Positions 1 to 64,000 of a stretch of 64,000 nucleotides of DNA are shown here, piece after piece. The stretch covers positions 1 to 64,000 of the forward strand of contig JAADEY010000018.1 of NCBI GenBank assembly GCA_013153145.1, read 5' to 3'. The notes beneath the pieces were generated by a model that saw only the letters and a program-made list of their open reading frames with translations, searched no databases and had not been told where the DNA came from. The position numbers were made by a program, and so were the translations under genes. Each line of letters starts with the position of its first letter. Within the stretch, counting starts at the first letter, position 1. The stretch comes from Thermoproteota archaeon. Lineage in GTDB: Archaea > Thermoproteota > Thermoprotei_A > Sulfolobales > Pyrodictiaceae.

Positions 1-133
1 TGTTTAGTCCCCAGCTCTTAGCCTTCTCCACGTCCCCGTGGAGGAGGTAGTAGCGGGCAGCCTGAAGCAAAGCCATAACCTGGAAGCGGCCTATGCCCAT
101 GAGCTTCAGCAGCTGCGACTTATCCCGTGTCAT
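1..133 (-). CDS. Hypothetical protein, N-terminal part (cut by window edge)
   Basis: An open frame reads leftward from an ATG at 133 off the window edge, giving 44 codons beginning MTRDKSQLLKLMG. The visible peptide is amphipathic and probably helical (LLKLMGIGRFQVMALLQAAR), with alternating Lys/Arg and Leu. It is divergent from the gene starting near 215; the 81-base gap holds an A/T-rich patch (ttaaaac, about 164-170) that may serve as promoter for one or both. I do not recognise the family from this fragment, and no function can be given. Confidence 0.5.
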   Translation of the reverse strand, partial: MTRDKSQLLKLMGIGRFQVMALLQAARYYLLHGDVEKAKSWGLN

Positions 134-214
134 GGCTCGGGGTGTCACCTCGTGGTAGATAACTTAAAACTGGAGCACCTGCTAGTAAGGTATTAGGGTC
201 TTGAGAGGAAGGCC

Positions 215-775
215 TTGAAAGAGATGCTGCGTGAAAACACGGCAGAGGATAATATAATGCAGCAGAGTGCAGGGCCAGACGCACCTCCAGGCGTTAAGAT
301 GGCTGGCGACGAGCATAGCACTGTTTTCAGGGTTAGGAGCTATGATGAACTCCTATACGTGCTGCAGAGTGCATGGAGCAGTGGCGGCAAGGTAAGGATC
401 TACGTTAGGGATGCCGATCTTGGCATATGGTTGCTCTGCAGTGAGCCTGTGGAGGAGAACGGGACGATAGTATGCAAGGATAATCCATCGATAAAGTTCA
501 CTGAGCTGGGCACGACGTATCCCATGGCGTATGTGATAGTTAAGAGGGATGTGGGGAAGAGCAGGCACAAGGTGATGCCGAGGGCGAACCTGCTAAGGAA
601 GATAATGGAGAAGGAGATGAGGGTTTCAAGGAAGGGGGAGGAGAAGAAGGAGACGAGGGCAGTCATAATGGTTCCGGAGTTCGCGGAGCTCGCCAAGGCA
701 GACCTAAGCCTCAGCGGTGAGGTCAGCATAGAGAGGATAAGGGTTAGGAGGAAGCGTAGACAAGCAAAACGATGA
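215..775 (+). CDS. Hypothetical protein with basic C-terminus
   Basis: A 186-residue ORF of unknown function. The first 40 residues are poorly ordered and acidic/polar. A compact alpha/beta part (about residues 38-110, VFRVRSYDELLYVLQSAW onward) is followed by a strongly basic segment and tail ending RRKRRQAKR, suggesting nucleic acid or ribosome contact (inference only). The TTG at 215 sits a few bases after a GAGAGGAAGG ribosome-binding-like stretch; ATG at 224 and 257 are alternatives in frame. Its last 32 bases overlap the end of the convergent glycerate kinase gene. No signal peptide or membrane segment is visible. Confidence 0.6.
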   Translation: MKEMLRENTAEDNIMQQSAGPDAPPGVKMAGDEHSTVFRVRSYDELLYVLQSAWSSGGKVRIYVRDADLGIWLLCSEPVEENGTIVCKDNPSIKFTELGTTYPMAYVIVKRDVGKSRHKVMPRANLLRKIMEKEMRVSRKGEEKKETRAVIMVPEFAELAKADLSLSGEVSIERIRVRRKRRQAKR

Positions 776-2078
776 AGTCATTTACATTGGTGCCAGTGGG
801 CCCAGTGTATATCGCGTCTCCGATCCTAGAGAAGAATGTGTATGAGTCGTTCCTCTCAAGGTAATCCCTGCAGTCAAGGCCCATGGAGAGAGCCCTCTGC
901 CACGTCGCCTCGTCAGCCACGGCGCCTGCAGCCGGGGAGACGCCATCAATGCCGTCGCTCCCCATGGCGGCTAGTAGGGTTGCACCCCTAGCCCTCTCGT
1001 CGAGACTGCAGAGGAAGGATAATGCGAGCTCCTGGTTCCTACCCCCCACGCCATTGCCGTGCACGGTGACTGTAGTCTCGCCCCCCATGAGTACCGCCAG
1101 TCTCCTTCCCAGCGGCGCTATGCCGTATAATGCGGCGTGGGCTGCGATGCCTGCTATGAAGCGTCCAACCTCCCTCGCCTCGCCCGTAACCATTGATGAT
1201 AGTATCAGCGGTGTGTAGCCCCTCTCCTCAGCGGCGCGCATCATTGCTTCCAGGCTCTGCTTATTAGAAGCAGCGAGCACGTTCAATACCCTGTTGAAGA
1301 GGGGGTCACCGGGCTTGGGTGTCTCTGGTATCAGGCCGGAGGCTCCATCAACTAGAACCCTCCTAACGCTCTCGGGCACCCGGCCCCACAGTTCTCTCCT
1401 CCTAAGCACCCTTATCGCGTCATTGTAGGTTGTTGGATCCGGTACCGTGGGCCCGGAGGCTATCATGTCTAGGCGGTCGCCGACGACATCAGAGATTATT
1501 AGCGAGACTATCCTGGCTGCTTTCAGGAGTGCTGCAAGTCTTCCACCTTTGACAAGGCTCAAGTGCTTCCTGACGGTGTTGAGCTCGTAGATATCGGCGC
1601 CGGAGTCCATGAGCATCTTTGTGGTCTCCGCGAGCTCCCCTATCTCTATAGGTGGTACGGGCTTCTCGAAGAGTGCAGAGCCCCCGCCCGACACGAGCAC
1701 GATAACGGTGTCGTCTCTGCTTATCCCCTCGGCGTATTCCAGTAGGCGTTCGGTTGCCCGGAGGCTCCTCTCCCCGGGCAGGGGGTGGTCGCCGACTAGT
1801 ACTTCGACGCCATCGATCACTCCTGCAGCGCGCTCGTCGTTGGTTATGATGACTCCTCCTACCGGCTTTACTACGCCTAGTACTCCTTTAAGCATCCGGT
1901 GCGATGCCTTGCCGAAGCCGAGCACGTGTACGTCGCCGGTGATGGTGATGCTCCGTAGTGCTCTCGCCACGGCCTTCTCGGGTGCTGCAGCCTCCAGCCC
2001 GGCCTCCAGGATCTCTAGTGCATGCCTCCTCTCTCTACTCACTGCTAGCTTGTCGAAGTTCTTGATGTAGTGGCTCAT
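744..2078 (-). CDS. Glycerate 2-kinase, MOFRL family
   Basis: Predicted cytosolic kinase phosphorylating D-glycerate to 2-phosphoglycerate with ATP, the step joining non-phosphorylative sugar breakdown to lower glycolysis in archaea. The 444-residue length is normal. Family landmarks seen: VLGFGKASHRM near residue 53, the Gly/Ser-rich VLVSGGGSALFEKP near 128, NTVRKHLSLVKGGRLA near 165, SDVVGDRLDMIASGP near 196, and a C-terminal MOFRL-type domain with GGETTVTVHGNGVGGRNQEL and GSDGIDG. ATG start at 2078. It diverges from the sugar ABC operon and shares an A/T-rich promoter patch (2111-2130) with it, which suggests a link to carbohydrate use. Older annotations call this family hydroxypyruvate reductase. 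Confidence 0.9.
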   Translation of the reverse strand: MSHYIKNFDKLAVSRERRHALEILEAGLEAAAPEKAVARALRSITITGDVHVLGFGKASHRMLKGVLGVVKPVGGVIITNDERAAGVIDGVEVLVGDHPLPGERSLRATERLLEYAEGISRDDTVIVLVSGGGSALFEKPVPPIEIGELAETTKMLMDSGADIYELNTVRKHLSLVKGGRLAALLKAARIVSLIISDVVGDRLDMIASGPTVPDPTTYNDAIRVLRRRELWGRVPESVRRVLVDGASGLIPETPKPGDPLFNRVLNVLAASNKQSLEAMMRAAEERGYTPLILSSMVTGEAREVGRFIAGIAAHAALYGIAPLGRRLAVLMGGETTVTVHGNGVGGRNQELALSFLCSLDERARGATLLAAMGSDGIDGVSPAAGAVADEATWQRALSMGLDCRDYLERNDSYTFFSRIGDAIYTGPTGTNVNDFIVLLVYASS

Positions 2079-2110
2079 GGCTCCCCTGGTGTGGTGGCGC
2101 GGTGTACTGC

Positions 2111-2130
2111 ATTAAGTTTTAATATGATAA
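2111..2130. promoter_or_regulatory. Shared divergent promoter, glycerate kinase / ABC operon
   Basis: The stretch attaagttttaatatgataa is the only A/T-rich block in the 82-base divergent gap. On the plus strand ttttaata (2117-2124) is about 40 bases before the TTG at 2161, with GGTGA at 2150-2154. On the minus strand attaaaac lies about 38 bases before the ATG at 2078. Both spacings fit an archaeal TATA box with a short leader. Confidence 0.5.
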
Positions 2131-2160
2131 ATCTCTAGGGATTACACTCGGTGAACGTGA

Positions 2161-3585
2161 TTGGCTAGGATGGAACGTGGAGCATCAACAGCTGCAGTAT
2201 TCATCATAGGCCTAATCATAGGGATAATTATCGGTGTAGGTGCTGCGTACTTCGCTGCACAGTCTGCAAAGCCTGCACCCGTTACAGTCACAAGAACAGT
2301 CACCGTGACCTCAACGGCAACAGCAACAGTGACGAAGACGGCTGCAGCAGCAACGCCCGCGAAGTTGAAGGGTGTAACCATAATCTGGGCGTCAACACAG
2401 CTAGTACCACCCGAGGAGCAAGCATTCGTCAAAGGAAAGCTCCTCAAGAAATTCGAGCAGGAGACTGGAATCAAGGTCGAGTTTGTAGGCCTAAGCTACA
2501 GTGACCTAGCGACTAGGCTGGCAGCCGAGGAGCAGACGGGCAAGGTAACCATCAGTGTCATAGGCGAGCTCCACGGAGGCCTCGACTACTTCGCCTCGAA
2601 GGGCTGGTTAATGGATCTAAGCAGGTTCGGAACCCTGAGCGGCCGCACCTTCCCCAAGGTATTGTTGAAGTACAGCGAGATACACGGCATAAGGGCATAC
2701 ATACCATGGATGGTCGCCACATACGTGATGGTCGTCAATAAGAAGGCGTTCGACTACCTCCCGCCAGGCCTAACGAAGGAGGACGTCATAGAGGGAACGA
2801 GCAAGTGGACCTACGGCGCGCTGCTGCGCTGGGCGAAGAACCTCTACGAGAAGACCGGCAGGAAGCTGCTAGGGTTCCCCGCAGGCCCCCACGGGCTGTT
2901 CGTGAGGTTCCTCCACGGCTACCTCTACCCAGCCTTCACCGGCGCGCAGGTGAAGAACTTCGATAGCCCAGACGCAGTCAAGATGTGGAACTACCTGAAG
3001 AACCTGTGGCAGTACGTGAACCCGGCAAGCACCACGTGGGATGCGATGGCTGACCCGCTGCTGAAGGGTGAGGTGTGGATAGCGTGGGACCACACGGCCA
3101 GGATAAAGGACGCCATAGAGCAGGAGCCGGACAAGTTCGTCGTAGTACCAGTCCCGCGCGGCCCCAAGGGCAGGGCATTCATCCTAGTCATAGCAGGCCT
3201 CGCAATACCCAAGAACGCTCCGCACCCCGAGGCGGCCTGGAAGCTCATAGACTACCTAACCCGCCCCGAGACACAGATAGAGGTATTGAAGAACGTTGGC
3301 TTCTTCCCAACCGTTGAGGAGGCCTCGGCAGCTCTTCCGAGCGGGCCACTAAAGATACTGGCCGAGGGTGTGAAGAGGCAGACCTCGGCGCCGGACGCGC
3401 TCGTAGCTATGATACCCAGCCTAGGCGCCCACGGAGGAGACTTCAAGGAGGTATACCTCACAGCGTTTAGGCAGATCGTGCTGCAGGGCAAGGATCCAGC
3501 AACCGTAACCAAGGAGCTCAAGCCAGTACTGCTCAAGCTCTTCAAGGAGACCGGAGCCCCACTACCCCCGCCCGACAGCGGCTAA
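2161..3585 (+). CDS. ABC transporter sugar-type solute-binding lipoprotein/anchored protein
   Basis: Extracytoplasmic binding protein that would capture a carbohydrate (or similar solute) for the importer encoded downstream. Residues about 8-30 form a hydrophobic anchor (AAVFIIGLIIGIIIGVGAAY), followed by a Thr/Ser/Val-rich linker (TVTRTVTVTSTATATVTKT, about 41-59), the typical stalk of crenarchaeal surface binding proteins. The rest resembles family 1 (MalE-like) proteins, e.g. FEQETGIKVEFVGLSYSDL and AGLAIPKNAPHPEAAWKLIDYL. The TTG at 2161 has GGTGA six bases upstream; ATG at 2170 is an in-frame alternative. The ligand cannot be read from sequence. Confidence 0.88.
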   Translation: MARMERGASTAAVFIIGLIIGIIIGVGAAYFAAQSAKPAPVTVTRTVTVTSTATATVTKTAAAATPAKLKGVTIIWASTQLVPPEEQAFVKGKLLKKFEQETGIKVEFVGLSYSDLATRLAAEEQTGKVTISVIGELHGGLDYFASKGWLMDLSRFGTLSGRTFPKVLLKYSEIHGIRAYIPWMVATYVMVVNKKAFDYLPPGLTKEDVIEGTSKWTYGALLRWAKNLYEKTGRKLLGFPAGPHGLFVRFLHGYLYPAFTGAQVKNFDSPDAVKMWNYLKNLWQYVNPASTTWDAMADPLLKGEVWIAWDHTARIKDAIEQEPDKFVVVPVPRGPKGRAFILVIAGLAIPKNAPHPEAAWKLIDYLTRPETQIEVLKNVGFFPTVEEASAALPSGPLKILAEGVKRQTSAPDALVAMIPSLGAHGGDFKEVYLTAFRQIVLQGKDPATVTKELKPVLLKLFKETGAPLPPPDSG

Positions 3586-3607
3586 GGAGAGAGATCAAAC
3601 CTCCGGG

Positions 3608-4561
3608 ATGCTGGAGGAGCTGTGTAGGGCCCGGGGTGGGGTCTTGGCTAGCAGGTCTCGCATGGTTTTTTCCTCCGAGGCTTTCACCTCCGTTAGGCTC
3701 AAGCTTTTCGGCAAGTACCTGCCGTACATACTGATAACGCCGTCGATAGTATACATGCTGATATTCGTTGGCTACCCATTGATACAGGCAGTCATCCTGG
3801 CGTTCACGGACTCCTCCGGCCACTTCACCCTGGCGAACCTCGACTATCTCCTCTACAGCCCGTTCTCGAGGTTCTGGGACGCGTTGAAGTACACGCTCCT
3901 CCTCGCCGGGGTGATTATACCGATACAGGCGCTGCTCGCGATAGGGTTGTCGCTGCTCTTCAGCCTAAGGTTCTGGGGGCGCAGCACGGCACTCTACATA
4001 GTCATCCTGCCGCTCGTGATAAGCGACGTCGCTGCAGGACTCATCTGGTACTCTATGCTCTCAAGCAACGGGTTCCTAAACAAGCTCTTGATAAACCTCG
4101 GCGTGATAAGCCACCCTATAATATTCTTTGGTGCGCAGTATAGGTGGATGGAGTTCCTAGCGATAGTCTTGACGGAGGTCTGGAGGGCCACTGCGATAGT
4201 ATTCGTGATAGTGTTCGCGGGCCTGCAGATGATAAGCAGCGACCTCATCGAGGCAGCAGAGGTCTTCGGGGCTACCGCGCTGCAGAAGCTGCGCCACATA
4301 ATACTCCCGTTGCTGAAGCCGAGCCTGCAGACTGCGCTGCTCATAAGGACGCTATTCGCCCTCCAGATCTTCGGCGACGTCTGGGTACTTGCTGGGAGGG
4401 ATATACCGGTTCTTGCCGGGGAGGCGTACTATGAGCAGGTCGAGCTTCATCATGCTGGTGCAGCGGCGCTATACGCGCTGATCATTGCAGGTATATCGCT
4501 TGCGATAGGCTATCTCTACATCCGCCTCTTCCGCGCGAAATACCTCGAGGCTGGGGGGTGA
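3608..4561 (+). CDS. ABC sugar transporter permease (MalF/UgpA type)
   Basis: Integral membrane subunit with about six hydrophobic segments, starting YILITPSIVYMLIFVGYPL. The ABC permease coupling loop is visible as LIEAAEVFGATALQKLRHIILP (EAA motif, about residues 215-236). Second gene of the importer operon, 22 bases after the binding protein gene. The start is uncertain: ATG at 3608 has no nearby ribosome-binding site, while TTG at 3644 follows GGGGTGGGG and ATG at 3662 begins MVFSSEAF; the TTG is my preferred true start. Confidence 0.88.
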   Translation: MLEELCRARGGVLASRSRMVFSSEAFTSVRLKLFGKYLPYILITPSIVYMLIFVGYPLIQAVILAFTDSSGHFTLANLDYLLYSPFSRFWDALKYTLLLAGVIIPIQALLAIGLSLLFSLRFWGRSTALYIVILPLVISDVAAGLIWYSMLSSNGFLNKLLINLGVISHPIIFFGAQYRWMEFLAIVLTEVWRATAIVFVIVFAGLQMISSDLIEAAEVFGATALQKLRHIILPLLKPSLQTALLIRTLFALQIFGDVWVLAGRDIPVLAGEAYYEQVELHHAGAAALYALIIAGISLAIGYLYIRLFRAKYLEAGG

Positions 4562-4568
4562 GTATGGG

Positions 4569-5381
4569 TTGAGTATTGTTAGGCATTATACCCGGAAGAT
4601 AATCATTGCGGGCCTAGTGGTGCTCGTCTGCGGCTGGATACTTACCCCGATAGTCGTCTCGAGCCTCTACGCGTTCGCGGTGCCTTCTCAGTACTATAGC
4701 TGGAAGGTGATAATACCCTTCAAGTACACGTTGAAGCATATAATGGAGCTGCTCAACCTCGGGGCCTATAAGGCTATATTAAATAGCGTCATAGTCGCGT
4801 GCATGACGATAGCGTTTAGCTTCGCTCTAGGCCTCCCGGCGGGGTATGCTATAGCTAGGTTCGCCTTCCGTGGACGCGACTCCTACAAGCTCTTCATCAT
4901 AGGGCTGAGGATGTTCCCGATCATAGTGATTGCAGTCCCACTGGTCGCGCTCTACATAAGGCTTGGGCTAAACGATACACTGCTAGGAGTAGCGCTCGCC
5001 CATACAGCGATGGCCCTGCCGTTCGTGGTGCTCATAACAAGCAGCATATTCGCGGGCGTGCCGAGGGATTATGAGGAGGCAGGCCTGGTCTTCGGGCTCA
5101 GTGGTGTCGGTGTCTTCACGCGCATAACTCTCCCACTGGCACTGCCGGGGCTTGCTGCAGCAGCAATATTCACCTTTATAATGTCGTGGAACGAGGTGTT
5201 CATAGCATCTGTGCTGACGCTCGTGAACCGTACACTGCCAGCATTCATCCTCACATCCGCAATGGCGGCGCCCGACTTCATAAAATTCGCTGCGAGCTTC
5301 ATTATGATCCTCCCGGCCATGATATTCGTGTTCATAGCAAGGAAATACCTCATATCCATGTGGGGGATAACCCTGAGGTGA
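4569..5381 (+). CDS. ABC sugar transporter permease (MalG/UgpE type)
   Basis: Second membrane subunit of the importer, 270 residues, about six membrane segments. The first segment is IIIAGLVVLVCGWILTPIVV, and the EAA coupling motif reads DYEEAGLVFGLSGVGVFTRI (about residues 166-185). TTG start at 4569, seven bases after GGGGTGA, which itself overlaps the stop codon of the previous permease, so the two are probably translationally coupled. Pairs with the 3608-4561 permease as a heterodimer. Confidence 0.9.
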   Translation: MSIVRHYTRKIIIAGLVVLVCGWILTPIVVSSLYAFAVPSQYYSWKVIIPFKYTLKHIMELLNLGAYKAILNSVIVACMTIAFSFALGLPAGYAIARFAFRGRDSYKLFIIGLRMFPIIVIAVPLVALYIRLGLNDTLLGVALAHTAMALPFVVLITSSIFAGVPRDYEEAGLVFGLSGVGVFTRITLPLALPGLAAAAIFTFIMSWNEVFIASVLTLVNRTLPAFILTSAMAAPDFIKFAASFIMILPAMIFVFIARKYLISMWGITLR

Positions 5382-5390
5382 TGCTGGGCC

Positions 5391-6494
5391 TTGGTTGATG
5401 TACACCTCAAACACATAACGAAGAAGTTCGGCCGCACAATAGCGGTCAACGACCTAACACTCGATGTTGAGGATGGAGAGTTCATAGTCCTCCTCGGCCC
5501 GAGCGGCTGCGGGAAGACTACAACCCTCCGCATAATAGCGGGCCTCGAGAGGCCCACGAGTGGCCGGGTCTACTTCGGCGATAGGGATGTGACAGACCTC
5601 CCGCCCAGGAAGAGGAACGTCTCAATGGTGTTCCAGAGCTATGCGGTCTGGCCGCACATGACGGTGTACGACAACATAGCGTTCCCGTTGAGGATCAAGA
5701 AGGTGCCGAAGGAGGAGATAGATAGGAAGGTGAAGTGGGCTGCAAGCCTACTACAGATAGATGATCTCTTGAACCGCTACCCCCACCAGCTCAGCGGCGG
5801 CCAGAGGCAGCGTGTAGCCGTGGCGCGGGCCATAGTTGTCGAGCCGGACGTGCTTTTGATGGATGAACCCCTCTCAAACCTTGATGCACTCCTCAGGGTT
5901 AAGATGAGGAGTGAGTTGAAGAAGCTGCAGCGTAGGATCAAGGTTACAACCATATACGTGACGCATGACCAGGTTGAGGCAATGACTATGGGTGACAGGA
6001 TAGCTGTAATGAACAAGGGGAGGTTAATGCAGGTCGGCACACCCTACGAAGTCTACCATCATCCCGCAAACCTCTTCGTGGCAGGGTTTGTAGGGACTCC
6101 TCAAATGAACTTCCTAGAGGCAAATGTAACGGAGTCTGATAGGGGGGTTGTACTCGATGTGGGTGACTTCACCATAGAGCCTACGCCGGGGCAGGCTACA
6201 CTACTCCGGGACTACATAGGCAAGACAGTGATCGTGGGGATAAGGCCAGAGCACATATACCCGGCAGACAGGGTGCCGACCGGCATCACTCACAGGCAGG
6301 AGGTCAACGGCGTCGTCGACTTCGTTGAGAGGCTTGGTAGTGACACCATAATACACGTGAACACCGGCAGCAATATAGTAGTCGTCAAGGTCAGCGGAGT
6401 CTACAACACCGATATCGGCGACAAGATAAGGGTTGTAGTGGACGTCGACAAGATGCATGTATTCCGCAAGGGCGACGGAAAGGCGGTCTTCTAG
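5391..6494 (+). CDS. ABC sugar transporter ATP-binding protein (MalK/UgpC type)
   Basis: Cytoplasmic ATPase subunit, 367 residues. Walker A is GPSGCGKTT (about residues 36-44), the signature is LSGGQRQRVAVARA (about 133-146), Walker B is VLLMDEPLSNLDA (about 153-165), and the H-loop is YVTHDQVEAM. The C-terminal third (about 240-367) is a regulatory OB-fold domain of the MalK class, as in carbohydrate importers. TTG start at 5391, ten bases past the permease stop; GGTGATG lies upstream. Completes a full importer with the three preceding genes. Confidence 0.93.
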   Translation: MVDVHLKHITKKFGRTIAVNDLTLDVEDGEFIVLLGPSGCGKTTTLRIIAGLERPTSGRVYFGDRDVTDLPPRKRNVSMVFQSYAVWPHMTVYDNIAFPLRIKKVPKEEIDRKVKWAASLLQIDDLLNRYPHQLSGGQRQRVAVARAIVVEPDVLLMDEPLSNLDALLRVKMRSELKKLQRRIKVTTIYVTHDQVEAMTMGDRIAVMNKGRLMQVGTPYEVYHHPANLFVAGFVGTPQMNFLEANVTESDRGVVLDVGDFTIEPTPGQATLLRDYIGKTVIVGIRPEHIYPADRVPTGITHRQEVNGVVDFVERLGSDTIIHVNTGSNIVVVKVSGVYNTDIGDKIRVVVDVDKMHVFRKGDGKAVF

Positions 6495-6504
6495 GTGGGG
6501 TGCC

Positions 6505-8694
6505 GTGGGTGGACAGGCTAAGCCCTGGTGGAAGGGTGTCAGGAGGATACTCCAGTTCAACATAGAGGATCGCTACGGCCACTACGTAGCAGAGCTTGAC
6601 GCGGAGCAGATAGTGGAGACTGCTAAGAAGATACATGCAGACACGATAGTGTTCTTCGCGAGGGATGCATGGGGCTACACGTTCTACCGCGGCTCGAGGG
6701 CCGGCCCCCCTCACCCGAAGATGAAGGGTGACCTGGTGCGCGAGCTGATTAGGAGGGCTCATGAGGAGGGCATCAAGGTTGTATTAATGACCGCTCATAC
6801 GGCAAACAAGTTGCAGTACATGCTGCATAGCGACTGGGCGCAGGTCAACCGTGAGGGGGAGGTGGTTTTGCTTGAGCACGCCCCTCCCGCCGGCGAGTAT
6901 AAGCCGGAGTGGCCGGAGCTCTGCATAAACAGTCCCTTTGCCGACCACTTGGAGCTGGAGGTATGGGAGGCCTCAAGCCTCGGCGCCGACGCCGTCATGC
7001 TGGATAGCTTCCGCTACCTACCGGATCCCTCCAGGGCCTGTTATTGCAGGTGGTGTAGGGCTAGGTTCAGGTCGGAGAAGGGCTATGAGATGCCCTCGGA
7101 GCCCGATTGGAGTGATAGTAGATGGAGGGAGCTCTGGGACTGGAGGTATAGTGTCGCGGCGGACGTGATCCGCAGGTTGAAGAAGGCGTCGCATGGGCTC
7201 CCATTGGTCTTCAACAGCCACCCGGCGGGCTGGGCTGGCAGGATGAATAGGCTTGTGGAGGAGGCCAGTGACTCCATCGATATAGTCTTCGCGGAGTGTA
7301 GTGAGGCGGATCACCAGCCCCCGGGCTTCATAGCTGAGATGGTTAAGCTGTCCCGTGCCGTCGGCAGGGGTAAGCCTGTATGGGCCACGCGTAACTCGTT
7401 CCACTTCTACATGACGACGCTATCATCGACTATGCTTACGGTGAGGCAGGGGCTGAGGGAGGCGTTTATCGCCGGCGGCTCGCCGATGATACTGGTCTTC
7501 TCCTCGCTATACATGATGGATAAGAGGCCACTAGAGGCCGCCGCCAAGGTCTTCCAAGAGATCGAGGTGCTTGAGGAATACATGGATGGAGCGGAACCCG
7601 TGAGGCATGTGGGCATAGTCTTCTCGACCAAGAGCCTCGACCACTACGGGAGGCTCACGCCAAGCATATACGTCGACGACGTGAGGGGCTTCTACTACGC
7701 GTTGACCAGCATGCATGTACCCGTAGAGTACACGACGCTAGAGGCCCTCCAGGAGTGCCCCGGCTGCTATAACGTGGTCGTGCTCCCCTCGACGGCATGC
7801 ATGGATGACCGTGCCGCGAGGATTATTAGGAGGCTTGCGGAGCAGGGTGTTGGGATAATAGCTACATGGATAGCATCGGCAATGCATCCCTGCGGCGTCG
7901 AGTGCCGCGAACTACTCCTCTCAGACCTGCTCGGCGTGAGGCTGCAGGGTGTCTTGAGGCTCGACTGGAGCTACATTATCCTGGGGGAGGAACTAGCCAG
8001 GAGGGTTGGTAGGAGCCTCCTCCCCTGGGGCTTCGTCTCAAGAGACCTGGGAGCCTCCCCCACGACGCGGATGCTGTCCTACCATACACTCGTAGAGAGC
8101 GTCGACGCTGATGTCGATGCATGGCTCGCCCTGCCGAGCACCGAGCATGGCTACGAGTACACGGCTGGCAGGAGCCCCCCATCGAGGCCGGTTAGGTTGG
8201 ATGCCCCAGCAATACTCCACCGGGGGCTCGGCAGGGGGGCATCAGCAGTCTACTTCACCGGCCAGCTCGGCAGGATGTACTGGCACACCGGGCACCCAGA
8301 CTACCTCTCACTCATCAGCTGGGCCCTGGAGACGGCCAGTCCACGGAGACCGATAGTCGAGGCCGATGCACCGCCGACGCTGCTCGTGGAGCCGTACCGG
8401 CAGGGCGAGAGGCTTGTGGTACACATGCTCAACACGAGCTATAACCAGCGCACCCCCTCCATGGGGCTCGGCGGGTCCAGGCAGCCTCTCCCCGGCTTCT
8501 CCTCGACGTTCCAGGCTCATCCAGCTACGGGGGTTGTACCGGTGCGCAATGTACGTCTAAGGGTCATGGGTACCTACTCTCATGCATACATGCCGCTGCG
8601 TGGTGATAGGCTGGAGGTGAAGGTGTCTGGGAGCTACACTGAGGTCGTTGTACCTGTTGTCGACGAGTATGAGGTAGTCGTCTTGGAGCCGTAG
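6505..8694 (+). CDS. GH42-like glycoside hydrolase with trimerisation-type domain
   Basis: About 729 residues. The N-terminal 350 or so residues look like a TIM barrel of the glycoside hydrolase superfamily (ILQFNIEDRYGHYVAE, GADAVMLDSFRYLPDP, VFNSHPAGWAGRMN); next comes a glutamine-amidotransferase-like domain like the GH42 beta-galactosidase trimerisation domain (HVGIVFSTKSLDHYG, NVVVLPSTACMDD, EQGVGIIATW). No signal peptide, so probably cytosolic. It ends the importer operon and plausibly cleaves the imported sugar. GTG at 6505 is chosen because AGGTGGGGTG precedes it; the longer frame overlaps the ATPase gene. Substrate unknown. A Cys pair in CYCRWCRARF may bind metal. Confidence 0.75.
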   Translation: MGGQAKPWWKGVRRILQFNIEDRYGHYVAELDAEQIVETAKKIHADTIVFFARDAWGYTFYRGSRAGPPHPKMKGDLVRELIRRAHEEGIKVVLMTAHTANKLQYMLHSDWAQVNREGEVVLLEHAPPAGEYKPEWPELCINSPFADHLELEVWEASSLGADAVMLDSFRYLPDPSRACYCRWCRARFRSEKGYEMPSEPDWSDSRWRELWDWRYSVAADVIRRLKKASHGLPLVFNSHPAGWAGRMNRLVEEASDSIDIVFAECSEADHQPPGFIAEMVKLSRAVGRGKPVWATRNSFHFYMTTLSSTMLTVRQGLREAFIAGGSPMILVFSSLYMMDKRPLEAAAKVFQEIEVLEEYMDGAEPVRHVGIVFSTKSLDHYGRLTPSIYVDDVRGFYYALTSMHVPVEYTTLEALQECPGCYNVVVLPSTACMDDRAARIIRRLAEQGVGIIATWIASAMHPCGVECRELLLSDLLGVRLQGVLRLDWSYIILGEELARRVGRSLLPWGFVSRDLGASPTTRMLSYHTLVESVDADVDAWLALPSTEHGYEYTAGRSPPSRPVRLDAPAILHRGLGRGASAVYFTGQLGRMYWHTGHPDYLSLISWALETASPRRPIVEADAPPTLLVEPYRQGERLVVHMLNTSYNQRTPSMGLGGSRQPLPGFSSTFQAHPATGVVPVRNVRLRVMGTYSHAYMPLRGDRLEVKVSGSYTEVVVPVVDEYEVVVLEP

Positions 8695-10223
8695 AGCAGT
8701 CTACGGTAGGCCTCTATGATCCAACCCTCATCCTCTCTAGGGTGTTTTATTCTACCATGCAGCTCCTGTACATAGCTTCTACCGAGCCTAAGCGCCTGCT
8801 CCGCGTATGCAAGCTCCCTCCCGAGGTATGCTGCGTGGTCAAGCAGGGTTACCATCCCGCGTGCGATGGCCGCCCGGTAGGCCTCCTCGGCGCTCCTAGC
8901 CCTGACCGTGTCCACTACTTCGCCACCCCGGATCCTCGTGACGTGTATGAGTCCATCCTCTAGGTAGATGTAGAGGTCGCCGCTGGGGTCGCGGCGGAAT
9001 GGCTGCATCCTGGCCCTCCACGCATCTACAACTACACCCTTCTCCGCCGGCCGGTAGCCTGTCACTGGCTTCTTCTCCTTGATGGCGAGCAGGTTGGCTC
9101 CAATGTTTTTCGGGGTTGTCGACATGCTGAGGGCTATTGAGACCATTGCGGCGGCTATCATTGCCTCGTCGGCGGCGCCCCTAGCCTTCCAGCTCTCCTC
9201 GCTCACGAGCATAATGCTTGCCCCCGCCTCCGCGAAGATGCTTGTCGCGAGTGCCACTGCCCCAAGACTGTCGGCGTCCAGTAGCTCGTAGATGTTGCCT
9301 ATGCCTGCGAGGAGGGGGGTCTTGAGGCTCCGTGAAGCCTCTATATAGGCCTCAATGCTGCGTGCAAGGCCTCTAAGCGGGGGCTCGACGACCGGATCCG
9401 CCACGGGTATCAGTCCATGCCTCTCAGCCTTCTCGGCCAGCGATGCAAGGATCTTGACACGCTGGTGGGGAGGCATTGCGTCAAGGCTTCCAGGCTCGGC
9501 TGGGATTAGGACCACGCAGGTCTCCTTCGGGAGCCTCGGGGCCACGTAGTCTATGTTGCCGGGGTGTAGTGAGAGGATTATCGAGGCCCCCTCATTGGCG
9601 GCCTCTACGAGTACATCGGGGCTTGGAGAGTCAATGCCAACGCATACGCCGGCATCGAGGAGCCGTCTTAGGCGGGGCTTGATGCTCTCCCAGTCCTCGC
9701 CAGCACCGGCTCCTATGATGGTGGCATGGCAGGCTGCACGGGCCGGGGATCTATAGCTTTCAAGCCAGACAGCTATCGGCGGCGGCCGGTAGGGGAGGAG
9801 TAGGCCGCATGGAAGCCTAACACCGGTGGGCCTTACCCTTTCGAGGAGCCTTGCCGGATCTGGCTCTGCGTCTACCTTCTCGCCGGGCTCCGCCCCCTCC
9901 CTGCAGATCTTCTCGAGGGCCTCGGGTAGCGCCGTTGCATCTCTCGGCCCCTTGACGATTACTACTCCGTGTCTTGTGCTGAGCTCCCTCAGTAGGCTCG
10001 ATGGTGCCGGGTGGAGGCCTGGGAGTACGACGACGTCGTATCCCTTACGCGCAGCGTACCTCACGGCGTCTATGATCACGTCTACTGGGAGGAGTGCGGC
10101 CACGTCATAGTCTGCGACATATACGTGGACTTCTTTGCAGCCTCTGGCCTGTGAGGCGGACTTCTTAACTATTTCTGCGGCCAGCCTGCCCGTGACTAGT
10201 AGTATGCGCACACTCCTCTCCAA
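8634..10223 (-). CDS. Dihydropteroate synthase-related protein (archaeal family)
   Basis: 529 residues matching the archaeal dihydropteroate synthase-like family: an N-terminal Rossmann-like part (VRILLVTGRLAAEIVKK) and a barrel-like part with CVGIDSPSPDVLVEAANEG, IILSLHPGNIDYV, GLIPVADPVVEPP and TPLLAGIGNIYELLDAD. The family is thought to act in pterin metabolism, but the reaction is unproven. The C-terminus is an unusual Ser/Thr-rich tail (KTTTSYSSTTGTTTSV). TTG start at 10223 follows AGGAGTG. The last 61 bases overlap the convergent glycoside hydrolase gene; the tail residues fall in that overlap. Confidence 0.75.
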   Translation of the reverse strand: MERSVRILLVTGRLAAEIVKKSASQARGCKEVHVYVADYDVAALLPVDVIIDAVRYAARKGYDVVVLPGLHPAPSSLLRELSTRHGVVIVKGPRDATALPEALEKICREGAEPGEKVDAEPDPARLLERVRPTGVRLPCGLLLPYRPPPIAVWLESYRSPARAACHATIIGAGAGEDWESIKPRLRRLLDAGVCVGIDSPSPDVLVEAANEGASIILSLHPGNIDYVAPRLPKETCVVLIPAEPGSLDAMPPHQRVKILASLAEKAERHGLIPVADPVVEPPLRGLARSIEAYIEASRSLKTPLLAGIGNIYELLDADSLGAVALATSIFAEAGASIMLVSEESWKARGAADEAMIAAAMVSIALSMSTTPKNIGANLLAIKEKKPVTGYRPAEKGVVVDAWRARMQPFRRDPSGDLYIYLEDGLIHVTRIRGGEVVDTVRARSAEEAYRAAIARGMVTLLDHAAYLGRELAYAEQALRLGRSYVQELHGRIKHPREDEGWIIEAYRRLLYGSKTTTSYSSTTGTTTSV

Positions 10224-10246
10224 GGCAACACTCCTGACAGGTTTGG

Positions 10247-10257
10247 GGTTTTATTGC
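10247..10257 (-). promoter_or_regulatory. TATA box for dihydropteroate synthase-like gene
   Basis: On the minus strand the sequence reads gcaataaaacc, about 25-34 bases before the TTG start at 10223. Spacing implies a very short leader. The rest of the 217-base gap to nrdD carries a small inverted repeat (cgggt-atc-acccg near 10279-10291) and no gene that I can support. Confidence 0.4.
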
Positions 10258-10440
10258 TGAGCTTGTGGACGGTAGCCCTACCGGGTATCACCCGTGTTTG
10301 TCCCCTCCTCGTGGTATTACTGTGTTATAATCGGGTTTAGGATTGAGCTCTCACGATATTATCTGGTATTACGCTAGCAGCCATCATGGGCAAGGTTATA
10401 GCTATAGGGGTGCAAATAACTATACTCGGATTGGTACCCG

Positions 10441-12351
10441 ATGCTGCCGCTTACACGTATAAGGGAGGCGACGACAGCTATAGTTGAGGAGTACATGGTC
10501 GGGAAGAGCGGTAGTGTGAAGGAGAACGCTAACAAGTACCCTGGCCCGACCGGTCTGCTTAGCTATGTTGCTGAGAGGGCGCTGGAGAGCCTGGTCTATA
10601 CCGAGCTGCCGGAGAGGGTTGCGAAGCTTCACCTCGACGGAGTGATATACGTGCATAAGCTCCCCTACAGCCTCTTCATACCCTATTGCGCGGGGCATAG
10701 CATTAGGAGGCTTCTAGTGAAGGGGCTCAAGACGCCGATGATAACCGCCAGGCCGGCCAGGCACTACGACACCTTCGTCGACCATGTGGCGAACTACCTT
10801 ATAACCATGCAGCACTACTTCAGCGGCGCGCAGGCCTTCGGCGCCGTCGAGCTCTACGCGGGGCCCTTCATAAGGCGTGATGGGCTGGGCTACAGGGCTG
10901 TCAAGCAGGGTGCTCAGAGGCTCATCTATAACCTCAACTTCCCGAGCAGGGTTGGGATGCAGACGCCGTTCACCAACTTCACCGTGATCCTAGACGCTGC
11001 TAAGAGGATGATTGAGGGCGACACAGCCATCTACGCGGGGAAGGATACCGGGGAGCCGCTGGCAGACTACCTTGAGGAGGCAAAGATGTTCGTGAGGGCT
11101 ATGGCCGAGATACATGCCGAGGGTGATGCGGCCGGCAGGCCATTCACGTTCCCGATACTCACCTACATGACGACCAGCAAGATACTCTACGAGGACCCCG
11201 AGGTCTTTGAGGCTGTCTTCGGGGCTGCTGCCAGGAAGGGGACGGGGTACTGGCTGAATACGAGGGTCGTGAACCCCGATGCGGCATTCAGCATGTGTTG
11301 TAGGCTTGTGATACTCAAGGAGGAGTTGAAGGAGGCTGCTAAGACGGGTACGCCGATGAGGCTTAGGCTCGCCAGGAGGGCTGTGGAGGAGGCCAGGGAG
11401 GAGCGGCTTAGGGCCCTGGAGAGGCAGCGGATGGGCGGCCTCTGGGCCATGCCCGATATAACTGGGAGCAAGGCGGTGATCACCCTGAACCTCCCAAGGA
11501 TAGTGCTTGAGAGTGGTAGGGATGACGCGGCGTTTGAGGAGAAGCTCCTGGAGGTGCTGGAGGTCGTCCGGGAGGGCCTCCTCTGGTTCACGTACCGCTA
11601 CGCTAGGCAGGCTGCTGAGAACCCCGGCTTCTACATGATGCCCCTCGAGTACGTCCCGGAGGTCTTCCAGGTAACCGGCACACCATACTTCCTGACAGTC
11701 GGTGTCCTAGGACTGCCTGAGGCTGCTGCACTGATGACCGGTGATCCGCAGGCATGGTACTCTAGCAGGAAGACTAGGCTCGAGATGGCTGCATGGATGA
11801 GGAGGATTGTTGAGATGGTTGTGGTTGAGACTAGGAGGTGGAGCAGGGAGACCGGTATACCCTTCAACGTCGAGGAGGTTCCTGGCGAGAGTGCGGCGGC
11901 GAAGCTGGCCTCAAGGGATGCGAAGAGGTATCCGGAGGTGCTCGAATACCTCCCCGACAAGGAGTACCCGATATACAGCACCAGTATAGCGCCGTACTAC
12001 GCACCGCTGGAGCTCTGGGAGCGCGTAGAGATAGAGGAGACGGTGCAGCCAGTCTTCACCGGCGGGGTGATCATGCACATCTTCCTCGGAGAGCAGCCCG
12101 ACCCAGAGGCCCTAGCAAGCCTAACAAGGAAGCTGACCGCAAACACCAGGCTAATCTACTGGAGCTACACCCCAGCGATAACAGTCTGCCCCAACTGCGG
12201 CTACAACACCGTCGGCATCATCGAGACATGCCCCAAGTGCGGCCACGAGACCGAGATATGGAGCAGGATAATAGGCTACTATAGGCCGCTGAAGCGCTGG
12301 CACCCAGCAAGGGCACGCGAGTTCCACTACAGGTATCATTACACCATCTAG
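10441..12351 (+). CDS. nrdD: Anaerobic ribonucleoside-triphosphate reductase (class III)
   Basis: Reduces ribonucleotides to deoxyribonucleotides using a glycyl radical. Seen: the substrate-fold start VKENANKYPGPTGLLSYVAE (about residues 23-42), AFSMCCRL near 285 with the likely active-site Cys, a Zn site CPNCGY...CPKCGH (about 583-601), and the C-terminal radical loop SRIIGYYRPLKRWHPAR, whose Gly fits the radical site. The 636-residue protein starts directly at the catalytic fold; no N-terminal ATP-cone is visible. No nrdG activase is next to it. ATG at 10441; a TATA-like ttatag lies about 40 bases upstream. Confidence 0.9.
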   Translation: MLPLTRIREATTAIVEEYMVGKSGSVKENANKYPGPTGLLSYVAERALESLVYTELPERVAKLHLDGVIYVHKLPYSLFIPYCAGHSIRRLLVKGLKTPMITARPARHYDTFVDHVANYLITMQHYFSGAQAFGAVELYAGPFIRRDGLGYRAVKQGAQRLIYNLNFPSRVGMQTPFTNFTVILDAAKRMIEGDTAIYAGKDTGEPLADYLEEAKMFVRAMAEIHAEGDAAGRPFTFPILTYMTTSKILYEDPEVFEAVFGAAARKGTGYWLNTRVVNPDAAFSMCCRLVILKEELKEAAKTGTPMRLRLARRAVEEAREERLRALERQRMGGLWAMPDITGSKAVITLNLPRIVLESGRDDAAFEEKLLEVLEVVREGLLWFTYRYARQAAENPGFYMMPLEYVPEVFQVTGTPYFLTVGVLGLPEAAALMTGDPQAWYSSRKTRLEMAAWMRRIVEMVVVETRRWSRETGIPFNVEEVPGESAAAKLASRDAKRYPEVLEYLPDKEYPIYSTSIAPYYAPLELWERVEIEETVQPVFTGGVIMHIFLGEQPDPEALASLTRKLTANTRLIYWSYTPAITVCPNCGYNTVGIIETCPKCGHETEIWSRIIGYYRPLKRWHPARAREFHYRYHYTI

Positions 12352-12425
12352 CCGGCAGGGATGACAAGATAAAAACCCGCAATAGGAGTAAGTGTTCTGA
12401 CACGGGCCATAAGCCCCGCCTGGAC

Positions 12426-12513
12426 GCGGGGGTGCCCGAGCCAGGTCTAAGGGGGCGGGCTCAAGACCCGCTGGCGTAGGCCGGCGTGGGTTCAAATCCC
12501 ACCCCCCGCACCA
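12426..12513 (+). tRNA. tRNA-Leu (anticodon CAA)
   Basis: Class II tRNA. Acceptor GCGGGGG (12426-12432) pairs with CCCCCGC (12503-12509), discriminator A, and CCA encoded at 12511-12513. Anticodon stem GCGGG/CCCGC encloses loop CTCAAGA, anticodon CAA. The variable arm is long and the T arm is GTGGG-TTCAAAT-CCCAC. No intron. A gataaaaacc element at about 12369-12378 may be its promoter. Confidence 0.95.
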
Positions 12514-12651
12514 AGTCCCTAGAACCCCTTTATCCACGTGGCCCGAAGACCTGTGCTCCTGGGTGAAGGCTTCAATCTAGTTCTTCTTGGCTTTTGACTG
12601 TGTGTTCTCCTATTTTCACGGGGGTTGTAGAATAGGGGAGGTGGCTGGTAT

Positions 12652-12730
12652 TGGTGCGGCGGCCGGGATTTGACCCCGGGGTCACCGGCTTGGGAGGCCG
12701 GCGTCCTAGTCCAGGCTAGACGACCGCCGC
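12652..12730 (-). tRNA. tRNA-Gly (anticodon CCC)
   Basis: Reads leftward. Acceptor GCGGCGG (12730-12724) pairs with CCGCCGC (12662-12656), discriminator A at 12655, CCA encoded at 12654-12652. Anticodon stem CCGGC/GCCGG with loop CTCCCAA gives anticodon CCC. T loop TCAAAT. A gataaacttta block at 12765-12775 lies at about the right distance upstream to be its TATA box. Confidence 0.95.
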
Positions 12731-12906
12731 GCCCGTGGATTGGTGGGGTCTTCTGGGAGGGCTGGATAAACTTTATGGTCTGGGGTGGTGAGTGGCAAGC
12801 ATGGCCCCCGGTGATGTTAAGAGGGTCTCTTGAGTGGTGAAGAGAGCCGGAAAGGCTGAGGGGCTCTGATTGTGCTTTGATTCCTAGGTTGTGAGAATTT
12901 GAGGTG

Positions 12907-12978
12907 TGCCGCCGCGGGGATTCGAACCCCGGACCGCCCGGTCTTCAGCCGGGCGCTCTCCCGCTGAGCTACGGCGGC
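12907..12978 (-). tRNA. tRNA-Phe (anticodon GAA)
   Basis: Acceptor GCCGCCG (12978-12972) pairs with CGGCGGC (12914-12908), discriminator A at 12907; the CCA end is not encoded. Anticodon stem CCCGG/CCGGG with loop CTGAAGA gives GAA. T arm CGGGG-TTCGAAT-CCCCG. No intron. A taaaa-like stretch near 13010-13017 (minus strand aaaataacc) is a plausible TATA box. This tRNA is the substrate class for Taw3, encoded near 46.4 kb. Confidence 0.95.
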
Positions 12979-13052
12979 CTCCATTATTCGTGTTGGCGTG
13001 GCTCCAGGGGTTATTTTGGTTTTGTGGCTGTGGTAGTTCCGGTCTAGTGTGC

Positions 13053-14468
13053 ATGGGTTTTCGTCTTTCTCGGCTCTGTTTCTTCCCTGGCGGGGTTGTT
13101 GTGAGGCTTGTCTGTGTTGAGGAGGGCGAGGTAGGGGCTTTTGTGAGGCTTGTCTCTAGGCTTGGTTGTAGTTGTAGGGTTGTCTGTAGTGGGGGTGTAT
13201 GTAGGGTTTACCTGGAGTATGTACCCTCCTCGCTAAGGGTCTTGAAGGGCTTCGCCGCCTGGATAGGGTATCTCCTTGGCCGTTGCAGGCCCGTGGTGCC
13301 GGTGCCTGCGGCTAGTCTGCCTGGGCTGCCGGGCCTGCTTGGGGCGGTGCATGTCAGTGATGGCGGTGATGTGTGTTTTGAGCGTGTGGGGGGTGGTAGT
13401 GTATGCCTGCCCGTTGACGTCTTCTGGAGCCATATGGGGGTGTTCGGGTCTACCGGCTCGGGTAAGTCGACGACCACGGCGTATGTGGTCTCGAGGCTTG
13501 CGTCATGCGGAGTGGTTGGGGTAGTGTTTGACTGGCATGGTGAGTATAGGGGTCTCCTAGGGGCCTTCGGGTCAGGGTTCTACGAGTATAGCTATCCTGG
13601 CCTGCCGCGTCTCCCCCTCCTCCCAGGCGGAGATGTCGATGCAGCTGTTGATGTGTTTAGTGATGTGCTTGGGTTAAGCGATAACCAGGCCTTGTTGATG
13701 CTCGATCTCCTGGAGTCGATTAGGAGTTACTGCTTAACGGGTGAGTTGAGGGGTAGACTGGGGATCCTGCTCCAGCTCGGTGGAGGGCCTCCCAGAGCCC
13801 TTGACGATGTCTGCAGGGGTGGGGAGGGCTCGTTGAGGGGGTTTATGAGGCTCGTCATGGAGCTCTACAATAGGCTTTATGTCGTCGAGTCGAGGGGGGA
13901 GAAGGAGGCATGGGCGGCCCTCCTCCGCAGGCTTAGGATGGCTCTCCGCGAGCCCGGTCTCTTCAGCTTAGAGGCCGGCAGCTTGGAGGATGTAGTCCAG
14001 CTCCCCTCAGAGGGGATAGTGGTCTTCAACCTCTCGAGGATAAGGAGTGGGAGGAGCAGGGCACTCTACGCACTCCTCCTAGCCCGCCTACTCTACGAGG
14101 AAGCCTACCGCACCAACCGCCTAATGAACACAGTCTTGGTCTTCGAGGAGGCGCACAACCTAAACCCGCGCCGCGGCGGGATGACCGGCGGTGTGCTTAG
14201 CCGCCTGGCGGAGGAGGCACGGAAGTATAGACTCGGCATAATAGTTGTTGACCAGTCACCGGGCTTGCTGGACAAGTCGCTCCTCGCAAACCTAAACACT
14301 GTCATAATGCATCGAGTACACTCGAGCAGGGATCTCGAGGCACTAAAGAGTGTAGCCCCCTCCTCAAGGGAGCTCGAGAAGACGCTGCCAACGCTGAGGA
14401 CGGGCGAGGCAATACTGGCCTCAACGGCGCTCCCAGCACCCGTACCAATAATTATCAGGGCCAGGTAG
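13053..14468 (+). CDS. HerA/VirB4-like ATPase
   Basis: P-loop ATPase of the HerA-FtsK group, about 471 residues from the ATG at 13053. Walker A is GVFGSTGSGKSTTTAYVV (about residues 128-145), Walker B is VLVFEEAHNL (about 361-370), with the downstream VVDQSPGLLDKSLLANLNT typical of HerA-type motors. Family members translocate double-stranded DNA. The upstream frame stays open but crosses the antisense tRNA-Phe, so a longer start is not credible; GTG at 13101 is another candidate. No NurA, Mre11 or Rad50 is adjacent. The first half is markedly G/T-rich on this strand, giving many Val, Gly and Cys residues. Confidence 0.75.
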   Translation: MGFRLSRLCFFPGGVVVRLVCVEEGEVGAFVRLVSRLGCSCRVVCSGGVCRVYLEYVPSSLRVLKGFAAWIGYLLGRCRPVVPVPAASLPGLPGLLGAVHVSDGGDVCFERVGGGSVCLPVDVFWSHMGVFGSTGSGKSTTTAYVVSRLASCGVVGVVFDWHGEYRGLLGAFGSGFYEYSYPGLPRLPLLPGGDVDAAVDVFSDVLGLSDNQALLMLDLLESIRSYCLTGELRGRLGILLQLGGGPPRALDDVCRGGEGSLRGFMRLVMELYNRLYVVESRGEKEAWAALLRRLRMALREPGLFSLEAGSLEDVVQLPSEGIVVFNLSRIRSGRSRALYALLLARLLYEEAYRTNRLMNTVLVFEEAHNLNPRRGGMTGGVLSRLAEEARKYRLGIIVVDQSPGLLDKSLLANLNTVIMHRVHSSRDLEALKSVAPSSRELEKTLPTLRTGEAILASTALPAPVPIIIRAR

Positions 14469-14490
14469 GGGCCTCCCGCGGGAGAAGCGC

Positions 14491-15060
14491 TTGCCCACGC
14501 CCACCCCACTCCTAGTCTACCGGGTAGGCTACGTCGAGGAGCACGCCCTAGAATCACTCCTTGCAGGGCTCCGCTCGGCATACAAGAGCCACAAAGCAGT
14601 CTACGTCGGCGACATCGAGCCACCGGTCACAGCCTACAACTGGCGCAGGAGACAATACGACAGCACAACCTTGCTCCACACACTACTCAAGAAGACATCA
14701 CCTCACGCCCCAACACTATTCGTTGCAGGCGTCGACGCCTACGCAGACAACCTAAACTTCGTCTTCGGAGAAGCACTCCTCGGCCAGGGAGCAGCAATAG
14801 TATACACGCCGAGACTGAAGCCCGAATTCTACGGCGACGAGCCAAACCCGCTACTCTACATAGAACGCCTAATCAAAGAATCACTACACGAACTAGGACA
14901 CGCCTTCGGCCTCCGCCACTGCCCGACACCGGGATGCGTAATGAACTTCAGCAACTCAATCCTAGAGGTCGACGAGAAGAAGCCAGCATACTGCCAGAGA
15001 TGCGCCGAGATACTAGCCGAGAACGGCGTCCTGGTGAACGAGGAGTACATACTAGCCTAG
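14491..15060 (+). CDS. amzA: Archaemetzincin zinc metalloprotease
   Basis: A 189-residue metzincin-type peptidase, probably cytosolic. The zinc motif HELGHAFGLRHC (about residues 131-142) is followed by PTPGCVMNFSNS (the Met-turn region) and a CQRC pair near 168-171 that, with the Cys after the third His and the CVM Cys, forms the second zinc site characteristic of archaemetzincins. TTG start at 14491 after GGGAGAAG. Its last four bases overlap the convergent archease gene. The coding strand is A/C-rich, the opposite of the neighbouring minus-strand genes, so the bias follows the DNA strand rather than the genes. Confidence 0.93.
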   Translation: MPTPTPLLVYRVGYVEEHALESLLAGLRSAYKSHKAVYVGDIEPPVTAYNWRRRQYDSTTLLHTLLKKTSPHAPTLFVAGVDAYADNLNFVFGEALLGQGAAIVYTPRLKPEFYGDEPNPLLYIERLIKESLHELGHAFGLRHCPTPGCVMNFSNSILEVDEKKPAYCQRCAEILAENGVLVNEEYILA

Positions 15061-15500
15061 ATGTCAACGACGAACTGCACCATCCACAAGCCATCAAGCC
15101 TACGAATACACATCTGCGCGTAGGTAACAGCCTTAACAATAGTCCTATACTCATGCCTCTCGGGGTCGAACACCTCACCGCATCCCTCACCCTCAACAAC
15201 ATAGCCCCCATCAGTCTTCTCTATCCTATCAACACGGAACCTGGAGAACACCAGCCCCTCCGCGTCAAAGTAGAAGAGGAACTCCTCAACCCACCTATAC
15301 AACGCGTTCTCGAGATCAGTCCCCTCAACCCTCACACGCTTACAGACCCTCGGCTCAACCCTCGAAGTATCAGTAATCACCTCGAAGACGCCCCGAGCAG
15401 CATTAGCGAAGGCCTCCTCTAGGCTCCTCCCATAAGCCCTCACAAGCACATCAGCCGTGTGCTCGCAGAGCTCAAAGGGCTTAAACCCAGCCTCCCCCAT
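15057..15500 (-). CDS. Archease (tRNA ligase RtcB cofactor)
   Basis: 147 residues with the archease fold: FELCEHTADVLVRAYG near the start, SLEEAFANAARGVFEVI, LENALYRWVEEFLFYFDAEG in the middle and EYRTIVKAVTYAQM near 117-130. The conserved EHTAD and the EH-KAVT segment carry the acidic and His residues expected to bind Ca/metal. Archease speeds guanylylation of the RNA ligase RtcB, which joins tRNA exons and other RNAs. Placed near intron-bearing tRNA-Lys, which fits but does not prove a role in its maturation. Confidence 0.9.
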   Translation of the reverse strand: MGEAGFKPFELCEHTADVLVRAYGRSLEEAFANAARGVFEVITDTSRVEPRVCKRVRVEGTDLENALYRWVEEFLFYFDAEGLVFSRFRVDRIEKTDGGYVVEGEGCGEVFDPERHEYRTIVKAVTYAQMCIRRLDGLWMVQFVVDI

Positions 15501-15558
15501 ACAAGCCCCTAATAGTGTATGAGGCTACAAGCGATTATTAGCCTAATTCAAGTGGCTG

Positions 15559-15667
15559 TGGCGGGCCGGCCGGGATTCGAACCCGGGACTTCCGCCCACC
15601 ACGGCGCACGGCCGCGGAGGTCAACGGGTTAAAAGCCCGCCGCTCTGCCTGGCTGAGCTACCGGCCC
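15559..15667 (-). tRNA. tRNA-Lys (anticodon TTT) with insert in variable region
   Basis: Acceptor GGGCCGG (15667-15661) pairs with CCGGCCC (15569-15563), discriminator G at 15562, CCA encoded at 15561-15559. Anticodon stem GCGGG/CCCGT with loop CTTTTAA gives TTT. T arm CCGGG-TTCGAAT-CCCGG. Between the anticodon stem and T stem there are 37 bases (15623-15587) instead of about 5, so about 32 bases are extra and probably a non-canonical intron cut by the archaeal splicing endonuclease. Confidence 0.92.
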
Positions 15668-15705
15668 AGCCAAATGGGATGCTGTGGCAGAACCCCTCAT
15701 AAACC

Positions 15706-16317
15706 CTAACCCGCCAGTAGACCAGCCAGCCTCCTAGAAAGCCTAGACGCAACCCTACCAGCAGTGTAGAGAGGCTCCGGCACCCTACTATACAGCTGCA
15801 GGCTGCAGAGGAGCCTCGCAGCCTCCCCATAACTGCCTCCTACAACAGCAACATATAACTCCCTGCCCCTACCGCACACAAGCCTACGAAGAAGAGAATA
15901 CACAACCTCGACCCTCACAAACCGCTCCCGCCAGTCAACAAAATGCCTGCGGAGAGCCCACCCAATAGCATCAATATCGGGCCAATACATGTGAACAGAG
16001 GCTATAGGTACACGGAGCCTCCTCCAAGCCTCAACCAGATCAGCAACATTAAACCCTGCGAAGATAGGCGTGTCAACAACAACCAGGACGGGCTCTACGC
16101 CAAGCCCCTCCACAAGACTAACAAGGGAATCAGTAGCATCCACCCCATCAACCTCGACGAGCGAAAAGCCGAGCCTAACCGGAACCCAGCCCCACCCCTC
16201 ACACCTACAGTGAACGGCGCCACAGAGCACTGTGTACCTCCAACCCCTCTTAAAGAAGCCATCATCAACCCCTACCACGCAGTCTCCGCAGAACCCTTCC
16301 GAGCAGCGGATCAACAC
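15706..16317 (-). CDS. DUF99 (UPF0215) family protein
   Basis: About 203 residues. Family landmarks: VVGVDDGFFKRG near residues 14-25, DATDSLVSLVEGLGVEPVLVVVDTPIFAGFNVADL (about 60-94), with acidic residues suggesting a nuclease-like (endonuclease V-related) fold; the activity is unproven. The frame overlaps the end of cdc6 by 53 bases; GTG codons just before VGVDDG would shorten or remove the overlap. It follows cdc6 on the same strand and may be co-transcribed. The coding strand is extremely G/T-rich. Confidence 0.8.
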   Translation of the reverse strand: MLIRCSEGFCGDCVVGVDDGFFKRGWRYTVLCGAVHCRCEGWGWVPVRLGFSLVEVDGVDATDSLVSLVEGLGVEPVLVVVDTPIFAGFNVADLVEAWRRLRVPIASVHMYWPDIDAIGWALRRHFVDWRERFVRVEVVYSLLRRLVCGRGRELYVAVVGGSYGEAARLLCSLQLYSRVPEPLYTAGRVASRLSRRLAGLLAG

Positions 16318-17512
16318 TCAATGCCTCCACAACGGTATCGGGGTCAGCGCTGAGAGTAATAATCCTCGTCTTCCCGTAGCGCCCCCTACTCACAATCCTT
16401 GCATTGATAACCCCGAGCATGTCAAGTTCATTAATTATATCGCTCACCCTCCTCTGCGTGACCGGGTCAATACCTATCCGTTCAGCTACAAGCGAGTAGG
16501 CATTGTAGAGCTCACCCGTGGTCGTCGACTTGACACCCCTCCACCTAAGCAGTACGAGCGACAGGAGCACGATCCGAGCCTGCAGGGGGAGTGAGCGAAT
16601 CACCTCAAACACCCGATCCCTCTCAATAACATCCCACGCACGCTTAACATGCTCAACACTCACACTCGAAGCACCCTCCCTCTCAGCAAGCTCCCCAGCG
16701 ACACGCAGCAAGTCAAGCGCACGCCTCGCATCACCATGAACCCTCGCGGCAAGCGCAGCACAATACTCTATCACCCCAGGCTCCAGCACGCCGGGGTGGA
16801 AAGCCTTCTCAGCCCTCTCCCTAAGAATATCCTCAAGCTGCTCAGCGTTATACGGCCTAAACACAAGCTCCTCCTCACCAAGGCTACTACGCACACGGGC
16901 ATCAAGCATATCAACAAACTTCACGTCATTCGTAATACCCACAAGCGAGACCTGCATAGCCCCCCGCGGAAGCTCATAGCCAATCCTAGTCAACTTATAC
17001 AATAGGTCGTCACCCCTACGCTTAACAAGCCAATCAACCTCGTCGAGAACAACAATCAACACCCCCCTCCTCCTCACAAGCCCCCTCACAAGCCTAGCAT
17101 AGACCTCAGCCGTCGACAACCCAGTAAACGGCACCCTCACACCAATACTGGCAGCAATATCAGCCAAGACCTTGTAGGCAGTGTCACGCTGCCTCGTATT
17201 AACATAGGCATACAGCACGTTGACACCAATACTCCTCGCCTTAGCAACAAGCCTCCTCAACACATACAGCGTGACAGCAGTCTTCCCCGTACCCGTAAGC
17301 CCATAGATGAACACATTGCTCGGCCTAGAACCCTTCAAAGCCTGTGCAAGCACACTCCCAAGACTCCTAATCTCCTCCTCACGATGAGGAAGCCTATCAG
17401 GTATATAATCGGGGCTAAGCACATCACGATCCCTAAACACCCTAGACGCCATAACCCTCTCAAACACCTCATCAAGCACATCGCCAGACACGGCCAACAC
17501 CCACCCAGACAC
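16265..17512 (-). CDS. cdc6: Orc1/Cdc6 replication initiator
   Basis: AAA+ origin-binding and helicase-loading protein, 415 residues. Seen: DYIPDRLPHREEEI (family N-terminal motif), Walker A YGLTGTGKTAVT (about 69-80), Walker B VLIVVLDEVDWLV (about 146-158), sensor 1 LVGITNDVKFVD (about 184-195), sensor 2 HGDARRALDLLRVAG (about 254-268), and a C-terminal winged helix (TTGELYNAYSLVAERIG...QRRVSDIINELDMLGVI). The start is one of several GTG codons from 17512 inward. Archaeal origins often lie beside this gene; repeats in the upstream gap (17570-17632) are described separately. Confidence 0.95.
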   Translation of the reverse strand: MSGWVLAVSGDVLDEVFERVMASRVFRDRDVLSPDYIPDRLPHREEEIRSLGSVLAQALKGSRPSNVFIYGLTGTGKTAVTLYVLRRLVAKARSIGVNVLYAYVNTRQRDTAYKVLADIAASIGVRVPFTGLSTAEVYARLVRGLVRRRGVLIVVLDEVDWLVKRRGDDLLYKLTRIGYELPRGAMQVSLVGITNDVKFVDMLDARVRSSLGEEELVFRPYNAEQLEDILRERAEKAFHPGVLEPGVIEYCAALAARVHGDARRALDLLRVAGELAEREGASSVSVEHVKRAWDVIERDRVFEVIRSLPLQARIVLLSLVLLRWRGVKSTTTGELYNAYSLVAERIGIDPVTQRRVSDIINELDMLGVINARIVSRGRYGKTRIITLSADPDTVVEALSVDPLLGRVLRRLRGRG

Positions 17513-17597
17513 CGAAGAACCCTACCCTGACAAGCCCACAGACAAGGCTTCACAGAAGACCTGGCCTCAAAAACCCCCAGCCACAAACCATCAAAAG

Positions 17598-17607
17598 CAT
17601 AAAAACC
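17598..17607. promoter_or_regulatory. TATA-like element between cdc6 and tRNA-Ala
   Basis: The sequence gcataaaaac is 29-38 bases before the tRNA-Ala gene, a good TATA position for it. On the opposite strand gtttttatgc could serve cdc6, but the distance to its first GTG (about 86 bases) is long. It sits inside the repeat-bearing gap. Confidence 0.4.
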
Positions 17608-17635
17608 CCAGCAAGCCACAAACCCGTCAATGGAA

Positions 17636-17712
<77 letters not shown>

Positions 17713-17801
17713 CCCCTACTTCTCGCCGAGATAACCGCGGCTGATGTAGACCCGACCACACTGAGGCCCCCAGGTGATGAATACGCCATCGCCTGACGCC
17801 C

Positions 17802-19052
17802 CTAGACACGGCCCAGGAGGGGGAGGTAGGTCGGCGAGACGCTCTGCTTGACCGGTCTCTCTGCATACCTGACCCTAGAACCCTTAGGGATCCTGCTATA
17901 GTTCCAGGAAGTATCTATCTTCAGGTCGTCGATCCTCAAGACCTTCGCGTGGCTCCCTATAGCATACTCGAACCTGAAGAGTCTAGGGTACCTCTGCTTA
18001 AGCCTCCTCAACACGCTCCTTATCTGGGGGCCGTCCCTGCCTACAAGGCAGCGCTCGTCGAGCGTGAGCTTGACGCTGACCCCTCTCCGCAGGAGGTTCT
18101 CTAGATCATCGATCGCCTCGGCGGTGGTGTATGCAGTTGTGACCTCAAGCACGTCGGCCGCCGCGAGGGCCAGGCTGCGGAGAGCGTAGCTCGTCACGAG
18201 TAGCCTAGCCTCTGTCCTCCAGGCGCCGATAGCTACGAGGAAGACCTTGAGCACGCAGGTGCTCGTCAGGAGCGGCTGGAGCACGCCCTCCCTGCACTCG
18301 TCAACCAGTATCGTGTCGCCGCAGACGTCAAGGCAGCTGCGGAGCCCCCGGACACCGGCCCCCGAGAGGACAGCCACCGTGTGCGGGTCGGGTGCCAGGC
18401 CGAGCTCCCTAAACACCTCAGCAACCCTCCCGCCAGCCTCAAAGCCCTCCGGGTGATCAACGGTATACGTGCCCATGATCCGTGCCAGCCCGGCCTCCGG
18501 AACCCCGCCGCCCTGCACGCTAAGCTCCGTTGCAAGCTCATACACTACATCAACGCCGCTGACGTCGACTATGCCCGCATAATATAGCCTCCTATTATGA
18601 TGCCTTATCGCGCCATACACCGGCCGCACAGCACCCCTAGAGCTGAGCGCCGAGGCCTCAGCGTAGAGGACATGAGCCAACGTATGGGCAGTAACGTAGC
18701 CGAAGTACTCGAAGAGCCTCCTCATCTCATCCCACTCGCCGACACCAAGCCTGGCCAGGATGCCGGCAACAAACTCCTTCAAGTCCCGGGAGGGCTTCTC
18801 GACGAGGTAGCGGTAAGCAGCATACTTAGCCAGCACGAGATCCCTCGCAAGCCTCCCGGAGCACCTAACCTCGCTGTTAAGCATTAGGTTTACAGCAAAG
18901 TCGGTGACAACGTCCTTAAAGAACACGATCAGAGCCGGCCCTATGCTGGTCGGGGCAGCGAATGCATAGCGGCTCAGCCATACCATGTACGGAATCCTTA
19001 CCCCCCAGTAGCCCGGCCACCTCGGGAGAGCTAGCATCCCAGCTGTGCTCAC
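17802..19052 (-). CDS. Uncharacterised protein with C-terminal phospholipase-D-like motif
   Basis: 416 residues, not recognised as a whole. The last 130 residues resemble a PLD-superfamily half: ARLLVTSYALRSLALAAADV, then RRGVSVKLTLDERCL, then the HKD-type motif SHAKVLRIDDLKIDTSWN (about residues 371-388; HxKx4D followed by SxN). PLD-like proteins are nucleases or phosphodiesterases; a single motif would require a dimer. The N-terminal 270 residues (FFKDVVTDFAVNLMLNSEV, GYVTAHTLAHVLYAEASA) match no family I know. GTG at 19052 lies 12 bases after GGGGAGGGGTG. The first 137 bases overlap the upstream ORF in another frame, so it is either coupled or the C-terminal half of one frameshifted gene. 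Confidence 0.6.
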   Translation of the reverse strand: MSTAGMLALPRWPGYWGVRIPYMVWLSRYAFAAPTSIGPALIVFFKDVVTDFAVNLMLNSEVRCSGRLARDLVLAKYAAYRYLVEKPSRDLKEFVAGILARLGVGEWDEMRRLFEYFGYVTAHTLAHVLYAEASALSSRGAVRPVYGAIRHHNRRLYYAGIVDVSGVDVVYELATELSVQGGGVPEAGLARIMGTYTVDHPEGFEAGGRVAEVFRELGLAPDPHTVAVLSGAGVRGLRSCLDVCGDTILVDECREGVLQPLLTSTCVLKVFLVAIGAWRTEARLLVTSYALRSLALAAADVLEVTTAYTTAEAIDDLENLLRRGVSVKLTLDERCLVGRDGPQIRSVLRRLKQRYPRLFRFEYAIGSHAKVLRIDDLKIDTSWNYSRIPKGSRVRYAERPVKQSVSPTYLPLLGRV

Positions 19053-20517
19053 GGCCCTGAGGCACCCCTCCCCACGCGGCTGCAGTGTATTGCTGGCGCA
19101 GTATGCTCCAGACTACTTGCACAATCCCCGAGCCTCCGGGCTCCAAACACTCTTCTACACCGTCTACGGCGTACTCGTTGACGGCGAGATATAGTTTGAG
19201 TATGCATCCAGCGTAATCCAGGCTAGAATAGTTAGCGTTTTCCGCTAGCATTTTAATAGTTCTGGAAACCATAGATGCTGGAACCTTACATGGATAGTGA
19301 TGCTTCCTGTAAGAAGTAATACAGGATAGATACGCGCCCCTATACCCTCTTCCCCTACCATGAAGCTCCTCCACAACCCCTCTATAAAGACGGTAGTCGA
19401 CAGCATCAATAAGTGGGATAAAGACAGCCGTGCTCCTCAAAACACCCAGCGCACCCTCACCCATGAGTGCTGCAACCCGGTTAAGCCTCTGCACACCCTC
19501 AAGGGCAACAAGCATGTCCCATTCCCCGAATATCCTCTTCAACTCCCTAAACCCCTCCTCCCTGGCACCCCAAGGCATATGAATAAACACCATTATCATC
19601 CTCCTCCAGTTAGATGTCAGCGCCTCAACGCCATCGGCAACACTCCGCACCCCGCCACCACAGATTGTTGAGGCTGCATCCAAGCCGCCGTAGAGATAGT
19701 TACCTGCAACAACAACCCTCATACGCCCCCCAGCAACCCTCCTGGCAATACTGACAAGCGCGGCGACATGCCTCAAGCCCCATCCGTCAAGAGCCTCGGA
19801 GCCAGTGACAAGCAGGAGCCTCTTACCCCGTGCAGCTCCTCCACCAGAGAGCAGCTCCTCTGCGAGAGACGCCGGGTCGTAGACATCTACTCCAAGCCGC
19901 CCCCTCACAGACCCGTTACAGTCCAGGATCAGTGTATCCTCCGAATATACATGGGCGAGGATAGCAATCACGGTGTCAAGCCTCACACCTGGAGGCGGCG
20001 TAAGTGCTGCGTCAATACCCTCACGTATAGCCTTCAGCGTTGAGGCTAGGAGGACCGCCTCGGCTGCGCGCAGCCCACAGCGCCCCATAGAGGATAATGC
20101 TTCCTCAACCCTTCCACGATAGCCCTCAAGGAGTCTACACAGTAGCCTCCCGAGCCTACTATCGCTGCAAACCGATATGCACTCGTCATCTAGGTCTACT
20201 ACTGGTATCTTGGCGACATAGTATTCGACGCCCTTGGATGCCTCGAGGGCCCTCGAGGCGAGGTCCGCGATTATACTCCTGCATACTCCATCCCTGCACT
20301 CAATGTATCCCTCCTCTTCCAGCTCCCTCAAGATCCTGCGGTGCATCGGTGCTCGGAGGCTGTGCAGCTTATTCAGCCTGATCCAGGTGGGTGGCTTATC
20401 CAGCCTGCATAGTTGTTCATCTCTGCAGGCCTGGTGTTCGGGGCCTGCGAGGGGGTGTCCGTTCAGCTCTAGTTCTAAGCCGGCAAATTCGCCCAGAACG
20501 AGCTCTGCTGTATGCAT
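18916..20517 (-). CDS. Uncharacterised protein, partner of the PLD-like ORF
   Basis: 533 residues, not recognised. Residues about 58-83 look like a winged-helix segment (HRRILRELEEEGYIECRDGVC). The middle has alternating strands and helices of Rossmann/P-loop character (TLILDCNGSVRG, KRLLLVTGSEALDGWG, MRVVVAGNYLYG, RMIMVFIHMPWG, WDMLVALEGVQRL) but no Walker A that I can see. ATG start at 20517 after GAGGTGAG. Coding character seems to fade near residue 485; the last 45 residues, in the overlap with the PLD-like ORF, read like an out-of-frame translation. A shift of one base near the G-rich run at 19064-19077 would join both ORFs. Confidence 0.6.
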   Translation of the reverse strand: MHTAELVLGEFAGLELELNGHPLAGPEHQACRDEQLCRLDKPPTWIRLNKLHSLRAPMHRRILRELEEEGYIECRDGVCRSIIADLASRALEASKGVEYYVAKIPVVDLDDECISVCSDSRLGRLLCRLLEGYRGRVEEALSSMGRCGLRAAEAVLLASTLKAIREGIDAALTPPPGVRLDTVIAILAHVYSEDTLILDCNGSVRGRLGVDVYDPASLAEELLSGGGAARGKRLLLVTGSEALDGWGLRHVAALVSIARRVAGGRMRVVVAGNYLYGGLDAASTICGGGVRSVADGVEALTSNWRRMIMVFIHMPWGAREEGFRELKRIFGEWDMLVALEGVQRLNRVAALMGEGALGVLRSTAVFIPLIDAVDYRLYRGVVEELHGRGRGYRGAYLSCITSYRKHHYPCKVPASMVSRTIKMLAENANYSSLDYAGCILKLYLAVNEYAVDGVEECLEPGGSGIVQVVWSILRQQYTAAAWGGVPQGREHSWDASSPEVAGLLGGKDSVHGMAEPLCIRCPDQHRAGSDRVL

Positions 20518-20556
20518 ACCTCACCTCTCGGCATGTGGGGGGCAGCGTCTACTAGC

Positions 20557-20564
20557 TCTAATAA
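20557..20564 (-). promoter_or_regulatory. TATA box for the PLD-like module
   Basis: On the minus strand the gap reads ggcttattagag here, about 43 bases before the ATG at 20517, with GAGGTGAG just before the start. This argues that the module has its own promoter. Confidence 0.4.
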
Positions 20565-20615
20565 GCCTGTCTACTGCGCGTACACAGACTCGAAATAAGT
20601 GTTGAAAGAATGAGC

Positions 20616-21749
20616 TTAGGAAAATAGATCAAGCGGTAGACCCGTCAATACTCTTGGCCCACGTGCAGTAACAAGCACCATCTCTTCAAGCCTGGCGCCG
20701 AGCCCCTGAGACTCTATGTAGACGCCGGGCTCTATGGTGACAACCATACCCTCCTCTACGACATCGCTGCTCGCCGGGCCGAGACGCGGATATTCGTGAA
20801 CCTCGAGGCCAACGCCGTGGCCGAGGGAGTGTATAAAGTACTTTGCAAGTCCATGCTTCTCCAGCTCCCTTCTTGCAGCCTCGTCGACGGCAGAGGCTTT
20901 AACTCCGGGCTCCAGCCGCTCCAGGGCGGCGTTGATAGCGTCTACCAAGGCCTCAATGATGGCGCGGTAGTCGGGGCTGGGTGAGGGATACATGAATGAT
21001 CTAGTCATATCACTGCAGTATCCACCGACACGTGCACCGGCATCAATAACCACGGGCGTATTCAGCCTAAGATACCTCCTAGGAGACGGCTTCGCATGCG
21101 GATAGACGGTATTAGCTCCGAAGGCTATGATGGAGGGGAAGGCGTAGTCCTCTGCACCCCCCATCCTCATGCCGTACTCGAGGGCGGCGGCTGCCTCGAC
21201 CTCGCTGAGGAGATACCCCTCCTGGATCTCGTCAACCATGAACCGGAAGCCCTTCTCAGTGGCCTCTATAGCCCTCTTCATCAACTCGAGCTCCCACCAC
21301 TCCTTCACAGCCCTCCACTTCTCAACACTGATCCGCTTGAACCTCCTCCTGGAGCCAGCACCAAGCTTCTCGGCGGACTCCAGGCCGAGGCTATCGTAGA
21401 GTATGAGGCCCTCGGGTAGTAGCGTGTTGAGAGCGTCAACCACGCCCCTAGCCTTTACAACCCTCCCCTCCAGGTGGAAGATGTCGGGCCTACTCGTGTA
21501 CACCACAACCTCCACGGAGCCGGCCAAGCCGTTCTCGGCGACAACGTCGAGAGCCTGCCGCCTAAGGAGGGGAGGCACCAGTAGAAGCACCTCCCCGCTA
21601 CGCAGGGCGAGGAGGACGCCGGCATCATAGCCGGTGAAGTACGCCACATTAGCCGGCCTACTGACCACTGCAGCCTCAGCATTCTCGGCGAACACAGCCT
21701 CCCTCAGCTTCTCAACCCTCTTAACCAGGTGCTGACCCAGCAAGGCCAA
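20616..21749 (-). CDS. pepQ: M24 family aminopeptidase (Xaa-Pro dipeptidase type)
   Basis: 377 residues, cytosolic pita-bread metallopeptidase. The N-terminal creatinase-like domain (AAVVSRPANVAYFTGYDAGV) precedes the catalytic domain. Metal ligands are visible: Asp in VVIDAGARVGGY, Asp in CSDMTRSF, His in HSLGHGVGLEVHE, Glu in VVTIEPGVY and Glu in ARLEEMVLV. Such enzymes release the N-terminal residue before proline. The TTG at 21749 opens MALLGQHL. The upstream SLOG gene ends 26 bases before it, so the two may be co-transcribed. Confidence 0.9.
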   Translation of the reverse strand: MALLGQHLVKRVEKLREAVFAENAEAAVVSRPANVAYFTGYDAGVLLALRSGEVLLLVPPLLRRQALDVVAENGLAGSVEVVVYTSRPDIFHLEGRVVKARGVVDALNTLLPEGLILYDSLGLESAEKLGAGSRRRFKRISVEKWRAVKEWWELELMKRAIEATEKGFRFMVDEIQEGYLLSEVEAAAALEYGMRMGGAEDYAFPSIIAFGANTVYPHAKPSPRRYLRLNTPVVIDAGARVGGYCSDMTRSFMYPSPSPDYRAIIEALVDAINAALERLEPGVKASAVDEAARRELEKHGLAKYFIHSLGHGVGLEVHEYPRLGPASSDVVEEGMVVTIEPGVYIESQGLGARLEEMVLVTARGPRVLTGLPLDLFS

Positions 21750-21775
21750 CCCAGGCCTCCACCAGGCCCTACGTG

Positions 21776-22309
21776 TTAGCCGAGTCCTAGTATCCTAAGC
21801 GCCTCCGCCGCAGCCTCCCGGCATGAACCAACATACCTTATGGCCATGCCCATCCTCGGGTCAACGACGCCATCCGGGTATGCGTCCCTAAACTTGTCGG
21901 TCGGCAGCCCGGAGCATGTAACCATCACGACACTCCTACCAATACTATAGGCCGTCACAAGCTCCATTAGGGTTCCAGCGCCACCTCCCAGAGCGACAAG
22001 GACATCGCTGCTCCTAACAAGCACGACACTCCTACCCCTAACGTCCATCCCGGTACGCACGACGATAGCCTCCTCCGGGTACTCGTAGTCCTCATACTCC
22101 CTCGGAATGACCATCACGACGGGTATGCCGCGGCTTATGCACTCATCAGCTACAAGCCTCATACCACCACGATAACCCCCAAGCACCACGCCCACACGGC
22201 CACGGGCCTCTGCAAGCCCCTCAACGAACTCCTTTACGCAGCCCCTAAGCCATGGGGTCTCTCCACTATAGACGGCAACACCTATCAGCCTCAAGGCCGG
22301 GGACACCAT
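21776..22309 (-). CDS. SLOG/LOG-like nucleotide-binding protein (TIGR00725 type)
   Basis: 177 residues with a Rossmann-like fold: GVAVYSGE at the start, VGVVLGGYRGGMRLVADECI (about 39-58), and the family motif VALGGGAGTLMELVTAYSIG (about 105-124), close to the PGGxGTxxE motif of LOG proteins. LOG enzymes release free bases from nucleoside monophosphates; here the substrate is unknown. ATG at 22309 lies about 25 bases past a TATA-like gataatatc (minus strand), so the mRNA is probably leaderless. Confidence 0.8.
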   Translation of the reverse strand: MVSPALRLIGVAVYSGETPWLRGCVKEFVEGLAEARGRVGVVLGGYRGGMRLVADECISRGIPVVMVIPREYEDYEYPEEAIVVRTGMDVRGRSVVLVRSSDVLVALGGGAGTLMELVTAYSIGRSVVMVTCSGLPTDKFRDAYPDGVVDPRMGMAIRYVGSCREAAAEALRILGLG

Positions 22310-22329
22310 CCATAACCGGGTAGCAGCGC

Positions 22330-23031
22330 TTGATATTATCTGAGAGCCTTCTCACACCGGTTGATGTAGTAGTCGACAGCAGGGAGGCATCGAAAAACAA
22401 GAAGATAGTTGATGAACTGAGACGGAGAGGAGTCACGGTCGCGGTAGCTGCGCTCAACGCGGGGGACTACTACCTCCTCTCAGCAGGCAATGGAAGCCCC
22501 ATCCTCGTCGAGAGGAAGACGGTGCTGGACTTCGTCAATAGTATAAGGGATAACAGGATATGGGATCAGGCTAAGAGGCTGAGGGAGGCGGCGGCCAGCG
22601 ACGGCGCTAAGCCCGTAATCCTCCTCGAGGGCTGGCTCGGGCTCGTCGAGAAGAAGACAAAGTGGAGGATAACAGCAGTGTTGAGGATAATTGATGAGCT
22701 CACACTAGACTGGGGCATACCCGTGATACCCTCACCGAACTGGTATGCGACAGCGGCGTGGATAGCAGCGAAGGCTAGGAGCCTCGGTGAGACGGGCAGG
22801 AAGAGGGTTCTCAGGCTGCGTGTCGAGAAGAAGCCGCCCACGCTCCGGGAACGCATACTCTATGTAGCTGAGGGGCTTGTCGGCCCGACGCTCGCCAGGA
22901 GACTCCTCGAGAAATTCAAGACCCTTAGAAGGATAGCGAATGCGAGCGTAGCGGAGCTGATGACTGTTGAGGGCATCGGCGAAAAAAGGGCAAGAGAGAT
23001 CTACGCGATATTCAACACGGAGTGGTCTTAG
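22330..23031 (+). CDS. xpf: XPF/Mus81-type structure-specific endonuclease
   Basis: Crenarchaeal short XPF: a nuclease domain plus tandem helix-hairpin-helix, no helicase part. 233 residues is normal. Catalytic residues: VVVDSRE near 11-17, GDYYL near 45, and the ERKTVLDFV motif (about 60-68). The HhH region spans about 175-230 (VAEGLVGPTLARRLLEKF, MTVEGIGEKRAREIYAIF). It cuts branched DNA with PCNA in crenarchaea. TTG at 22330 is the only usual start before the catalytic Asp, although it overlaps the TATA-like element of the divergent gene. The end overlaps the ferredoxin gene by four bases. Confidence 0.92.
   Translation: MILSESLLTPVDVVVDSREASKNKKIVDELRRRGVTVAVAALNAGDYYLLSAGNGSPILVERKTVLDFVNSIRDNRIWDQAKRLREAAASDGAKPVILLEGWLGLVEKKTKWRITAVLRIIDELTLDWGIPVIPSPNWYATAAWIAAKARSLGETGRKRVLRLRVEKKPPTLRERILYVAEGLVGPTLARRLLEKFKTLRRIANASVAELMTVEGIGEKRAREIYAIFNTEWS
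22331..22340 (-). promoter_or_regulatory. TATA-like element for the SLOG gene
   Basis: tgatattatc on the plus strand (gataatatca on the minus) is centred about 26 bases before the ATG at 22309, the classical archaeal distance for a leaderless transcript. It lies inside the first codons of xpf. Confidence 0.4.
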
Positions 23032-23273
23032 CCCTCGACCTTCTCGAAGTGTATTATGCCTACCGGGCAGGCCTCGGCGGCAGCCTTGACACAGTCCTCG
23101 AGGTCCTCAGGGACTAGGCCCTCGCCGAGGGCGTCTGGCTTGACGCGGAAGTCGGGCTTAATCTGGCTCTTCCCGTCCTCCTCGTTCATCTCGAAGACGT
23201 CGGGGCATAGCGATACACATACCATGTCCGCGATGCACTGGTCCCTATCGATAGTCACCTTAATCTTCGCCAT
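23028..23273 (-). CDS. Ferredoxin, [4Fe-4S] with Asp ligand
   Basis: Small electron carrier, 81 residues. The cluster motif is CIADMVCVSLCP: Cys13, Asp16, Cys19, with the fourth ligand in ACPVG near residue 70. Asp in the second position and the extra pair Cys23 / Cys61 (DCVKAAAEA) match the Pyrococcus-type ferredoxin, where those two form a disulfide. An insertion of acidic and Gly residues (DALGEGLVPED) lies between. ATG at 23273 follows GGTGAG; a TATA-like agtattattcc (23307-23317, minus strand) lies 35-45 bases upstream. Confidence 0.93.
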   Translation of the reverse strand: MAKIKVTIDRDQCIADMVCVSLCPDVFEMNEEDGKSQIKPDFRVKPDALGEGLVPEDLEDCVKAAAEACPVGIIHFEKVEG

Positions 23274-23306
23274 AAGGGGCTCACCGGTACAAGGATGGTG
23301 CCAAGG

Positions 23307-23317
23307 GGAATAATACT
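23307..23317 (-). promoter_or_regulatory. Ferredoxin TATA box
   Basis: Minus-strand agtattattcc about 40 bases before the ferredoxin ATG, in a gap otherwise GC-rich. The leader would contain GGTGAG seven bases from the start. Confidence 0.4.
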
Positions 23318-23349
23318 GTAGCGTGAATAGTCCAAGAACCTATACCTCC

Positions 23350-23895
23350 TTAACAGAGTTTAGGTAGTAGATAAACGGTGCCATCACTGCAGCTAACCGG
23401 TTCAGCAACCCCCCGTACATAGGCGACGGCGACCGCGAGGCACACCAAGGCGTCGAACGCGTGGCGGCTCCGCGAGACCATCCTAACACTCCTCAGGCTG
23501 GCCACTAGGCGGCGGAGCGCCGAGACCGGGTCGCTGCAGCCAGAGGCCCTTAGGGCACTCCGGGGATGCGTCTCGATAACAACAATGCCGGCCTCTGACA
23601 AGAGCGCGCTGAGAACCACCCCCCTTGCCGTGAGGAGCCTCATATGCGGCCATAGTGGGGGGAGGACACGGTAGCCCATCCTCTTGAGGGCCAGGTCTAC
23701 CTCGCGGTAGCCCCTCAGCCTCCTTGGGAGGGTGAGGGGTGCATCGACGGCTACTACCCTTGCATGGGATATGCTGTCGATTAAGCTCCTCGAGTCATAA
23801 ACCAGGAATGCCTCGGCGACGCCGTTCCTCAGCACTGCAACGCCTGAGGGCCTCCGCGGCGAGCCTGCAAGATCTACTCCTGCAGCCGCGGGCAC
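23350..23895 (-). CDS. DUF429 family protein (predicted RNase H-like)
   Basis: About 181 residues from a GTG at 23895. GVDLAGSPRRPSGVAV (about 5-20) is the RNase H-like first strand with its Asp; VVAVDAPLTLP gives the second Asp; SRHAFDALVCLAVA near the C-terminus supplies the third acidic residue. The activity is a prediction for the family. A longer frame exists upstream but only overlaps the DHH gene with low-complexity Arg/Gly/Pro; the GTG gives a 22-base overlap with that gene and follows GAGGAGAAGG. Probably co-transcribed with it. Confidence 0.7.
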   Translation of the reverse strand: MPAAAGVDLAGSPRRPSGVAVLRNGVAEAFLVYDSRSLIDSISHARVVAVDAPLTLPRRLRGYREVDLALKRMGYRVLPPLWPHMRLLTARGVVLSALLSEAGIVVIETHPRSALRASGCSDPVSALRRLVASLRSVRMVSRSRHAFDALVCLAVAVAYVRGVAEPVSCSDGTVYLLPKLC

Positions 23896-24869
23896 CCCTT
23901 CTCCTCCAAGACATCCGCGAGGAGCCGCTCCGCCCACCTCAGCTTCATTCCCGGGAGGAGCGTGAACAGCAGCCTCATGTACCAGGGTGCCTTCAGTGGC
24001 GCGCCGGCGGCCCTTGGGTGGCCTCCTCCTCCGAGCCACTGCGCTACCAGCCTCACGTCGACGCTCCTCGAGCGTAGGCTTATCCCCCTCGATCCCCTCC
24101 TCCTTATTATGGCTACGAAGTCTACGTTAAACCTGCTCATTATGCCGCTGGCTATTATACTTGCATTCGGCGGCCCAGGCTTCTTGAGCGCTACAGCAAA
24201 CCTACAGCCCCCCGCGGCACGTATCTTAACGGTCTTCAACGCGTCGTTGAATGATTCGAACTCCTTGGCGAGGTATTCCATGAGGGCTTCGTCGAGCTCG
24301 CTCCACCAGAGGAGGCCCTGGTAGAAGTTGCTAAGCATGCTCCTCCTCCACGCATCCCCCCTCCTGCCCCTATACCTCTCAGTAACCCTGTACAGCCTGC
24401 CCGCCATAGGGTCGTCCCATCTCCAGAGATCGGCGGCGCAGGCGGCGGCTGCAAGCCTCTGAGAGAACTCGTCGCCAGCAGCAACCCTCGATGCGACGAC
24501 CCCTGCGGCGCATGTGGAGTGGTCTATGTAGACGCTCGCCCCGCTGCCCCTTACAGCTGCAAGCCATTCATCCCTCCAACGATGATGGTCAAACCACTCC
24601 ACATATACTCCGCTCTTCACAAGCCTGTCCAGCGCCGTGTATATCCCTGCTATGGTGTCGTCGTTGGGCCCGAGATCCATTAAGGCGAGCCTCTCCGTTG
24701 AGCCGGGCTTCAACGACTTCAGTGTCTTAGGGAGCCGGTGCGGCTCGGTGAACAACACTGCAGTGTCGACGAATGGTTCAAGCCCCCTACCTCTATGGTA
24801 TATCGCGGCGGCGGCCACGCCGTCGAGGTCTGTATGAGTCACTACTACGGCTCTCCACCTCTTCTTCAA
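23874..24869 (-). CDS. DHH-DHHA1 family phosphoesterase
   Basis: 331 residues. Motifs of the DHH superfamily: THTDLDGVAAAAI (about 11-23), MDLGPND, EWFDHHRWRD (the DHH motif, about 94-103), a middle Asp in CAADLWRWDD, and the C-terminal DHHA1 signature WLGGGGHPRAAGAPL (about 290-304). Members cleave nanoRNA, cyclic dinucleotides or single-stranded nucleic acid; which one applies is unknown. TTG start at 24869. Distinct from the degenerate RecJ/Cdc45-like gene near 39.5 kb because its metal-binding residues are intact. Confidence 0.85.
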   Translation of the reverse strand: MKKRWRAVVVTHTDLDGVAAAAIYHRGRGLEPFVDTAVLFTEPHRLPKTLKSLKPGSTERLALMDLGPNDDTIAGIYTALDRLVKSGVYVEWFDHHRWRDEWLAAVRGSGASVYIDHSTCAAGVVASRVAAGDEFSQRLAAAACAADLWRWDDPMAGRLYRVTERYRGRRGDAWRRSMLSNFYQGLLWWSELDEALMEYLAKEFESFNDALKTVKIRAAGGCRFAVALKKPGPPNASIIASGIMSRFNVDFVAIIRRRGSRGISLRSRSVDVRLVAQWLGGGGHPRAAGAPLKAPWYMRLLFTLLPGMKLRWAERLLADVLEEKGCPRLQE

Positions 24870-24979
24870 GGAGCCTCATCCTCCCCGCGGGGACCACTGG
24901 CTGGGCTTCTGAGGCGCCCGGATGGTCTTAAGCAGCTAGCAACACCCTAGCACAACTCTGCGGGGACGGTGACGGGGTT

Positions 24980-26950
24980 ATGACTCTGGCGCACGTACCG
25001 GTTCACGTCGAGTTCGAGGCGAGGGTTGAGAGGGTTCTTGTGCAGAGGGCTGGCTACAGGTGGAGGGGTGCTGTTGAGGTAAAGTATCGTGAAGCTAGAC
25101 TAGTCCTATTCATGGCTGGTGCTGTAGCTCAGTGGCTGACTAAGGGGGAGAGGCTGCGCATAAAGCTCCATACGCAGCCAAGCATCGTTGAGGGACGCTA
25201 CTCCTGCCTACCAGGCGATTACGAGGCCTACAGGGTTTGGGAGGGGGAGCTGGTCAAGATATGGCCGCCATGGAGTAGGAGGGTAACCCTTCCACGCAGG
25301 GATCCGCTGCGAGGGGACGTGGTCTACGAGTACGAGATACTGGCCAGGGAGGCCGTGACGGAGCAGGACTACATAGACATCGTGAGCCTGGAGCAGTACC
25401 ACTACGCCAGCAAGGAGGAGATAGTTGCCGTCTGGAGGTGCCCCATCTGCGGGAGGTTCATAGAGTCCAACGTGCAGCCCGAGTGCCCAGTACACCATGT
25501 CCCTGCATGCCTGCAGGAGATAAGGGGTAGCCTGCCGAGCTCGAGGTTCCTCGTCCTGGAGCTCGTCTCACGTAAGCCCTTCGAGCCACGCATAGTCGGG
25601 TATGTGAGAGTTGACACCCCTATACCATTGATGCACCGCAGGCTCCCGGACGGCAGGATAGAGAAGATGATAAGGGAGAAGGTGTTCCCGAAGGACTGGT
25701 TCCATCCAACGTACTGGCCCCTCGCGTACTCCAGGAGGATCACGATAATAAGGAGGTACAGGGAGCTGGCGAAGGAGTATGCGTCGAAGAGGCTCGCCAG
25801 GGCAATAGTGGGTGAGGAGATAGCGGAGCTGGCCCTCCGCCACGCAAACACGGCTGCAGCAAGGATAGCGAGGGTCGTCATACACCCCGACTACCGCGGC
25901 GACGGCCTCGGCGTCCTAGCCGTCAAGATGGCTGTGCAGTGGATCGCCGAGAGAAGGATACCAGAGATGAAGAAGAGAAAGCATATAGTCGAGACCATAG
26001 CACAGATGGCGCGCTACAACCCATTCTTCGAGAAGGCAGGCTTCGTCTACATGTGGGATACGGCCAGCGGACGCCCAGTACTAATGTACCCGTTGACGGA
26101 GGAGGCTAGGAGAAGGATAGAGGAGTTCCTCCGCAACGACCCCGTGGCGAGACAGCATGGAGGCAGGCTCTACAGGCCGAGGTATAAGCCGGCAGACCCC
26201 ATAACGGAGCCGATAAGGCTCGTCAACGTATCCAAGATATACTCAAGCGAGCTCGACATATCGAGGCTGCCGCCGGGGCTAAGGGAGGTGCTGAAGGCCT
26301 TCGGCGTCGAGAAGAGGAGGGTGGAGCGCTACGTCCTAAGGGAGGTCAACATAACGATAAACCCCGGCGAAGTAGTCGCCGTGGTTGGCGCATCAGGTGC
26401 GGGGAAGACGACGCTCCTCAGAATGATTATCGGCGCCTCGATGAAGGAGCCACCGGACCAGTATAAGCCGAGTGAGGGGAGCGTTAGCCTTCCAGGAAAC
26501 GCTAAGCTTGCCTGCCTACTCCCCGGCGAGATGGAGCCAGCCTTCGGCACAGAGACGCTCCTCGAGCATGTCACCCAGAAGCTCGGAGACCCGGCCGAGG
26601 GAGTCGAGGTGCTGAACGTTGTAGGCTTATCCGACGCGGTGTTCTACAGGGCTAGGTTCGACGAGCTGAGCACGGGGCAGAAGGAGAGGGCGAAACTGGC
26701 ATCACTGCTGGCGGAGAGACCGAACATAGTCATAGTGGATGAGTTCGCGGCGCACCTCGACCCCCTGACAGCCCAGAGGGTTGCAAGGAAGCTCTCCAGG
26801 ATAGCGAGGAAGCATAAGATAACACTAATAGTGTCGACGAATAGGTCGGAGATACTAAAGGCGCTAGCCCCTGACTCCCTGATATACGTCGGGTATGGTA
26901 GGGCGTACAAGGCGGAGGCCTCGGAGACGCCGACCCCGCAGCATCAGTAG
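24980..26950 (+). CDS. GNAT acetyltransferase-ABC ATPase fusion (COG2401 type)
   Basis: 656 residues with three parts. First a zinc ribbon-like pair, CPICGRF...CPVHH (about residues 153-174). Next a GNAT-like region with the acetyl-CoA loop VVIHPDYRGDGLGVLAVK (about 299-316) and YNPFFEKAGFVYM. Last an ABC ATPase: Walker A VGASGAGKTTLLRM (about 473-486), signature LSTGQKERAKLASLLAER, Walker B NIVIVDEFAAHLD. No membrane segments, so it is not a transporter; it resembles a soluble ABC protein. Known as a conserved archaeal fusion of unproven role, perhaps RNA or protein acetylation. ATG at 24980 after GGTGACGG. Confidence 0.8.
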   Translation: MTLAHVPVHVEFEARVERVLVQRAGYRWRGAVEVKYREARLVLFMAGAVAQWLTKGERLRIKLHTQPSIVEGRYSCLPGDYEAYRVWEGELVKIWPPWSRRVTLPRRDPLRGDVVYEYEILAREAVTEQDYIDIVSLEQYHYASKEEIVAVWRCPICGRFIESNVQPECPVHHVPACLQEIRGSLPSSRFLVLELVSRKPFEPRIVGYVRVDTPIPLMHRRLPDGRIEKMIREKVFPKDWFHPTYWPLAYSRRITIIRRYRELAKEYASKRLARAIVGEEIAELALRHANTAAARIARVVIHPDYRGDGLGVLAVKMAVQWIAERRIPEMKKRKHIVETIAQMARYNPFFEKAGFVYMWDTASGRPVLMYPLTEEARRRIEEFLRNDPVARQHGGRLYRPRYKPADPITEPIRLVNVSKIYSSELDISRLPPGLREVLKAFGVEKRRVERYVLREVNITINPGEVVAVVGASGAGKTTLLRMIIGASMKEPPDQYKPSEGSVSLPGNAKLACLLPGEMEPAFGTETLLEHVTQKLGDPAEGVEVLNVVGLSDAVFYRARFDELSTGQKERAKLASLLAERPNIVIVDEFAAHLDPLTAQRVARKLSRIARKHKITLIVSTNRSEILKALAPDSLIYVGYGRAYKAEASETPTPQHQ

Positions 26951-27030
26951 CGGCCAGGTCTCAGCCCCGGTGGATGTCCTCAACGGCCTCCATGTAGACT
27001 GGGCGGCGGGCCGGGGAAAGGTGTTACGCC

Positions 27031-27897
27031 TTGCAGCACCCGATAATATGGAGCAGGGTTGAGGCGGTAGCAGCAGTACTCTCACTGGTTCCCGGGGATG
27101 CTATCCGTGCGGTCGAGACGAGCGATCCCCAGTACAGGGCGGCGCGGATGATAGCCGGGAGGCATGGGGCGGCAGCGGCGGCCATCATGGCAGCTAATGC
27201 GCTGATAAGTTATCGTCTAATGGGGCGGGGGGAGGACTACTGGATGGAGTACGCGAGGTGGATGGTTAGACAGAAGACCCCGAGCACCGGCGCCGAGCTA
27301 GTGAAGCTCGTAAAGGAGTTCCTCTTCTCCTCGAGGATAAACAGGGCTGCTAGGCGTCATAAGGCCTCCCGGCTGGAGAAGGCAGAGCCCGTGCTGGATA
27401 GGCTCCTTAGACGCCCGGAGTCCTATAGGGATCTGGGCGTGCTGGTTGTAGAGCTTAGGCAGAGGCTCCCGGCGCGCGGGCCCGGTAAGACCATATTCTT
27501 CGCGGCTAAGATGGCCTACTATGCCTTCTCCGTCCTCGGGGTCAAGGCCGATATATCCTCCATAGACTCGATACCCGTCGATAGGAGGGTTGCGCTCATC
27601 ACCTCCTCGAGCATGATGGTCGACGCGAGGCCCGAGGAGCTTACCGTCCGGGGATGGGGGAGCGTGATCGAGGCATGGAGGGGGGTCTCGAAGCACTCAC
27701 GTATACCCGTGCTGCAGATAGACACGCTCATATGGCTGCCGCTGCCCCGCAGCGAGCCCTACCTCCGCAGGGGGCTGCTTGCATCAGCCCGTGATAGGTA
27801 TGCTGAGAGCCTCATGGAATACTCCTCCGGCCTCATACCATGGAGCCTCGCGCATAAGATCGCCTCCCAGCTCCTATACCGTAGCCCCTGGGGCTAG
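27031..27897 (+). CDS. AGOG-type N-glycosylase/DNA lyase (8-oxoguanine repair)
   Basis: 288 residues, resembling the archaeal 8-oxoguanine glycosylase AGOG of the helix-hairpin-helix-GPD superfamily. Visible family stretches are DPQYRAARMIAGRHGAAAAA, WMEYARWMVRQ, GPGKTIFFAAKMAYYAF (the region with the catalytic Lys) and IPVDRRVALITSS, whose Asp fits the HhH-GPD catalytic position. It excises oxidised guanine and nicks the abasic site. TTG start at 27031, seven bases after GGTGTT. ProC follows after two bases, so both are likely in one transcript. Confidence 0.8.
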   Translation: MQHPIIWSRVEAVAAVLSLVPGDAIRAVETSDPQYRAARMIAGRHGAAAAAIMAANALISYRLMGRGEDYWMEYARWMVRQKTPSTGAELVKLVKEFLFSSRINRAARRHKASRLEKAEPVLDRLLRRPESYRDLGVLVVELRQRLPARGPGKTIFFAAKMAYYAFSVLGVKADISSIDSIPVDRRVALITSSSMMVDARPEELTVRGWGSVIEAWRGVSKHSRIPVLQIDTLIWLPLPRSEPYLRRGLLASARDRYAESLMEYSSGLIPWSLAHKIASQLLYRSPWG

Positions 27898-27899
27898 GC

Positions 27900-28730
27900 T
27901 TGGGGCTTGAAGGCGTACGGGTCGCGGTGCTCGGAGCAGGGAGGATGGGTTCAGCGATAATCCGCGGGCTCGTCGCCGCGGGCGCCGAGGTGATAGCGAC
28001 CGGGAGGAGGAGGGAGACGCTGGAGAGGGCGGCTGCTCTCGGCGCGAGAACCACCAGGTCTAACACCGAGGCTGTCGACGAGGCCGACATAGTCGTGATA
28101 GCAGTCAAGCCCTTCAACTACCCCGAGGTGGCGGAGGAGATAGCGGGGCATGTTGCAGGCAAGGTCGTCGCATCGATAATGGCCGGCGTGACGCTGAAGA
28201 TACTAGACAAGACCCTGCCGGGCGCAGAGACATACCGCGCAATGCCTAACATAGGCGCGCTCGTAGGCCGCTCAGTCACAGCACTAGCCCTACGCGATGG
28301 CGGCGGCAGGGGGAGTAACTGGAGGCTCGTTGAGGAGGTATTCAAGACCATTGGGAGCGTGGTATGGATACCTGAGAGCCTCATGGATGCATGGACAGCC
28401 CTGGCAGGGTCGGGGCCCGGGATACTGGCGGAGATAATCGACGCAATGATACTGGGCGGCGTTGCCGCAGGCCTACGGAGGGACGTGGCGACAAAGGCTG
28501 TGGCCGAGCAGCTGAGGGCAATCGCAGACCTCCTCGAGGAAAAACACCCAGCAGCCATCCGAGACGAGGTAGCAACACCCGGAGGCACCACGATAGCCGG
28601 CATACACGCGCTGAGCAGCTACTCGCCGAGGAGAATGCTCATGGACGCCATACTAGCGGCGGCCGAGAAGAGTAGGGAGCTATCAGAATACGTGGCGAAC
28701 GAGCTTGCGAAGAAGCTCAACATAGACTAA
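27900..28730 (+). CDS. proC: Pyrroline-5-carboxylate reductase
   Basis: Last step of proline synthesis, reducing pyrroline-5-carboxylate with NAD(P)H. 276 residues. The Rossmann motif VAVLGAGRMGSAIIRGL begins at about residue 8; VIAVKPFNYPEV, YRAMPNIGALVG and the C-terminal signature EVATPGGTTIAGIHAL (about 221-236) are typical, as is LAGSGPGILAEIIDAM. TTG start at 27900 directly follows the glycosylase stop. The last four bases overlap the convergent PIN-domain gene. Confidence 0.93.
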   Translation: MGLEGVRVAVLGAGRMGSAIIRGLVAAGAEVIATGRRRETLERAAALGARTTRSNTEAVDEADIVVIAVKPFNYPEVAEEIAGHVAGKVVASIMAGVTLKILDKTLPGAETYRAMPNIGALVGRSVTALALRDGGGRGSNWRLVEEVFKTIGSVVWIPESLMDAWTALAGSGPGILAEIIDAMILGGVAAGLRRDVATKAVAEQLRAIADLLEEKHPAAIRDEVATPGGTTIAGIHALSSYSPRRMLMDAILAAAEKSRELSEYVANELAKKLNID

Positions 28731-29149
28731 ACCTCCGCCTCCAAACCATGCCTCTCCTCCCTATAGTATATCGTCGGTATCCCAAGCTCCATAAGCCTCC
28801 TCCTCAACCCCATATCAGCGGTCGCGGCGATAGCCTCAGGGTTTGCACGCACATACTCAACTATAGCATCGTCAGCCAGCTCGCCGGGATAGTCTACAAC
28901 CCTACACCGTCGCCTAACAACCTGCAAGGCCAGCCGCGCAGCAGCCCTCCGCCTAAACGGCTTCGCCGACGACGCCAGCCTCTCAAGCTCACGGAGCACG
29001 GGCGTGAGGAGTATGCAGACGGGGCGGGTCTCCAGGAGCTCCTCGACCTCCGTGAAGACGTCGACACCCTCATAGATTAGGAGGAGGATGCTCGTATCCG
29101 GCACGAAATACCTCAGTCTTTCACGATGCCCCAGCCTACGAGCCTCCAT
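28727..29149 (-). CDS. PIN-domain protein, Fcf1/Utp24-like
   Basis: About 140 residues. PIN-fold acidic residues: PDTSILLLIYEG (first Asp), LRELERL, and the ADDAIVEYV...TADMGLRRRL segment. In many archaea a gene of this family follows aIF2-gamma, and its eukaryotic relative cleaves pre-rRNA; rRNA processing is therefore the likely job (inference). The ATG at 29149 overlaps the end of the aIF2-gamma gene by 37 bases; a GTG at the VPDTS segment would shorten it. Confidence 0.8.
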   Translation of the reverse strand: MEARRLGHRERLRYFVPDTSILLLIYEGVDVFTEVEELLETRPVCILLTPVLRELERLASSAKPFRRRAAARLALQVVRRRCRVVDYPGELADDAIVEYVRANPEAIAATADMGLRRRLMELGIPTIYYREERHGLEAEV

Positions 29150-30396
29150 CTGCCTAGAACCCTCCTCGATATAGCGACACGGGCCCCCTCCCAGGCGGCC
29201 ACGGGCCTGCGGAGAGCTATCTCAGCCTCATCCTTGCCCAGCCTAGTTATAATCCCTATCGTCACGGCGGTACCAACCGTCAACATGAGCGGCTCCCTCG
29301 GCCTCAGCGGCTGAACCCTCATCAACTCCTTAGTACCTACAACCCTCTCGAGCAGGTGGTACTCGATCCTAAGACTATACCTCGTCTCCGGCAGGTGGCC
29401 TGGCCTGCCAAGCACGTTACCTATCAGGTTATCCGCCTTCGTGAGTGATGGGTCGAGCTTCGTCCCCACAGCTAGCAGGCCTCCAGGCCTAGCCTCCTCG
29501 ACGGAGAGGTTGCCGAACCTCAGGCTAACCACAGTGGTGACTAGGGGCTCGTAGGTGACCCTGCCACCCGGCTTCTCAACCCTAACGCCAGGCCTAATCT
29601 CTATCTCATCACCAACCCTCAACACGCCCTGGATAAGCGAGCCGCCGAGCACGCCGCCCTTCAGCTTCTCCGGTGGTGTACCGGGCTTGTTCACGTCAAA
29701 GCTCCTAGCTATGAACATCAACGGGGGCTTCGTCGGATCCCTCTTAGGAGTTGGAAGCTCAGCCTCCATGGCCATGAGGAGTGCATCTATATTCACTGCA
29801 TGGAGCGCGCTCACCGGTATAATAGGCGCCTTTTCAGCCCAAGTACCCTTAACAAACTCCTTAATCTCACGGTAGTTCGCCCTAGCCTGCTCCGGGGTAA
29901 CCACGTCGACTTTGTTCTGCACTATAACCAGGTTATGCACCCCGGTTATCCCCAGCGCGGCGAAATGCTCCCTAGTCTGCGGCTGCGGGCACCTCTCATT
30001 AGCAGCTATGACCAGTATAGCTCCATCCATCAACGCTGCACCCGAAAGCATAGTTGCCATGAGGACCTCGTGGCCCGGCGCGTCAACATAGGAGACCTTC
30101 CTCAACAACCTAGGCACAGTGCCCTCGGGGCACTTCTCCGGGAAGGGCTGGAACGCGTCCGGCTCATCAGCACCCTCGCAATACCATATCTCGCCCTCAG
30201 CATAGCCAAGCTTGATAGTCATCCCCCTCTTCAACTCCTCGCTATGCTTAGCAGTCCACACACCCGTCAACGCCTGAACAAGCGTAGTCTTCCCATGGTC
30301 GACATGGCCAGCAGTACCAATATTGGCCTCCGGCTGCCTCCGGCGCTGAGCCTCAATCTCCTCCCTATCAATCAGCGGCCCCTTCTCAGACACCAT
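29113..30396 (-). CDS. eif2g: Translation initiation factor aIF2, gamma subunit
   Basis: GTPase that brings initiator Met-tRNA to the ribosome, about 427 residues. G1 is GTAGHVDHGKTTL (about residues 18-30), followed by MTIKLGYAE (switch 1), YVDAPGHEVLM (G3), VQNKVDVV (G4) and PVSALHAVNIDAL (G5). A Cys pattern (YCEG...CPEG) sits where the archaeal zinc knuckle occurs, but only part of it is present. ATG at 30396 is chosen because GAGGTGG precedes it and the GTG at 30429 lies too close to the TATA element at 30434-30440. Neighbours PIN and S6e are the conserved archaeal order. Confidence 0.96.
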   Translation of the reverse strand: MVSEKGPLIDREEIEAQRRRQPEANIGTAGHVDHGKTTLVQALTGVWTAKHSEELKRGMTIKLGYAEGEIWYCEGADEPDAFQPFPEKCPEGTVPRLLRKVSYVDAPGHEVLMATMLSGAALMDGAILVIAANERCPQPQTREHFAALGITGVHNLVIVQNKVDVVTPEQARANYREIKEFVKGTWAEKAPIIPVSALHAVNIDALLMAMEAELPTPKRDPTKPPLMFIARSFDVNKPGTPPEKLKGGVLGGSLIQGVLRVGDEIEIRPGVRVEKPGGRVTYEPLVTTVVSLRFGNLSVEEARPGGLLAVGTKLDPSLTKADNLIGNVLGRPGHLPETRYSLRIEYHLLERVVGTKELMRVQPLRPREPLMLTVGTAVTIGIITRLGKDEAEIALRRPVAAWEGARVAISRRVLGRWRLVGWGIVKD

Positions 30397-30433
30397 ACAC
30401 AATCCACCTCGCTCAACCCTACCAGGCACCAGA

Positions 30434-30440
30434 CTATAAT
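30434..30440 (-). promoter_or_regulatory. TATA box for aIF2-gamma
   Basis: Minus-strand attatag, about 40 bases before the ATG at 30396. The implied transcript start lies between the two candidate starts, leaving GAGGTGG in the leader. Confidence 0.45.
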
Positions 30441-30530
30441 TCTTAGGCGCAGCCCAGCCCCATAAGCAGGTGCCCTAAGCCGACAACCCATGCAACGAGA
30501 ACAAGGCCCCTCGGAGACATGGTCTTGGGG

Positions 30531-30550
30531 AGGGAAAAACGCTCCCAGGC
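30531..30550 (-). terminator. Possible terminator after S6e gene
   Basis: About 12-30 bases past the S6e stop, the minus strand reads gggagcgtttttccctccc: a GGGAG/CTCCC inverted repeat around a five-T run. Archaeal termination uses T-rich tracts, so this is plausible but weak. Confidence 0.3.
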
Positions 30551-30561
30551 CACGCGCCCCC

Positions 30562-31233
30562 TTACTGCTGGTAGACGGGCTTGAAGTCCGCCGGGTACAC
30601 GAGCTTAGTATTCACCTGCACTATATCGGGGCTTATCGTGTTACCCCTTACCATCTTACGCCTCCTCTCACCCTTCTCCCTGGGATGGAAGCCCGGCGGC
30701 CCGCTCAGCAGAACCCTCTTCTTAACCGGCCCCTGCACGGCGGGGTGCATTGGGAACCCGCTGCTGTCGCTCCCGCCCCTTATCTCAAGCATGAATCCTG
30801 GGAGGCCCACCAGTCCGCCCTCGAAGCGGTCGCCTATCTTCAAGCCGAGCAGCCTGGTCGCCTCCGGGTCGGTGAGCGTCACCTGCCACGCCTTAGCCCT
30901 GAACGCCTCGGCCTCGGCTTCCTCGGCGCCCGCCTTCTCGCCTAGGAGCTCAAGGCTTATGTAGACCTCGTTGTCGGGGATGGAGTCGTCTATCACTGCA
31001 CGGCACGTTATATTGACCTTCTTGTCCTCAGTCTTAATCCTCACGGTTATTATGCCGAGCTCGGCCCTCAGCTCCTCGAGAAGCTTCCTAGAGACCCTGC
31101 AAACGGGTAGCTTCTTCCCCTCCTTCTCCTCCTGGCTCCACTCGATCTCCGGGTGACCCTTCACCTTAACCTTCTTTACTGGGCTATCCGCCTTAGCCCT
31201 TGGATCCGAGACCACTATCTTGAACTCGGGCAT
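30562..31233 (-). CDS. rps6e: Ribosomal protein S6e
   Basis: Small-subunit protein, 223 residues from ATG at 31233 (MPEFKIVVSDPRAK). The conserved core is LGLKIGDRFEGGLVGLPGFM and IRGGSDSSGFPMHPAVQG (about 131-170) followed by KKRVLLSGPPGFHP and the basic RRRKMVRGNTISPDIVQVN. The start is fixed by GGAGGGGTGG nine bases upstream and by homology; the longer upstream frame is not needed. It precedes aIF2-gamma in the conserved archaeal order. A TATA-like ctaatttagg lies near 31314-31324 on this strand. Confidence 0.95.
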   Translation of the reverse strand: MPEFKIVVSDPRAKADSPVKKVKVKGHPEIEWSQEEKEGKKLPVCRVSRKLLEELRAELGIITVRIKTEDKKVNITCRAVIDDSIPDNEVYISLELLGEKAGAEEAEAEAFRAKAWQVTLTDPEATRLLGLKIGDRFEGGLVGLPGFMLEIRGGSDSSGFPMHPAVQGPVKKRVLLSGPPGFHPREKGERRRKMVRGNTISPDIVQVNTKLVYPADFKPVYQQ

Positions 31234-31396
31234 CTCAGACCACCCCTCCCGGTTCATCCCCGGGGCCCTAGGGGGCCCAGCATCGCCGGCTGTCTTGGGC
31301 ACGCGGCATCCACGCCTAAATTAGGGTTCCCCTAGGCCAACCAGTGTCCTTGATAAGTGCGGGAACGTGTAGGGGCATAGACTGGAGGTGGAAGGT

Positions 31397-33226
31397 ATGG
31401 CGAAGCAGGCTACCGCCGCCGGGAAGAAGAGGCTGAGGCAGCCAATAGTGGTTGTCCTAGGCCACGTAGACCATGGCAAGACAACGCTCTTGGATAGGAT
31501 TAGAGGAACAACTGTAGCCGCCAGGGAGCCCGGCCTAATAACACAGCATGTAGGTGCAAGCTTCGTCCCATCAAAAGTAATAGAGAAGCTCGCCAAGCCA
31601 CTGAAGAAGCTAATACCATTCAAACTCATAATCCCAGGCCTACTATTCATAGACACCCCAGGCCACGAGCTATTCACAAACCTGCGTAAGAGGGGCGGAA
31701 GCGTAGCAGACTTCGCAATACTAGTCGTCGACATAATGGATGGATTCAAGCCACAGACATACGAGTCAATAGAGATACTCAAACAGCGCAAGGTACCATT
31801 CATAGTGGCGGCGAACAAGATAGACAAGATAGCTGGCTGGAGGCCCCACCCCGGCGAGCCATTCATCATAACCATAAGGAAGCAGAGCGAGAGGGTGAGG
31901 AACGAGCTCGAACGCCTCCTCTGGGACAACGTGATATCAAAGCTATACGAGCTCGGCTTCCAGGCTGACAGGTTCGACAGGATAAGGGACTTCACAAGGA
32001 AGGTGGCCGTGGTACCCATATCGGCTAAGACCGGGGAGGGGATACCAGAGCTCCTAGCAGTACTCGCAGGGCTCACGCAGAGATACCTACAGCACCGCCT
32101 AAGACTCGCAGAGGGCCCCGCCAAAGGGGTAATCCTCGAGCTGAGGGAACAGCCCGGACTCGGCACAGTAGCCGACGCGATAATCTACGACGGTGTATTG
32201 AAGAAGACAGACATAATCGTGACAGGCGGCCTCGAGGGCCCAGTCATAACCAGGATAAGGGCGCTCCTAATGCCGAAACCACTCCAGGAGATAAGGGTTG
32301 CGAAGAGGGAGCTGATGCCAGTCGACGAGGTCGTAGCAGCCGCCGGAGTTAGGATCGTGGCACCGGGCCTCGAGAAGGCTGTGGCAGGCGCCCCACTCTT
32401 CGCCGCGGAGTCCATGGAGGAGGCTCAGCAGCTCGCTAAGAAGGTCATGGAGGAGATAGAGAGCATAAGGATAAAGACAGACAAGGAGGGGGTCATAGTC
32501 AAGGCAGACACGCTCGGAAGCCTAGAGGCGATGATAGAGGCTCTTAAGAGGAACAACATCCCGATAAGGCTGGCCGACGTCGGCCCCGTCTCCAAGAGGG
32601 ACGTAATGGAGGCCATAGCGGGGAGAGAGCTGAACAAATACTATGCAGTCATCCTGGCATTCAACGTTAAGATACTCCCGGAGGCGGAGGAGCTCGCAAG
32701 GAAATACAATATAAGGATATTCAGCAGCAACGTGATCTACAAGCTGCTCGAAGACTTCCAGAACTGGTACCAGAGCCTCAAGGAGGAGGAGAGGAGGAAG
32801 GAGCTAGAGTCGCTCGTGAGGCCGGGGAAGATAAGGATACTCCCAGGCTTCGTCTTCAGGAGGAGCAACCCCGCGATAGTCGGCGTCGAGGTGCTGGGAG
32901 GAGTAATAAGGCCGGGGTACCCGCTAATGAGGAGTGATGGTAAGAGGATCGGAGAGATAATGCAGATACAGGACAGGGGCAAGAACATACCAGAGGCAAG
33001 GGTGGGGATGCAGGTAGCGATATCCATAAAGGGCAGGGTCATGGTCGGCCGCCATGTCTCCGAGGGAGACATACTCTACACCGACATCCCGGAGAGACAT
33101 GCAATACTCTGGCAGACCAAGTACAAGAGCGAGCTGAGCGACGACGAGAAATACGTCCTCAAGGAGATAATAAAGATCAAGAGGAAGACAAACCCGCTAT
33201 ACGGCCTAGCATTCGGCCAGGCCTAG
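31397..33226 (+). CDS. infB: Translation initiation factor aIF5B (IF2-like)
   Basis: GTPase for subunit joining and initiator tRNA placement, about 609 residues. G1 is VLGHVDHGKTTLLDRI (about 18-33), TQHVGASFVP (switch 1), IDTPGHELF (G3), ANKIDKI (G4) and ISAKTGEGIPELL (G5). Domains II-IV follow, with RIRALLMPKPLQEIR and FRRSNPAIVGVEVLGG in the C-terminal part. ATG at 31397 is preferred because GGAGGTG (31384-31390) sits seven bases before it; the GTG at 31388 overlaps that site. It begins the plus-strand half of the cluster. Confidence 0.96.
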   Translation: MAKQATAAGKKRLRQPIVVVLGHVDHGKTTLLDRIRGTTVAAREPGLITQHVGASFVPSKVIEKLAKPLKKLIPFKLIIPGLLFIDTPGHELFTNLRKRGGSVADFAILVVDIMDGFKPQTYESIEILKQRKVPFIVAANKIDKIAGWRPHPGEPFIITIRKQSERVRNELERLLWDNVISKLYELGFQADRFDRIRDFTRKVAVVPISAKTGEGIPELLAVLAGLTQRYLQHRLRLAEGPAKGVILELREQPGLGTVADAIIYDGVLKKTDIIVTGGLEGPVITRIRALLMPKPLQEIRVAKRELMPVDEVVAAAGVRIVAPGLEKAVAGAPLFAAESMEEAQQLAKKVMEEIESIRIKTDKEGVIVKADTLGSLEAMIEALKRNNIPIRLADVGPVSKRDVMEAIAGRELNKYYAVILAFNVKILPEAEELARKYNIRIFSSNVIYKLLEDFQNWYQSLKEEERRKELESLVRPGKIRILPGFVFRRSNPAIVGVEVLGGVIRPGYPLMRSDGKRIGEIMQIQDRGKNIPEARVGMQVAISIKGRVMVGRHVSEGDILYTDIPERHAILWQTKYKSELSDDEKYVLKEIIKIKRKTNPLYGLAFGQA

Positions 33227-33233
33227 AGGGTAG

Positions 33234-34556
33234 GTGTTTTTGCAGACGATACACGAGGTCGCCGAAGCCGCCGGGGATGCCGTAGACGCGCCGCCGGGAA
33301 GCAGGACGGCAGAGAGGCTGGCCGAGAAGATCTCACACCTACTTCGGAGACTGACTGGCACCAGCCCCGTACATGTAAGGGTGCCTACCTGGACCTGGCA
33401 GGACAGGGGGACGACAGTCACCTGGGCTGGCAGGTCTAGGCCTGCATACGCGCTCCCACCCCAAGGGCCAGGCCTCGTTGAGGCCGAGGCGATCCGCATA
33501 GAACACCTAGAAGACATACAAGCGTCAAGCATCAGAGGAAGAGTGCTCGTTGCACCGTTACCGCCAAACCCTTGGAGCCTGGACTACCTCTACACGCTGG
33601 CCTCAAAGCTTGGAGCCGTGGGCCTCATAGCCTACTCCAGCAGGCCCGTCAGATGGTGTATAGGATACTACCCCTACACATCGTCTCCCCCAAGGACACC
33701 GATACCGGCGGTGATAGTGGCGGAGGAGGACGCGCCCCGCGAAGGCTCCAAGACAAGGATAACCGTAGATGCATCCATCGAGCAGAGGGAGGCAAGGATA
33801 GTTGTTTGCAGAACGGGGCGGCCCGGCACAGCCATTGTGACCCACCACGACTACACGACGCCCTACCGCGAGCAAGTACTCGCAGCCATAGCCTCCGCCA
33901 TAGAGGCCGCCGAGGCCCTCAGCGGGAATGAGCTGGGCTTCTTCGCCTCGGTGCCACAGGGCTCGATGACGCCAAGCCCGGTGAACCGTACGTGGTGGGG
34001 TGAGGGCCTCAAACTACTATTAGACGTGCTGGCAGCGCGCCCCAGGAGGCTCATCTACCTCGAAAGGATTGGCGAGAGGCTAGCCCTCTGGAGCTGTAGT
34101 AGTCATGGACCCGGGGCCGTGAGGGAGGCCTGCAGGAGGGGCATATGGAGCCTCGAGGTCACGTCAGCCTGGCTCGACGCCGCGCCGGGGAGGGTGGATG
34201 TCGAGGATCTCGTGAAAAGGGAGCCGGAGCCCCCGGAATGGTATAAGTGGGCGCCGCTACCCCTCCGCAGGAGCCTCTACCGGCTACTAAGGATCGGGTT
34301 CCCCTACTCGCCGTCACTAACGCTGAAAACCTACCCCGGTGGATGGCCGAGGCTATGGGCTGAGCCCCTCTCACTAGCCATCCTCGAGGCGCTCGAGACG
34401 GGGGGCGTGGACACGGTCGTTGACACCGATACGGGTACAATGTATAGGCTTGGCGCGGCTGATAGGAGTACTCTACTCCAGCTCCTGAGAAAAGTCTCCC
34501 TGATGGAGGCGGAGCGCCTCGACGCACTATACCTGCGGCTCCTACTAGGGGCCTAG
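33234..34556 (+). CDS. Uncharacterised protein, possible PA domain and M28-like fold
   Basis: 440 residues. Residues about 95-170 resemble a protease-associated domain (SIRGRVLVAPLPPNPWSLDY, LGAVGLIAYSSRP). After it, AIVTHHDYTTP (about 211-221) looks like the His-x-Asp start of an M28 peptidase domain, followed by AAIASAIEAAEALSG and a late GGVDTVVDTDTG. The further zinc ligands expected of M28 are not clear to me, so activity is doubtful. GTG at 33234 overlaps the GGGTAGGTG region; TTG at 33240 is an alternative. It lies between infB and rpo7, seven bases after infB. Confidence 0.5.
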   Translation: MFLQTIHEVAEAAGDAVDAPPGSRTAERLAEKISHLLRRLTGTSPVHVRVPTWTWQDRGTTVTWAGRSRPAYALPPQGPGLVEAEAIRIEHLEDIQASSIRGRVLVAPLPPNPWSLDYLYTLASKLGAVGLIAYSSRPVRWCIGYYPYTSSPPRTPIPAVIVAEEDAPREGSKTRITVDASIEQREARIVVCRTGRPGTAIVTHHDYTTPYREQVLAAIASAIEAAEALSGNELGFFASVPQGSMTPSPVNRTWWGEGLKLLLDVLAARPRRLIYLERIGERLALWSCSSHGPGAVREACRRGIWSLEVTSAWLDAAPGRVDVEDLVKREPEPPEWYKWAPLPLRRSLYRLLRIGFPYSPSLTLKTYPGGWPRLWAEPLSLAILEALETGGVDTVVDTDTGTMYRLGAADRSTLLQLLRKVSLMEAERLDALYLRLLLGA

Positions 34557-34571
34557 GGGGCGGGAGTTAGC

Positions 34572-34580
34572 CTTATAGAC
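34572..34580 (+). promoter_or_regulatory. TATA box of the rpo7 operon
   Basis: cttatagac about 50 bases before the TTG of rpo7, in the 71-base gap after the M28-like gene. It is the only A/T-rich hexamer in the gap. Confidence 0.4.
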
Positions 34581-34627
34581 TATGGGCCTAGTAGCGGGTA
34601 GCGCTGGATCGAATGGGGTGACGCTTC

Positions 34628-35188
34628 TTGTACCTCGTGGCGGTCGTCAAGGACGTGGTGCGGATACCGCCAAGCCTCTTCGATAAGCCCCTGCAGGAGG
34701 CCGCCACTAGGGTGCTGAGGGAGAGGTATGAGGGATACCTCCACCCGGAGCTGGGTATAGTGGTCACAGTCTTCGACGTCAAGGTCAGCGAGTATGGTAG
34801 GATACTGCCGGGCGACGGCGCCACATACCATGACGCGGAGTTCAAGATCCTCGCCTTCAAGCCAGCGGTCAAGGAGGTCGTCGAGGGCATTGTGAGCGAC
34901 GCCAGGGTTCAGGGATTATTCGTTAACCTCGGGCCGATAGAGGGCTTCATACACAAGTCCCAGATAATGGACGATGAGGTCGACTTCGACCCCTCCTCCG
35001 CAAGGTTCATAGGCAGGAGGACGAGGCTGGCCGTCGGCAAGAACGACAAGATAAGGGCGAGGGTCATAGCGATATCGCTGCCCTCCGGACCCATGCAGAA
35101 GCTAAGGGTACATATGACGATGAGGCAGCCCCTCCTAGGCAAGATAGAGTGGATCAAGGAGCAGCTCAAGAAGATGCGTGAGGGGTGA
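34628..35188 (+). CDS. rpoE1: RNA polymerase subunit Rpo7 (RpoE')
   Basis: Stalk subunit of archaeal RNA polymerase, 186 residues. The N-terminal RNP-like domain begins MYLVAVVKDVVRIPPSLF and includes YEGYLHPELGIVVTVFDV; the C-terminal S1/OB domain has GLFVNLGPIEGFIHKSQIMDD (about 97-117) and IGRRTRLAVGKNDKIRARV. It binds Rpo4 and nascent RNA. TTG at 34628 lies seven bases after GGTGA. It leads an operon with spt4 and downstream genes. Confidence 0.96.
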   Translation: MYLVAVVKDVVRIPPSLFDKPLQEAATRVLRERYEGYLHPELGIVVTVFDVKVSEYGRILPGDGATYHDAEFKILAFKPAVKEVVEGIVSDARVQGLFVNLGPIEGFIHKSQIMDDEVDFDPSSARFIGRRTRLAVGKNDKIRARVIAISLPSGPMQKLRVHMTMRQPLLGKIEWIKEQLKKMREG

Positions 35189-35197
35189 CGATAGGCA

Positions 35198-35413
35198 TTG
35201 CCCGGGAAACGTGTAAGGAAGGCCCCCTTCAAGGCGTGCAGGAACTGCCACATGCTTGTACCGCCGGAGGCCACGAGGTGCCCGAACTGCGGCTCAACAG
35301 ACCTAACGGAGGACTGGAAGGGAGTAATAATAGTCATAGACCCGGAGTCGTCGACGCTCGCGAAGAAACTCAAGATAGAAAGGCCTGGACGATACGCGGT
35401 GCTCGTATCCTAA
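35198..35413 (+). CDS. spt4: Transcription elongation factor Spt4 (RpoE2)
   Basis: 71-residue zinc-finger partner of Spt5, which clamps RNA polymerase during elongation. Four zinc ligands: ACRNC (Cys14, Cys17) and RCPNCG (Cys28, Cys31). The second half (DWKGVIIVIDPESSTLAKKL) is the Spt5-binding part. TTG at 35198 with GGTGACG upstream. The next gene must begin around its last codons in another frame. Confidence 0.95.
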   Translation: MPGKRVRKAPFKACRNCHMLVPPEATRCPNCGSTDLTEDWKGVIIVIDPESSTLAKKLKIERPGRYAVLVS

Positions 35414-35925
35414 GGCTACCCCCCTGGCTGAGGCCGAGGCTCCGCACACCCATCATAGGTGCAAGGCTCCACCCAGACATACCGTATGAGGAGGCCCTGA
35501 CGGCACCAATCCTGGTCACCGTAGGCGACATGGTCACGGCTAGGGCGTGGAGCCTGGGGCTAAGACCACTCCTAGCAGTCTACGACTGCGCCACGCACCG
35601 ATCCAGAGCTACATGCCCCGAGCCACCGGAGGGCTACCGGGTACTAAGGGTCGTGAACCCGGCCTCGACGATAACCCCCGGCCTCTCCTCGGCCATCGAG
35701 TCCGCGCTCCGCACGCGTGTGGAGACGGCCGTGCTCGTCGAGGGGGAGGAGGACCTGGCCGTGCTGCCAGCAATAATCGCGGCGCCGAGGGACACACTCA
35801 TAGTCTACGGCCAGCCATACCTAGGCGTGGTATCCCTACACGTCGACGACCTAGCCAGGTGGCAGGCACTCGTGCTCGCGGCCTCCATGGAGGAGGCTGT
35901 GGAGGCGCCGGGAGGGAAGACTTAG
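35392..35925 (+). CDS. GTP-dependent dephospho-CoA kinase (DUF359)
   Basis: Final step of archaeal coenzyme A synthesis, using GTP. The protein from LRLPPWLRPRLRTPIIG to the end is about 170 residues, normal for DUF359. Motifs: VTVGDMVTARA (about 40-50 from the start), VVNPASTITPGL, VETAVLVEGEEDLAVLPAII and TLIVYGQPYLGVV. The frame has no ATG, GTG or TTG near the family N-terminus: the in-frame GTGs lie far upstream inside spt4. Candidates are ATA at 35392, ATC at 35407 (GGTG upstream at 35398-35401) or CTG at 35428. I list the earliest; the true start is uncertain. Confidence 0.8.
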   Translation: MRGARILRLPPWLRPRLRTPIIGARLHPDIPYEEALTAPILVTVGDMVTARAWSLGLRPLLAVYDCATHRSRATCPEPPEGYRVLRVVNPASTITPGLSSAIESALRTRVETAVLVEGEEDLAVLPAIIAAPRDTLIVYGQPYLGVVSLHVDDLARWQALVLAASMEEAVEAPGGKT

Positions 35926-35984
35926 AACGGAGTGGGGTGTCCCCGCAACACATCCCCGGGAGGATAGGAGGAGGGGTGAATGGC

Positions 35985-36401
35985 TTGAGCCTTGAGGCTG
36001 TGCTTGAGAGGGTGAGGCCTAAGGGGGCTAAGAAGGTAGACCTGGGCCTGGGCGAGGGATACGAGGTCTACGTGACAAGCGACAAGTACAACCCGCTCGT
36101 CAAGAGAAGGGAGGTGGAGCTCACAATAGTCCATATAGGGCAGCCGACACCCATGAGGTGGTTCCTACGCCAGGCGATAGCACAGCTCTACAAGGCCGAC
36201 ATGAAGAACGTGTATGTGAGGCGGCTGAAGACGGAGTACGGCCTCAGCGTCACCAGGGTCGAGGCACACATATACGACGACTTTAACAGGGCATTGTCGT
36301 TCGAGCCTGCGCATATAATCTGCCGTAACATAACCCCCGAGGAGCTGGAGCAGGAACCTTTTAAGACGATATACGAGACAATCTGCCTGAGGAAGAAGTA
36401 G
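35985..36401 (+). CDS. rps24e: Ribosomal protein S24e
   Basis: 138 residues. YEVYVTSDKYNPLVKRREVE (about 24-43) is the characteristic start of the fold, followed by GQPTPMRWFLRQAIAQLY, VYVRRLKTEYGLS and AHIYDDFNRA. TTG at 35985 is chosen because GGAGGAGGGGTGA (35967-35979) precedes it; the GTG at 35976 lies within that site. In archaea S24e is normally followed by S27ae, as here after two bases. Confidence 0.95.
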   Translation: MSLEAVLERVRPKGAKKVDLGLGEGYEVYVTSDKYNPLVKRREVELTIVHIGQPTPMRWFLRQAIAQLYKADMKNVYVRRLKTEYGLSVTRVEAHIYDDFNRALSFEPAHIICRNITPEELEQEPFKTIYETICLRKK

Positions 36402-36403
36402 CC

Positions 36404-36604
36404 ATGGCGGGGAAGAAGGAGTTGAAGATATACATACACAAGCTCTACGAGTACGACTACGAGAAGGGCACGATAAGACGCAAGAACAAGATGTGCCCAC
36501 GCTGCGGCAGCTTCATGGCGTTCCACCGCTACCCCATACCGAGGTGGCACTGTGGCAAATGCGGCCACACAGAGTTCGTGCAGAGTGGAAAGACTGTATC
36601 CTAG
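36404..36604 (+). CDS. rps27ae: Ribosomal protein S27ae
   Basis: 66 residues with a zinc finger: MCPRCGSFMA (Cys31, Cys34) and WHCGKCGH (Cys50, Cys53). The N-terminal half (LKIYIHKLYEYDYEKGTIRR) is basic. ATG at 36404 right after the S24e stop. Its last 20 bases overlap the start of kae1. Confidence 0.95.
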   Translation: MAGKKELKIYIHKLYEYDYEKGTIRRKNKMCPRCGSFMAFHRYPIPRWHCGKCGHTEFVQSGKTVS

Positions 36605-37640
36605 CATAGACTGGGAGGGCGACGAGGTACTAGTACTCGGCATAGAATCCACATCCCACACCTTTGGCGTGGGCGTAGCCTCGAGCAAGCCACCATACAT
36701 ACTCTCAGAAGTCAAAGACACCTACATCCCCGAGAAGGGGGGAATACACCCCCGAGAAGCGGCAAGCCACCACGTCTCAGTAGCCCCAAACCTCCTACTC
36801 CAGGCGCTCGACGAGGCGAATGTATCCATAAAGGATATTGACGCCATAGCGGTAGCCCTCGGCCCAGGCCTAGGACCCTGCCTAAGGGTCGGAGCAACCA
36901 TAGCCAGGGCGCTAGCCGCATACTACTCTAAGCCGCTAGTGCCGGTCAACCACGCCCTCGCCCACATAGAGATCGGCAGGCTGTATACATGCCTGGATGA
37001 CCCAGTAGTCCTCTACGTCTCCGGAGGAAACACCGTGGTCGCGGCATATGCTAAGGGGAGGTATAGGGTGTTCGGGGAGACGCTCGACATAGCCCTCGGA
37101 AACCTAATGGACTCCTTCGCCAGGGACGCCCCGCTCCCGGACGACATAAGACCCCCACCCTACGTCAGGCGGGGCATGCATGTCGTCGACATCTGCGCCG
37201 AGAGGGCCTCGAAGCCTGCAAGCCTACCGGTAGGGGTCGTGAAGGGCCAGGATGTAACCTTCTCCGGCCTCTACACGGCGGCGGTGAGGGCCTCTAGGAG
37301 GCAGAGGGTAGAGGAGGTATGCCTAGCGTTTAGGGAGATAGCCTACGGGGCTGTAGTCGAGGTCACGGAGAGATGCCTGGTACACACGGGTAAGAGGCAG
37401 GTACTCCTAGTCGGGGGTGTTGCGGCAAGCCCCGTCCTCCGGGAGAAGCTCGCAGCCATGACAAGGTACCACGACGCGGTATGGGGCGCCCCGCCCCCGC
37501 GCCTAGCGGGGGACAATGGAGCAATGATAGCCTGGCTCGGCCTACTCAACTACCTCAAAGGCATAACATGTAGCATCGAGGAGGCAGTGGTGAGGCAGAG
37601 ATGGAGGCTAGACGACACCCCCGCGCCCTGGAGGGTGTAG
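36585..37640 (+). CDS. kae1: KEOPS subunit Kae1 (t6A synthase catalytic protein)
   Basis: ASKHA-fold protein that transfers threonylcarbamoyl to A37 of ANN-decoding tRNAs. About 351 residues from GTG at 36585. Motifs: VLGIESTSHTFGVG, GGIHPREAASHH, LGPGLGPCLRVG, the metal-binding NHALAHIEIG, YVSGGNTVV, and VVKGQDVTFSGLYTAA with LVGGVAASPVL near the C-terminus. No closer start codon precedes VLVLGIEST, so a short N-terminal extension (MERLYPSIDWEGDE) is predicted. It overlaps bud32 by 40 bases, implying coupling with its partner. Confidence 0.95.
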   Translation: MERLYPSIDWEGDEVLVLGIESTSHTFGVGVASSKPPYILSEVKDTYIPEKGGIHPREAASHHVSVAPNLLLQALDEANVSIKDIDAIAVALGPGLGPCLRVGATIARALAAYYSKPLVPVNHALAHIEIGRLYTCLDDPVVLYVSGGNTVVAAYAKGRYRVFGETLDIALGNLMDSFARDAPLPDDIRPPPYVRRGMHVVDICAERASKPASLPVGVVKGQDVTFSGLYTAAVRASRRQRVEEVCLAFREIAYGAVVEVTERCLVHTGKRQVLLVGGVAASPVLREKLAAMTRYHDAVWGAPPPRLAGDNGAMIAWLGLLNYLKGITCSIEEAVVRQRWRLDDTPAPWRV

Positions 37641-38290
37641 AGCCCATCTACGAGGGGGCTGAGGCCTACCTCTACCCCGTCACCTGGGCTGGTAGGAGGG
37701 CGCTCGCCAAGTGGAGACCCCCAAAGGAGTACCGGCACCCGGCGATCGACGCCGAGATACGCCGCGCTAGGACAATAGCCGAGGTCAGGGGGACGCTGCA
37801 CGCGTTGGAGGCTGGTGTGAACGCGCCGGCCATCTACTATGTCGATGTGGATGACTGTATAATATTCATGGAGTTCATAGAAGGTGTGTTGTTAAGGGAG
37901 TACATAGACGAGCACGGCGCATCCACCAGGGTACTCGAGCTGGCAAGGGAGGCTGGCAGGCAGACAGCCCTCATGCATAGCCGTGGACTGGTGCACGGAG
38001 ACCTAACCACAAGCAACATGATGGTCACCGGGAGCGGCAAACTATACATAATAGACTACGGGTTATCCGGCCACGCGAAGACCGAGAGGGAGAAAGCGAT
38101 AGACGTACACCTCTTCAAGAGAAGCCTCGAGTCAACGCACCCAGAGTACCTAGAGCCCCTCTACAACGCCTTCCTCAAAGGCTACGCCGAGGAGGCGGGG
38201 GAGGAGGCTGCGAGGAGACTCGACCACCTCGTCGAAGAAATAAGGATGATGGGGAGGTACGTGGAGGAGCGTAGGAGGAGGAAGCCTTGA
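37601..38290 (+). CDS. bud32: KEOPS subunit Bud32 (atypical kinase/ATPase)
   Basis: 229 residues, Kae1-regulating ATPase. Small-kinase motifs: EGAEAYLYPV (Gly-loop equivalent), ALAKWRPPKEYRHPAID with the ATP-site Lys, IIFMEFIEG hinge, catalytic HGDLTTSNMM (about 135-144), IIDYGLSGHA (metal-binding Asp). ATG at 37601 inside the kae1 3' end. Separate from Kae1, unlike some euryarchaeal fusions. Confidence 0.95.
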   Translation: MEARRHPRALEGVEPIYEGAEAYLYPVTWAGRRALAKWRPPKEYRHPAIDAEIRRARTIAEVRGTLHALEAGVNAPAIYYVDVDDCIIFMEFIEGVLLREYIDEHGASTRVLELAREAGRQTALMHSRGLVHGDLTTSNMMVTGSGKLYIIDYGLSGHAKTEREKAIDVHLFKRSLESTHPEYLEPLYNAFLKGYAEEAGEEAARRLDHLVEEIRMMGRYVEERRRRKP

Positions 38291-38859
38291 AGCTGCTCTT
38301 CGCGACATCAAATAAGCACAAGCTCCTCGAGGCCAGGGAGGCGCTGAAGCCATACGGGATAGAAGTCGAGCCATGCACAGCCCCAAAGCTAGAGGTGCAG
38401 GCCGAGAGCCTAGAGACGGTCGCTGCATACGCCGCGCAGGTCGCATACCTGGTCACCGGCAAGCCCGTAGTAGTGGAGGACGCAGGCCTATTCATAGAAG
38501 CCCTCAACGGGTTCCCAGGCCCATACAGCAGCTACGTCTACAAGACAATAGGCTTCAAGGGGATACTGAAGATCATGGAGGGCGTAGAGGATAGGAGAGC
38601 GTACTTCGAGTCAGCGGTCGCCCTCGCCTATAGAGGCGGGGTACGCGTATTCACCCACCGCGTCCATGGCAGGATAGCACGCGAGCCCAGGGGCAGCGGC
38701 GGCTTCGGATTCGACCCCATCTTCATACCCTCCGGCTCCACGCGGACATTCGCCGAGATGAGCATCGAGGAGAAGAACAGGTACTCGCACAGGGCGGGGG
38801 CGTTGAGGAAGCTGGCCGAGTGGCTGCTCAGGGAGGCGAGCAGCCTATATACCGGCTAA
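38287..38859 (+). CDS. rdgB: XTP/dITP pyrophosphatase (HAM1/RdgB family)
   Basis: House-cleaning enzyme hydrolysing non-canonical purine triphosphates. 190 residues. FATSNKHKLLEAREAL at the start carries the T/SNxxK motif; VVVEDAGLFIEALNGFPGPYS (about 62-82), GFGFDPIFIPSG (about 139-150) and EEKNRYSHRAGAL are the active-site signatures. TTG start overlaps the bud32 stop (TTGA), a classical coupling arrangement. Confidence 0.95.
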   Translation: MKLLFATSNKHKLLEAREALKPYGIEVEPCTAPKLEVQAESLETVAAYAAQVAYLVTGKPVVVEDAGLFIEALNGFPGPYSSYVYKTIGFKGILKIMEGVEDRRAYFESAVALAYRGGVRVFTHRVHGRIAREPRGSGGFGFDPIFIPSGSTRTFAEMSIEEKNRYSHRAGALRKLAEWLLREASSLYTG

Positions 38860-38957
38860 CCCGGAGCCGATGCGGCAATGGACAGGGCAGGGGGGCAGGG
38901 GCCCCCAAGACCCTGCGGGGCTGCTCCCGCCCACCCGGTCAGAGAGGTGTGTGAGTC

Positions 38958-39440
38958 GTGGCAGGGAAGAGGAGGGATAAGGGCAGGTCTCACTCCACCC
39001 GTCCCGCGACGCTCGTGGTGCCTAAGTGGCTCCAGTTCGACCCCGAGGAGATAGAGGAGATCATAGTAGACCTCGCGAGGAAGGGCTATGGGCCTAGCAT
39101 GATAGGGATCATACTGAGGGATCAGTTCGGCATACCGCTCGTCAAACCGATCCTCGGTAAGAGTATTACGGAGGTTCTCGAGGAGAGGGGCCTCAAGCTC
39201 GTAGTGCCAGAGGACTTGTTCAGGCTGCTGGAGAGGGCTGTAAACCTCAGGAGGCACCTGGAGGAGCACCCTAAGGACATGCACGCTAAGAAGGGCCTAC
39301 TCGACCTCGAGTCGAGGATAAGGAGGCTCGTGAAGTACTACAAGCGTGTGGGGAAGCTGCCGCCAGACTGGAAGTACGACCCTGCAAGGGCGAGGCTGAT
39401 CGTCGCGGGAGGCCTCTACCAGTACAAGGAAAAGGCTTAG
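38958..39440 (+). CDS. rps15: Ribosomal protein S15 (S13/S15N type)
   Basis: 160 residues, longer than bacterial S15 because of the archaeal/eukaryotic N-terminal domain. [21 protein letters not shown] (about 50-70) belongs to that domain, and [22 protein letters not shown] (about 114-135) to the S15 core. GTG at 38958; GAGAGGTGTGTGAG upstream. The 98-base gap before it holds GC-rich sequence with no clear TATA box. Confidence 0.95.
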
Positions 39441-39476
39441 GCGTGACCCCCCACACCGTCACACCGGTGGCCGCGC

Positions 39477-40715
39477 CTGCTTGAGGGCGTCGCTAGGCAG
39501 CTGGCGGCGATAGCGAAGGACTACGGGTACCTCGTCATCTACTGTTTCCCCGACCTCGACTCCTCACTCGCCGCCTCAATCATCCTTGAGGGTCTCCTTA
39601 GGAGTGGTGGTGCATCAGCCTCCGTCATATACACCCCCATAGCCCCCGAGGAGCTTACAGAGCCGAGCCTCCTCATAGGCTACCCGAGCACGGTAGTCGA
39701 CGAGGTTACGGCGAGGAGGCCGTCGGCAGCCCTCCTGCGTGGCGAGCAGCCTAAAGGGCTTGTCAGGATACCGGTCGTGGCTAGGCAGGATACCAGTATG
39801 GCGGGGCTCGCCGCCTCCGTGCTCAGCGAGGTCATGGTCGTGGGCGAGCTCGCGGTCTACAGCCTCATAGCAGCCTACTGGAGGATGCTTGACCGTGGCA
39901 AGAAGGCTGAGTTCATAGGCCTCGAGAACCAGCTGGCGAAAACACTATCGATGGAGGGGAAGGTCTCCGGCGAGCTAACCCTAAGGCTCTTCCACTGGTT
40001 CGACAAGCCGGCGGCAGAAGCCATAGCATTGACAATGAACCCCTTCCTACCAGGCCTAACCTGCCGCCCCGACGACGCACGCCGCTTCGTCTCAAGCGAC
40101 CCGAGGATAGCTGAGGCCCTGGAGGAGCCGGTGACCGGCATGAGCCAGGAGAAGGTCGCAATACTCGCGGAGAAGCTCTACAAGCTCCTATACGATGAAA
40201 GCCGCTCTGCAAGGAGACCCTCGGAGCTTATAGGCTACGCCTACCACACCGAGACCCCCGGCCTCAACGACCTGAGAGAAGCCGCCTACAAGCTCCAGGC
40301 ATTGGCGGAGGTGAAGGGCCTACCCTACACCACAGCCACAGCCTCCACGACGCTGCAGGTCGCCGCGGCAGCCACCATAGCATACAGCTCCACGCTGAGG
40401 GGCACATGCGAGGCGATATACTCCACGCACTCCTCAAAACCCAGCCCGAAGCAGGAGGGGAGGCTCAGGTACATAGTAGTGCAGGGAGACAACATGGTTC
40501 TAGGCATCGTGCAGCAGCAGCTAAGCCTACTAGGAGACCTACAAAACCAGGCAGTCGCAGCAGCCGAGACAAGCAATGGCCTCACAGTACTACTCGAGGC
40601 ACTCCTAGACTCCTACGGCTACGCCTGGCTAAAGGAGGCGCTGGGGAAGGGCTGCATAAGCCACATAGAAGACACGCCGCTCGCACGCCTAGAGCCGGGG
40701 AGGTGTAGGCTTTGA
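39477..40715 (+). CDS. Cdc45/RecJ-like protein with degenerate DHH motif
   Basis: About 412 residues. The first part reads LAAIAKDYGYLVIYCFPDLD, then SSLAASIILEGLL; CFPDLDSS stands where active RecJ/DHH proteins have the metal-binding DxDG motif, so the site looks inactive. In other archaea a RecJ/GAN or Cdc45-like gene lies between rps15 and pcc1/rps3ae, the same place as here; such proteins join the MCM-GINS helicase. No ATG, GTG or TTG exists in this frame between the stop at 39444 and 39777; CTG at 39477 follows GGTGG and is the best start. Starting at 39777 would lose the DHH-like part. Confidence 0.65.
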   Translation: MLEGVARQLAAIAKDYGYLVIYCFPDLDSSLAASIILEGLLRSGGASASVIYTPIAPEELTEPSLLIGYPSTVVDEVTARRPSAALLRGEQPKGLVRIPVVARQDTSMAGLAASVLSEVMVVGELAVYSLIAAYWRMLDRGKKAEFIGLENQLAKTLSMEGKVSGELTLRLFHWFDKPAAEAIALTMNPFLPGLTCRPDDARRFVSSDPRIAEALEEPVTGMSQEKVAILAEKLYKLLYDESRSARRPSELIGYAYHTETPGLNDLREAAYKLQALAEVKGLPYTTATASTTLQVAAAATIAYSSTLRGTCEAIYSTHSSKPSPKQEGRLRYIVVQGDNMVLGIVQQQLSLLGDLQNQAVAAAETSNGLTVLLEALLDSYGYAWLKEALGKGCISHIEDTPLARLEPGRCRL

Positions 40716-40999
40716 GGAGGATAAGGGTGGAGCTCAGGATAGAGGGGCTAGGGCCGGCAGCTGAGGCGCTGCGCAGGGCGCTGAGGCCGGATGACCAGAC
40801 GGCGCCCCCGTGGCTCGAGATACACGAGATGGTTGACGACGAGGACCTCGTATTGAGCGTCGAGGCGCCAATAGAGAGGCTCGGCTCGGTGAGGAACACT
40901 GTGAGGGATATGCTGGACTGCCTCTATGCGGCACTGAAGACGCTGGAGGGATTGGAAGGTAAAGGATTAAAAAGCGATAGCGGTGAGGGGGCTAGGTAG
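40712..40999 (+). CDS. pcc1: KEOPS subunit Pcc1
   Basis: 95 residues forming a small two-helix, three-strand protein: RIRVELRIEGLGPAAEALRR, a variable acidic strand, LVLSVEAPIERLGSVRNTVRD and MLDCLYAALKTLEGL. Pcc1 dimerises and holds two Kae1 molecules. The TTG at 40712 overlaps the previous stop (TTTGA). Same cluster as kae1 and bud32; the fourth subunit, Cgi121, is not seen in the window. Confidence 0.85.
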   Translation: MRRIRVELRIEGLGPAAEALRRALRPDDQTAPPWLEIHEMVDDEDLVLSVEAPIERLGSVRNTVRDMLDCLYAALKTLEGLEGKGLKSDSGEGAR

Positions 41000-41013
41000 G
41001 GTGCTGGAAGGGC

Positions 41014-41655
41014 TTGCCGAGGCCCCGTGTGAGGGACAAGTGGAGGCTCAAGAAATGGTATGAGGTCGTGGCGCCACCCCTATTCGGGAGCGTCACACTG
41101 GGCACCACGCCTGCCGATGACCCGAGGAAGCTCATCGGGAGGATAATGGAGACAACCCTGTACGACATAACTGGTGACTTCTCCCTCGTCCACGTCCACC
41201 TCTACTTCCAGATAATAGACGTTGACGAGGAGTCCCTGAAGGCGTACACGAGGTTCCGCGGCCACGAGCTGGCGAGGGACTACATGAAGAGCCTCATAAG
41301 GAGGAAGAGTAGCAAGATACAGGGCATATTTAATGTGAAGACTAAGGATGGGTATGGGCTGAGGATAACCGGCGTAGTCTTGACGACCTATAGGTGTAAG
41401 ACGAGCCAGAAGAAGGCCATAAGGAAGATAATGGGCAACATCATTGTTAGCAGAGCCTCCCAGATGACCCTCGACGAGCTGATAAAGGCTATGCTGTTCG
41501 GCCAGCTCGCCAACGAGATATTCGAGGCAGCCAAGAAGATATACCCGCTGAGGAAGGTTGAGATATACAAGTCTAAGCTGCTGACCGTCCCAGGGCCAGA
41601 TGGGAAGCCGCAGCCAGCGGTAGTGGTCTCGCCGCTGATGTACGAGGCCAGGTAA
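41014..41655 (+). CDS. rps3ae: Ribosomal protein S3ae (S1e)
   Basis: 213 residues. VRDKWRLKKWYEVVAPPLFG (about 5-24), LGTTPADDPRKLIGRIMETTLYD, FRGHELARDYMKSLIRRKSSKI and VLTTYRCKTSQKKAIRKIM are diagnostic. TTG start at 41014. It follows pcc1, the conserved order in archaea. Confidence 0.95.
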   Translation: MPRPRVRDKWRLKKWYEVVAPPLFGSVTLGTTPADDPRKLIGRIMETTLYDITGDFSLVHVHLYFQIIDVDEESLKAYTRFRGHELARDYMKSLIRRKSSKIQGIFNVKTKDGYGLRITGVVLTTYRCKTSQKKAIRKIMGNIIVSRASQMTLDELIKAMLFGQLANEIFEAAKKIYPLRKVEIYKSKLLTVPGPDGKPQPAVVVSPLMYEAR

Positions 41656-41688
41656 AGTATCTTCAACCCCATAGAACCCTCCTAATTC

Positions 41689-42801
41689 TTGAGGAGCGGC
41701 CCCTTGGAGGAGTGTAACGCAATCCTTGTAAAGACCGTCCTTGGCATGGAGAGGGTTGCGGCGAGCTACATAAAGGAGCTCGATCCCTCAGCGAGGGTGA
41801 CACCGGCCCCACTGGGCTTCAAGGGCCTCGTGGTTGTTGAGCCCTCACTGGACAAGAAGCTGCTGGCTAAGATGATAGAGGAGCGTGTACCCGAGGCCGA
41901 GAAGGTCATAGTGGCGGAGGCGTGCTCGGAGGCGGAGCCATCGAAGATAGCTGAGGCGGCCGCCAGGCTGGCCCGCGGCAGGATAGGCAGCGACGAGACG
42001 TTTGCAGTTAGGACGGTTAGGAGGGGGAGACATAGCTTCACGAGTATAGACGTTAACGTTGTCGCCGGTGACGCCGTCAGGAAGGCTACGGGTGCATCGG
42101 TTAACCTATCGATGCCGGACAAGGTAGTCCTAGTCGAGATCATAGGTGATAGGGCCTACATCTCGATAATCCCGGGCTCCAAGATATGGAGGAAGATGAA
42201 GCCCGGCAAGTACCCCCTCTATAAGCTCTTCAGGAGGCTGAGCGTTGTTCAGATGCCCTACCTCGGCCCCCTCGACGCCTGCTACCATCTAGGCCTACGG
42301 GTCGGCCGCGAGGTGCAGAACTATGAGGTGGGCGAGCTAGTCATAGCCCCTATAGGGCTTGTTGACGCCGAGCAGTTGAAGAGGTTCATCGAGGGCGTCC
42401 TCGAGGGTATAGAGTCTCGGTACCAGGTTCAGAGGAAGAGCTACGCCAGGAGGGTTCACCGTGTACCGGTTAGGCTTCAGGATCTATACCAGCTTGTGAG
42501 GAGTAGGGCTGGCCGCGAGCCAATAATAGTGTTTGAGCCGGAAGGCGAATACATAACGAAGGTGGCTGATGAGCTGTACAGGATAGTTACGAGAAGTAGG
42601 AGGGTAAACCTGCTCTTCGGCTCACGCGAAGGGATCCCGGAGGGAGTGTATAGGTTTGCAGACCTCGTCCTAGACATAGCACCCGGCATAACACTCTCAA
42701 CAGAGTACGCCGCCGCAGCCGGCCTAACAGCCCTAGCGACAGTCCTGCACGACAAGCTCGCCTCAGAGGCTGACTCCGAGCAGCCTACTGATAGTGGTTG
42801 A
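41689..42801 (+). CDS. THUMP-SPOUT RNA methyltransferase-like protein
   Basis: 370 residues. The N-terminal two-thirds include a THUMP-like region (FAVRTVRRGRHSFTSIDVN, GASVNLSMPDKVVLVEIIGD, about 105-156). The C-terminus looks like a SPOUT knot: LLFGSREGIPEGVYRFADL and LVLDIAPGITLSTEYAAAA (about 310-350). Such proteins methylate tRNA or rRNA with S-adenosylmethionine; the target is unknown. TTG at 41689 (RSGPLEE) or TTG at 41704. The end overlaps the convergent hypothetical gene by 39 bases. Confidence 0.7.
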   Translation: MRSGPLEECNAILVKTVLGMERVAASYIKELDPSARVTPAPLGFKGLVVVEPSLDKKLLAKMIEERVPEAEKVIVAEACSEAEPSKIAEAAARLARGRIGSDETFAVRTVRRGRHSFTSIDVNVVAGDAVRKATGASVNLSMPDKVVLVEIIGDRAYISIIPGSKIWRKMKPGKYPLYKLFRRLSVVQMPYLGPLDACYHLGLRVGREVQNYEVGELVIAPIGLVDAEQLKRFIEGVLEGIESRYQVQRKSYARRVHRVPVRLQDLYQLVRSRAGREPIIVFEPEGEYITKVADELYRIVTRSRRVNLLFGSREGIPEGVYRFADLVLDIAPGITLSTEYAAAAGLTALATVLHDKLASEADSEQPTDSG

Positions 42802-43383
42802 CAGCGTGTACGCCAGCATAGGGTTACGCCTACCGAGCTCCCGCAGTATCCTCCTCATATCCCGCAGGGGATCCGGTTTACGTGGCTGCCTCCTCCGCCT
42901 CCCCCTATGCTCCCTCCCATAGCCCAGGTAGTCAGCAATACTCTTGATTATAGCCTCCCTCGGCTCGGGGGCGTAGGAGACCGGTATAGTGACGCCAGCC
43001 TCCCGGAGAATCTTCTCCGCGAGCTCGCCCGGCTCCCTCCCAACAGCCTCCCTCAAGGCCTCATGAATCTTCGTGAGCAGCTCCTTCGCCTCCTCCTCGC
43101 CCTTAGACGCTATAAGCTTATAGTACAGCGCGGCAGCGACAAGGCTAGCAAGCTTCGAGGCAAGCCTCCTAGCCTCACCAAACCCGGCATCAACCATTCC
43201 AAGCGGACTGTAGAGGGCGTCAGCAGCCGCCACGAGAAGCTCAGCACAGTCCACGCTCCCCTCAATACACTCATCAAGGCTCTTGAGAGCAGACTCCATA
43301 ATCGATGAAACCAGCGCCCTCCACGCCAAGGCCAGCCCCTCCACCCCAAACACTATCGCGTATAAGACAAGGACATGAACCAC
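42763..43383 (-). CDS. Hypothetical protein with N-terminal hydrophobic segment
   Basis: Up to 206 residues, not recognised. The first 30 residues are hydrophobic (VHVLVLYAIVFGVEGLALAW), the rest helical and charged with a basic stretch GRRRRQPRKPDPLRDMRR near 165-180. A TATA-like cttatagc ends only five bases before the GTG at 43383, so the true start may be GTG at 43353 or 43344, or the mRNA is leaderless from another site. Starting later would remove part of the hydrophobic segment. Confidence 0.55.
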   Translation of the reverse strand: MVHVLVLYAIVFGVEGLALAWRALVSSIMESALKSLDECIEGSVDCAELLVAAADALYSPLGMVDAGFGEARRLASKLASLVAAALYYKLIASKGEEEAKELLTKIHEALREAVGREPGELAEKILREAGVTIPVSYAPEPREAIIKSIADYLGYGREHRGRRRRQPRKPDPLRDMRRILRELGRRNPMLAYTLSTTISRLLGVSL

Positions 43384-43446
43384 AGCTATAAGAAGGAAGC
43401 TGCAGCGCGGGGCTCGGAATAACTCTGAACAGGCATCGCCCCCGGA

Positions 43447-43469
43447 ACCCCTCCCCCGGGGGGAGGGGT
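43447..43469. repeat. Perfect GC hairpin
   Basis: ACCCCTCCCCC followed by G and then GGGGGAGGGGT forms an 11-base perfect inverted repeat with almost no loop, in the 144-base gap between the ligase stop and the hypothetical gene. It may slow polymerase or end ligase transcripts; no T-run follows on either strand, so it is not a clear terminator. Confidence 0.6.
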
Positions 43470-43527
43470 GTGGGGCTGCCTGCTTGCCGGGTAGTCCTCA
43501 CCGCCCCCGGGGTTCTGGTGTCTGTGG

Positions 43528-45330
43528 TTAGGCCTCCTTAACCTTCTTCAGCTGCCTCTTATACATCTCGAATAGCTCCTTGGTTGTTGTCGCGTCCTCG
43601 GGGCCCTTGTCCGGCCTCCACCTTATGAACCTGGGGAACCTTATTGAGATGCCTACGCCTGGTTTCGCCCAGCCGTAGCAGCATGTGTGTATCGGGCTTA
43701 GTGTTAGCTCCGCGCCTATTATCTCTGCGACTAGTGCTGGTTCCACCCATACGTCTGGCTTGAGCTGGCTGTCTACCCTCGGCGGCTTGGTTCTCCTTAT
43801 GTATGGCTTCAGTATCTCGTTGAGCCTGTCCAGCTCCTCGTCTGTGAACCCGCTGCCGACCTTGCATACGCTCTTGAACGTGTCTGTGTCGGGGTCGTAG
43901 GCCGCCATGAGGAGGGCGCCGAACTTGCCGGCCCTCCTACCCTTGCCGTAGAAGGCGCCTATGACGACTAGGTCTACGGTGTCTATCATCTCTGACTTGT
44001 AGTCCCTCTTGTACTTTATCCATAGCCAGCCCCTTGCACCTGCCTGGTATATGCTTCTCTCATGTATGGCCTTGACCATGACTCCTTCTGCTCCATCCTC
44101 TATGGCTTTGAGGAAGAACTTCTCTAGAACCTCCGGGCTATCAGTTATTATTCCTTCCGCTATCCTCCACCTATCCGTCTTCTCGACGCTCTCCAGGAGG
44201 TGTTTGCGTCTCACGGGGAGCGGCTTGACTGTTAGGTCTTCCCCATCGTGGTACAGCATGTCGAAGAGGAAGACTGCGACCGGGTACTCCTTCATGGCCT
44301 GCAGTATGTCCTTCTTCCTCCTCCTGTGCATGAGCTCCTGGAATGGTCTAAGCTCCCCGGTCTCGGGGTTTATGGCTACTATCTCCCCCTCTACTATTGC
44401 CTCCCTAGCCTTGAGCTTCTCCTTCACCATCTCGACGACGTCGGGGTACATGTGGGTTATGTTCTCCAGCCTCCTCGAGTATATCCAGACCCTGCCGTCC
44501 TTGTAGTGTATCTGCGCCCTCTCACCGTCATACTTGTACTCGACGAGCGCCCTCCCCCCAACCTTCTTCAGCATCTCGACGGGGTCGTTGTGCCTCTCTG
44601 CTAGCATCGGCCTTATCGGGATGCCTACCTCCGGCTCTATGTTCTTCAACGCGTCGATGCCCTGCGTCGCGAGTATCTTGGCTATCATCCCTAGATCCGC
44701 CCTGAGGTTATACGCCCTCTCCACGATGCTCTTCTTCGCGGCACTGCCCCCATAGACTACCGCGAGCGCCTCCATTATCGTGGCGTCTCCGACGCCCAGC
44801 CTCAGCCTACCCTCGACGAACCTCGCTATGTACTTGGCCTCCTTCGGTGAGGCCTCGGCGAGCAGGCCTGCCAGGAGCTTCAGCTTGATATCCCTGCTCC
44901 CCTCACCCGTGGCCATAGCTATCCTGGCCAGCGTCTCGTAAACCCTCTCAACGGTAAGCCCCCCGGCACCGGCACTAGTCTTCATGAAGGCGAGCAGGCC
45001 TACGGGCCTACCACGCGCCTTCTCGGCCTTTATCTTCTCGATAGCCCTCCCTATATCGCCGAGCCTCTTAGCCAAGGCCTCTATGGTTGACTCGGGGACG
45101 TGGAGGGCTATCGAGGCCGCCTTGATAAGCATCTTCTCCCCGACGCCCAGCTCCGGCAAGCCCTTCCAGTCGGGCCAGAGCTTCCCCTGGAGCAGGTAGA
45201 CGACCTTGTCGATGACATCCGGGGGAGTCTTCTTGAAGAGCTCGACGAGGTAGAGGATCATCTGGGTCCTGGAGGTAGTCCTCTCAAGCTTCTCGAAGAC
45301 ATCCGCCAGTATACTGAAGCTCATAGGCAT
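43528..45330 (-). CDS. lig: ATP-dependent DNA ligase
   Basis: 600 residues, replicative ligase of the archaeal/eukaryotic type. N-terminal DNA-binding domain (about 1-230), then the adenylation domain with catalytic Lys in EYKYDGERAQIH (about 253-264), RRLENITHMYPD (motif Ia), AIVEGEIVAINPETG (motif III), FLFDMLYHDGED (IIIa), EGVMVKA (IV) and WLWIKYKRDY (V), followed by the OB domain. ATG at 45330. It is flanked by hypothetical genes, not by other replication genes. Confidence 0.96.
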   Translation of the reverse strand: MPMSFSILADVFEKLERTTSRTQMILYLVELFKKTPPDVIDKVVYLLQGKLWPDWKGLPELGVGEKMLIKAASIALHVPESTIEALAKRLGDIGRAIEKIKAEKARGRPVGLLAFMKTSAGAGGLTVERVYETLARIAMATGEGSRDIKLKLLAGLLAEASPKEAKYIARFVEGRLRLGVGDATIMEALAVVYGGSAAKKSIVERAYNLRADLGMIAKILATQGIDALKNIEPEVGIPIRPMLAERHNDPVEMLKKVGGRALVEYKYDGERAQIHYKDGRVWIYSRRLENITHMYPDVVEMVKEKLKAREAIVEGEIVAINPETGELRPFQELMHRRRKKDILQAMKEYPVAVFLFDMLYHDGEDLTVKPLPVRRKHLLESVEKTDRWRIAEGIITDSPEVLEKFFLKAIEDGAEGVMVKAIHERSIYQAGARGWLWIKYKRDYKSEMIDTVDLVVIGAFYGKGRRAGKFGALLMAAYDPDTDTFKSVCKVGSGFTDEELDRLNEILKPYIRRTKPPRVDSQLKPDVWVEPALVAEIIGAELTLSPIHTCCYGWAKPGVGISIRFPRFIRWRPDKGPEDATTTKELFEMYKRQLKKVKEA

Positions 45331-45374
45331 ATCCGGCTACCATATAGATGAATTGAGCGCTTGAACCCCCTTTA

Positions 45375-45854
45375 TCAGTCCTCAGCCCGCTCGGCCCCCA
45401 CAAGCTCCTCCGGCGGGGGCACCCGGAGAGGCTCGGACTCCGGATCCCTCCCCTCAAAAGCCTCCACGAGCATCCTATAAGCCCTCCAAGCCTCCTCCCT
45501 CCCCACATCAACACCGCAGAAGAGGAGCCTGGCGGCTATCAGGCACCTACGCCCCCCAGCCTCCAAGCCGACAAGCTCACCCCACCTAGCACCGAGAAAC
45601 CTCCCCGGCTCCTCCAGGCGATGATAGACCAGCCTAACACCGTCAAGCTCCATGACGCGGTCAACGCTCCACCCCCACCCATCCCTATACAAGTCGGCCT
45701 CCAATAGGACGCAGCCATCACCCATCCTCACGACTATGACGCGCCTAAAAGTCTCAAACCAGTACTCAGTCACGCCAAGCGGCGCCTCAACAACCTCCGG
45801 CAGCTCCCTCAGAGGGGTCAGGAGGTCGTAGAGCCTCACCGGCAAAGAACACAC
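45375..45854 (-). CDS. Hypothetical protein
   Basis: 159 residues with no family I recognise. Strand-rich N-terminal half (EYWFETFRRVIVVRMGDGCVLLEADLY) and a helical C-terminal part (EEAWRAYRMLVEAFEGRD). It precedes the DNA ligase gene by 44 bases on the same strand. That gap carries catatagatg as the only A/T-rich spot. No signal peptide. Confidence 0.6.
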   Translation of the reverse strand: MCSLPVRLYDLLTPLRELPEVVEAPLGVTEYWFETFRRVIVVRMGDGCVLLEADLYRDGWGWSVDRVMELDGVRLVYHRLEEPGRFLGARWGELVGLEAGGRRCLIAARLLFCGVDVGREEAWRAYRMLVEAFEGRDPESEPLRVPPPEELVGAERAED

Positions 45855-45934
45855 GCCTCCCCTAGAGAGCCATACGGGCTGAGAGCCAGCCGAAGATCCC
45901 CGGGCCTCTACAAATGCTGGGGGTGGCGGGCTCG

Positions 45935-46165
45935 TCAGCTGAGTTCGTCGAGGGTTACCAGCTCCCTCCTGCAGAACGGGCAGCGGTAGTGCAGCCTCTT
46001 GGCGTCGGCGGGGCAGAAGTAGGCCTCCCTAGTATGCATGCAGGCCTTACACACGTAGACAACGTCCACTGTTAGGTCGAGCTTCTTCGCACATATCCTG
46101 CACTTCCTTGTGACCCAGCCGAGGTGGCCTGCAGCATTAATCCCCTTCAACCCGGCTGTCGACAC
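45935..46165 (-). CDS. Small zinc-ribbon protein
   Basis: 76 residues with eight Cys/His-type ligands in four pairs: CRIC (22-25), CKAC (39-42), then CPADAKRLHYRCPFC, giving two treble-clef or rubredoxin-like zinc sites. Probably binds nucleic acid or protein; no specific function can be given. The start near 46165 (GTG, MSTAGLKG) is not backed by a strong ribosome-binding site; the Cys part begins at about residue 17. Confidence 0.6.
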   Translation of the reverse strand: MSTAGLKGINAAGHLGWVTRKCRICAKKLDLTVDVVYVCKACMHTREAYFCPADAKRLHYRCPFCRRELVTLDELS

Positions 46166-46325
46166 GGCGCTTCACCCCTCTCCTCTGCCAGGGGCGTCGG
46201 GCACGGGAAGCCGTAAATTAAGGGTGACGCTCCCTCCAGGGATCTAAGTGGTTGAGGGGGCGGTGACGTAAGCGCTCTTCGCCGATAGTCCAGGGGGTGA
46301 GGAGTACCCCGGGCCGGGATTACTG

Positions 46326-46401
46326 AGCCCCTCAGCATGGTCAGTGATCCTCATCGCTTCTCCGCGGGCTTATCGGTGTAGGGTAGCTTCCTCATCGGGC
46401 T
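46326..46401 (-). ncRNA. Candidate C/D box guide RNA next to taw3
   Basis: On the minus strand, box C ATGAGGA (46395-46389), a 12-base guide (46388-46377), box D'-like CCGA (46376-46373), box C' ATGAGGA (46354-46348), a second 12-base guide (46347-46336) and box D CTGA (46335-46332). The flanks AGCCC (46401-46397) and GGGCT (46330-46326) pair, making the terminal stem of a kink-turn. The stem begins inside the taw3 stop codon. D' to C' spacing (18 bases) is longer than usual. Nop5 and fibrillarin, which act with such RNAs, are encoded at 48.7-50.7 kb. Confidence 0.6.
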
Positions 46402-47029
46402 AGGAGACTAGCTCGAGTAGCTTAGTCTTGAGCTTCTCCAGCCTCTCCTTCCCCCTCTCAAGGTACTTGTTGAGCACGTTTGTAAGCGTTATGACGTCTA
46501 CGAGCGCTATCTGTCTCCCCCACAGCTTGACGGGTACATCTATCCTCTCCGAGCCCTTGATTATAACGTAGTAGGCGTTACGCGCCCTCCTGCTAGGCCT
46601 GTAGCAGGCGTACTTGAAGCCGGCATCTATAGCGGCGTCGACGACGCGGAGGGCGTTCTCCTCGCCGCAGACGTATAGTGTTAGGACTGGCGGCTGCGCG
46701 GAGACCCATACGCATGGAAGCCCTGTATACTCGGCCTCCCTGAGTGCATCAGCTAGCCATGCCTGGTCTATGGGTGAGTGGCTCCTGGCGACTATCCTCC
46801 CAGACTCCTTGTCCCACGGCTCCCTGGCCGCCAAGACAACTATCCTGCCGCTGCAGCTGCTCGAGGTGACTATCCACCACTCCTTGTTAATCCTGGCTAG
46901 GAACTCCGCGATGTCCGGGTCCACCAGGCCCTTCGACATATCCTGTGTAAGCCTGTCAAGCAGCCTACGTCTAAGGTTGAACCATTCCCCTCTACATGCC
47001 CTCCTAAACCCTAGTCCTCCACTCCACAC
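46400..47029 (-). CDS. taw3: tRNA-Phe wybutosine methyltransferase Taw3 (TYW3 family)
   Basis: Methylates the tricyclic guanosine derivative at position 37 of tRNA-Phe. Landmarks: WWIVTSSSCSGRIVVLA (about 51-67), the family core, HSPIDQAWLADAL, CVWVSAQPPVLTLYV and DAAIDAGFKYACYRPSRR. The GTG at 47029 gives 209 residues and overlaps the upstream ORF by 19 bases. Downstream the candidate guide RNA starts at the stop codon, so both may come from one transcript. Confidence 0.88.
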   Translation of the reverse strand: MWSGGLGFRRACRGEWFNLRRRLLDRLTQDMSKGLVDPDIAEFLARINKEWWIVTSSSCSGRIVVLAAREPWDKESGRIVARSHSPIDQAWLADALREAEYTGLPCVWVSAQPPVLTLYVCGEENALRVVDAAIDAGFKYACYRPSRRARNAYYVIIKGSERIDVPVKLWGRQIALVDVITLTNVLNKYLERGKERLEKLKTKLLELVS

Positions 47030-47733
47030 GTGTACAGCGCCCCTACAAGGGCTGCTACTCCGAGTGGTGACGGGGCCTCCGAGGGTTCAAAACCGTATAG
47101 AACTGCCTCGCCCATCCCCCGGAACAGCCATGCAACAGTCTTCCTGCCTATCCCGAGGAGGGGGGTGAGGCCGCGGGCTGCGGGGCCGACGGGCTCGGCG
47201 AGCCTCTCGACGCATACGTGGCCATCGGCCTTGCCGAAGACGCCTACAGGGTGGAGGGGGTTCATCGAGCGTAGCCTGCCGCATACACCGCCCCCCACGG
47301 AGACCTCCAGGCTCTTGGAGCCGGGGAGCAGCGCCACCCCCCGTGCACCCCGGGCAGCACTGTCCAGGAGCTCCCCGAGGCTACCGACAACCTCCACGTG
47401 GACGCCGAGCGCCTCAAGCATCGCAGCCCCCTCGCCCGAGCCATGGTAGAGGCACTTGCAGTCCCCTATCCTCCTACCATAGCACCATGCGGGCTCCTCG
47501 AGCAGCCAGCCGCCGACACCGCAGCCGCCGCTGCACACTATGCTCCCTATACCCACGGTTATCCTGACCCTAACGCCATCCCTCGAGGCCAGGACGGTGA
47601 ACGGGTAGTCGACTATATGGCAGCGGCAGCTCCTCGCAGTAACGAGTAGCCTCAACACGTCCCTAGGCCTACGCAGGATCTCCTCGACCGGCACGACCTC
47701 CGCCCCCTCGGCCAGCCTCGGCACAGCCCTCAC
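47011..47733 (-). CDS. Uncharacterised Cys-rich protein upstream of taw3
   Basis: 240 residues, not recognised. Cysteines occur in two groups, SCRCHIVDYP (about 35-44) and CSGGCGVGGWLLEEPAWCYG...CKCLYHG (about 67-98), which could hold a metal or Fe-S cluster. The C-terminal part has Gly-rich turns (VALLPGSKSLEVSVGGG, RGLTPLLGIGRKTVAWLF). It overlaps taw3 by 19 bases, hinting at a related job (tRNA modification), but that is only context. Confidence 0.6.
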   Translation of the reverse strand: MRAVPRLAEGAEVVPVEEILRRPRDVLRLLVTARSCRCHIVDYPFTVLASRDGVRVRITVGIGSIVCSGGCGVGGWLLEEPAWCYGRRIGDCKCLYHGSGEGAAMLEALGVHVEVVGSLGELLDSAARGARGVALLPGSKSLEVSVGGGVCGRLRSMNPLHPVGVFGKADGHVCVERLAEPVGPAARGLTPLLGIGRKTVAWLFRGMGEAVLYGFEPSEAPSPLGVAALVGALYTCGVED

Positions 47734-47897
47734 CCCCTCCAGGCGCTCCGAGTGGTGGGCTCGGAAGCCTGGTTATGCTTCATCGGTGCCCCTCGTCGCC
47801 CTTACAAGGCTCCACATTGCCCTATGGCTAGGCGTTTGGCTTCCAGCGGGTTATAATGCTTGACCCTCTCCCCTAACCGGGCAGGGAGGCGGAGGGA

Positions 47898-48278
47898 TTG
47901 TTCTCGAGGAGGTGGCCGAGGCGGAGGGAGTTCCTCGCATACTACATGCTCTACCGCTTCATGGGTGATAGGGTGTTCGACCTGGGTGAGGCAGTCGACC
48001 TCCTAGCCCCCATGCTCGGCGGCAAGAGGCTTGCGGCCAGGATGGTGAAAAGACTCGTGAGGCAGGGGTTCCTCGAGAGGGTTGAACCGTTAAGGTACCG
48101 GGCGAGGAGCATCGACGAGCTACTCCTTGATGCACTACTACACTACATGGCTTCGAGGCTTAGGAGGAGGGGGTATAGGGTCGAGGTACGCGAAGACCAT
48201 ATCTGCGTCTACGAGGGCCCCGAGCCCCTCCCAAGCCATCCCCTGGTTAAGCGGTGTCAGTCTTCCTCCTCCTCGTAG
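47898..48278 (+). CDS. Hypothetical protein, possible winged helix
   Basis: 126 residues. A basic N-terminus (RRWPRRREFLAYYML) and a helix-turn-like middle (LAARMVKRLVRQGFLERVEPLRYRAR) suggest a winged-helix fold; the tail ends in Ser. TTG at 47898 after GGAGGCGGAGGG, with gggttataatg near 47850 as TATA element. Its last 22 bases overlap the convergent gene. Confidence 0.55.
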   Translation: MFSRRWPRRREFLAYYMLYRFMGDRVFDLGEAVDLLAPMLGGKRLAARMVKRLVRQGFLERVEPLRYRARSIDELLLDALLHYMASRLRRRGYRVEVREDHICVYEGPEPLPSHPLVKRCQSSSSS

Positions 48279-48616
48279 AGCTCCACGGTTATCCTAGCCT
48301 TAACCTTGTCCTTCGAGAACGGGGGCGTAGCCTCCCCAAGGTCTATGGCGAAGACGACGGGGTTCCCGAGGCTATCAGTAAACCTCACCTCGGCGACATA
48401 CTTCCTCTGCATACCCTGCTCGAAGGCCTTGATAACGGCCTCATATATCCTGCTTATAGCCATCTGCAGGGCTATCGGGCTAGAGAAGTCCTCCGGCTTC
48501 AGCCTTATCTCCTGCATACCGGAGACAATACTACCTATCCTCGCCTCCCCCTCGAAGACAGCCACCTTCTTGACCGAAGGCTCCTCAGGCAACCCTGGAG
48601 ACCCTTTACGGAACAC
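48257..48616 (-). CDS. Hypothetical protein
   Basis: 119 residues, not recognised. One region may be helical (SSPIALQMAISRIYEAVIKAF) and the C-terminus is strand-rich and acidic, ending ELYEEEED. It diverges from nop5 and shares the cttaaata element at 48629-48636, which lies 13-20 bases before its GTG at 48616; a later start (for example ATG at MQEIRL) would fit that promoter better. Confidence 0.55.
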   Translation of the reverse strand: MFRKGSPGLPEEPSVKKVAVFEGEARIGSIVSGMQEIRLKPEDFSSPIALQMAISRIYEAVIKAFEQGMQRKYVAEVRFTDSLGNPVVFAIDLGEATPPFSKDKVKARITVELYEEEED

Positions 48617-48628
48617 CGCTATGGAATA

Positions 48629-48636
48629 CTTAAATA
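48629..48636. promoter_or_regulatory. Divergent TATA element, nop5 / hypothetical gene
   Basis: cttaaata lies 40-47 bases before the nop5 ATG at 48676 and also reads as tatttaag on the other strand. The nop5 leader would carry GGAAGGTG. Confidence 0.45.
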
Positions 48637-48675
48637 GTCTCTTCCCCCTCCTTGCGTCTGGAAGGTGCAGCCTGC

Positions 48676-49917
48676 ATGAAGGCGCACATAGTCCAGCACT
48701 TCACCGGCGCGTACGCCCTAGACGAGGAGGGCAAGGTAATAGAGTACGAGCACGGCCCCAAGTACCTCGACGACCTAGTGGAGGAAGCGTTGAAGGTAGA
48801 GAAGGGGGAGGTACCCTCAGCGTATATCAGGCTACTGGACAAGCTGAAGGAGAAGGGGGTGGAGGAGCTAGTAGTCGAGACCCCCGAGGAGGCGAGGGAG
48901 GCTCATGCACGCGGCCTAAAGGCCGAGGTCGCCCCCGCCAACGAGGTCGCCAGGAGCTTCCGCCTTAACGCCGTCAAGTATACGGTGGAGACTGGGTTCT
49001 TCAAGGACGAGGAGGAGTACTACAAGTTCCTCCACGAGTTCCTCATAGAGGCTACGAGGCGTAAGCTGAGGAGGATAGCGCAGAAGAGGGACCTCCTAGC
49101 CGCCCAGGCCATAAGAGCCATAGACGACATAGACAAGACAACCAACCTGTTCTCAGCGAGGCTGAGGGAGTGGTACAGCCTACACTTCCCCGAGCTAGAC
49201 GACCTGGTAAGGGAGCATGAGGACTACGTCAAGATAGTCGCCGAGCTGGGCCACCGCGACAACATAACCAAGGAGGCGCTCATAAAGCTCGGCTTCAGCG
49301 AGGAGAAGGCCGAGAAGATAGCAGAGGCGGCGAGGAAGAGCATGGGTGCAGACTACCCAGAGTTCGACATAAAGCCCATGCAGAGGCTCGCCCAGATAAC
49401 GCTGGAGCTATTCAAGCTGAGGAGGGAGCTCACCGACTACATAGGCCAGGTAATGAAGGAGGTGGCGCCAAACATAACCGCTCTAGTAGGCCCACTCCTA
49501 GGAGCACGCCTCATAAGCCTGGCAGGCAGCCTAGAGGAGCTAGCCTTCCTGCCAGCGAGCACGATACAGGTGCTGGGTGCAGAGAAGGCCCTGTTCAGGG
49601 CGCTGAGGACTGGAGGCAAGCCGCCGAAGCATGGAGTGATATTCCAGTTCCCCTACATCCACCGCTCGCCGCGCTGGCAGCGTGGAAAGATCGCCAGGGC
49701 GCTTGCAGCCAAGCTAGCTATAGCGGCTAAGGTCGACTACTTCACCGGCAGGTTCATAGGCGACAAGCTCAAGGAGGCGTTGATGAAGCGTATAGAGGAG
49801 ATAAAGAAGATCTACGCGAAGCCGCCCAAGCGCAAGAAGGAGATAAAGCCGGTGAAGCCTGCGAGGCCGAAGAGGAGGAGGCGCGGCAGGCGCGGCAAGG
49901 GCAGGAGGAGGAAGTAA
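48676..49917 (+). CDS. nop5: Nop5 (Nop56/58), C/D box RNP core protein
   Basis: Scaffold protein of box C/D methylation RNPs, about 413 residues. N-terminal domain binds fibrillarin; the central coiled coil spans about 100-230; the NOP domain includes VAPNITALVGPLLGARLISLAGSL and STIQVLGAEKALFRALR, then GKPPKHGVIFQFPYIHRSPRWQRGKIARALAAKLAIAAKVDYF. The tail is Lys/Arg-rich (KPARPKRRRRGRRGKGRRRK). ATG at 48676 (MKAHIVQH) follows GGAAGGTG. Paired with fibrillarin 45 bases downstream. Confidence 0.96.
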   Translation: MKAHIVQHFTGAYALDEEGKVIEYEHGPKYLDDLVEEALKVEKGEVPSAYIRLLDKLKEKGVEELVVETPEEAREAHARGLKAEVAPANEVARSFRLNAVKYTVETGFFKDEEEYYKFLHEFLIEATRRKLRRIAQKRDLLAAQAIRAIDDIDKTTNLFSARLREWYSLHFPELDDLVREHEDYVKIVAELGHRDNITKEALIKLGFSEEKAEKIAEAARKSMGADYPEFDIKPMQRLAQITLELFKLRRELTDYIGQVMKEVAPNITALVGPLLGARLISLAGSLEELAFLPASTIQVLGAEKALFRALRTGGKPPKHGVIFQFPYIHRSPRWQRGKIARALAAKLAIAAKVDYFTGRFIGDKLKEALMKRIEEIKKIYAKPPKRKKEIKPVKPARPKRRRRGRRGKGRRRK

Positions 49918-49962
49918 AAACACCCCCGGAGACCCAGTGCATGAACTTAGGGGTGGTGTTGG

Positions 49963-50685
49963 ATGAGCGAGGTCGTGAAGGTATATGAGCATGAACGCTA
50001 CAAGAACGTCTACGTCGTGGAGCTGGAGGACGGCAGCGTTAGGCTGGCGACCAAGAACCTCTCCCCGGGCTTCAGGGTGTATGGTGAGAGGCTGTTCCAC
50101 TGGAAGGGCGAGGAGTATAGGGAGTGGAACCCCTACCGCAGCAAGCTCGCCGCAGCCCTCCTCAAGGGCATAGACGAGCTCCCAATCAAGGAGGGTGATG
50201 CGGTACTATACCTCGGCGCGGCAACCGGCACCACGTCCAGCCACGTCTCAGACATAGTCGGGCCCAAGGGGAGGGTGTACGCGCTAGACGTTGCGCCCAG
50301 GGTAATGAGGGAGCTCATCGTAGTATGTGAGCATAGGCCCAACATGTACCCCCTGCTCAACGATGCGAGGAAGCCCTACCAGTACCGCCACATAGTCGAG
50401 GCGGTCGACGGCATATACGCCGACGTGGCGCAGCCGGAGCAGGCGGCGCTGGTAGCTGATAATGCTGACTACTTCCTAAAGGAGGGTGGCTGGCTCCTCC
50501 TAGCGATAAAGGCTAGGAGCATCGACGTCACCAAGGCGCCCAGCGAGGTCTTCAAGAGGGAGATAGAGGTGCTGAAGAACAGGGGCTTCGAGATAGTAGA
50601 CATGGTCCACCTGGAGCCCTTCGACAAGGATCATGCAATGGTGTATGCACGGTATAGGGGTAGGCAGTCCGGGGAGAAGCAGTAA
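49963..50685 (+). CDS. flpA: Fibrillarin, rRNA/tRNA 2'-O-methyltransferase
   Basis: 240-residue methyltransferase of C/D box RNPs. AdoMet site [20 protein letters not shown] (about 84-103), acidic loop [14 protein letters not shown], and [14 protein letters not shown], with the catalytic Lys in [16 protein letters not shown] at 49963 after GGGGTGGTG. No Gly-Arg tail, as in archaea generally. Operon with nop5. Confidence 0.97.
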
Positions 50686-50687
50686 GC

Positions 50688-51662
50688 CTACGCTCTCTGG
50701 GAGTGTTTATCCCCCAGAACCAGGCTGGCCACCTCCTCCGGCCTCCTAGCCACCTCCATGCCGAGCCCCTCAGCATCTATCCCTAGCTCTCTTTTGGACG
50801 AGAGCAGTATAGCCTTAGCCTTCACCCCGCTCGCCAGCTTCGAAGCCTCCATGCACTTATCGTACATGTCGCTGGGCTTCTCCCTGCTGTGCTCGACCAC
50901 CACGACAGCCCTCCCCTCCCCGGGCGTCTTTGACGCTATGTCGACGGGGGTGTGCCTTGTATGCACGACCTCCACGCCGCTCCTCTGCAGCATTGTGACG
51001 ACCGTCGCCTCGAGCTTGTTGTCCACGCTAGGCCTCCTCGGCCTCCTCCCCTGCTTCAGCCTCCCACTCTCACTCAGCACGGGTATGGGCTTGAACACCT
51101 CCTCCCCGAAGACATCGAGTATCTTCAATGCTACTGTGAGTGACACATCCATCGTGCTCCTCTCATACTCATAGATACTCCTCCTGGTCACGCCCACTAT
51201 GGATGCCAGGTCGCCGAGACTCATACCCCTAGCCTCCCTAGCCTCACGGAGCCTGGCCCCGTCTATCCTCATGTAGAAGTCTCCATGCCTCCTGGCGACG
51301 TACAGCTCGTTGCGGAGGGCTGCCTCGAGACCGCTCGGCGTGAGCGCATAGACCCCGTACCTCTCGTAGGCCACTATATCCTCGAGCTCCTCGCCATGCT
51401 CCCTCAACGCCACGAGGAGGGGGCTGGCGCCTAGGACGAGGCTGAGCCTCCTGAGCTCCCTCGCCTCCCTCGCGTTCAGCGAGCCTATGTCGGTTGATAT
51501 CTTCAACAGTATGCTCTCCCCCTCCCTGGTCGCGAGTACATCTATGCTCCTCTTCTCGTACTGCCTCGGGTAGTTCACGAGGCTGACGCTGTACCCGCTC
51601 CTCGCCAGCACCCTCCTAGTAGCCTCTAGCAGCTCCAGCGTCTGCCTCCACTCCCCGTCCAT
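50688..51662 (-). CDS. HTH-type transcriptional regulator (archaeal family)
   Basis: About 324 residues. The N-terminal third looks like a nuclease- or GTPase-related alpha/beta fold (RSIDVLATREGESILLKIST). Residues about 132-185 are an HTH_3/XRE domain (LREAREARGMSLGDLASIVG, TRRSIYEYERSTMDVSL). The C-terminal part is another alpha/beta region. The full-length pattern matches the archaeal putative HTH regulator family; targets unknown. ATG at 51662 is preferred over GTG at 51668 because GAGGTG lies seven bases before it. Confidence 0.8.
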   Translation of the reverse strand: MDGEWRQTLELLEATRRVLARSGYSVSLVNYPRQYEKRSIDVLATREGESILLKISTDIGSLNAREARELRRLSLVLGASPLLVALREHGEELEDIVAYERYGVYALTPSGLEAALRNELYVARRHGDFYMRIDGARLREAREARGMSLGDLASIVGVTRRSIYEYERSTMDVSLTVALKILDVFGEEVFKPIPVLSESGRLKQGRRPRRPSVDNKLEATVVTMLQRSGVEVVHTRHTPVDIASKTPGEGRAVVVVEHSREKPSDMYDKCMEASKLASGVKAKAILLSSKRELGIDAEGLGMEVARRPEEVASLVLGDKHSQRA

Positions 51663-52092
51663 GTACACCCACCTCTCCTAATTCAATTGTCACCAGGAAT
51701 ACGCTTTTAAACCTCCCTATGAGCCTCCTAACCTCCCTCTCGCTCAACACCCTCTTACACCTCCACAGCCTGCCCTCGAGGACGAGGCCGACCAGGTAGC
51801 ACGCCCACTTATCGCCCGCAACCCTGAAGACGGGCACGTAGCCCTCCCGCCTATAGAGTATGATCACGGGGAGCTTCACGAGGCGGTAGAGGTACCAGGG
51901 GACTATCCTCGCCAGCTCGTTGATCTCCTCTCTAGCGAAGCAGTGGACTCCCCCGCCGAGCAGCTCTATGCAGCGCCCGCCACCATTAACTATGCTGTAG
52001 AGGGTTCTAAGCTCCGCGGGCTGGAGCGCTACGAGTCTCGCCTTCTCCCGCTCAACCCTAGCACGGATAGCGTCTGCAAGCCCACGGGCCAT
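51616..52092 (-). CDS. UPF0216 (DUF61) family protein
   Basis: 158 residues. The family pattern is visible as LQPAELRTLYSIVNGGGRCIELLGGGVHCFAREEINELARIVPWYLYRLVKLPVIILYR in pieces: residues 23-50 and 51-80. Conserved across archaea, function unknown. ATG at 52092. Its end overlaps the HTH regulator start by 47 bases. Confidence 0.75.
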   Translation of the reverse strand: MARGLADAIRARVEREKARLVALQPAELRTLYSIVNGGGRCIELLGGGVHCFAREEINELARIVPWYLYRLVKLPVIILYRREGYVPVFRVAGDKWACYLVGLVLEGRLWRCKRVLSEREVRRLIGRFKSVFLVTIELGEVGVHGRGVEADAGAARGY

Positions 52093-52108
52093 GAGGTCAC
52101 CACGGCGC

Positions 52109-52309
52109 CTAGGGTAGGGGAGGCGCCTGCAGCAGCAGGAGGGCTAGGATCGGGGCGAGCGTCGAGGCGTACAGGGTTATCCTGGCGGCCTTGGCTGGGT
52201 CTAGGCCCATTATCCTGGCTATCACTGCGGCGACTATACTGGGGCCGGCGAGCATGAGTATGAGCCCCATCAGCGCCTCGAGAGTCTGGAGGGTCACCTC
52301 GACCACCAC
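52109..52309 (-). CDS. Small two-helix membrane protein
   Basis: 66 residues, two hydrophobic segments: LEALMGLILMLAGPSIVAAV and LYASTLAPILALLLLQA, with Arg/Lys between (IARIMGLDPAKAARI). GTG start at 52309 or 52306 after GAGGGGTGG. Ends 16 bases before the UPF0216 gene, so likely in the same transcript. Function unknown. Confidence 0.6.
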   Translation of the reverse strand: MVVEVTLQTLEALMGLILMLAGPSIVAAVIARIMGLDPAKAARITLYASTLAPILALLLLQAPPLP

Positions 52310-52321
52310 CCCTCACGATCG

Positions 52322-52534
52322 CTAGAGTACGAGGTAGCCTGCCTCTGCAAAGACTATAGCCGCCAGTATATATGCGACGGCGGTCGCCGTCAACGCGCAT
52401 ACAGCGTAGAGGCCTGGATAGTCGCTGTGGAAGACCCTGGCCAGCACATAGGCTATCAGGGGTACCAGTCCGAGCGTCAACGCCAGGGCAGCGTAGTTCA
52501 CCAAGACCCGCGCCCCTATGAGGCTAGAGGGCAA
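52322..52534 (-). CDS. Small two-helix membrane protein, similar to 53947-54174
   Basis: 70 residues. Segments VNYAALALTLGLVPLIAYVLA and LYAVCALTATAVAYILAAIVF, ending in AEAGYLVL. The pattern PLIAxxxAR...A(T)A...FxE is shared with the protein at 53947-54174. It begins near the divergent aspS gene and is followed after 12 bases by the 52109-52309 membrane protein. Function unknown. Confidence 0.6.
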   Translation of the reverse strand: MPSSLIGARVLVNYAALALTLGLVPLIAYVLARVFHSDYPGLYAVCALTATAVAYILAAIVFAEAGYLVL

Positions 52535-52591
52535 CCGCTCCAGTTAATTTAGCCTCGCCCCCGCCACCGACCCATACCCGGTGCCCTATGG

Positions 52592-53950
52592 ATGAGGATG
52601 CGGGAGAGGAAGCCGGTCGAGTGGCTGCTAAGGGAGGGTAAGCCGGGCGAGGAGTACACGGTGGCCGGCTGGGTAGATGCTGTTAGGAGGCATGGAGGAG
52701 TAGTATTCGTCGTGGTGAGGGATAGGACCGGCAGGATGCAGCTCGTAGTCAAGAAGAATGTCTCAAAGGAGGCGTGGAAGAAGGCTAGGAAGCTGAGCCT
52801 CGAGAGCGTGATAGCCGCCCGCGGCGTTCTCACCGAGAGCAAGGCGGCCCTCGGCGGGAGGGAGCTACAGGTAAGGGAGCTCGAGGTTCTAAGCGAGGCG
52901 GCGCCGCTACCAATAGACATCAAGAACCCCGAGAAGACCACGCTAGCGAAGAGGCTCGACTACCGCTGGCTAGACCTCCGCAACCCACGCAACAAGCTCA
53001 TATTCCTCATAGAGTCCGAGATGGCGAGGGCAGCGAGGGAGTGGTTCAGGAGGCATGGCTTCGTCGAGATATTCACGTCCAAGCTGGTCGGCTCAGCCAC
53101 CGAGGGCGGCGCCGAGGTCTTCCCAGTACTATACTTCGACAAGCAGGCGTTTCTCGCGCAGAGCCCGCAGCTCTACAAGCAGATGGGCGTGATAGCCGGC
53201 TTCGAGAAGGTCTTCGAGATAGCGCCGGCGTTCAGGGCTGAGCCGCATCACACGACTAGACACTTGACGGAATACACGAGCGTCGACTTCGAGATGGGGT
53301 TCATAGATAGCTACATGGACGTCCTGGAGACAGCCCTCCAGGTAATAATAGAGATGGTGAAGGCCGCCCTAGAGAAGTACAGGGACGAGATAAAGGAGTA
53401 CTTCCCCGACGCAATCCTCGAGGTCCCCCGCTACAAGATAATATCGATGGAGGAGGCACGCGACATACTAGCGGCGCACGGCAAGGAGCTGCCGCCCGAC
53501 GCAGACCTGGACTCGGAGGCGGAGAGGCTGCTCGGCAAGATAATGTCCGAGCAGGGCTACCACATAGTGGCGGTCACGCGGTACCCCTGGGCATGCCGCC
53601 CATTCTACACGATGCCCTGCACATGCGGCGAGGGAGGCAGCTTCCCGGAGTGCTGCGAGAACCTCAGGCCCGACACGCCGACCTGCAGCTTCGACATACT
53701 CTTCCGCGGCCTCGAGGTCGCAACCGGGGGCCAGAGGCAGCACAACCCCGAATGCCTCGTGAAGCAGTTGAAGAATAAGGGGCTGCACCCGGAGAGCTTC
53801 AAGTGGTACATAGAGATGTTCAGGCACGGCGCTCCACCACACGGCGGGGCCGGCATAGGGCTTGAGAGGGTCACAATGCAGCTCCTAGGACTCAAAAACA
53901 TAAGGGAGGCGAGGCTGACGCCACGCGACCCCGAGAGACTTACACCCTAG
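52592..53950 (+). CDS. aspS: Aspartyl-tRNA synthetase (likely non-discriminating) with Cys-rich insert
   Basis: 452-residue class IIb synthetase charging tRNA-Asp and probably tRNA-Asn. N-terminal OB anticodon domain (VAGWVDAVRRHGGVVFVVVRD). Motif 2 is EIAPAFRAEPHHTTRHLTEY (about 210-229) and motif 3 GGAGIGLERVTMQLLGL (about 415-431). Between YPWACRPFYTMP and SFDILFRGLE, where relatives have a short loop, this protein has an insert with five Cys plus one just before and one just after (CTCGEGGSFPECCENLRPD). ATG at 52592 after GGTGCCCT. Confidence 0.92.
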   Translation: MRMRERKPVEWLLREGKPGEEYTVAGWVDAVRRHGGVVFVVVRDRTGRMQLVVKKNVSKEAWKKARKLSLESVIAARGVLTESKAALGGRELQVRELEVLSEAAPLPIDIKNPEKTTLAKRLDYRWLDLRNPRNKLIFLIESEMARAAREWFRRHGFVEIFTSKLVGSATEGGAEVFPVLYFDKQAFLAQSPQLYKQMGVIAGFEKVFEIAPAFRAEPHHTTRHLTEYTSVDFEMGFIDSYMDVLETALQVIIEMVKAALEKYRDEIKEYFPDAILEVPRYKIISMEEARDILAAHGKELPPDADLDSEAERLLGKIMSEQGYHIVAVTRYPWACRPFYTMPCTCGEGGSFPECCENLRPDTPTCSFDILFRGLEVATGGQRQHNPECLVKQLKNKGLHPESFKWYIEMFRHGAPPHGGAGIGLERVTMQLLGLKNIREARLTPRDPERLTP

Positions 53951-54174
53951 TCGCCAAGAAGCATGAACCACGCCTCAGTCTCAAACAGCATCAGCACCAA
54001 TGGTAGTAGGAGAGTGGCCGCGGAGACCACGAGAACGGCATCACATTCTTTAACACCGACACTCCTAGCAGCATAGGCGGCTATGAGAGGCGGGAAGGCG
54101 AGGAAGAGCCAGAGCCTCAGCGTCCTCGTGGCTATATAGGTGAGCATCTCCGGAGGCAGATACATGGCCAGCAC
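53947..54174 (-). CDS. Small two-helix membrane protein, similar to 52322-52534
   Basis: 75 residues with segments LWLFLAFPPLIAAYAARSV and AVLVVSAATLLLPLVLMLF, ending ETEAWFMLLGD. PLIA, the following AR and F-E spacing match the protein at 52322-52534. It overlaps the aspS stop codon by four bases. Preceded by another small membrane protein, four bases upstream. Confidence 0.6.
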   Translation of the reverse strand: MLAMYLPPEMLTYIATRTLRLWLFLAFPPLIAAYAARSVGVKECDAVLVVSAATLLLPLVLMLFETEAWFMLLGD

Positions 54175-54178
54175 CCCC

Positions 54179-54397
54179 TTAGATACCGACGATTATCACG
54201 TATGATGGGGCCAAGAGCCTCACGAGGAGGGCGCCGGCAAGCCCTATTAGCGTCGAGGAGACAGCGACGCTGGTCAGCTTCCAGACGTTCTCTCCGGTTA
54301 GGAGGCTGGCGGCGGCCGATAGGAGGACTGTGAGTATGACGCAGTAGATCGCGGCCTCGCCGTAGAGCTTTATGAGCCACAGCCCCGGCATGTACAA
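54179..54397 (-). CDS. Small membrane protein, first of a pair
   Basis: 72 residues with two hydrophobic segments (EAAIYCVILTVLLSAAASLL and SVAVSSTLIGLAGALLVRLL) and a short tail APSYVIIVGI. TTG at 54397 or ATG at 54391 (MPGLWLIK). Divergent from the DUF763 gene; the 94-base gap holds cctataagc (54445-54453) and gatatacat, candidate TATA elements for the two directions. Function unknown. Confidence 0.6.
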   Translation of the reverse strand: MYMPGLWLIKLYGEAAIYCVILTVLLSAAASLLTGENVWKLTSVAVSSTLIGLAGALLVRLLAPSYVIIVGI

Positions 54398-54491
54398 GTC
54401 CCAGCCGCCCCTCCTAGCCCCACTCCTTGCATGACCCTCTGCCTATAAGCTGAGGGAGTGATATACATCCAATGGGGGGTATGCGGGGGCG

Positions 54492-55667
54492 TTGATGGGG
54501 TATGCTGAGCTACCGCTCCACGACGGCCATGTGCCTAGGTGGATGCTGCGCTACATGGAGAGGCTCGCGGAGGCCATAGTGGCTGTCATAGTCGAGGAGT
54601 ATGGGCCTAGGGAGCTTGTGAGGAGGCTCGCGAACCCCTACTGGTTCCAGGCGTTCAACAACGCGATAGGTATGGACTGGGACAGCAGCGGCTCGACGAC
54701 AGTCACGACAGCGGTGCTGAAGAAGGTTGCAATGCGGGGCAACTACGGCTTCATGGTGGCGGGAGGGAAGGGGCAGGCGGCCAGGAGGACTATAGAGGAG
54801 CTGGAGGAGCACGGCACACGCATAGCCGGCGAGAAGGCCCGGGAGGCTATGAGGGCATCCAGGCTGGCCGCCAAGGCTGATACAGTCCTCCTGCAGGACG
54901 GCTACACGCTATACCACCACGCAGTAATACTAGCCGAGGACGGCACGTGGTGCGTAATCCAGCAGGGAATGAACACCGTGAAGAAGATGGCCAGGAGGTA
55001 CCACTGGCTATCACCCCTAAACCCGGGCAGAGAGACGCTAGAGCCGCATGCAGGCATAGCAGCCGCCGAGAAGGAGGAGGCGGTGATAGACCTCACAAGC
55101 AGGAGGAGCATGGAGGCACGGTCAACGATACTAGACCTCGCCAGGCAGAGGCCGGAGAAGACGCTCCGAGAGATAATGGAAGCCTATAGAGCGCTGCGGG
55201 GCATAGCCCCCCTGACACGCTGGCTAGGCAATAACCCAGAGCCACGGGGCAGGGTCATAGTCAAGGCTTATAGGCCGCAGCAGCGCCCGCCGAGAGGCAT
55301 AGAGAAGAAGCTGAGAATAATCTATGAGGCAGACCCGAGAAGCATAGAGGAGCTCATACAGCTCCGAGGAGTCGGGCCAGCAGTTCTGAGGAGCCTAGCC
55401 CTAGTCTCAGAGCTGATCTACGGCTCGCCAGTCAGCCATGAGGACCCGGCAGACACCAGCATAGACCCCTTCCGCTACGCATACATCGTAGGGGGCAAGG
55501 ATGGGGTCCCCTTCCCCTACAACCCACGCCTAGCCGAGGAGGTGATAGAGTTCCTAACGATGGTCGTCGAGGAGGCGAGGATAGGGGTTAATGAGAAGAG
55601 GAGGGTGCTCCGGAGGCTCCGCATCCTCCTAGCGCCCGGGAGACAACAACCTCGACATACTCCTTGA
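54492..55667 (+). CDS. DUF763 family protein
   Basis: 391 residues. Diagnostic stretches: LPLHDGHVPRWMLRYMERL (about 7-25), NPYWFQAFNNAIGMDWDSSG (about 48-67), MVAGGKGQAARR, HHAVILAEDGTWCVIQQGMN, RRYHWLS and a C-terminal HhH-like IQLRGVGPAVLRSLALVSEL. The family is common in thermophiles and its role is unknown; the helix-hairpin-helix suggests DNA work. TTG/ATG start at 54492/54495. The last 80 bases overlap the convergent TtuA-like gene. Confidence 0.88.
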   Translation: MMGYAELPLHDGHVPRWMLRYMERLAEAIVAVIVEEYGPRELVRRLANPYWFQAFNNAIGMDWDSSGSTTVTTAVLKKVAMRGNYGFMVAGGKGQAARRTIEELEEHGTRIAGEKAREAMRASRLAAKADTVLLQDGYTLYHHAVILAEDGTWCVIQQGMNTVKKMARRYHWLSPLNPGRETLEPHAGIAAAEKEEAVIDLTSRRSMEARSTILDLARQRPEKTLREIMEAYRALRGIAPLTRWLGNNPEPRGRVIVKAYRPQQRPPRGIEKKLRIIYEADPRSIEELIQLRGVGPAVLRSLALVSELIYGSPVSHEDPADTSIDPFRYAYIVGGKDGVPFPYNPRLAEEVIEFLTMVVEEARIGVNEKRRVLRRLRILLAPGRQQPRHTP

Positions 55668-56610
55668 CACGGGGCCCCAGGGGCTCGCCCAGCACCCTCC
55701 TTGTAAGCCTGCATAGGCTGCACTCGCCCCGGGAGGATAAGGCCCCACAGTGCCTGCAGGGCTTTAGGGGGTACCTTGACTCGGGGTACTGCCTGGCGGA
55801 CTGGGCGAGCCTACGCATCATTGATAGGATCGTGCCGGGCTTCTCCTCCTCTATGACGCTGATAGCCCTCCTTATCGTCTCGTCGAGCGTGGAATGCGGC
55901 TTGAAGCTGCACTCCTCCCCCGTGAAGGGTATGCCCCGCAGCTTAGCGTAGAGCTCCACCTCCCTCTCCGGCGTCTCATATAGCGGCCTCGCACGGCCAG
56001 CAGCCATGCCGTCAATAGGCTCCGTGACCGGGACGAGCTTCCTTATCGCCGGGAGATCCTGCATTATAAAGTTCTTCAACACGTATGTAGCAAGGTCATC
56101 CATGTTGTGGCCGGTGAAGACGACGGACTCGCCCGCAGCGAGGCAGGCAGCATTTATCATGTAGCGCTTCACCAGCCCACATACGCTACACACGGGCCTC
56201 CTAGCCCTCCTGGCAAGCTCATGCACGGCGGCGCCAAGAGCTTCCTCGAGGCTCAGGATTGCGGCAGAGGCGCCGAGCCTCGATGCAAGCTCCAGTACAC
56301 TCCTCCTCGAAGCCTCCGAGAAGACTGGGACACCGACATCAACATGCACAAGGAGGAGGCGGAGCCCCCTCCTAGACGCTATACCCGCCAACACCTCGGC
56401 GACGGTTGCACTATCCTTACCACCCGAGGCAGCCACAACAACAGTCCTGGACACTCGTCCAAGCATGCCATACCTATCAACTACCAGCTCGACCCGTCCA
56501 CGGAAGTAGGATGCGAAGTGCTTCTCGCATAGATGCTGCCTCGTGAGGGGAGAATAGTAGACGGCCTCCCCTCCACAAACACTACACTTCGCCGCGGAAG
56601 AGCCCTTCAT
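55588..56610 (-). CDS. TtuA-type tRNA 2-thiolation enzyme
   Basis: About 340 residues from ATG at 56610. N-terminal zinc finger KCSVCGG...CEKHF, PP-loop SGGKDSATVAEVL (about 58-70), a CSVCG pair near 139-143 and a third Cys in EECSFK for the catalytic Fe-S cluster, GHNMDDLATYVL, and a C-terminal zinc finger CRHC...CSLC (about 296-310). Thiolates uridine in tRNA, stabilising it at high temperature. The gene starts four bases after the S8e stop. Confidence 0.88.
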   Translation of the reverse strand: MKGSSAAKCSVCGGEAVYYSPLTRQHLCEKHFASYFRGRVELVVDRYGMLGRVSRTVVVAASGGKDSATVAEVLAGIASRRGLRLLLVHVDVGVPVFSEASRRSVLELASRLGASAAILSLEEALGAAVHELARRARRPVCSVCGLVKRYMINAACLAAGESVVFTGHNMDDLATYVLKNFIMQDLPAIRKLVPVTEPIDGMAAGRARPLYETPEREVELYAKLRGIPFTGEECSFKPHSTLDETIRRAISVIEEEKPGTILSMMRRLAQSARQYPESRYPLKPCRHCGALSSRGECSLCRLTRRVLGEPLGPRVKEYVEVVVSRALGGCGASGAPSSSH

Positions 56611-56614
56611 AGAA

Positions 56615-57022
56615 TTACCCTGCCGCAGCCTGCTTCCGCTGCACGAGCACAGCGTTGACAACGCCGTCCTGGCCGGGCCTTGAGGTGACCCTCGCGATGC
56701 CTAGCTCGGTCTCTATCAACGCGCCCTTGACTATGATGTTGCTCCTAGTATAGTGGGGGTTCGCGGGGACCTCGACGACGCCGAGGATCCTTGTCTTCAC
56801 ACACTTCTTCGTGAACGGGTCCACGACGTTTGCGTAGACGGCCTCCCTGAGCCTAACCTTGTAGTTGCCACCCCTAACCCTCACGAGCTCCCTACGCTCC
56901 CTCGAGCCGAGCCTCGTCATTGTGGGGTAGCGTCCCATCCAGTACTTCCTCTTAACCTTCCTATGCCTCCTCTTCCTACCCCCAGTCGGCTTCTTCAAGT
57001 CGTTGCCCTGGTAAATGCCCAT
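56615..57022 (-). CDS. rps8e: Ribosomal protein S8e
   Basis: 135 residues from ATG at 57022. [20 protein letters not shown] is the diagnostic start; [24 protein letters not shown] and [19 protein letters not shown] follow. The upstream extension in the open frame is not coding because GGAGGGAG precedes this ATG. Followed by the TtuA-like gene. Confidence 0.95.
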
Positions 57023-57066
57023 CTGGGGCTCCCTCCACGGGGCAGCCCAGAGCCCCATTATTAAAG

Positions 57067-58149
57067 CTAGCCTTGTGTGAGGCTCTGCCTCAGCGCGTCC
57101 AGGAACCTGAGCCTCTTCGGTATCGGTGGGTGCGTGGAGAATAGCTCCATCAGCGGGTTGGTAGGCTGCCTCTTGAGCTCCTCGACTATGGTGTCTATGT
57201 CGGGCTGGTAGAAGTAGCTCACTATAAGCAGCATTGACGCCGCCGACTGCCTCCTAAGCTCCCTCACCAGCCTCGGGCTATTCATGTAGGCTACGTGGAG
57301 CCTCGCCAAGGCCCTCTGGAGCAGCCTAGGCTCCCCAGTCACCATTGCCGAGTGTGCATCTGCATAGTACTCCCTCAGCCTGCTGAAGTGCCTCACGAGG
57401 AAGTGGAGGACTATCGATGCAACGAGTATGATGAAGCCCACCAGGACGAGTATCGCGCTGCCACCCTCATCCCTGTCCCTCCCACCAGCCATCCCGCTGA
57501 AGAAGCCTATGTCGACCAGCACCCTCCCTATGAAGTAGGCTATGCTGGGGAGTAGGCTTAAGGCGAGTATAACCTGTACATCACGGTGGCGTAGGTGCCC
57601 GAGCTCATGCCCTATGACGGCGACCAGCTCCTCCCTAGGCATTATCCTGAGTATCCCCCTCGTCACGGCGACGTAGTAGCCGGTCAAGGGGTTCCCGTAG
57701 GCGAACGCGTTAGGAGCGTCAGTCTCAGCCACCACAAGCCTCGGCGGCTTACCTAGACCACTCCTCTCCGCAAGCCTCCTCAACTCCAGCCGGAGCCAGT
57801 CAAGCTCCGGGCCCGCCGGCTTCACACGGTACATCATGTTTATTATGTAGGGTGATATCAACCACTGGAGCACACCTATCCCCGCGGCCAGCAATGCAAG
57901 GTACATGAGGCTCACACTATAGCCCAGCAGCTCCACCACGAGCCAGAAGAGGAGGGCAGAGATACCGACGACGGCGAGACCCGTCGAGATCATCCCGAGC
58001 CTCAGCGCGCCGAGACTCCTAGGGTTCCCGCTCAGCAGCTTCGGGGCCAGCGCGGCAGCACCCACGGCGACGACGAGGCTAGCAATCGAGGCCGCCAGCC
58101 AGCCTACACCAAACCACCACGGCCCGAGCAGGATGTACACAGCAGCCAC
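57067..58149 (-). CDS. htpX: HtpX-type membrane zinc metalloprotease (M48)
   Basis: 360 residues. Two to three N-terminal membrane segments (about 10-90) and two more after the active site. Zinc motif [16 protein letters not shown] (about 175-190) with the later [18 protein letters not shown] supplying the third ligand. [21 protein letters not shown] is the family substrate-cleft stretch. Membrane protein quality control; the active site faces the cytosol. GTG start at 58149. Confidence 0.92.
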
Positions 58150-58181
58150 ACCCTAGGCATGAGGGGCCGGGCCCCACCCCA

Positions 58182-58787
58182 CTATTTCCCCTCCGCCTCA
58201 AGACCCTCTATTACCCCAAGCAGGGCGTCCACCGTCAGCATGGAGTCGCCGTAGAGCCGGGGGTTCATGAAGGGCACGAGCGCCATTAGTAGGGCGTCCT
58301 CGCCGAGCTCAAGCCTCGTCATGAACCCCCTCGTCAAGTACCCTATCACGCCGAGCCCGCTCCTTATCCCAACCCTCCTCAACACCTCCTCGGCGACAAC
58401 ACCCAGCTCGACGCCCTCAAGGAGCCTGCCAGCCCAGCCACCAGGCACCTGGAACCAGGGGCTCAGCCCGACGCCGACACGGCCCGAGGAGTCAACGACC
58501 ACGCACGCCTGCACGTCGAGCACGAGCCCCTCCCCAAGCCTAACAACGCCGGCCTCCATGCCGACGCCGTAGTCGGCGCCACTCCCCCTAAGCGCCCCAA
58601 CAGCCCTGTTAAGCGCCCCCCGCAGCGTCTCGCCGAGCCCCACGGGCTGGGGCGGGACACCCGGCTCAACAGCAACGGGTATGACGGTGGGGCTGCACAG
58701 CAGCCTAAACACCCTCGCAACGGCGCCGACCTTCACGGGGTTGGTGCTGCCGACAGCAACCCTACACTCCCTCCCCTCCAAGCCCAT
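58182..58787 (-). CDS. DUF84 NTPase (inosine/xanthosine triphosphatase)
   Basis: 201 residues. VAVGSTNPVKVGAVARVF (about 10-27) carries the NPxK motif, GETLRGALNRAVGAL and YGVGMEAGVVRL (about 73-84) the active-site Glu, and GVIGYLTRGFMTRLELGEDALLMALVPFMNP the C-terminal family pattern. Cleans non-canonical nucleotides, as does the HAM1 gene at 38.3 kb. ATG at 58787. Confidence 0.88.
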   Translation of the reverse strand: MGLEGRECRVAVGSTNPVKVGAVARVFRLLCSPTVIPVAVEPGVPPQPVGLGETLRGALNRAVGALRGSGADYGVGMEAGVVRLGEGLVLDVQACVVVDSSGRVGVGLSPWFQVPGGWAGRLLEGVELGVVAEEVLRRVGIRSGLGVIGYLTRGFMTRLELGEDALLMALVPFMNPRLYGDSMLTVDALLGVIEGLEAEGK

Positions 58788-58851
58788 AGCCCCTCCTCCC
58801 GCCTAGGCCCCGGCCGTGTAAGGCAAAACTGCTTATGGGTCATCTCCCGTA

Positions 58852-59352
58852 GTGTTGAATGGGTGTAGCAGCCTAATGCCGGTCATATACAGGGTTACTG
58901 ACCGTGTTCTAGGCTCGGGCCTCCTATGCCCCGGTGACGTGTACCTCCTCGAGGAGTACGGCGTCACCCACGTAGTAATACTCGTCGAGGAGTTCGAGCT
59001 GGAGTGCTGGCCATCCATAGAGGATTACATGGAGGAGCTCTATGAGAGGGGTATAGGGCATACATGGTTCCCGGTGAGGGACGGCGAGGCACCGGATCCC
59101 GACGAGGCCCTACGCCTATACAAGACGCTGGCGAGGCTGGAGAAGGTCGGCCGCATACTCTTCCACTGCTACGGCGGCACAGGCAGAACACCAATGATGA
59201 TCATGGGCTACCTCATAACAGTCCATGGATTGAGCCTCGAGGAGGCATACGAGACGGTGAGGGCGGCGGCACCCCATGTAGACCTCACAACAGAGCAGCT
59301 AATCTTCCTAGAGATGCTCGACAAGTTCTACCGCGGCGCCGTGCACGCATAA
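58852..59352 (+). CDS. Dual-specificity protein phosphatase
   Basis: Cys-based phosphatase; up to 166 residues. P-loop [17 protein letters not shown] has the HCx5R signature. The general acid is probably the Asp in [13 protein letters not shown]. The ATG at 58876 (MPVIYRVT) is more likely than GTG 58852 because the upstream ORF start would precede the predicted transcript start (TATA-like gcttatgg near 58831). Substrate unknown; crenarchaea use protein phosphorylation. Confidence 0.9.
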
Positions 59353-59395
59353 ATACAGTCAACCAGGCCGACACCACGCGGGGTGCCTGCAGGCC

Positions 59396-60400
59396 ATGGC
59401 CTACAAGCTGCCGAAGGCACTGGTAACAACCGTTGTGGGCAGCTACCCTAAGATGCCCGAGGCCCTCGACGCTATAAGGAGGAGGAAGAAGGGGGAGATA
59501 ACGGAGGAGGAGCTCCACGAGCTCGTCAAGCCAGCCATAAGGAAGGTGGTAGCGGACTACCTCGAGGCGGGGGTCGACATAATAAGTGATGGTGAGCAGA
59601 GCAGGGAGGATATGGTCGCCTACTTCGCGGAGAGGCTCGGCGGCTACGAGCCCGGTGACTGGGTCAGGGTATTCGACAACGTCTACTTCAGGAAGCCTAT
59701 AGCGGTCTCCAAGCTAAGCTACAAGGGCCCCATGGCCGTCATGGACTGGGAGTACACGGTGAGCATAAGCATGGGCCACCCTGTCAAGGCGATAATAACG
59801 GGCCCATACACGATGGTTGACTGGAGCTTCGACCTAGCCTACGGCGACCGCAGGGAATTCATACTCGACATGGCGAGGGTCCTGAGGAGGGAGCTAGAGG
59901 AGTTCGTGAAGAGGGGGGCTAGGTACGTGCAGGTCGACGAGCCGGCCTTCTCCACTAGGCCATACCCCGAGGAGGCGGAGCTCCTCAAGGAGGCGCTAAC
60001 CATACTCTTCAAGGGGCTCGACGCGAAGAGGATAGTCCACATATGCTTCGGCAGGATCGAGCTAGTATTAGAGCACCTCCTAGACATGCCGGTAGACCAG
60101 TTCGACTTCGAGTTCAAGAACAGCGGCTTCAAGCTCCTACCATACCTGAAGGAGTACAGCTACGACAAGGAGCTAGGCTACGGCGTCATAGACGTCCACT
60201 CCCTGCGGGTAGAATCCGTCGACGAGATAAAGAAGGACATTGAGAGGCTGCTCAAGCTAGACATAATACCACCGGAGAAGATCTACATAGACCCCGACTG
60301 CGGCCTCAAGAGGCTCCCGAGAGAGATAGCCAAGAAGAAGCTGGCCAACATGGTTGAGGCGGCCAGGCAGGTGAGGAGAGAGCTGGGCTACGAGGATTAG
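59396..60400 (+). CDS. metE: Core methionine synthase (MetE C-terminal type)
   Basis: 334 residues corresponding to the catalytic half of cobalamin-independent MetE; the N-terminal half is absent as in archaeal core-Met[13 protein letters not shown] at the start, [31 protein letters not shown], and the zinc-site stretches IVHICFGR (His, Cys) and [11 protein letters not shown] (Cys). The methyl donor in archaea is probably a methylcobamide, not tetrahydrofolate. ATG at 59396. Trm1 follows two bases after its stop. Confidence 0.93.
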
Positions 60401-60402
60401 CC

Positions 60403-61602
60403 ATGGAGCTCCCATACCCGACGAGGATAGTGAGGGAGGGGCTAGCCGAGATAATAATACCAGACCCCGACGCCTACAGGAGGAGCGACGGAGTCTACGA
60501 GCCGGCCTGGGCCCCAGTATTCTACAACCCCAGGATGGCGTTCAACCGCGACATAGCAGTCCTAGTAGCCAGGCTCCTAGCCAGAAGACATGGGAGGCTC
60601 CGGGTCGTAGAGCCGCTCACGGGCTCGGGGGTTAGGGCTGTAAGATACGCCCTCGAGGCCGGGGCCGAGGCATACGCGGCAGACATCGACCCGGAGGCCG
60701 TCAGGCTCGCACGGCTGAACGCCGAGAGGAATGGGGTCTCAGACCGCGTCCATGTAGAGTGCAGCGAGGCGAGACTATTCATGGAGAAATTGTCGTCGAA
60801 GATATCGCCGGAGCTGATAGACATAGACCCCTTCGGCAGCCCAGCACCATTCCTCGAGGCAGCCATACACCTCACCCACGGCCGTGGAGTGATAGCGGCG
60901 ACAGCCACAGACCTAGCACCACTAACCGGGGGCAGGCCGAAGCCCCTACGCAGGAGATACATGGTTGAGGCGGCGCAGACCAGCTGGGGCAAGGAGATGG
61001 CGTTAAGGATACTGGCAGGATTCATAGCGAGGAGGGCGGCCGTACACGACTACGCGGCCAAGCCACTCCTAGCATACTATGCAGACCACTACATCAGGGT
61101 ATATATGAGGATGGAGAGGGGGGCTAGGAGAGCCGACAAGGTACTCGAGGAATGCATAGCATACGCCGCCACATGCCCCAAGTGCAGCTACACCGAGTAC
61201 CGCCGAGACCTCCTAGCAGGCCAACGCTGCCCATACTGCGGGGCACCACTAAGGCTCGTAGGCCCACTATACACGTGCAGGCTCGCAGACACCGAGGCTG
61301 TAGAGGAGCTGCTCAGGGAGGCCGAGAAGGCCAACTGGCTGGCGGAGCAGGAGCGCGCGGTGAAGCTGCTGAAGCTACTCCTCGAGGAGTACAGTGTATC
61401 CAACAAGCCCTACTACCGGCTGGATAGGCTCTGCAGCTTCCTCCGCGTCAACATGCCTAAGATCGATAGACTGGTCGCAGAACTACGCCTACTAGGCTAC
61501 AAGGCCTCTAGAACACACCTAGACCCCCGCGCTATCCGCACCAACGCTCCTCACTCAGTGCTCCTCTCAGTCATACCAGCTATATCTTCGACCTCCTCCT
61601 AA
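60403..61602 (+). CDS. trm1: tRNA (guanine26-N2)-dimethyltransferase Trm1
   Basis: 399 residues. AWAPVFYNPRMAFNRDIAV, VVEPLTGSGVRAVRYALEAG (AdoMet motif I), ADIDPEAVRLARLNAERNG (motif II), IDIDPFGSPAPFLEAAI (motif IV) and TDLAPLTGGRP are characteristic. The zinc finger CPKCSY...CPYCGAPL (about 259-284) lies in the C-terminal half. Forms m2,2G26 in tRNA. ATG at 60403. Confidence 0.96.
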   Translation: MELPYPTRIVREGLAEIIIPDPDAYRRSDGVYEPAWAPVFYNPRMAFNRDIAVLVARLLARRHGRLRVVEPLTGSGVRAVRYALEAGAEAYAADIDPEAVRLARLNAERNGVSDRVHVECSEARLFMEKLSSKISPELIDIDPFGSPAPFLEAAIHLTHGRGVIAATATDLAPLTGGRPKPLRRRYMVEAAQTSWGKEMALRILAGFIARRAAVHDYAAKPLLAYYADHYIRVYMRMERGARRADKVLEECIAYAATCPKCSYTEYRRDLLAGQRCPYCGAPLRLVGPLYTCRLADTEAVEELLREAEKANWLAEQERAVKLLKLLLEEYSVSNKPYYRLDRLCSFLRVNMPKIDRLVAELRLLGYKASRTHLDPRAIRTNAPHSVLLSVIPAISSTSS

Positions 61603-62059
61603 GCTCGTTAAGCCACTTGCTGAGCACCGGGCATACTGAGGGGCTGAAGTAGCCGCCCTCATGGCACCTCTCTAGGTGTGGGCAGGTGAAGCATGGTATG
61701 TCGAGCGCCATGTTGAGGCTGATGCTCAGCTCGGCGGCGGCAGGCGCCCTGCGCTGGACGGGCTTGGCGAGCATGAGCCTATACGTCCTATGCCCGTTGT
61801 GGACCACGGGCTCCCTCACTATGAAGCCCTTCTTCAACAGCCTCAGCGCGAGCCTCGACCCCTCCCTGCTGTCGATGCCCAGCAGCTTCCACAACTCGTG
61901 CTGGTAGATCCCCTGCTCACCCCTATCCCTGATTATCTCTAGGGCTCTCGCCTCCAGCTCGGATAGCCTCGACCCCCCGCTGCTCCTCAGGGTGTTAAAG
62001 GGCAGGCTCAAGTCTCCCTCCCTCAATCTCGGATACTGTATTGGGTTCTCGGATCCCAT
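61580..62059 (-). CDS. TFE-beta-like transcription factor (winged helix plus Fe-S)
   Basis: Up to 159 residues. Winged helix about 32-95 (LSELEARALEIIRDRGEQGI, HELWKLLGIDSREGSRLALRLL) and a C-terminal Cys group CFTCPHLERCHEGGYFSPSVCP (about 121-142) fitting a [4Fe-4S] site. This layout matches archaeal TFE-beta, the partner of TFE-alpha in opening promoters. The ATG at 62059 lies about 11 bases from a TATA box, so the true start may be TTG at 62026 or 62011. It overlaps trm1 by 23 bases. TFB is encoded nearby. Confidence 0.7.
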   Translation of the reverse strand: MGSENPIQYPRLREGDLSLPFNTLRSSGGSRLSELEARALEIIRDRGEQGIYQHELWKLLGIDSREGSRLALRLLKKGFIVREPVVHNGHRTYRLMLAKPVQRRAPAAAELSISLNMALDIPCFTCPHLERCHEGGYFSPSVCPVLSKWLNELRRRSKI

Positions 62060-62064
62060 TGCCG

Positions 62065-62120
62065 GCTTATATAGTGGGCATATGCAGCTATAACTCTGTC
62101 TCTCAACGATATATAGTGAT
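62065..62120 (-). promoter_or_regulatory. Two TATA-like repeats upstream of the TFE-beta-like gene
   Basis: tatatagtg occurs on the plus strand at 62068-62076 and again at 62109-62118 (atatatagtg), reading cactatata on the minus strand. Both precede the minus-strand gene. The 248-base gap to 62308 otherwise holds a T-rich patch (acaaatatatttcg, 62121-62134) and GC-rich sequence with no ORF that I can support. Confidence 0.45.
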
Positions 62121-62307
62121 ACAAATATATTTCGTCAAAGCAGCTGAAACACCACCCGAAAACAGCTCCCCCCTACCCACCCAGGCTCAGAGAGACGGAG
62201 CCCAGGGAAGGGGTAAAGAAGGGGAGGGTACACGGGTCAGCAGAGTCCGCGGTCAACACCGCCCCAGCACAGACACGCAGCGCGGGGGCTTCAGCACCGC
62301 GTCAGGC

Positions 62308-62886
62308 TCATCCCCCACCACTGCTCCTCCGCAGGTACTCCTCCAGCAGCCTCCTAATAGCCCGTAGCTCGGACAGCATCTCCTCCTCGATAACCCTCCT
62401 CTCCCTGCTAGTCAGTATCCCGGCCCTCCTCCTAAGCTCCTCAGCCACCCTGGAGGCTAGGTCGGCTGGTAGCTGGAAGTAGGTCAGCTCGGGCCTCATT
62501 GCACCGGTGGCGGGCGTGTATACGTCAACATTGGCTAGGCCGAGCCTCCTCTGTAGGGGGCCCTGCCTAAGCCTAACCTCTGAGACGAGGTTGTAGGGAA
62601 CCCTCTTCACAACCCTCCACCACACCCCGTACCTGGCGTAGCAGTGGTCCTTCTCGAGGCTGAACACGATGCTTTCATAGAACCTTGGGATCCAGACGCC
62701 TAGTATGATTGTCTCGGGGACGAGGAGTATGCATGCAAGCAGCGCTGAGACCAGGACTTGGCCTGTTAGCAGCGCTATCGAGGCGAGTAGTACTGCGATG
62801 GGTGCTGCGTAGAACGCCGTGTAGTAGATCCAGTAGATCAGCTTCATTAATGGAGATGGTTTGAAGGGCTTAGCCGGCTCCCCCAT
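62308..62886 (-). CDS. PH-domain membrane protein (YdbS/DUF304 type)
   Basis: 192 residues with two membrane segments (LMKLIYWIYYTAFYAAPIAVLLA and LVSALLACILLVPETIILGVW in parts, about 14-60), then a bacterial-type PH domain (VRLRQGPLQRRLGLANVDVYTP) and a coiled C-terminal helix. ATG near 62886 follows GGAGGGC. Function of the family is unclear. Upstream of it lies TFB, 38 bases away. Confidence 0.75.
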   Translation of the reverse strand: MGEPAKPFKPSPLMKLIYWIYYTAFYAAPIAVLLASIALLTGQVLVSALLACILLVPETIILGVWIPRFYESIVFSLEKDHCYARYGVWWRVVKRVPYNLVSEVRLRQGPLQRRLGLANVDVYTPATGAMRPELTYFQLPADLASRVAEELRRRAGILTSRERRVIEEEMLSELRAIRRLLEEYLRRSSGGG

Positions 62887-62924
62887 AGCCCTCCTAATTG
62901 GCTGGGGGCGGCTCGCTATATACC

Positions 62925-63800
62925 CTAGAGCTTTACCTCTATGTAGAAGTTGTCCACGATGTCACGGTACCTGTTCCTTATAGTCGCGTCAGTCATCCCT
63001 ATAGCCCTGGCGACCTGCGTCTGGTTCCTCTTCTCGTCGAGCAGTATCGATGAAATGTATATTGCTGAGCCCGCCACGGCCTCCGGCGGCTTACCCTGCT
63101 CGAGCCCTACCTCGTGCAGTAGCCTCAGCAGCCGGTAGGACAGCCTCTCCACCCTCGTTGAGAGGTGCAGCTTGGCCGTTATCTTCTGGACGAAGTCTTT
63201 CGGGGAGCGTGGGCGGAGCCTCACCTTCGTGTAGCTGAGTATCTTGCGGTACGTGCTCCATACCTTGTTCTCCCGTAGGTTCAGCCTCCTCGAGATCTCC
63301 TTGATCGTGTAGTTCCAGCCCTCAAGCTTCGAGGCTATGGCTAGTAGGGCTGCAACGTAGTAGTCGAGCTCGTTCCTGCGGAGGAGCTGGGGCGCTACCT
63401 TGACCAGCATCTTAGCGAACCTTGCAGCGGTCTCGATGACGTGTGTCGGCATATTGAGCCTGGCGGCGGTGTCGTTCAATAGGCTTAGCAGCTCGACGAG
63501 CTTCTTGTCCTGCGACTCTATCCTTAAGCGTGCCTGGAGGGCTTGAAGCTTACGCGACCGGAGGTCACGGCCCCTGCTGCGGATGAATGTCGTGAGCCCC
63601 CCATCAGCGACTCTTGATGTGAGTGGTGCGCCCACTCTGCTCCTCCTAACCCTGTCCTCGGGCGTGTAGCTCCTCCACTCGGGCCCATAATCTATGGGTG
63701 ATTCTTCGAGCACGAAGCCGCAGCTCGTGCAGACGATTTTGTGTGAGAGTGGGTCCTCAACAACGTGTGTTGAGCCGCACCTTGGGCAGGTGAGTATCAT
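62925..63800 (-). CDS. tfb: Transcription factor B (TFB, TFIIB homologue)
   Basis: 291 residues recruiting RNA polymerase to TBP-bound promoters. Zinc ribbon CPRCGSTHVV...CTSCGFV (about 5-28), the B-finger/reader stretch EEWRS-like PEWRSYTPEDRVRRSRVG (about 40-57), and two cyclin folds (about 95-280) with the second ending in an HTH (TQVARAIGMTDATIRNRYRDI). ATG at 63800 overlaps the stop of the upstream gene (ATGA). The genome probably encodes others. Confidence 0.96.
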   Translation of the reverse strand: MILTCPRCGSTHVVEDPLSHKIVCTSCGFVLEESPIDYGPEWRSYTPEDRVRRSRVGAPLTSRVADGGLTTFIRSRGRDLRSRKLQALQARLRIESQDKKLVELLSLLNDTAARLNMPTHVIETAARFAKMLVKVAPQLLRRNELDYYVAALLAIASKLEGWNYTIKEISRRLNLRENKVWSTYRKILSYTKVRLRPRSPKDFVQKITAKLHLSTRVERLSYRLLRLLHEVGLEQGKPPEAVAGSAIYISSILLDEKRNQTQVARAIGMTDATIRNRYRDIVDNFYIEVKL

Positions 63801-64000
63801 TTCCTCCTCCCCCTCTGCCTCACGGGCTTACGTCTCCTCCCAGCACCCCTCCCCTGCCTCGGCGGAGGGGTGGGCCTTCCACGGCCCTGCCTGGGCCTCC
63901 TCCCTGCACCCCGCCCCCTGCGCCTCCTGGGCCTCCTTGGCCTCGGGGGCTCATAGTATAGTGTGACTCCCTTCTTGTCTAGCTTCTCTCCCCTCTCATT
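63797..64000 (-). CDS. Probable Gar1, C-terminal part (cut by window edge)
   Basis: 67 codons reading in from the right edge and ending at a TGA that overlaps the TFB start. The visible peptide begins NERGEKLDKKGVTLYYEPPR and becomes an Arg/Gly/Pro-rich tail (RGRGAGRRPRQGRGRPTP). gar1 directly before tfb is a known archaeal order, and eukaryotic Gar1 has a similar Gly-Arg tail, so this is probably the H/ACA RNP protein; the core domain lies outside the window. Confidence 0.5.
   Translation of the reverse strand, partial: NERGEKLDKKGVTLYYEPPRPRRPRRRRGRGAGRRPRQGRGRPTPPPRQGRGAGRRRKPVRQRGRRK

Follow-up and report, generated by a model that had tools for sequence, protein, structure and literature searches.

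Locus and coding frames

The DNA analysed here (the window) is a stretch of 64,000 nucleotides of contig JAADEY010000018.1 from a Thermoproteota archaeon of the Pyrodictiaceae. At the coordinates and lengths reported in the first-pass annotation, two minus-strand ORFs lie side by side: ORF1 (533 aa, 18916..20517) and ORF2 (416 aa, 17802..19052), with a frame overlap of 137 nt. ORF1 is a helicase-position protein with a putative YprA-type helicase N-terminal region and no recognisable ATPase motifs, and ORF2 corresponds to a DUF1998-PLD fusion protein reduced to its C-terminal half. On one side the pair is bordered by the neighbours named from the start, a tRNA gene, tRNA-Ala(CGC) (17636-17712, plus strand, 90 bp from the ORF2 end), and a Pfam-confirmed Cdc6 (16265-17512, minus strand). 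An M24 peptidase (20616-21749, minus strand) flanks it on the other.

At 59% GC the chance of an open random frame is ~1e-8 for ORF1 and 7e-7 for ORF2, and the frames are therefore not due to chance. The annotated frame was the top scorer of the six in both cases. ORF2 resembles the other genes of the window (codon bias 0.37 bits/codon, GC3 0.75), whereas codon bias is weak in ORF1 (0.05 bits/codon, GC3 0.57), although its score still exceeds those of the neighbours cdc6 and Endo_dU. Codon adaptation in the confirmed genes HerA, Endo_dU and cdc6 (12900-17500) is unusually low by the standard of the other window genes. The mechanical start of the HerA-type ATPase ORF (DUF87; 12906-14468, plus strand) falls inside an opposite-strand tRNA-Phe gene, and its true start is probably further in.

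The pair had been credited with its own promoter-like element. By eye, a CTTATTA (20565-20559) is visible 5' of ORF1, and a Shine-Dalgarno-like GAGGTGAGG (20519..20527, minus strand) stands directly 5' of its ATG. A scan with a sigma-70 model, which is not applicable to archaea, scored at chance level.

Integration into the tRNA-Ala gene was considered and rejected. No second copy of the tRNA-Ala 3'-end repeat was found near ORF1. The sole other copy lies inside another tRNA (position 15560, 3 mismatches), and there is thus no attachment-site pair. That second match is explained by a tRNA-Lys(TTT) gene (15559-15667, minus strand) with a 23-nt intron, which ARAGORN detects with introns allowed and misses in a default scan. 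Dating by synteny gave no result either: in relatives whose contigs are complete, cdc6 and the M24 peptidase are far apart, which leaves no definable empty site.

ORF2 and the DUF1998-PLD family

Sequence comparison assigns ORF2, in truncated form, to a patchily distributed archaeal DUF1998-PLD family. Residues 41-412 are collinear with family columns 356-827 (hhalign, E 1.9e-25), so that homology runs through both the DUF1998 and the PLD part, and the family profile scored 128.6 bits against ORF2 in hmmsearch. Full-length family proteins have 784-976 aa and ORF2 matches their C-terminal half; the ~350 N-terminal residues of the family, including a conserved CPxC/C motif, are a gap in ORF2. 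Neither ORF1 nor ORF2 gave anything above threshold against Pfam and NCBIfam. For ORF2, Pfam gave a sub-threshold PLD hint only and no DUF1998 match.

The PLD-fold nuclease domain occupies aa 280-415 (17808..18215, minus strand). The best PADLOC match of ORF2 is DrmC, the PLD nuclease of DISARM (E 3.9e-5), and in a fold search the domain matched the PLD folds of NucT, Nuc, NgoAVII, SauUSI and BfiI (Z ~8-11). The HKD-type motif SHAKVLRIDDLKIDTSWN noted earlier at the ORF2 end (17901..17954, minus strand) is present, and the alignment places H368, K370 and N384 in it. Matches of ORF2 to MkoB and MkoC (Mokosh) were weak and due to the PLD domain only; this assignment was rejected.

Upstream of the PLD domain, aa 12-276 (18225..19019, minus strand) match the DUF1998 part of MrfA/YprA in structure comparison (6znp_A residues 571-749: Z 7.7, rmsd 4.2, 141 aligned). 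The ORF2 model is confident in the PLD part only, with low confidence over aa 12-276, and the Z score is below the caution line of the tool (8); the match was therefore counted only jointly with the sequence evidence. Relative to DrmB, the DUF1998 protein of DISARM, ORF2 thus has the MrfA-region match and the Cys/His residues and lacks the Pfam DUF1998 match and the N-terminal part.

In 12 intact sequences 29 alignment columns are at least 90% conserved. Of these, 13 fall in ORF2 gaps, and ORF2 keeps 11 of the 16 that are aligned, including H123 and H127 (HxxxH), C240, C244, C253, H368, K370 and N384. The three cysteines (18294..18335, minus strand) are the remnant of the DUF1998 zinc cluster. 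A four-cysteine cluster is given as the DUF1998 signature in passages of PMC12458937 and PMC9142583. This signature (C-x3-C-x2-C, then C) is complete in the distant members G204, G282 and Methanocaldococcus, while ORF2 and most Desulfurococcales members have three of the four cysteines.

Gene set of the intact relatives

Sixteen loci were examined (L004, L014-L018, L032, L048-L055, L059), 15 from Thermoproteota genomes, with some near-duplicates, and one from a Methanocaldococcus MAG. G105 and G109 are near-identical and do not count as independent. In 14 of the 16 loci a YprA-type helicase is either fused to the DUF1998-PLD gene or encoded directly upstream of it in the same orientation; in the remaining two (G109, G394) the contig end cuts the PLD gene. 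Helicase and DUF1998-PLD form a single ORF in G204 and G282 (1677 and 1593 aa; L054, L055). The ORF1-ORF2 order reproduces this arrangement of helicase, then DUF1998-PLD, on one strand.

Fourteen of the 16 loci have an N6/N4-type methyltransferase next to the pair. In G067 it is on another contig, and G017 has no convincing one. Most loci add a protein of ~405-473 aa, which had no family match where scanned. The full archaeal set (helicase, DUF1998-PLD, methyltransferase and the ~405-473 aa protein) is present at L015, L016, L048, L054, L055 and L059. At L015 (11968-13318, plus strand) and L016 (312-2208, minus strand) the methyltransferase end is joined by a pair consisting of an AAA/OLD-like ATPase (a likeness seen by eye) and a ~145-aa protein. 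At L048 (3-5730, minus strand), the G291 copy has two large genes next to it, for an 891-aa protein and for a 1021-aa protein that matches a methyltransferase profile (3.7e-14); these may form a second defence operon.

The partner helicases contain Pfam DEAD and Helicase_C domains and have a YprA/MrfA-like SF2 core. In a profile search against PDB the best solved relative of the helicase family was YprA/MrfA (6znp, E 5.1e-19). PADLOC places the family near DpdJ and DrmA, and none of nine proteins scanned against NCBIfam reached a curated cut-off. For these reasons the parent system is described as DISARM-like, of the YprA family, and left outside the named classes.

These results change the first view of the locus, that of an unrecognised module whose proteins belong to no nameable family: ORF2 falls in the DUF1998-PLD family, and ORF1 has the place of a YprA-type helicase together with an N-terminal match to it. 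Neither homology is to a housekeeping family. The likeness to defence systems that pair a PLD nuclease with a large partner holds for the relatives, whose loci have just such a pair.

ORF1, the helicase-position protein

ORF1 occupies the place of the helicase in the gene order of the relatives, and sequence comparison indicates that it carries the helicase N-terminal region. Residues 31-177 (19987..20427, minus strand) are significantly similar to helicase residues 30-197: the hhalign score of 38 compares with a maximum of 21.5 in shuffled sequences (0/100 as good), with a low probability of 30% at E 0.0005, and a PSSM of the 13-row helicase profile placed aa 35-177 at Z 8-9.5 above shuffles. 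In pairwise comparison, aa 1-180 were at chance level against the expected nearest relatives (G067, G017), and only G552 stood out (Z 4.2). The match stops at the Walker A position, where ORF1 has PPPG instead of APTGxGKT. The conserved DExH columns are a gap in ORF1, and no DExH box appears in the alignments. The ATPase motifs of an SF2 helicase such as DrmA are accordingly absent.

The remainder of ORF1 is harder to place. For residues 178-533 nothing significant was found in any part of the helicase (Z up to 2.3), and nothing in Pfam, NCBIfam or PDB sequences. The AlphaFold model of ORF1 is too poor to use (pLDDT 34), so it gives no confirmation of the winged-helix-like stretch and the Rossmann-like core first suggested for this protein. 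ORF1 could thus be a different protein, in which a helicase-type N-terminal region is joined to an unrelated domain and which serves as a new partner of the PLD nuclease. This is improbable: the gene position of ORF1 is exactly that of the helicase, its helicase match extends as far as the Walker A position, and beyond aa 178 the best match is at RecA2, weak but in the correct order (2/100 shuffles as good). The rest of ORF1 is probably, though not provably, an eroded helicase core. A reading of ORF1 as a full-length shrunken helicase was dropped, as two alignments conflict beyond aa ~180 and shuffling tests back neither of them there.

Distribution and host genome

ORF2 homologues were found in 10 of the 214 genomes of the order (E up to 0.01, own genome counted). 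Three of these (G066, G080, G170; E 7e-4 to 7e-3) were discounted as chance matches; their stretches are without a helicase/DUF1998-PLD gene pair, and the G080 match is in a 257-aa frame. With the G108 protein as the query, 8 of 229 genomes of the class were found, and with the family profile 10 of 398 genomes drawn from the phylum (own genome counted in both). A scan of GTDB contigs returned four loci, two from Desulfurococcales MAGs and one each from a Thermoproteota and a Methanocaldococcus MAG; to judge by length and gene order, the Desulfurococcales and Thermoproteota contigs are the same as G108, G114 and G105.

The ORF1-ORF2 pair as such was not seen in the other 213 genomes of the order or in any other genome searched. 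A repeated co-occurrence of the pair, which would have supported a system, is therefore lacking; it is the full-size version that recurs. In searches with short exact patterns or single sequences, which distant relatives would escape, GTDB genome contigs yielded no close relative of ORF2 and IMG/VR none of ORF1 or ORF2; ORF2 was not found in plasmids and phages, nor the intact family in IMG/VR.

The host genome assembly (G000) consists of 47 contigs and is 79% complete. Neither an intact helicase of the family nor a family methyltransferase was found in it, and no methyltransferase, a component of DISARM, lies at the ORF1-ORF2 locus. The same searches recovered the positive controls G108, G114, G055 and G067.

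The fragmented state of the assembly, and the single ORF that helicase and DUF1998-PLD form in G204 and G282, could suggest that the pair is a chimeric or error-bearing version of an intact copy, for example with a frame error at the ORF1/ORF2 overlap. Such an artefact is very improbable. A base error cannot delete the ATPase motifs and the ~350 residues missing from ORF2, and the ORF2 start region is already aligned with the family (LPR at aa 9-11).

Origin and possible function

Phylogenetic analysis of the C-terminal part makes G067 the sister of ORF2 and places ORF2 within the intact systems (support 99/97); the ORF2 branch is long, and both ORF2 and G067 deviate in composition. Because of this nesting, the short form of ORF2 was most likely derived by loss and is not primitive.

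By analogy with DrmAB and MrfA, the ATP-driven helicase of the parent system with its DUF1998 'canopy' would sense and translocate foreign DNA, the fused single-HKD PLD domain would cut it and the methyltransferase would mark self. According to PMC9142583, DISARM depends on ATP hydrolysis by DrmA and can do without DrmC, and the role proposed for DUF1998 is that of an allosteric hinge. The helicase gene would persist in the window as ORF1, with the N-terminal region kept and the ATPase motifs lost, and the DUF1998-PLD gene as ORF2, with zinc-site and catalytic residues kept and the N-terminal ~350 residues lost. With ORF1 ATP-dead, the window version would therefore not translocate. If made, the pair would be a DUF1998-controlled PLD nuclease without a motor: ORF2 might act as an ATP-independent, probably dimeric PLD nuclease, and ORF1 might hold it on DNA or keep it in check.

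The preferred interpretation, which we consider about evenly balanced between right and wrong, is that the pair is a derived, reduced DISARM-like (YprA-family) module, a nuclease with an ATPase-dead helicase-like partner, probably still made. Whereas homology, truncation, retained residues and gene position can be read from the sequences, we infer that the proteins are expressed, assemble into a complex and have nuclease activity, and likewise their biological role. Long-open frames, intact active-site and zinc residues and the codon bias of ORF2 favour a protein that is still used. In simulated neutral decay at 0.2 substitutions/site (indels ignored), ORF1 stayed open in 0 of 200 runs and ORF2 in ~1% of 200, and ORF1 is open despite having diverged almost beyond recognition.

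A PLD nuclease without motor and methyltransferase may also be functionless. In that case deletions wrecked the system, and ORF1 and ORF2 are leftovers, open by luck. The loss of all ATPase motifs and several hundred residues, the missing methyltransferase, the failure to see the pair in any other genome searched, the weak codon bias of ORF1 and the long overlap between the ORFs are as a decaying remnant would have them. Against this, the two frames run for 949 codons without a stop, ORF2 is ordinary in codon bias and retains the catalytic and zinc residues, and a Shine-Dalgarno-like site precedes ORF1. Decay is the strongest competitor, though we consider it less probable than the reduced module; the pair is known from one incomplete genome only.

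A further-reaching proposal is more doubtful still: that the intact loci are a distinct, unnamed YprA-family class of restriction-like defence in hyperthermophilic archaea, with the window copy as a two-protein, ATP-independent nuclease module, free of motor and methyltransferase, kept under selection. The parent gene set, to which none of the models tried gives a name, may well be a more interesting find than the pair itself, and it widens the catalogue of YprA-family defence systems. The one-chain archaeal proteins make the coupling of DUF1998 and PLD directly testable, and the window pair would be a natural minimal version without the motor.

Comparison with known systems

In literature on DISARM, ARMADA, DUF1998, DUF1156 and DrmB/DrmC the archaeal DUF1998-PLD arrangement was not found described, although the tables of PMC12458937 may include it. 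DISARM (DrmA-DrmB-DrmC plus DrmM) likewise combines the genes of a helicase, a DUF1998 protein and a PLD nuclease, and a methyltransferase gene is shared with it by the intact archaeal relatives. In contrast to DISARM, DUF1998 and PLD are one protein in the archaeal family, and the archaeal methyltransferase resembles DUF1156/type II enzymes, with no DrmM among the matches listed. In the window copy, moreover, there are no ATPase motifs and no methyltransferase, and the DUF1998 protein is without its N-terminal half.

MrfA/YprA (6znp) is both the best solved relative of the partner helicase and a match to ORF2 aa 12-276, but MrfA combines helicase core and DUF1998 in a single chain, and a PLD match is not reported for it. 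DpdJ, the helicase of the Dpd system (whose PLD protein is DpdK), is the top-scoring match of several intact archaeal helicases. However, the archaeal family has the DUF1998 zinc cysteines, which canonical Dpd has lost according to the portion of PMC12458937 consulted. ARMADA, BRIGADE and TALON share the YprA helicase superfamily and are defence-associated; the same preprint (PMC12458937) describes ARMADA helicases as bearing a C-terminal Vsr nuclease, with BrxHII and PglX genes as their companions. Among PLD restriction nucleases, BfiI, the NgoAVII R protein and SauUSI have the fold of ORF2 aa 280-415, but at low identity (12-16%) and with other companion domains.

Follow-up and report, generated by a model that had tools for sequence, protein, structure and literature searches.

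A C/D box sRNA gene was identified at positions 46326 to 46401 on the minus strand of the window (the whole 64 kb stretch of DNA analysed), where it overlaps the 3' end of taw3. It is considered probable that the gene product, a taw3-derived sRNA, guides the methylation of G10 of initiator tRNA-Met and of G46 of initiator tRNA-Met and/or tRNA-Asn. Architecture, conservation, stem covariation, guide-target complementarity and locus synteny were all established by computation. If the explanation is correct, a guide RNA is assigned to the initiator tRNA of hyperthermophilic archaea, with two exact methylation sites predicted.

Architecture of the sRNA and its genomic neighbourhood

The first-pass annotation had proposed a C/D guide RNA at 46326-46401 from its boxes, two 12-nt guides and flanking stem, and all of its coordinates proved correct. 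The sRNA gene and its neighbours comprise the following features:

46326-46401, minus strand: C/D box sRNA gene (covariance model match at E 7.2e-16, as a training sequence; homologs across the order; pattern unique in the window)
46397-46401, minus strand: 5' side of the terminal stem, AGCCC; covaries and overlaps the taw3 stop by 2 nt
46389-46395, minus strand: box C, ATGAGGA (sequence and conservation), separated from the stem AGCCC by a single G
46377-46388, minus strand: D' guide, AGCTACCCTACA, 12 nt; 10 bp with initiator tRNA-Met nt 7-16, fifth base opposite G10
46373-46376, minus strand: box D', CCGA (CTGA in six aligned relatives)
46355-46372, minus strand: D'-C' spacer, 18 nt (4-22 nt in relatives)
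46348-46354, minus strand: box C', ATGAGGA (sequence and conservation)
46336-46347, minus strand: D guide, TCACTGACCATG, 12 nt; complementary to the variable loop/T-stem of tRNA-Asn and initiator tRNA-Met, fifth base opposite G46
46332-46335, minus strand: box D, CTGA (sequence and conservation), with a single G between it and GGGCT
46326-46330, minus strand: 3' side of the terminal stem, GGGCT (covariation across seven aligned sequences)
46400-47029, minus strand: taw3 (TYW3-domain methyltransferase), the sRNA host gene; PF02676 at E 1.8e-30, stop codon TAG at 46402-46400
47011-47733, minus strand: orphan gene upstream of taw3, matched at 3e-17 by an HMM of proteins encoded upstream of the sRNA in family f6
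48652-49917, plus strand: Nop5 (aNop56), C/D RNP core protein; NF011121 above cut-off
49963-50685, plus strand: fibrillarin, C/D RNP 2'-O-methyltransferase; PF01269 at E 3.6e-106

Sequence features by which C/D sRNAs are recognised were found, namely boxes close to RUGAUGA (C, C') and CUGA (D, D') in the order C-D'-C'-D, 12-nt guides directly upstream of D and D', a stem that would close the terminal k-turn and complementarity to tRNA, together with genes for C/D RNP proteins. The pattern RTGANGA-N10-13-CYGA-N3-25-RTGANGA-N10-13-CTGA occurred once in the 64 kb, both strands included, and in none of 60 dinucleotide shuffles. The terminal stem of the window comprises three direct pairs, or five with a bulge, and is weak in genus g4; as had been suggested, it begins inside the taw3 stop codon. 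The mature sRNA is probably about 60-75 nt in length. No Rfam family reached its gathering score over the site. At relaxed thresholds, the archaeal C/D families sR1, sR19, sR10 and sR7 aligned exactly to 46399-46330 on the minus strand (E 0.04-2.3).

The identities of Taw3, Nop5 and fibrillarin, named earlier as neighbours of the sRNA, were all borne out by domain matches. The window taw3 scores below the NCBIfam Taw3 cut-off, and a second TYW3-like gene is present in the genome at G000:C26:48558-49094, so that either copy may carry out the wyosine step; a TYW3-domain gene was found in 94 of the 98 genomes of the order. A THUMP-SPOUT RNA methyltransferase (AF2226-like) is encoded near the C/D protein genes, at 41689-42801 on the plus strand.

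Conservation and covariation

A covariance model was built from seven sequences, comprising that of the window and those of six relatives in its own family (genera g2 and g4), whose elements had been located by reading across the taw3 stop codon. The six relatives share GTGAAGA-(A/G)GCTACCCTANN-CTGA, followed by a variable spacer, box C' and a D guide with a GACC core. Columns for box C, the guide, box D' and the D core were conserved across the alignment, nine guide bases (GCTACCCTA) were invariant and the guide register was constant. The boxes, whose presence in close relatives had been named as a check, were thus conserved together with the guides and a covarying terminal stem, upholding the reading of a C/D box guide RNA.

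The sequences of the closing stem vary among homologs with pairing maintained, taking the forms GGGC/GCCC, GAGGC/GCCTC, CGGGC/GCCCG, CCC/GGG and AA/TT. Unconstrained RNAalifold recovered only a small C'-guide hairpin and not the terminal stem, which was then tested specifically. In alignment columns 3-6/76-79, all four pairs change on both sides, with a covariation score of 0.714 compared with a shuffled mean of 0.238. None of 500 shuffles scored as high, in a control that does not remove relatedness, and the score dropped when the partner was slid by one to three columns.

Of the 229 genomes of the class, 52 had a homolog detected by the model at E<=0.001, all but one within the same order. 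The sole exception, G217, was a partial match at E 9.6e-4 and may be due to chance. An exact pattern scan of named genomes returned Pyrodictiaceae, Acidilobaceae, an Aeropyrum sp. and Desulfurococcales archaea, together with two stray matches labelled bacterial, which is about the number expected by chance by our own estimate. The bases GCTACCCTA were identical in 43 of 47 homologs, whether coding or noncoding. A weaker homolog was also observed in G021 (family f10, L009), 63 nt downstream of TYW3, with the D guide ACCGACCTCA retained and a different D' guide.

Movement of the stop codon and of the host gene

The order at the locus in the window is orphan gene (47733-47011), taw3 (47029-46400) and sRNA. 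Among relatives, genera g2 and g4 and family f4 have the taw3 stop within box D' (offset 26-27), and G191 has it within box C (offset 8); the sRNA can extend 26-27 nt into the taw3 reading frame. The block encodes a TYW3 C-terminus of the form -(D/E)(D/E)ATLx in relatives, as would be expected if what is conserved were the tail of the taw3 protein, or an mRNA 3' element, rather than a free RNA. However, the codons GCT ACC CTA are invariant at synonymous sites, which indicates constraint on the RNA, and in the window the block falls outside any protein, while elsewhere it follows unrelated genes. Box D', box C', the D guide and the stem lie beyond the stop codon yet are conserved. Furthermore, in G018 (L157) the sRNA is located at the end of a NurA gene, and NurA ends in EEATLI, matching the TYW3 tail CEEATLx of other genera; NurA carries this TYW3-like tail because the RNA sits at its gene end, and a relocated sRNA can therefore bring a protein tail along. 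The protein-tail explanation was rejected on the combination of synonymous-site invariance and noncoding homologs, and the probability attached to it is minimal.

In family f6, taw3 is missing at the site and the sRNA follows genes for a family of proteins of approximately 180-250 aa without a Pfam match, whose stop codon is often inside box C. As the profile of these f6 proteins matched the window orphan gene (E 3e-17), it seems that a single locus has carried the sRNA throughout its descent, with taw3 lying between in some lineages. Searches of Pfam and NCBIfam gave no match for the orphan protein at 47011-47733. The family to which it belongs (47011-47733, minus strand; L163, L164, L169, L173, L210, L221) adjoins taw3 and/or the sRNA in two families of the order, and likewise had no Pfam or NCBIfam match.

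Predicted targets of the two guides

Candidate targets for both guides were the tRNAs of the same genome (33 or more), those of G039, and the 16S and 23S rRNAs of four family members; scoring required a Watson-Crick pair at the fifth base before D or D'. The rRNA of the source genome is absent from the assembly, and that of relatives was substituted. The first-pass annotation had proposed a search for rRNA or tRNA complements, and tRNA matches were obtained for both guides. Its suggested link to tRNA-Phe, drawn from the role of Taw3, did not hold: tRNA-Phe was a poor match for both guides and was rejected as a target, scoring 4.4 and 4.0 compared with 10 and 9.2 for the best tRNAs.

The D' guide forms ten contiguous Watson-Crick pairs with initiator tRNA-Met (AGCGGGGTAGGGTAGCC...), with the fifth base opposite G10 and a score of 10, and initiator tRNA-Met was its best tRNA in all seven f1 members tested. 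Complementarity of this kind predicts Gm10 of initiator tRNA-Met. Positions from about -3 to -12 of the guide are constant, and -1 and -2 vary. The guide positions that read the substrate are positions 3-12. By a published rule, the stretch of substrate read by a C/D guide is no longer than 10 nt (Yang et al. 2016, as cited in PMC6313347), and the constant block agrees with this rule.

For the D guide, the partner in initiator tRNA-Met is A44-G53, spanning the variable loop and T-stem, with the fifth base opposite G46; this was the best match in six of seven f1 members, and in G063 the ten contiguous pairs are Watson-Crick throughout. In the window, the D guide instead scored 9.2 with tRNA-Asn, in 11 contiguous pairs including three G-U, versus 7.8 with initiator tRNA-Met, where there is one A-A mismatch at -3. 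With A in place of T at -3, the guide fits U44 of tRNA-Asn better than A44 of initiator tRNA-Met. An A at this position was also seen in G082 and several f6 genomes. The D guide is accordingly predicted to specify Gm46 of initiator tRNA-Met, with a better fit in the window to tRNA-Asn. The spacing between the D-guide core and box D is not constant in family f6, so that the target on the D side may there be G45 or be undefined.

These scores leave room for an arrangement in which only the D' guide is functional, at G10 of initiator tRNA-Met, with the D guide either an orphan or switched to tRNA-Asn G46 in the lineage, so that no single tRNA is doubly guided. The higher tRNA-Asn score in the window is what this would lead one to expect, as is the precedent of Pyrobaculum, in which tRNA-directed sRNAs carry one tRNA guide and one targetless guide (PMC7994747). 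The GACC core of the D guide is nevertheless kept across families, and almost every f1 and f4 member has T at -3, a base that pairs with A44 of initiator tRNA-Met but not with U44 of tRNA-Asn. The arrangement is a genuine possibility whose chances are put well short of even. When the fit of both guides to one tRNA was considered jointly, shuffled guide pairs did as well at a frequency of 0.0007 for the window and 0 to 0.0003 for four relatives.

rRNA is the substrate of most archaeal C/D sRNAs, and the guides might act on it too. In genera g2 and g4, the D guide reaches 8.8-9.6 against a 23S site close to the 3' end, almost as high as against tRNA. However, the best rRNA scores for the window guides were 8.3 (in one species only) and 6.5, compared with 10 and 9.2 for tRNA, and D guides of the CCGACC form (g48, f6, G063) no longer match the 23S site but do fit initiator tRNA-Met. 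A match to rRNA was also seen in genus g29 (L175, L208, L225), in which the D' guide is changed to (A/G)GCTGACCTGC, its fit to tRNA is lost, and a 10-bp match to 16S rRNA (position 1157 in G039) is found; here, retargeting of one guide is likely. Action of the guides on rRNA was judged improbable.

For the family as a whole, a reading is tentatively put forward, at slightly under an even chance, in which a trans-encoded double-guide sRNA, held at one locus across several families of the order, would methylate both G10 and G46 of initiator tRNA-Met. One of the guides would, in some lineages, have been redirected, either by the single change at -3 to tRNA-Asn G46 or, for the other guide, to 16S rRNA. 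If true, the homologs offer a natural series: the target of one guide RNA is retained through changes of host gene, stop position and promoter arrangement, and single guide bases send a guide to another tRNA or to rRNA.

Proposed mechanism

The taw3 mRNA would end in the sRNA, which would be trimmed free through its assembly with L7Ae, Nop5 and fibrillarin. No TATA-like box was present at the expected distance (about -26) upstream of the sRNA in the window, which, together with the 26-27 nt that lie inside the taw3 frame in relatives, fits its release from the taw3 mRNA. Several f6 genomes show a TATA-like box, and the sRNA may therefore use its own promoter there. Once assembled, the D' guide would pair with nt 7-16 of initiator tRNA-Met and direct 2'-O-methylation of G10, and the D guide would direct the same modification of G46 by pairing, in initiator tRNA-Met and/or tRNA-Asn, with the variable loop and the first part of the T-stem. 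In the tRNA core, nt 10 and nt 45/46 contact each other's triples. As G10 and G46 meet in the folded core, the RNA probably stabilises initiator tRNA, or helps it to fold, at high temperature. From the sequence evidence we infer the expression of the sRNA, its processing from mRNA, the methylation and its effect.

Relationship to known C/D RNAs

Overlap of C/D sRNAs with 3' gene ends and the use of tRNA as a C/D target are already known; what looks new is the sRNA family and the aiming of both guides at a single tRNA, the initiator. About 25% of archaeal C/D sRNA genes overlap a 3' gene end, stop codon included (Tripp et al. 2017, as relayed in PMC7994747). The RNA described here is of the same class with the same overlap as those so relayed, but constitutes a new family by guide sequence, and its stop codon shifts between stem, box C and box D' at one conserved locus. 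The tRNA-Trp intron C/D RNA sR50 is a double guide for Cm34 and Um39 (PMC7994747), and both RNAs thus aim two guides at one tRNA; sR50, however, is an intron of its own target and acts on the anticodon region, whereas the present RNA is encoded apart and the tRNA core is targeted. The tRNA-directed sRNAs of Pyrobaculum, including a Cm56 guide (Lui et al. 2018, as relayed in PMC7994747), are also free-standing and tRNA-aimed but, by that account, usually combine one tRNA guide with an orphan guide and address other positions. The Rfam families sR1, sR19 and sR10 were the best structural models, aligning over the same 70 nt, and with scores of 15-16 against a gathering score of 45 the sRNA is not a member of them.

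G10 and G46 of initiator tRNA-Met were absent from the earlier predicted S. acidocaldarius and P. furiosus tRNA sites given in PMC7668247, and Gm10 and Gm46 of this tRNA were not found in the tRNA surveys PMC7668247 and PMC12247713. Modifications recorded for initiator tRNA are Gm29 in S. acidocaldarius and m7G10 in P. furiosus (PMC7668247).

Initiator tRNA-Met is nearly identical across the genomes carrying the sRNA, and the target sequence is invariant. Several f6 genomes (L197-L201) have an initiator tRNA-Met gene that breaks off after nt 38 and resumes 37 nt, 538 nt or 1.2 kb away; in G122 the two halves are on different contigs, and in G115 a gap follows about nt 31. These interrupted f6 genes represent large introns or split tRNA genes.
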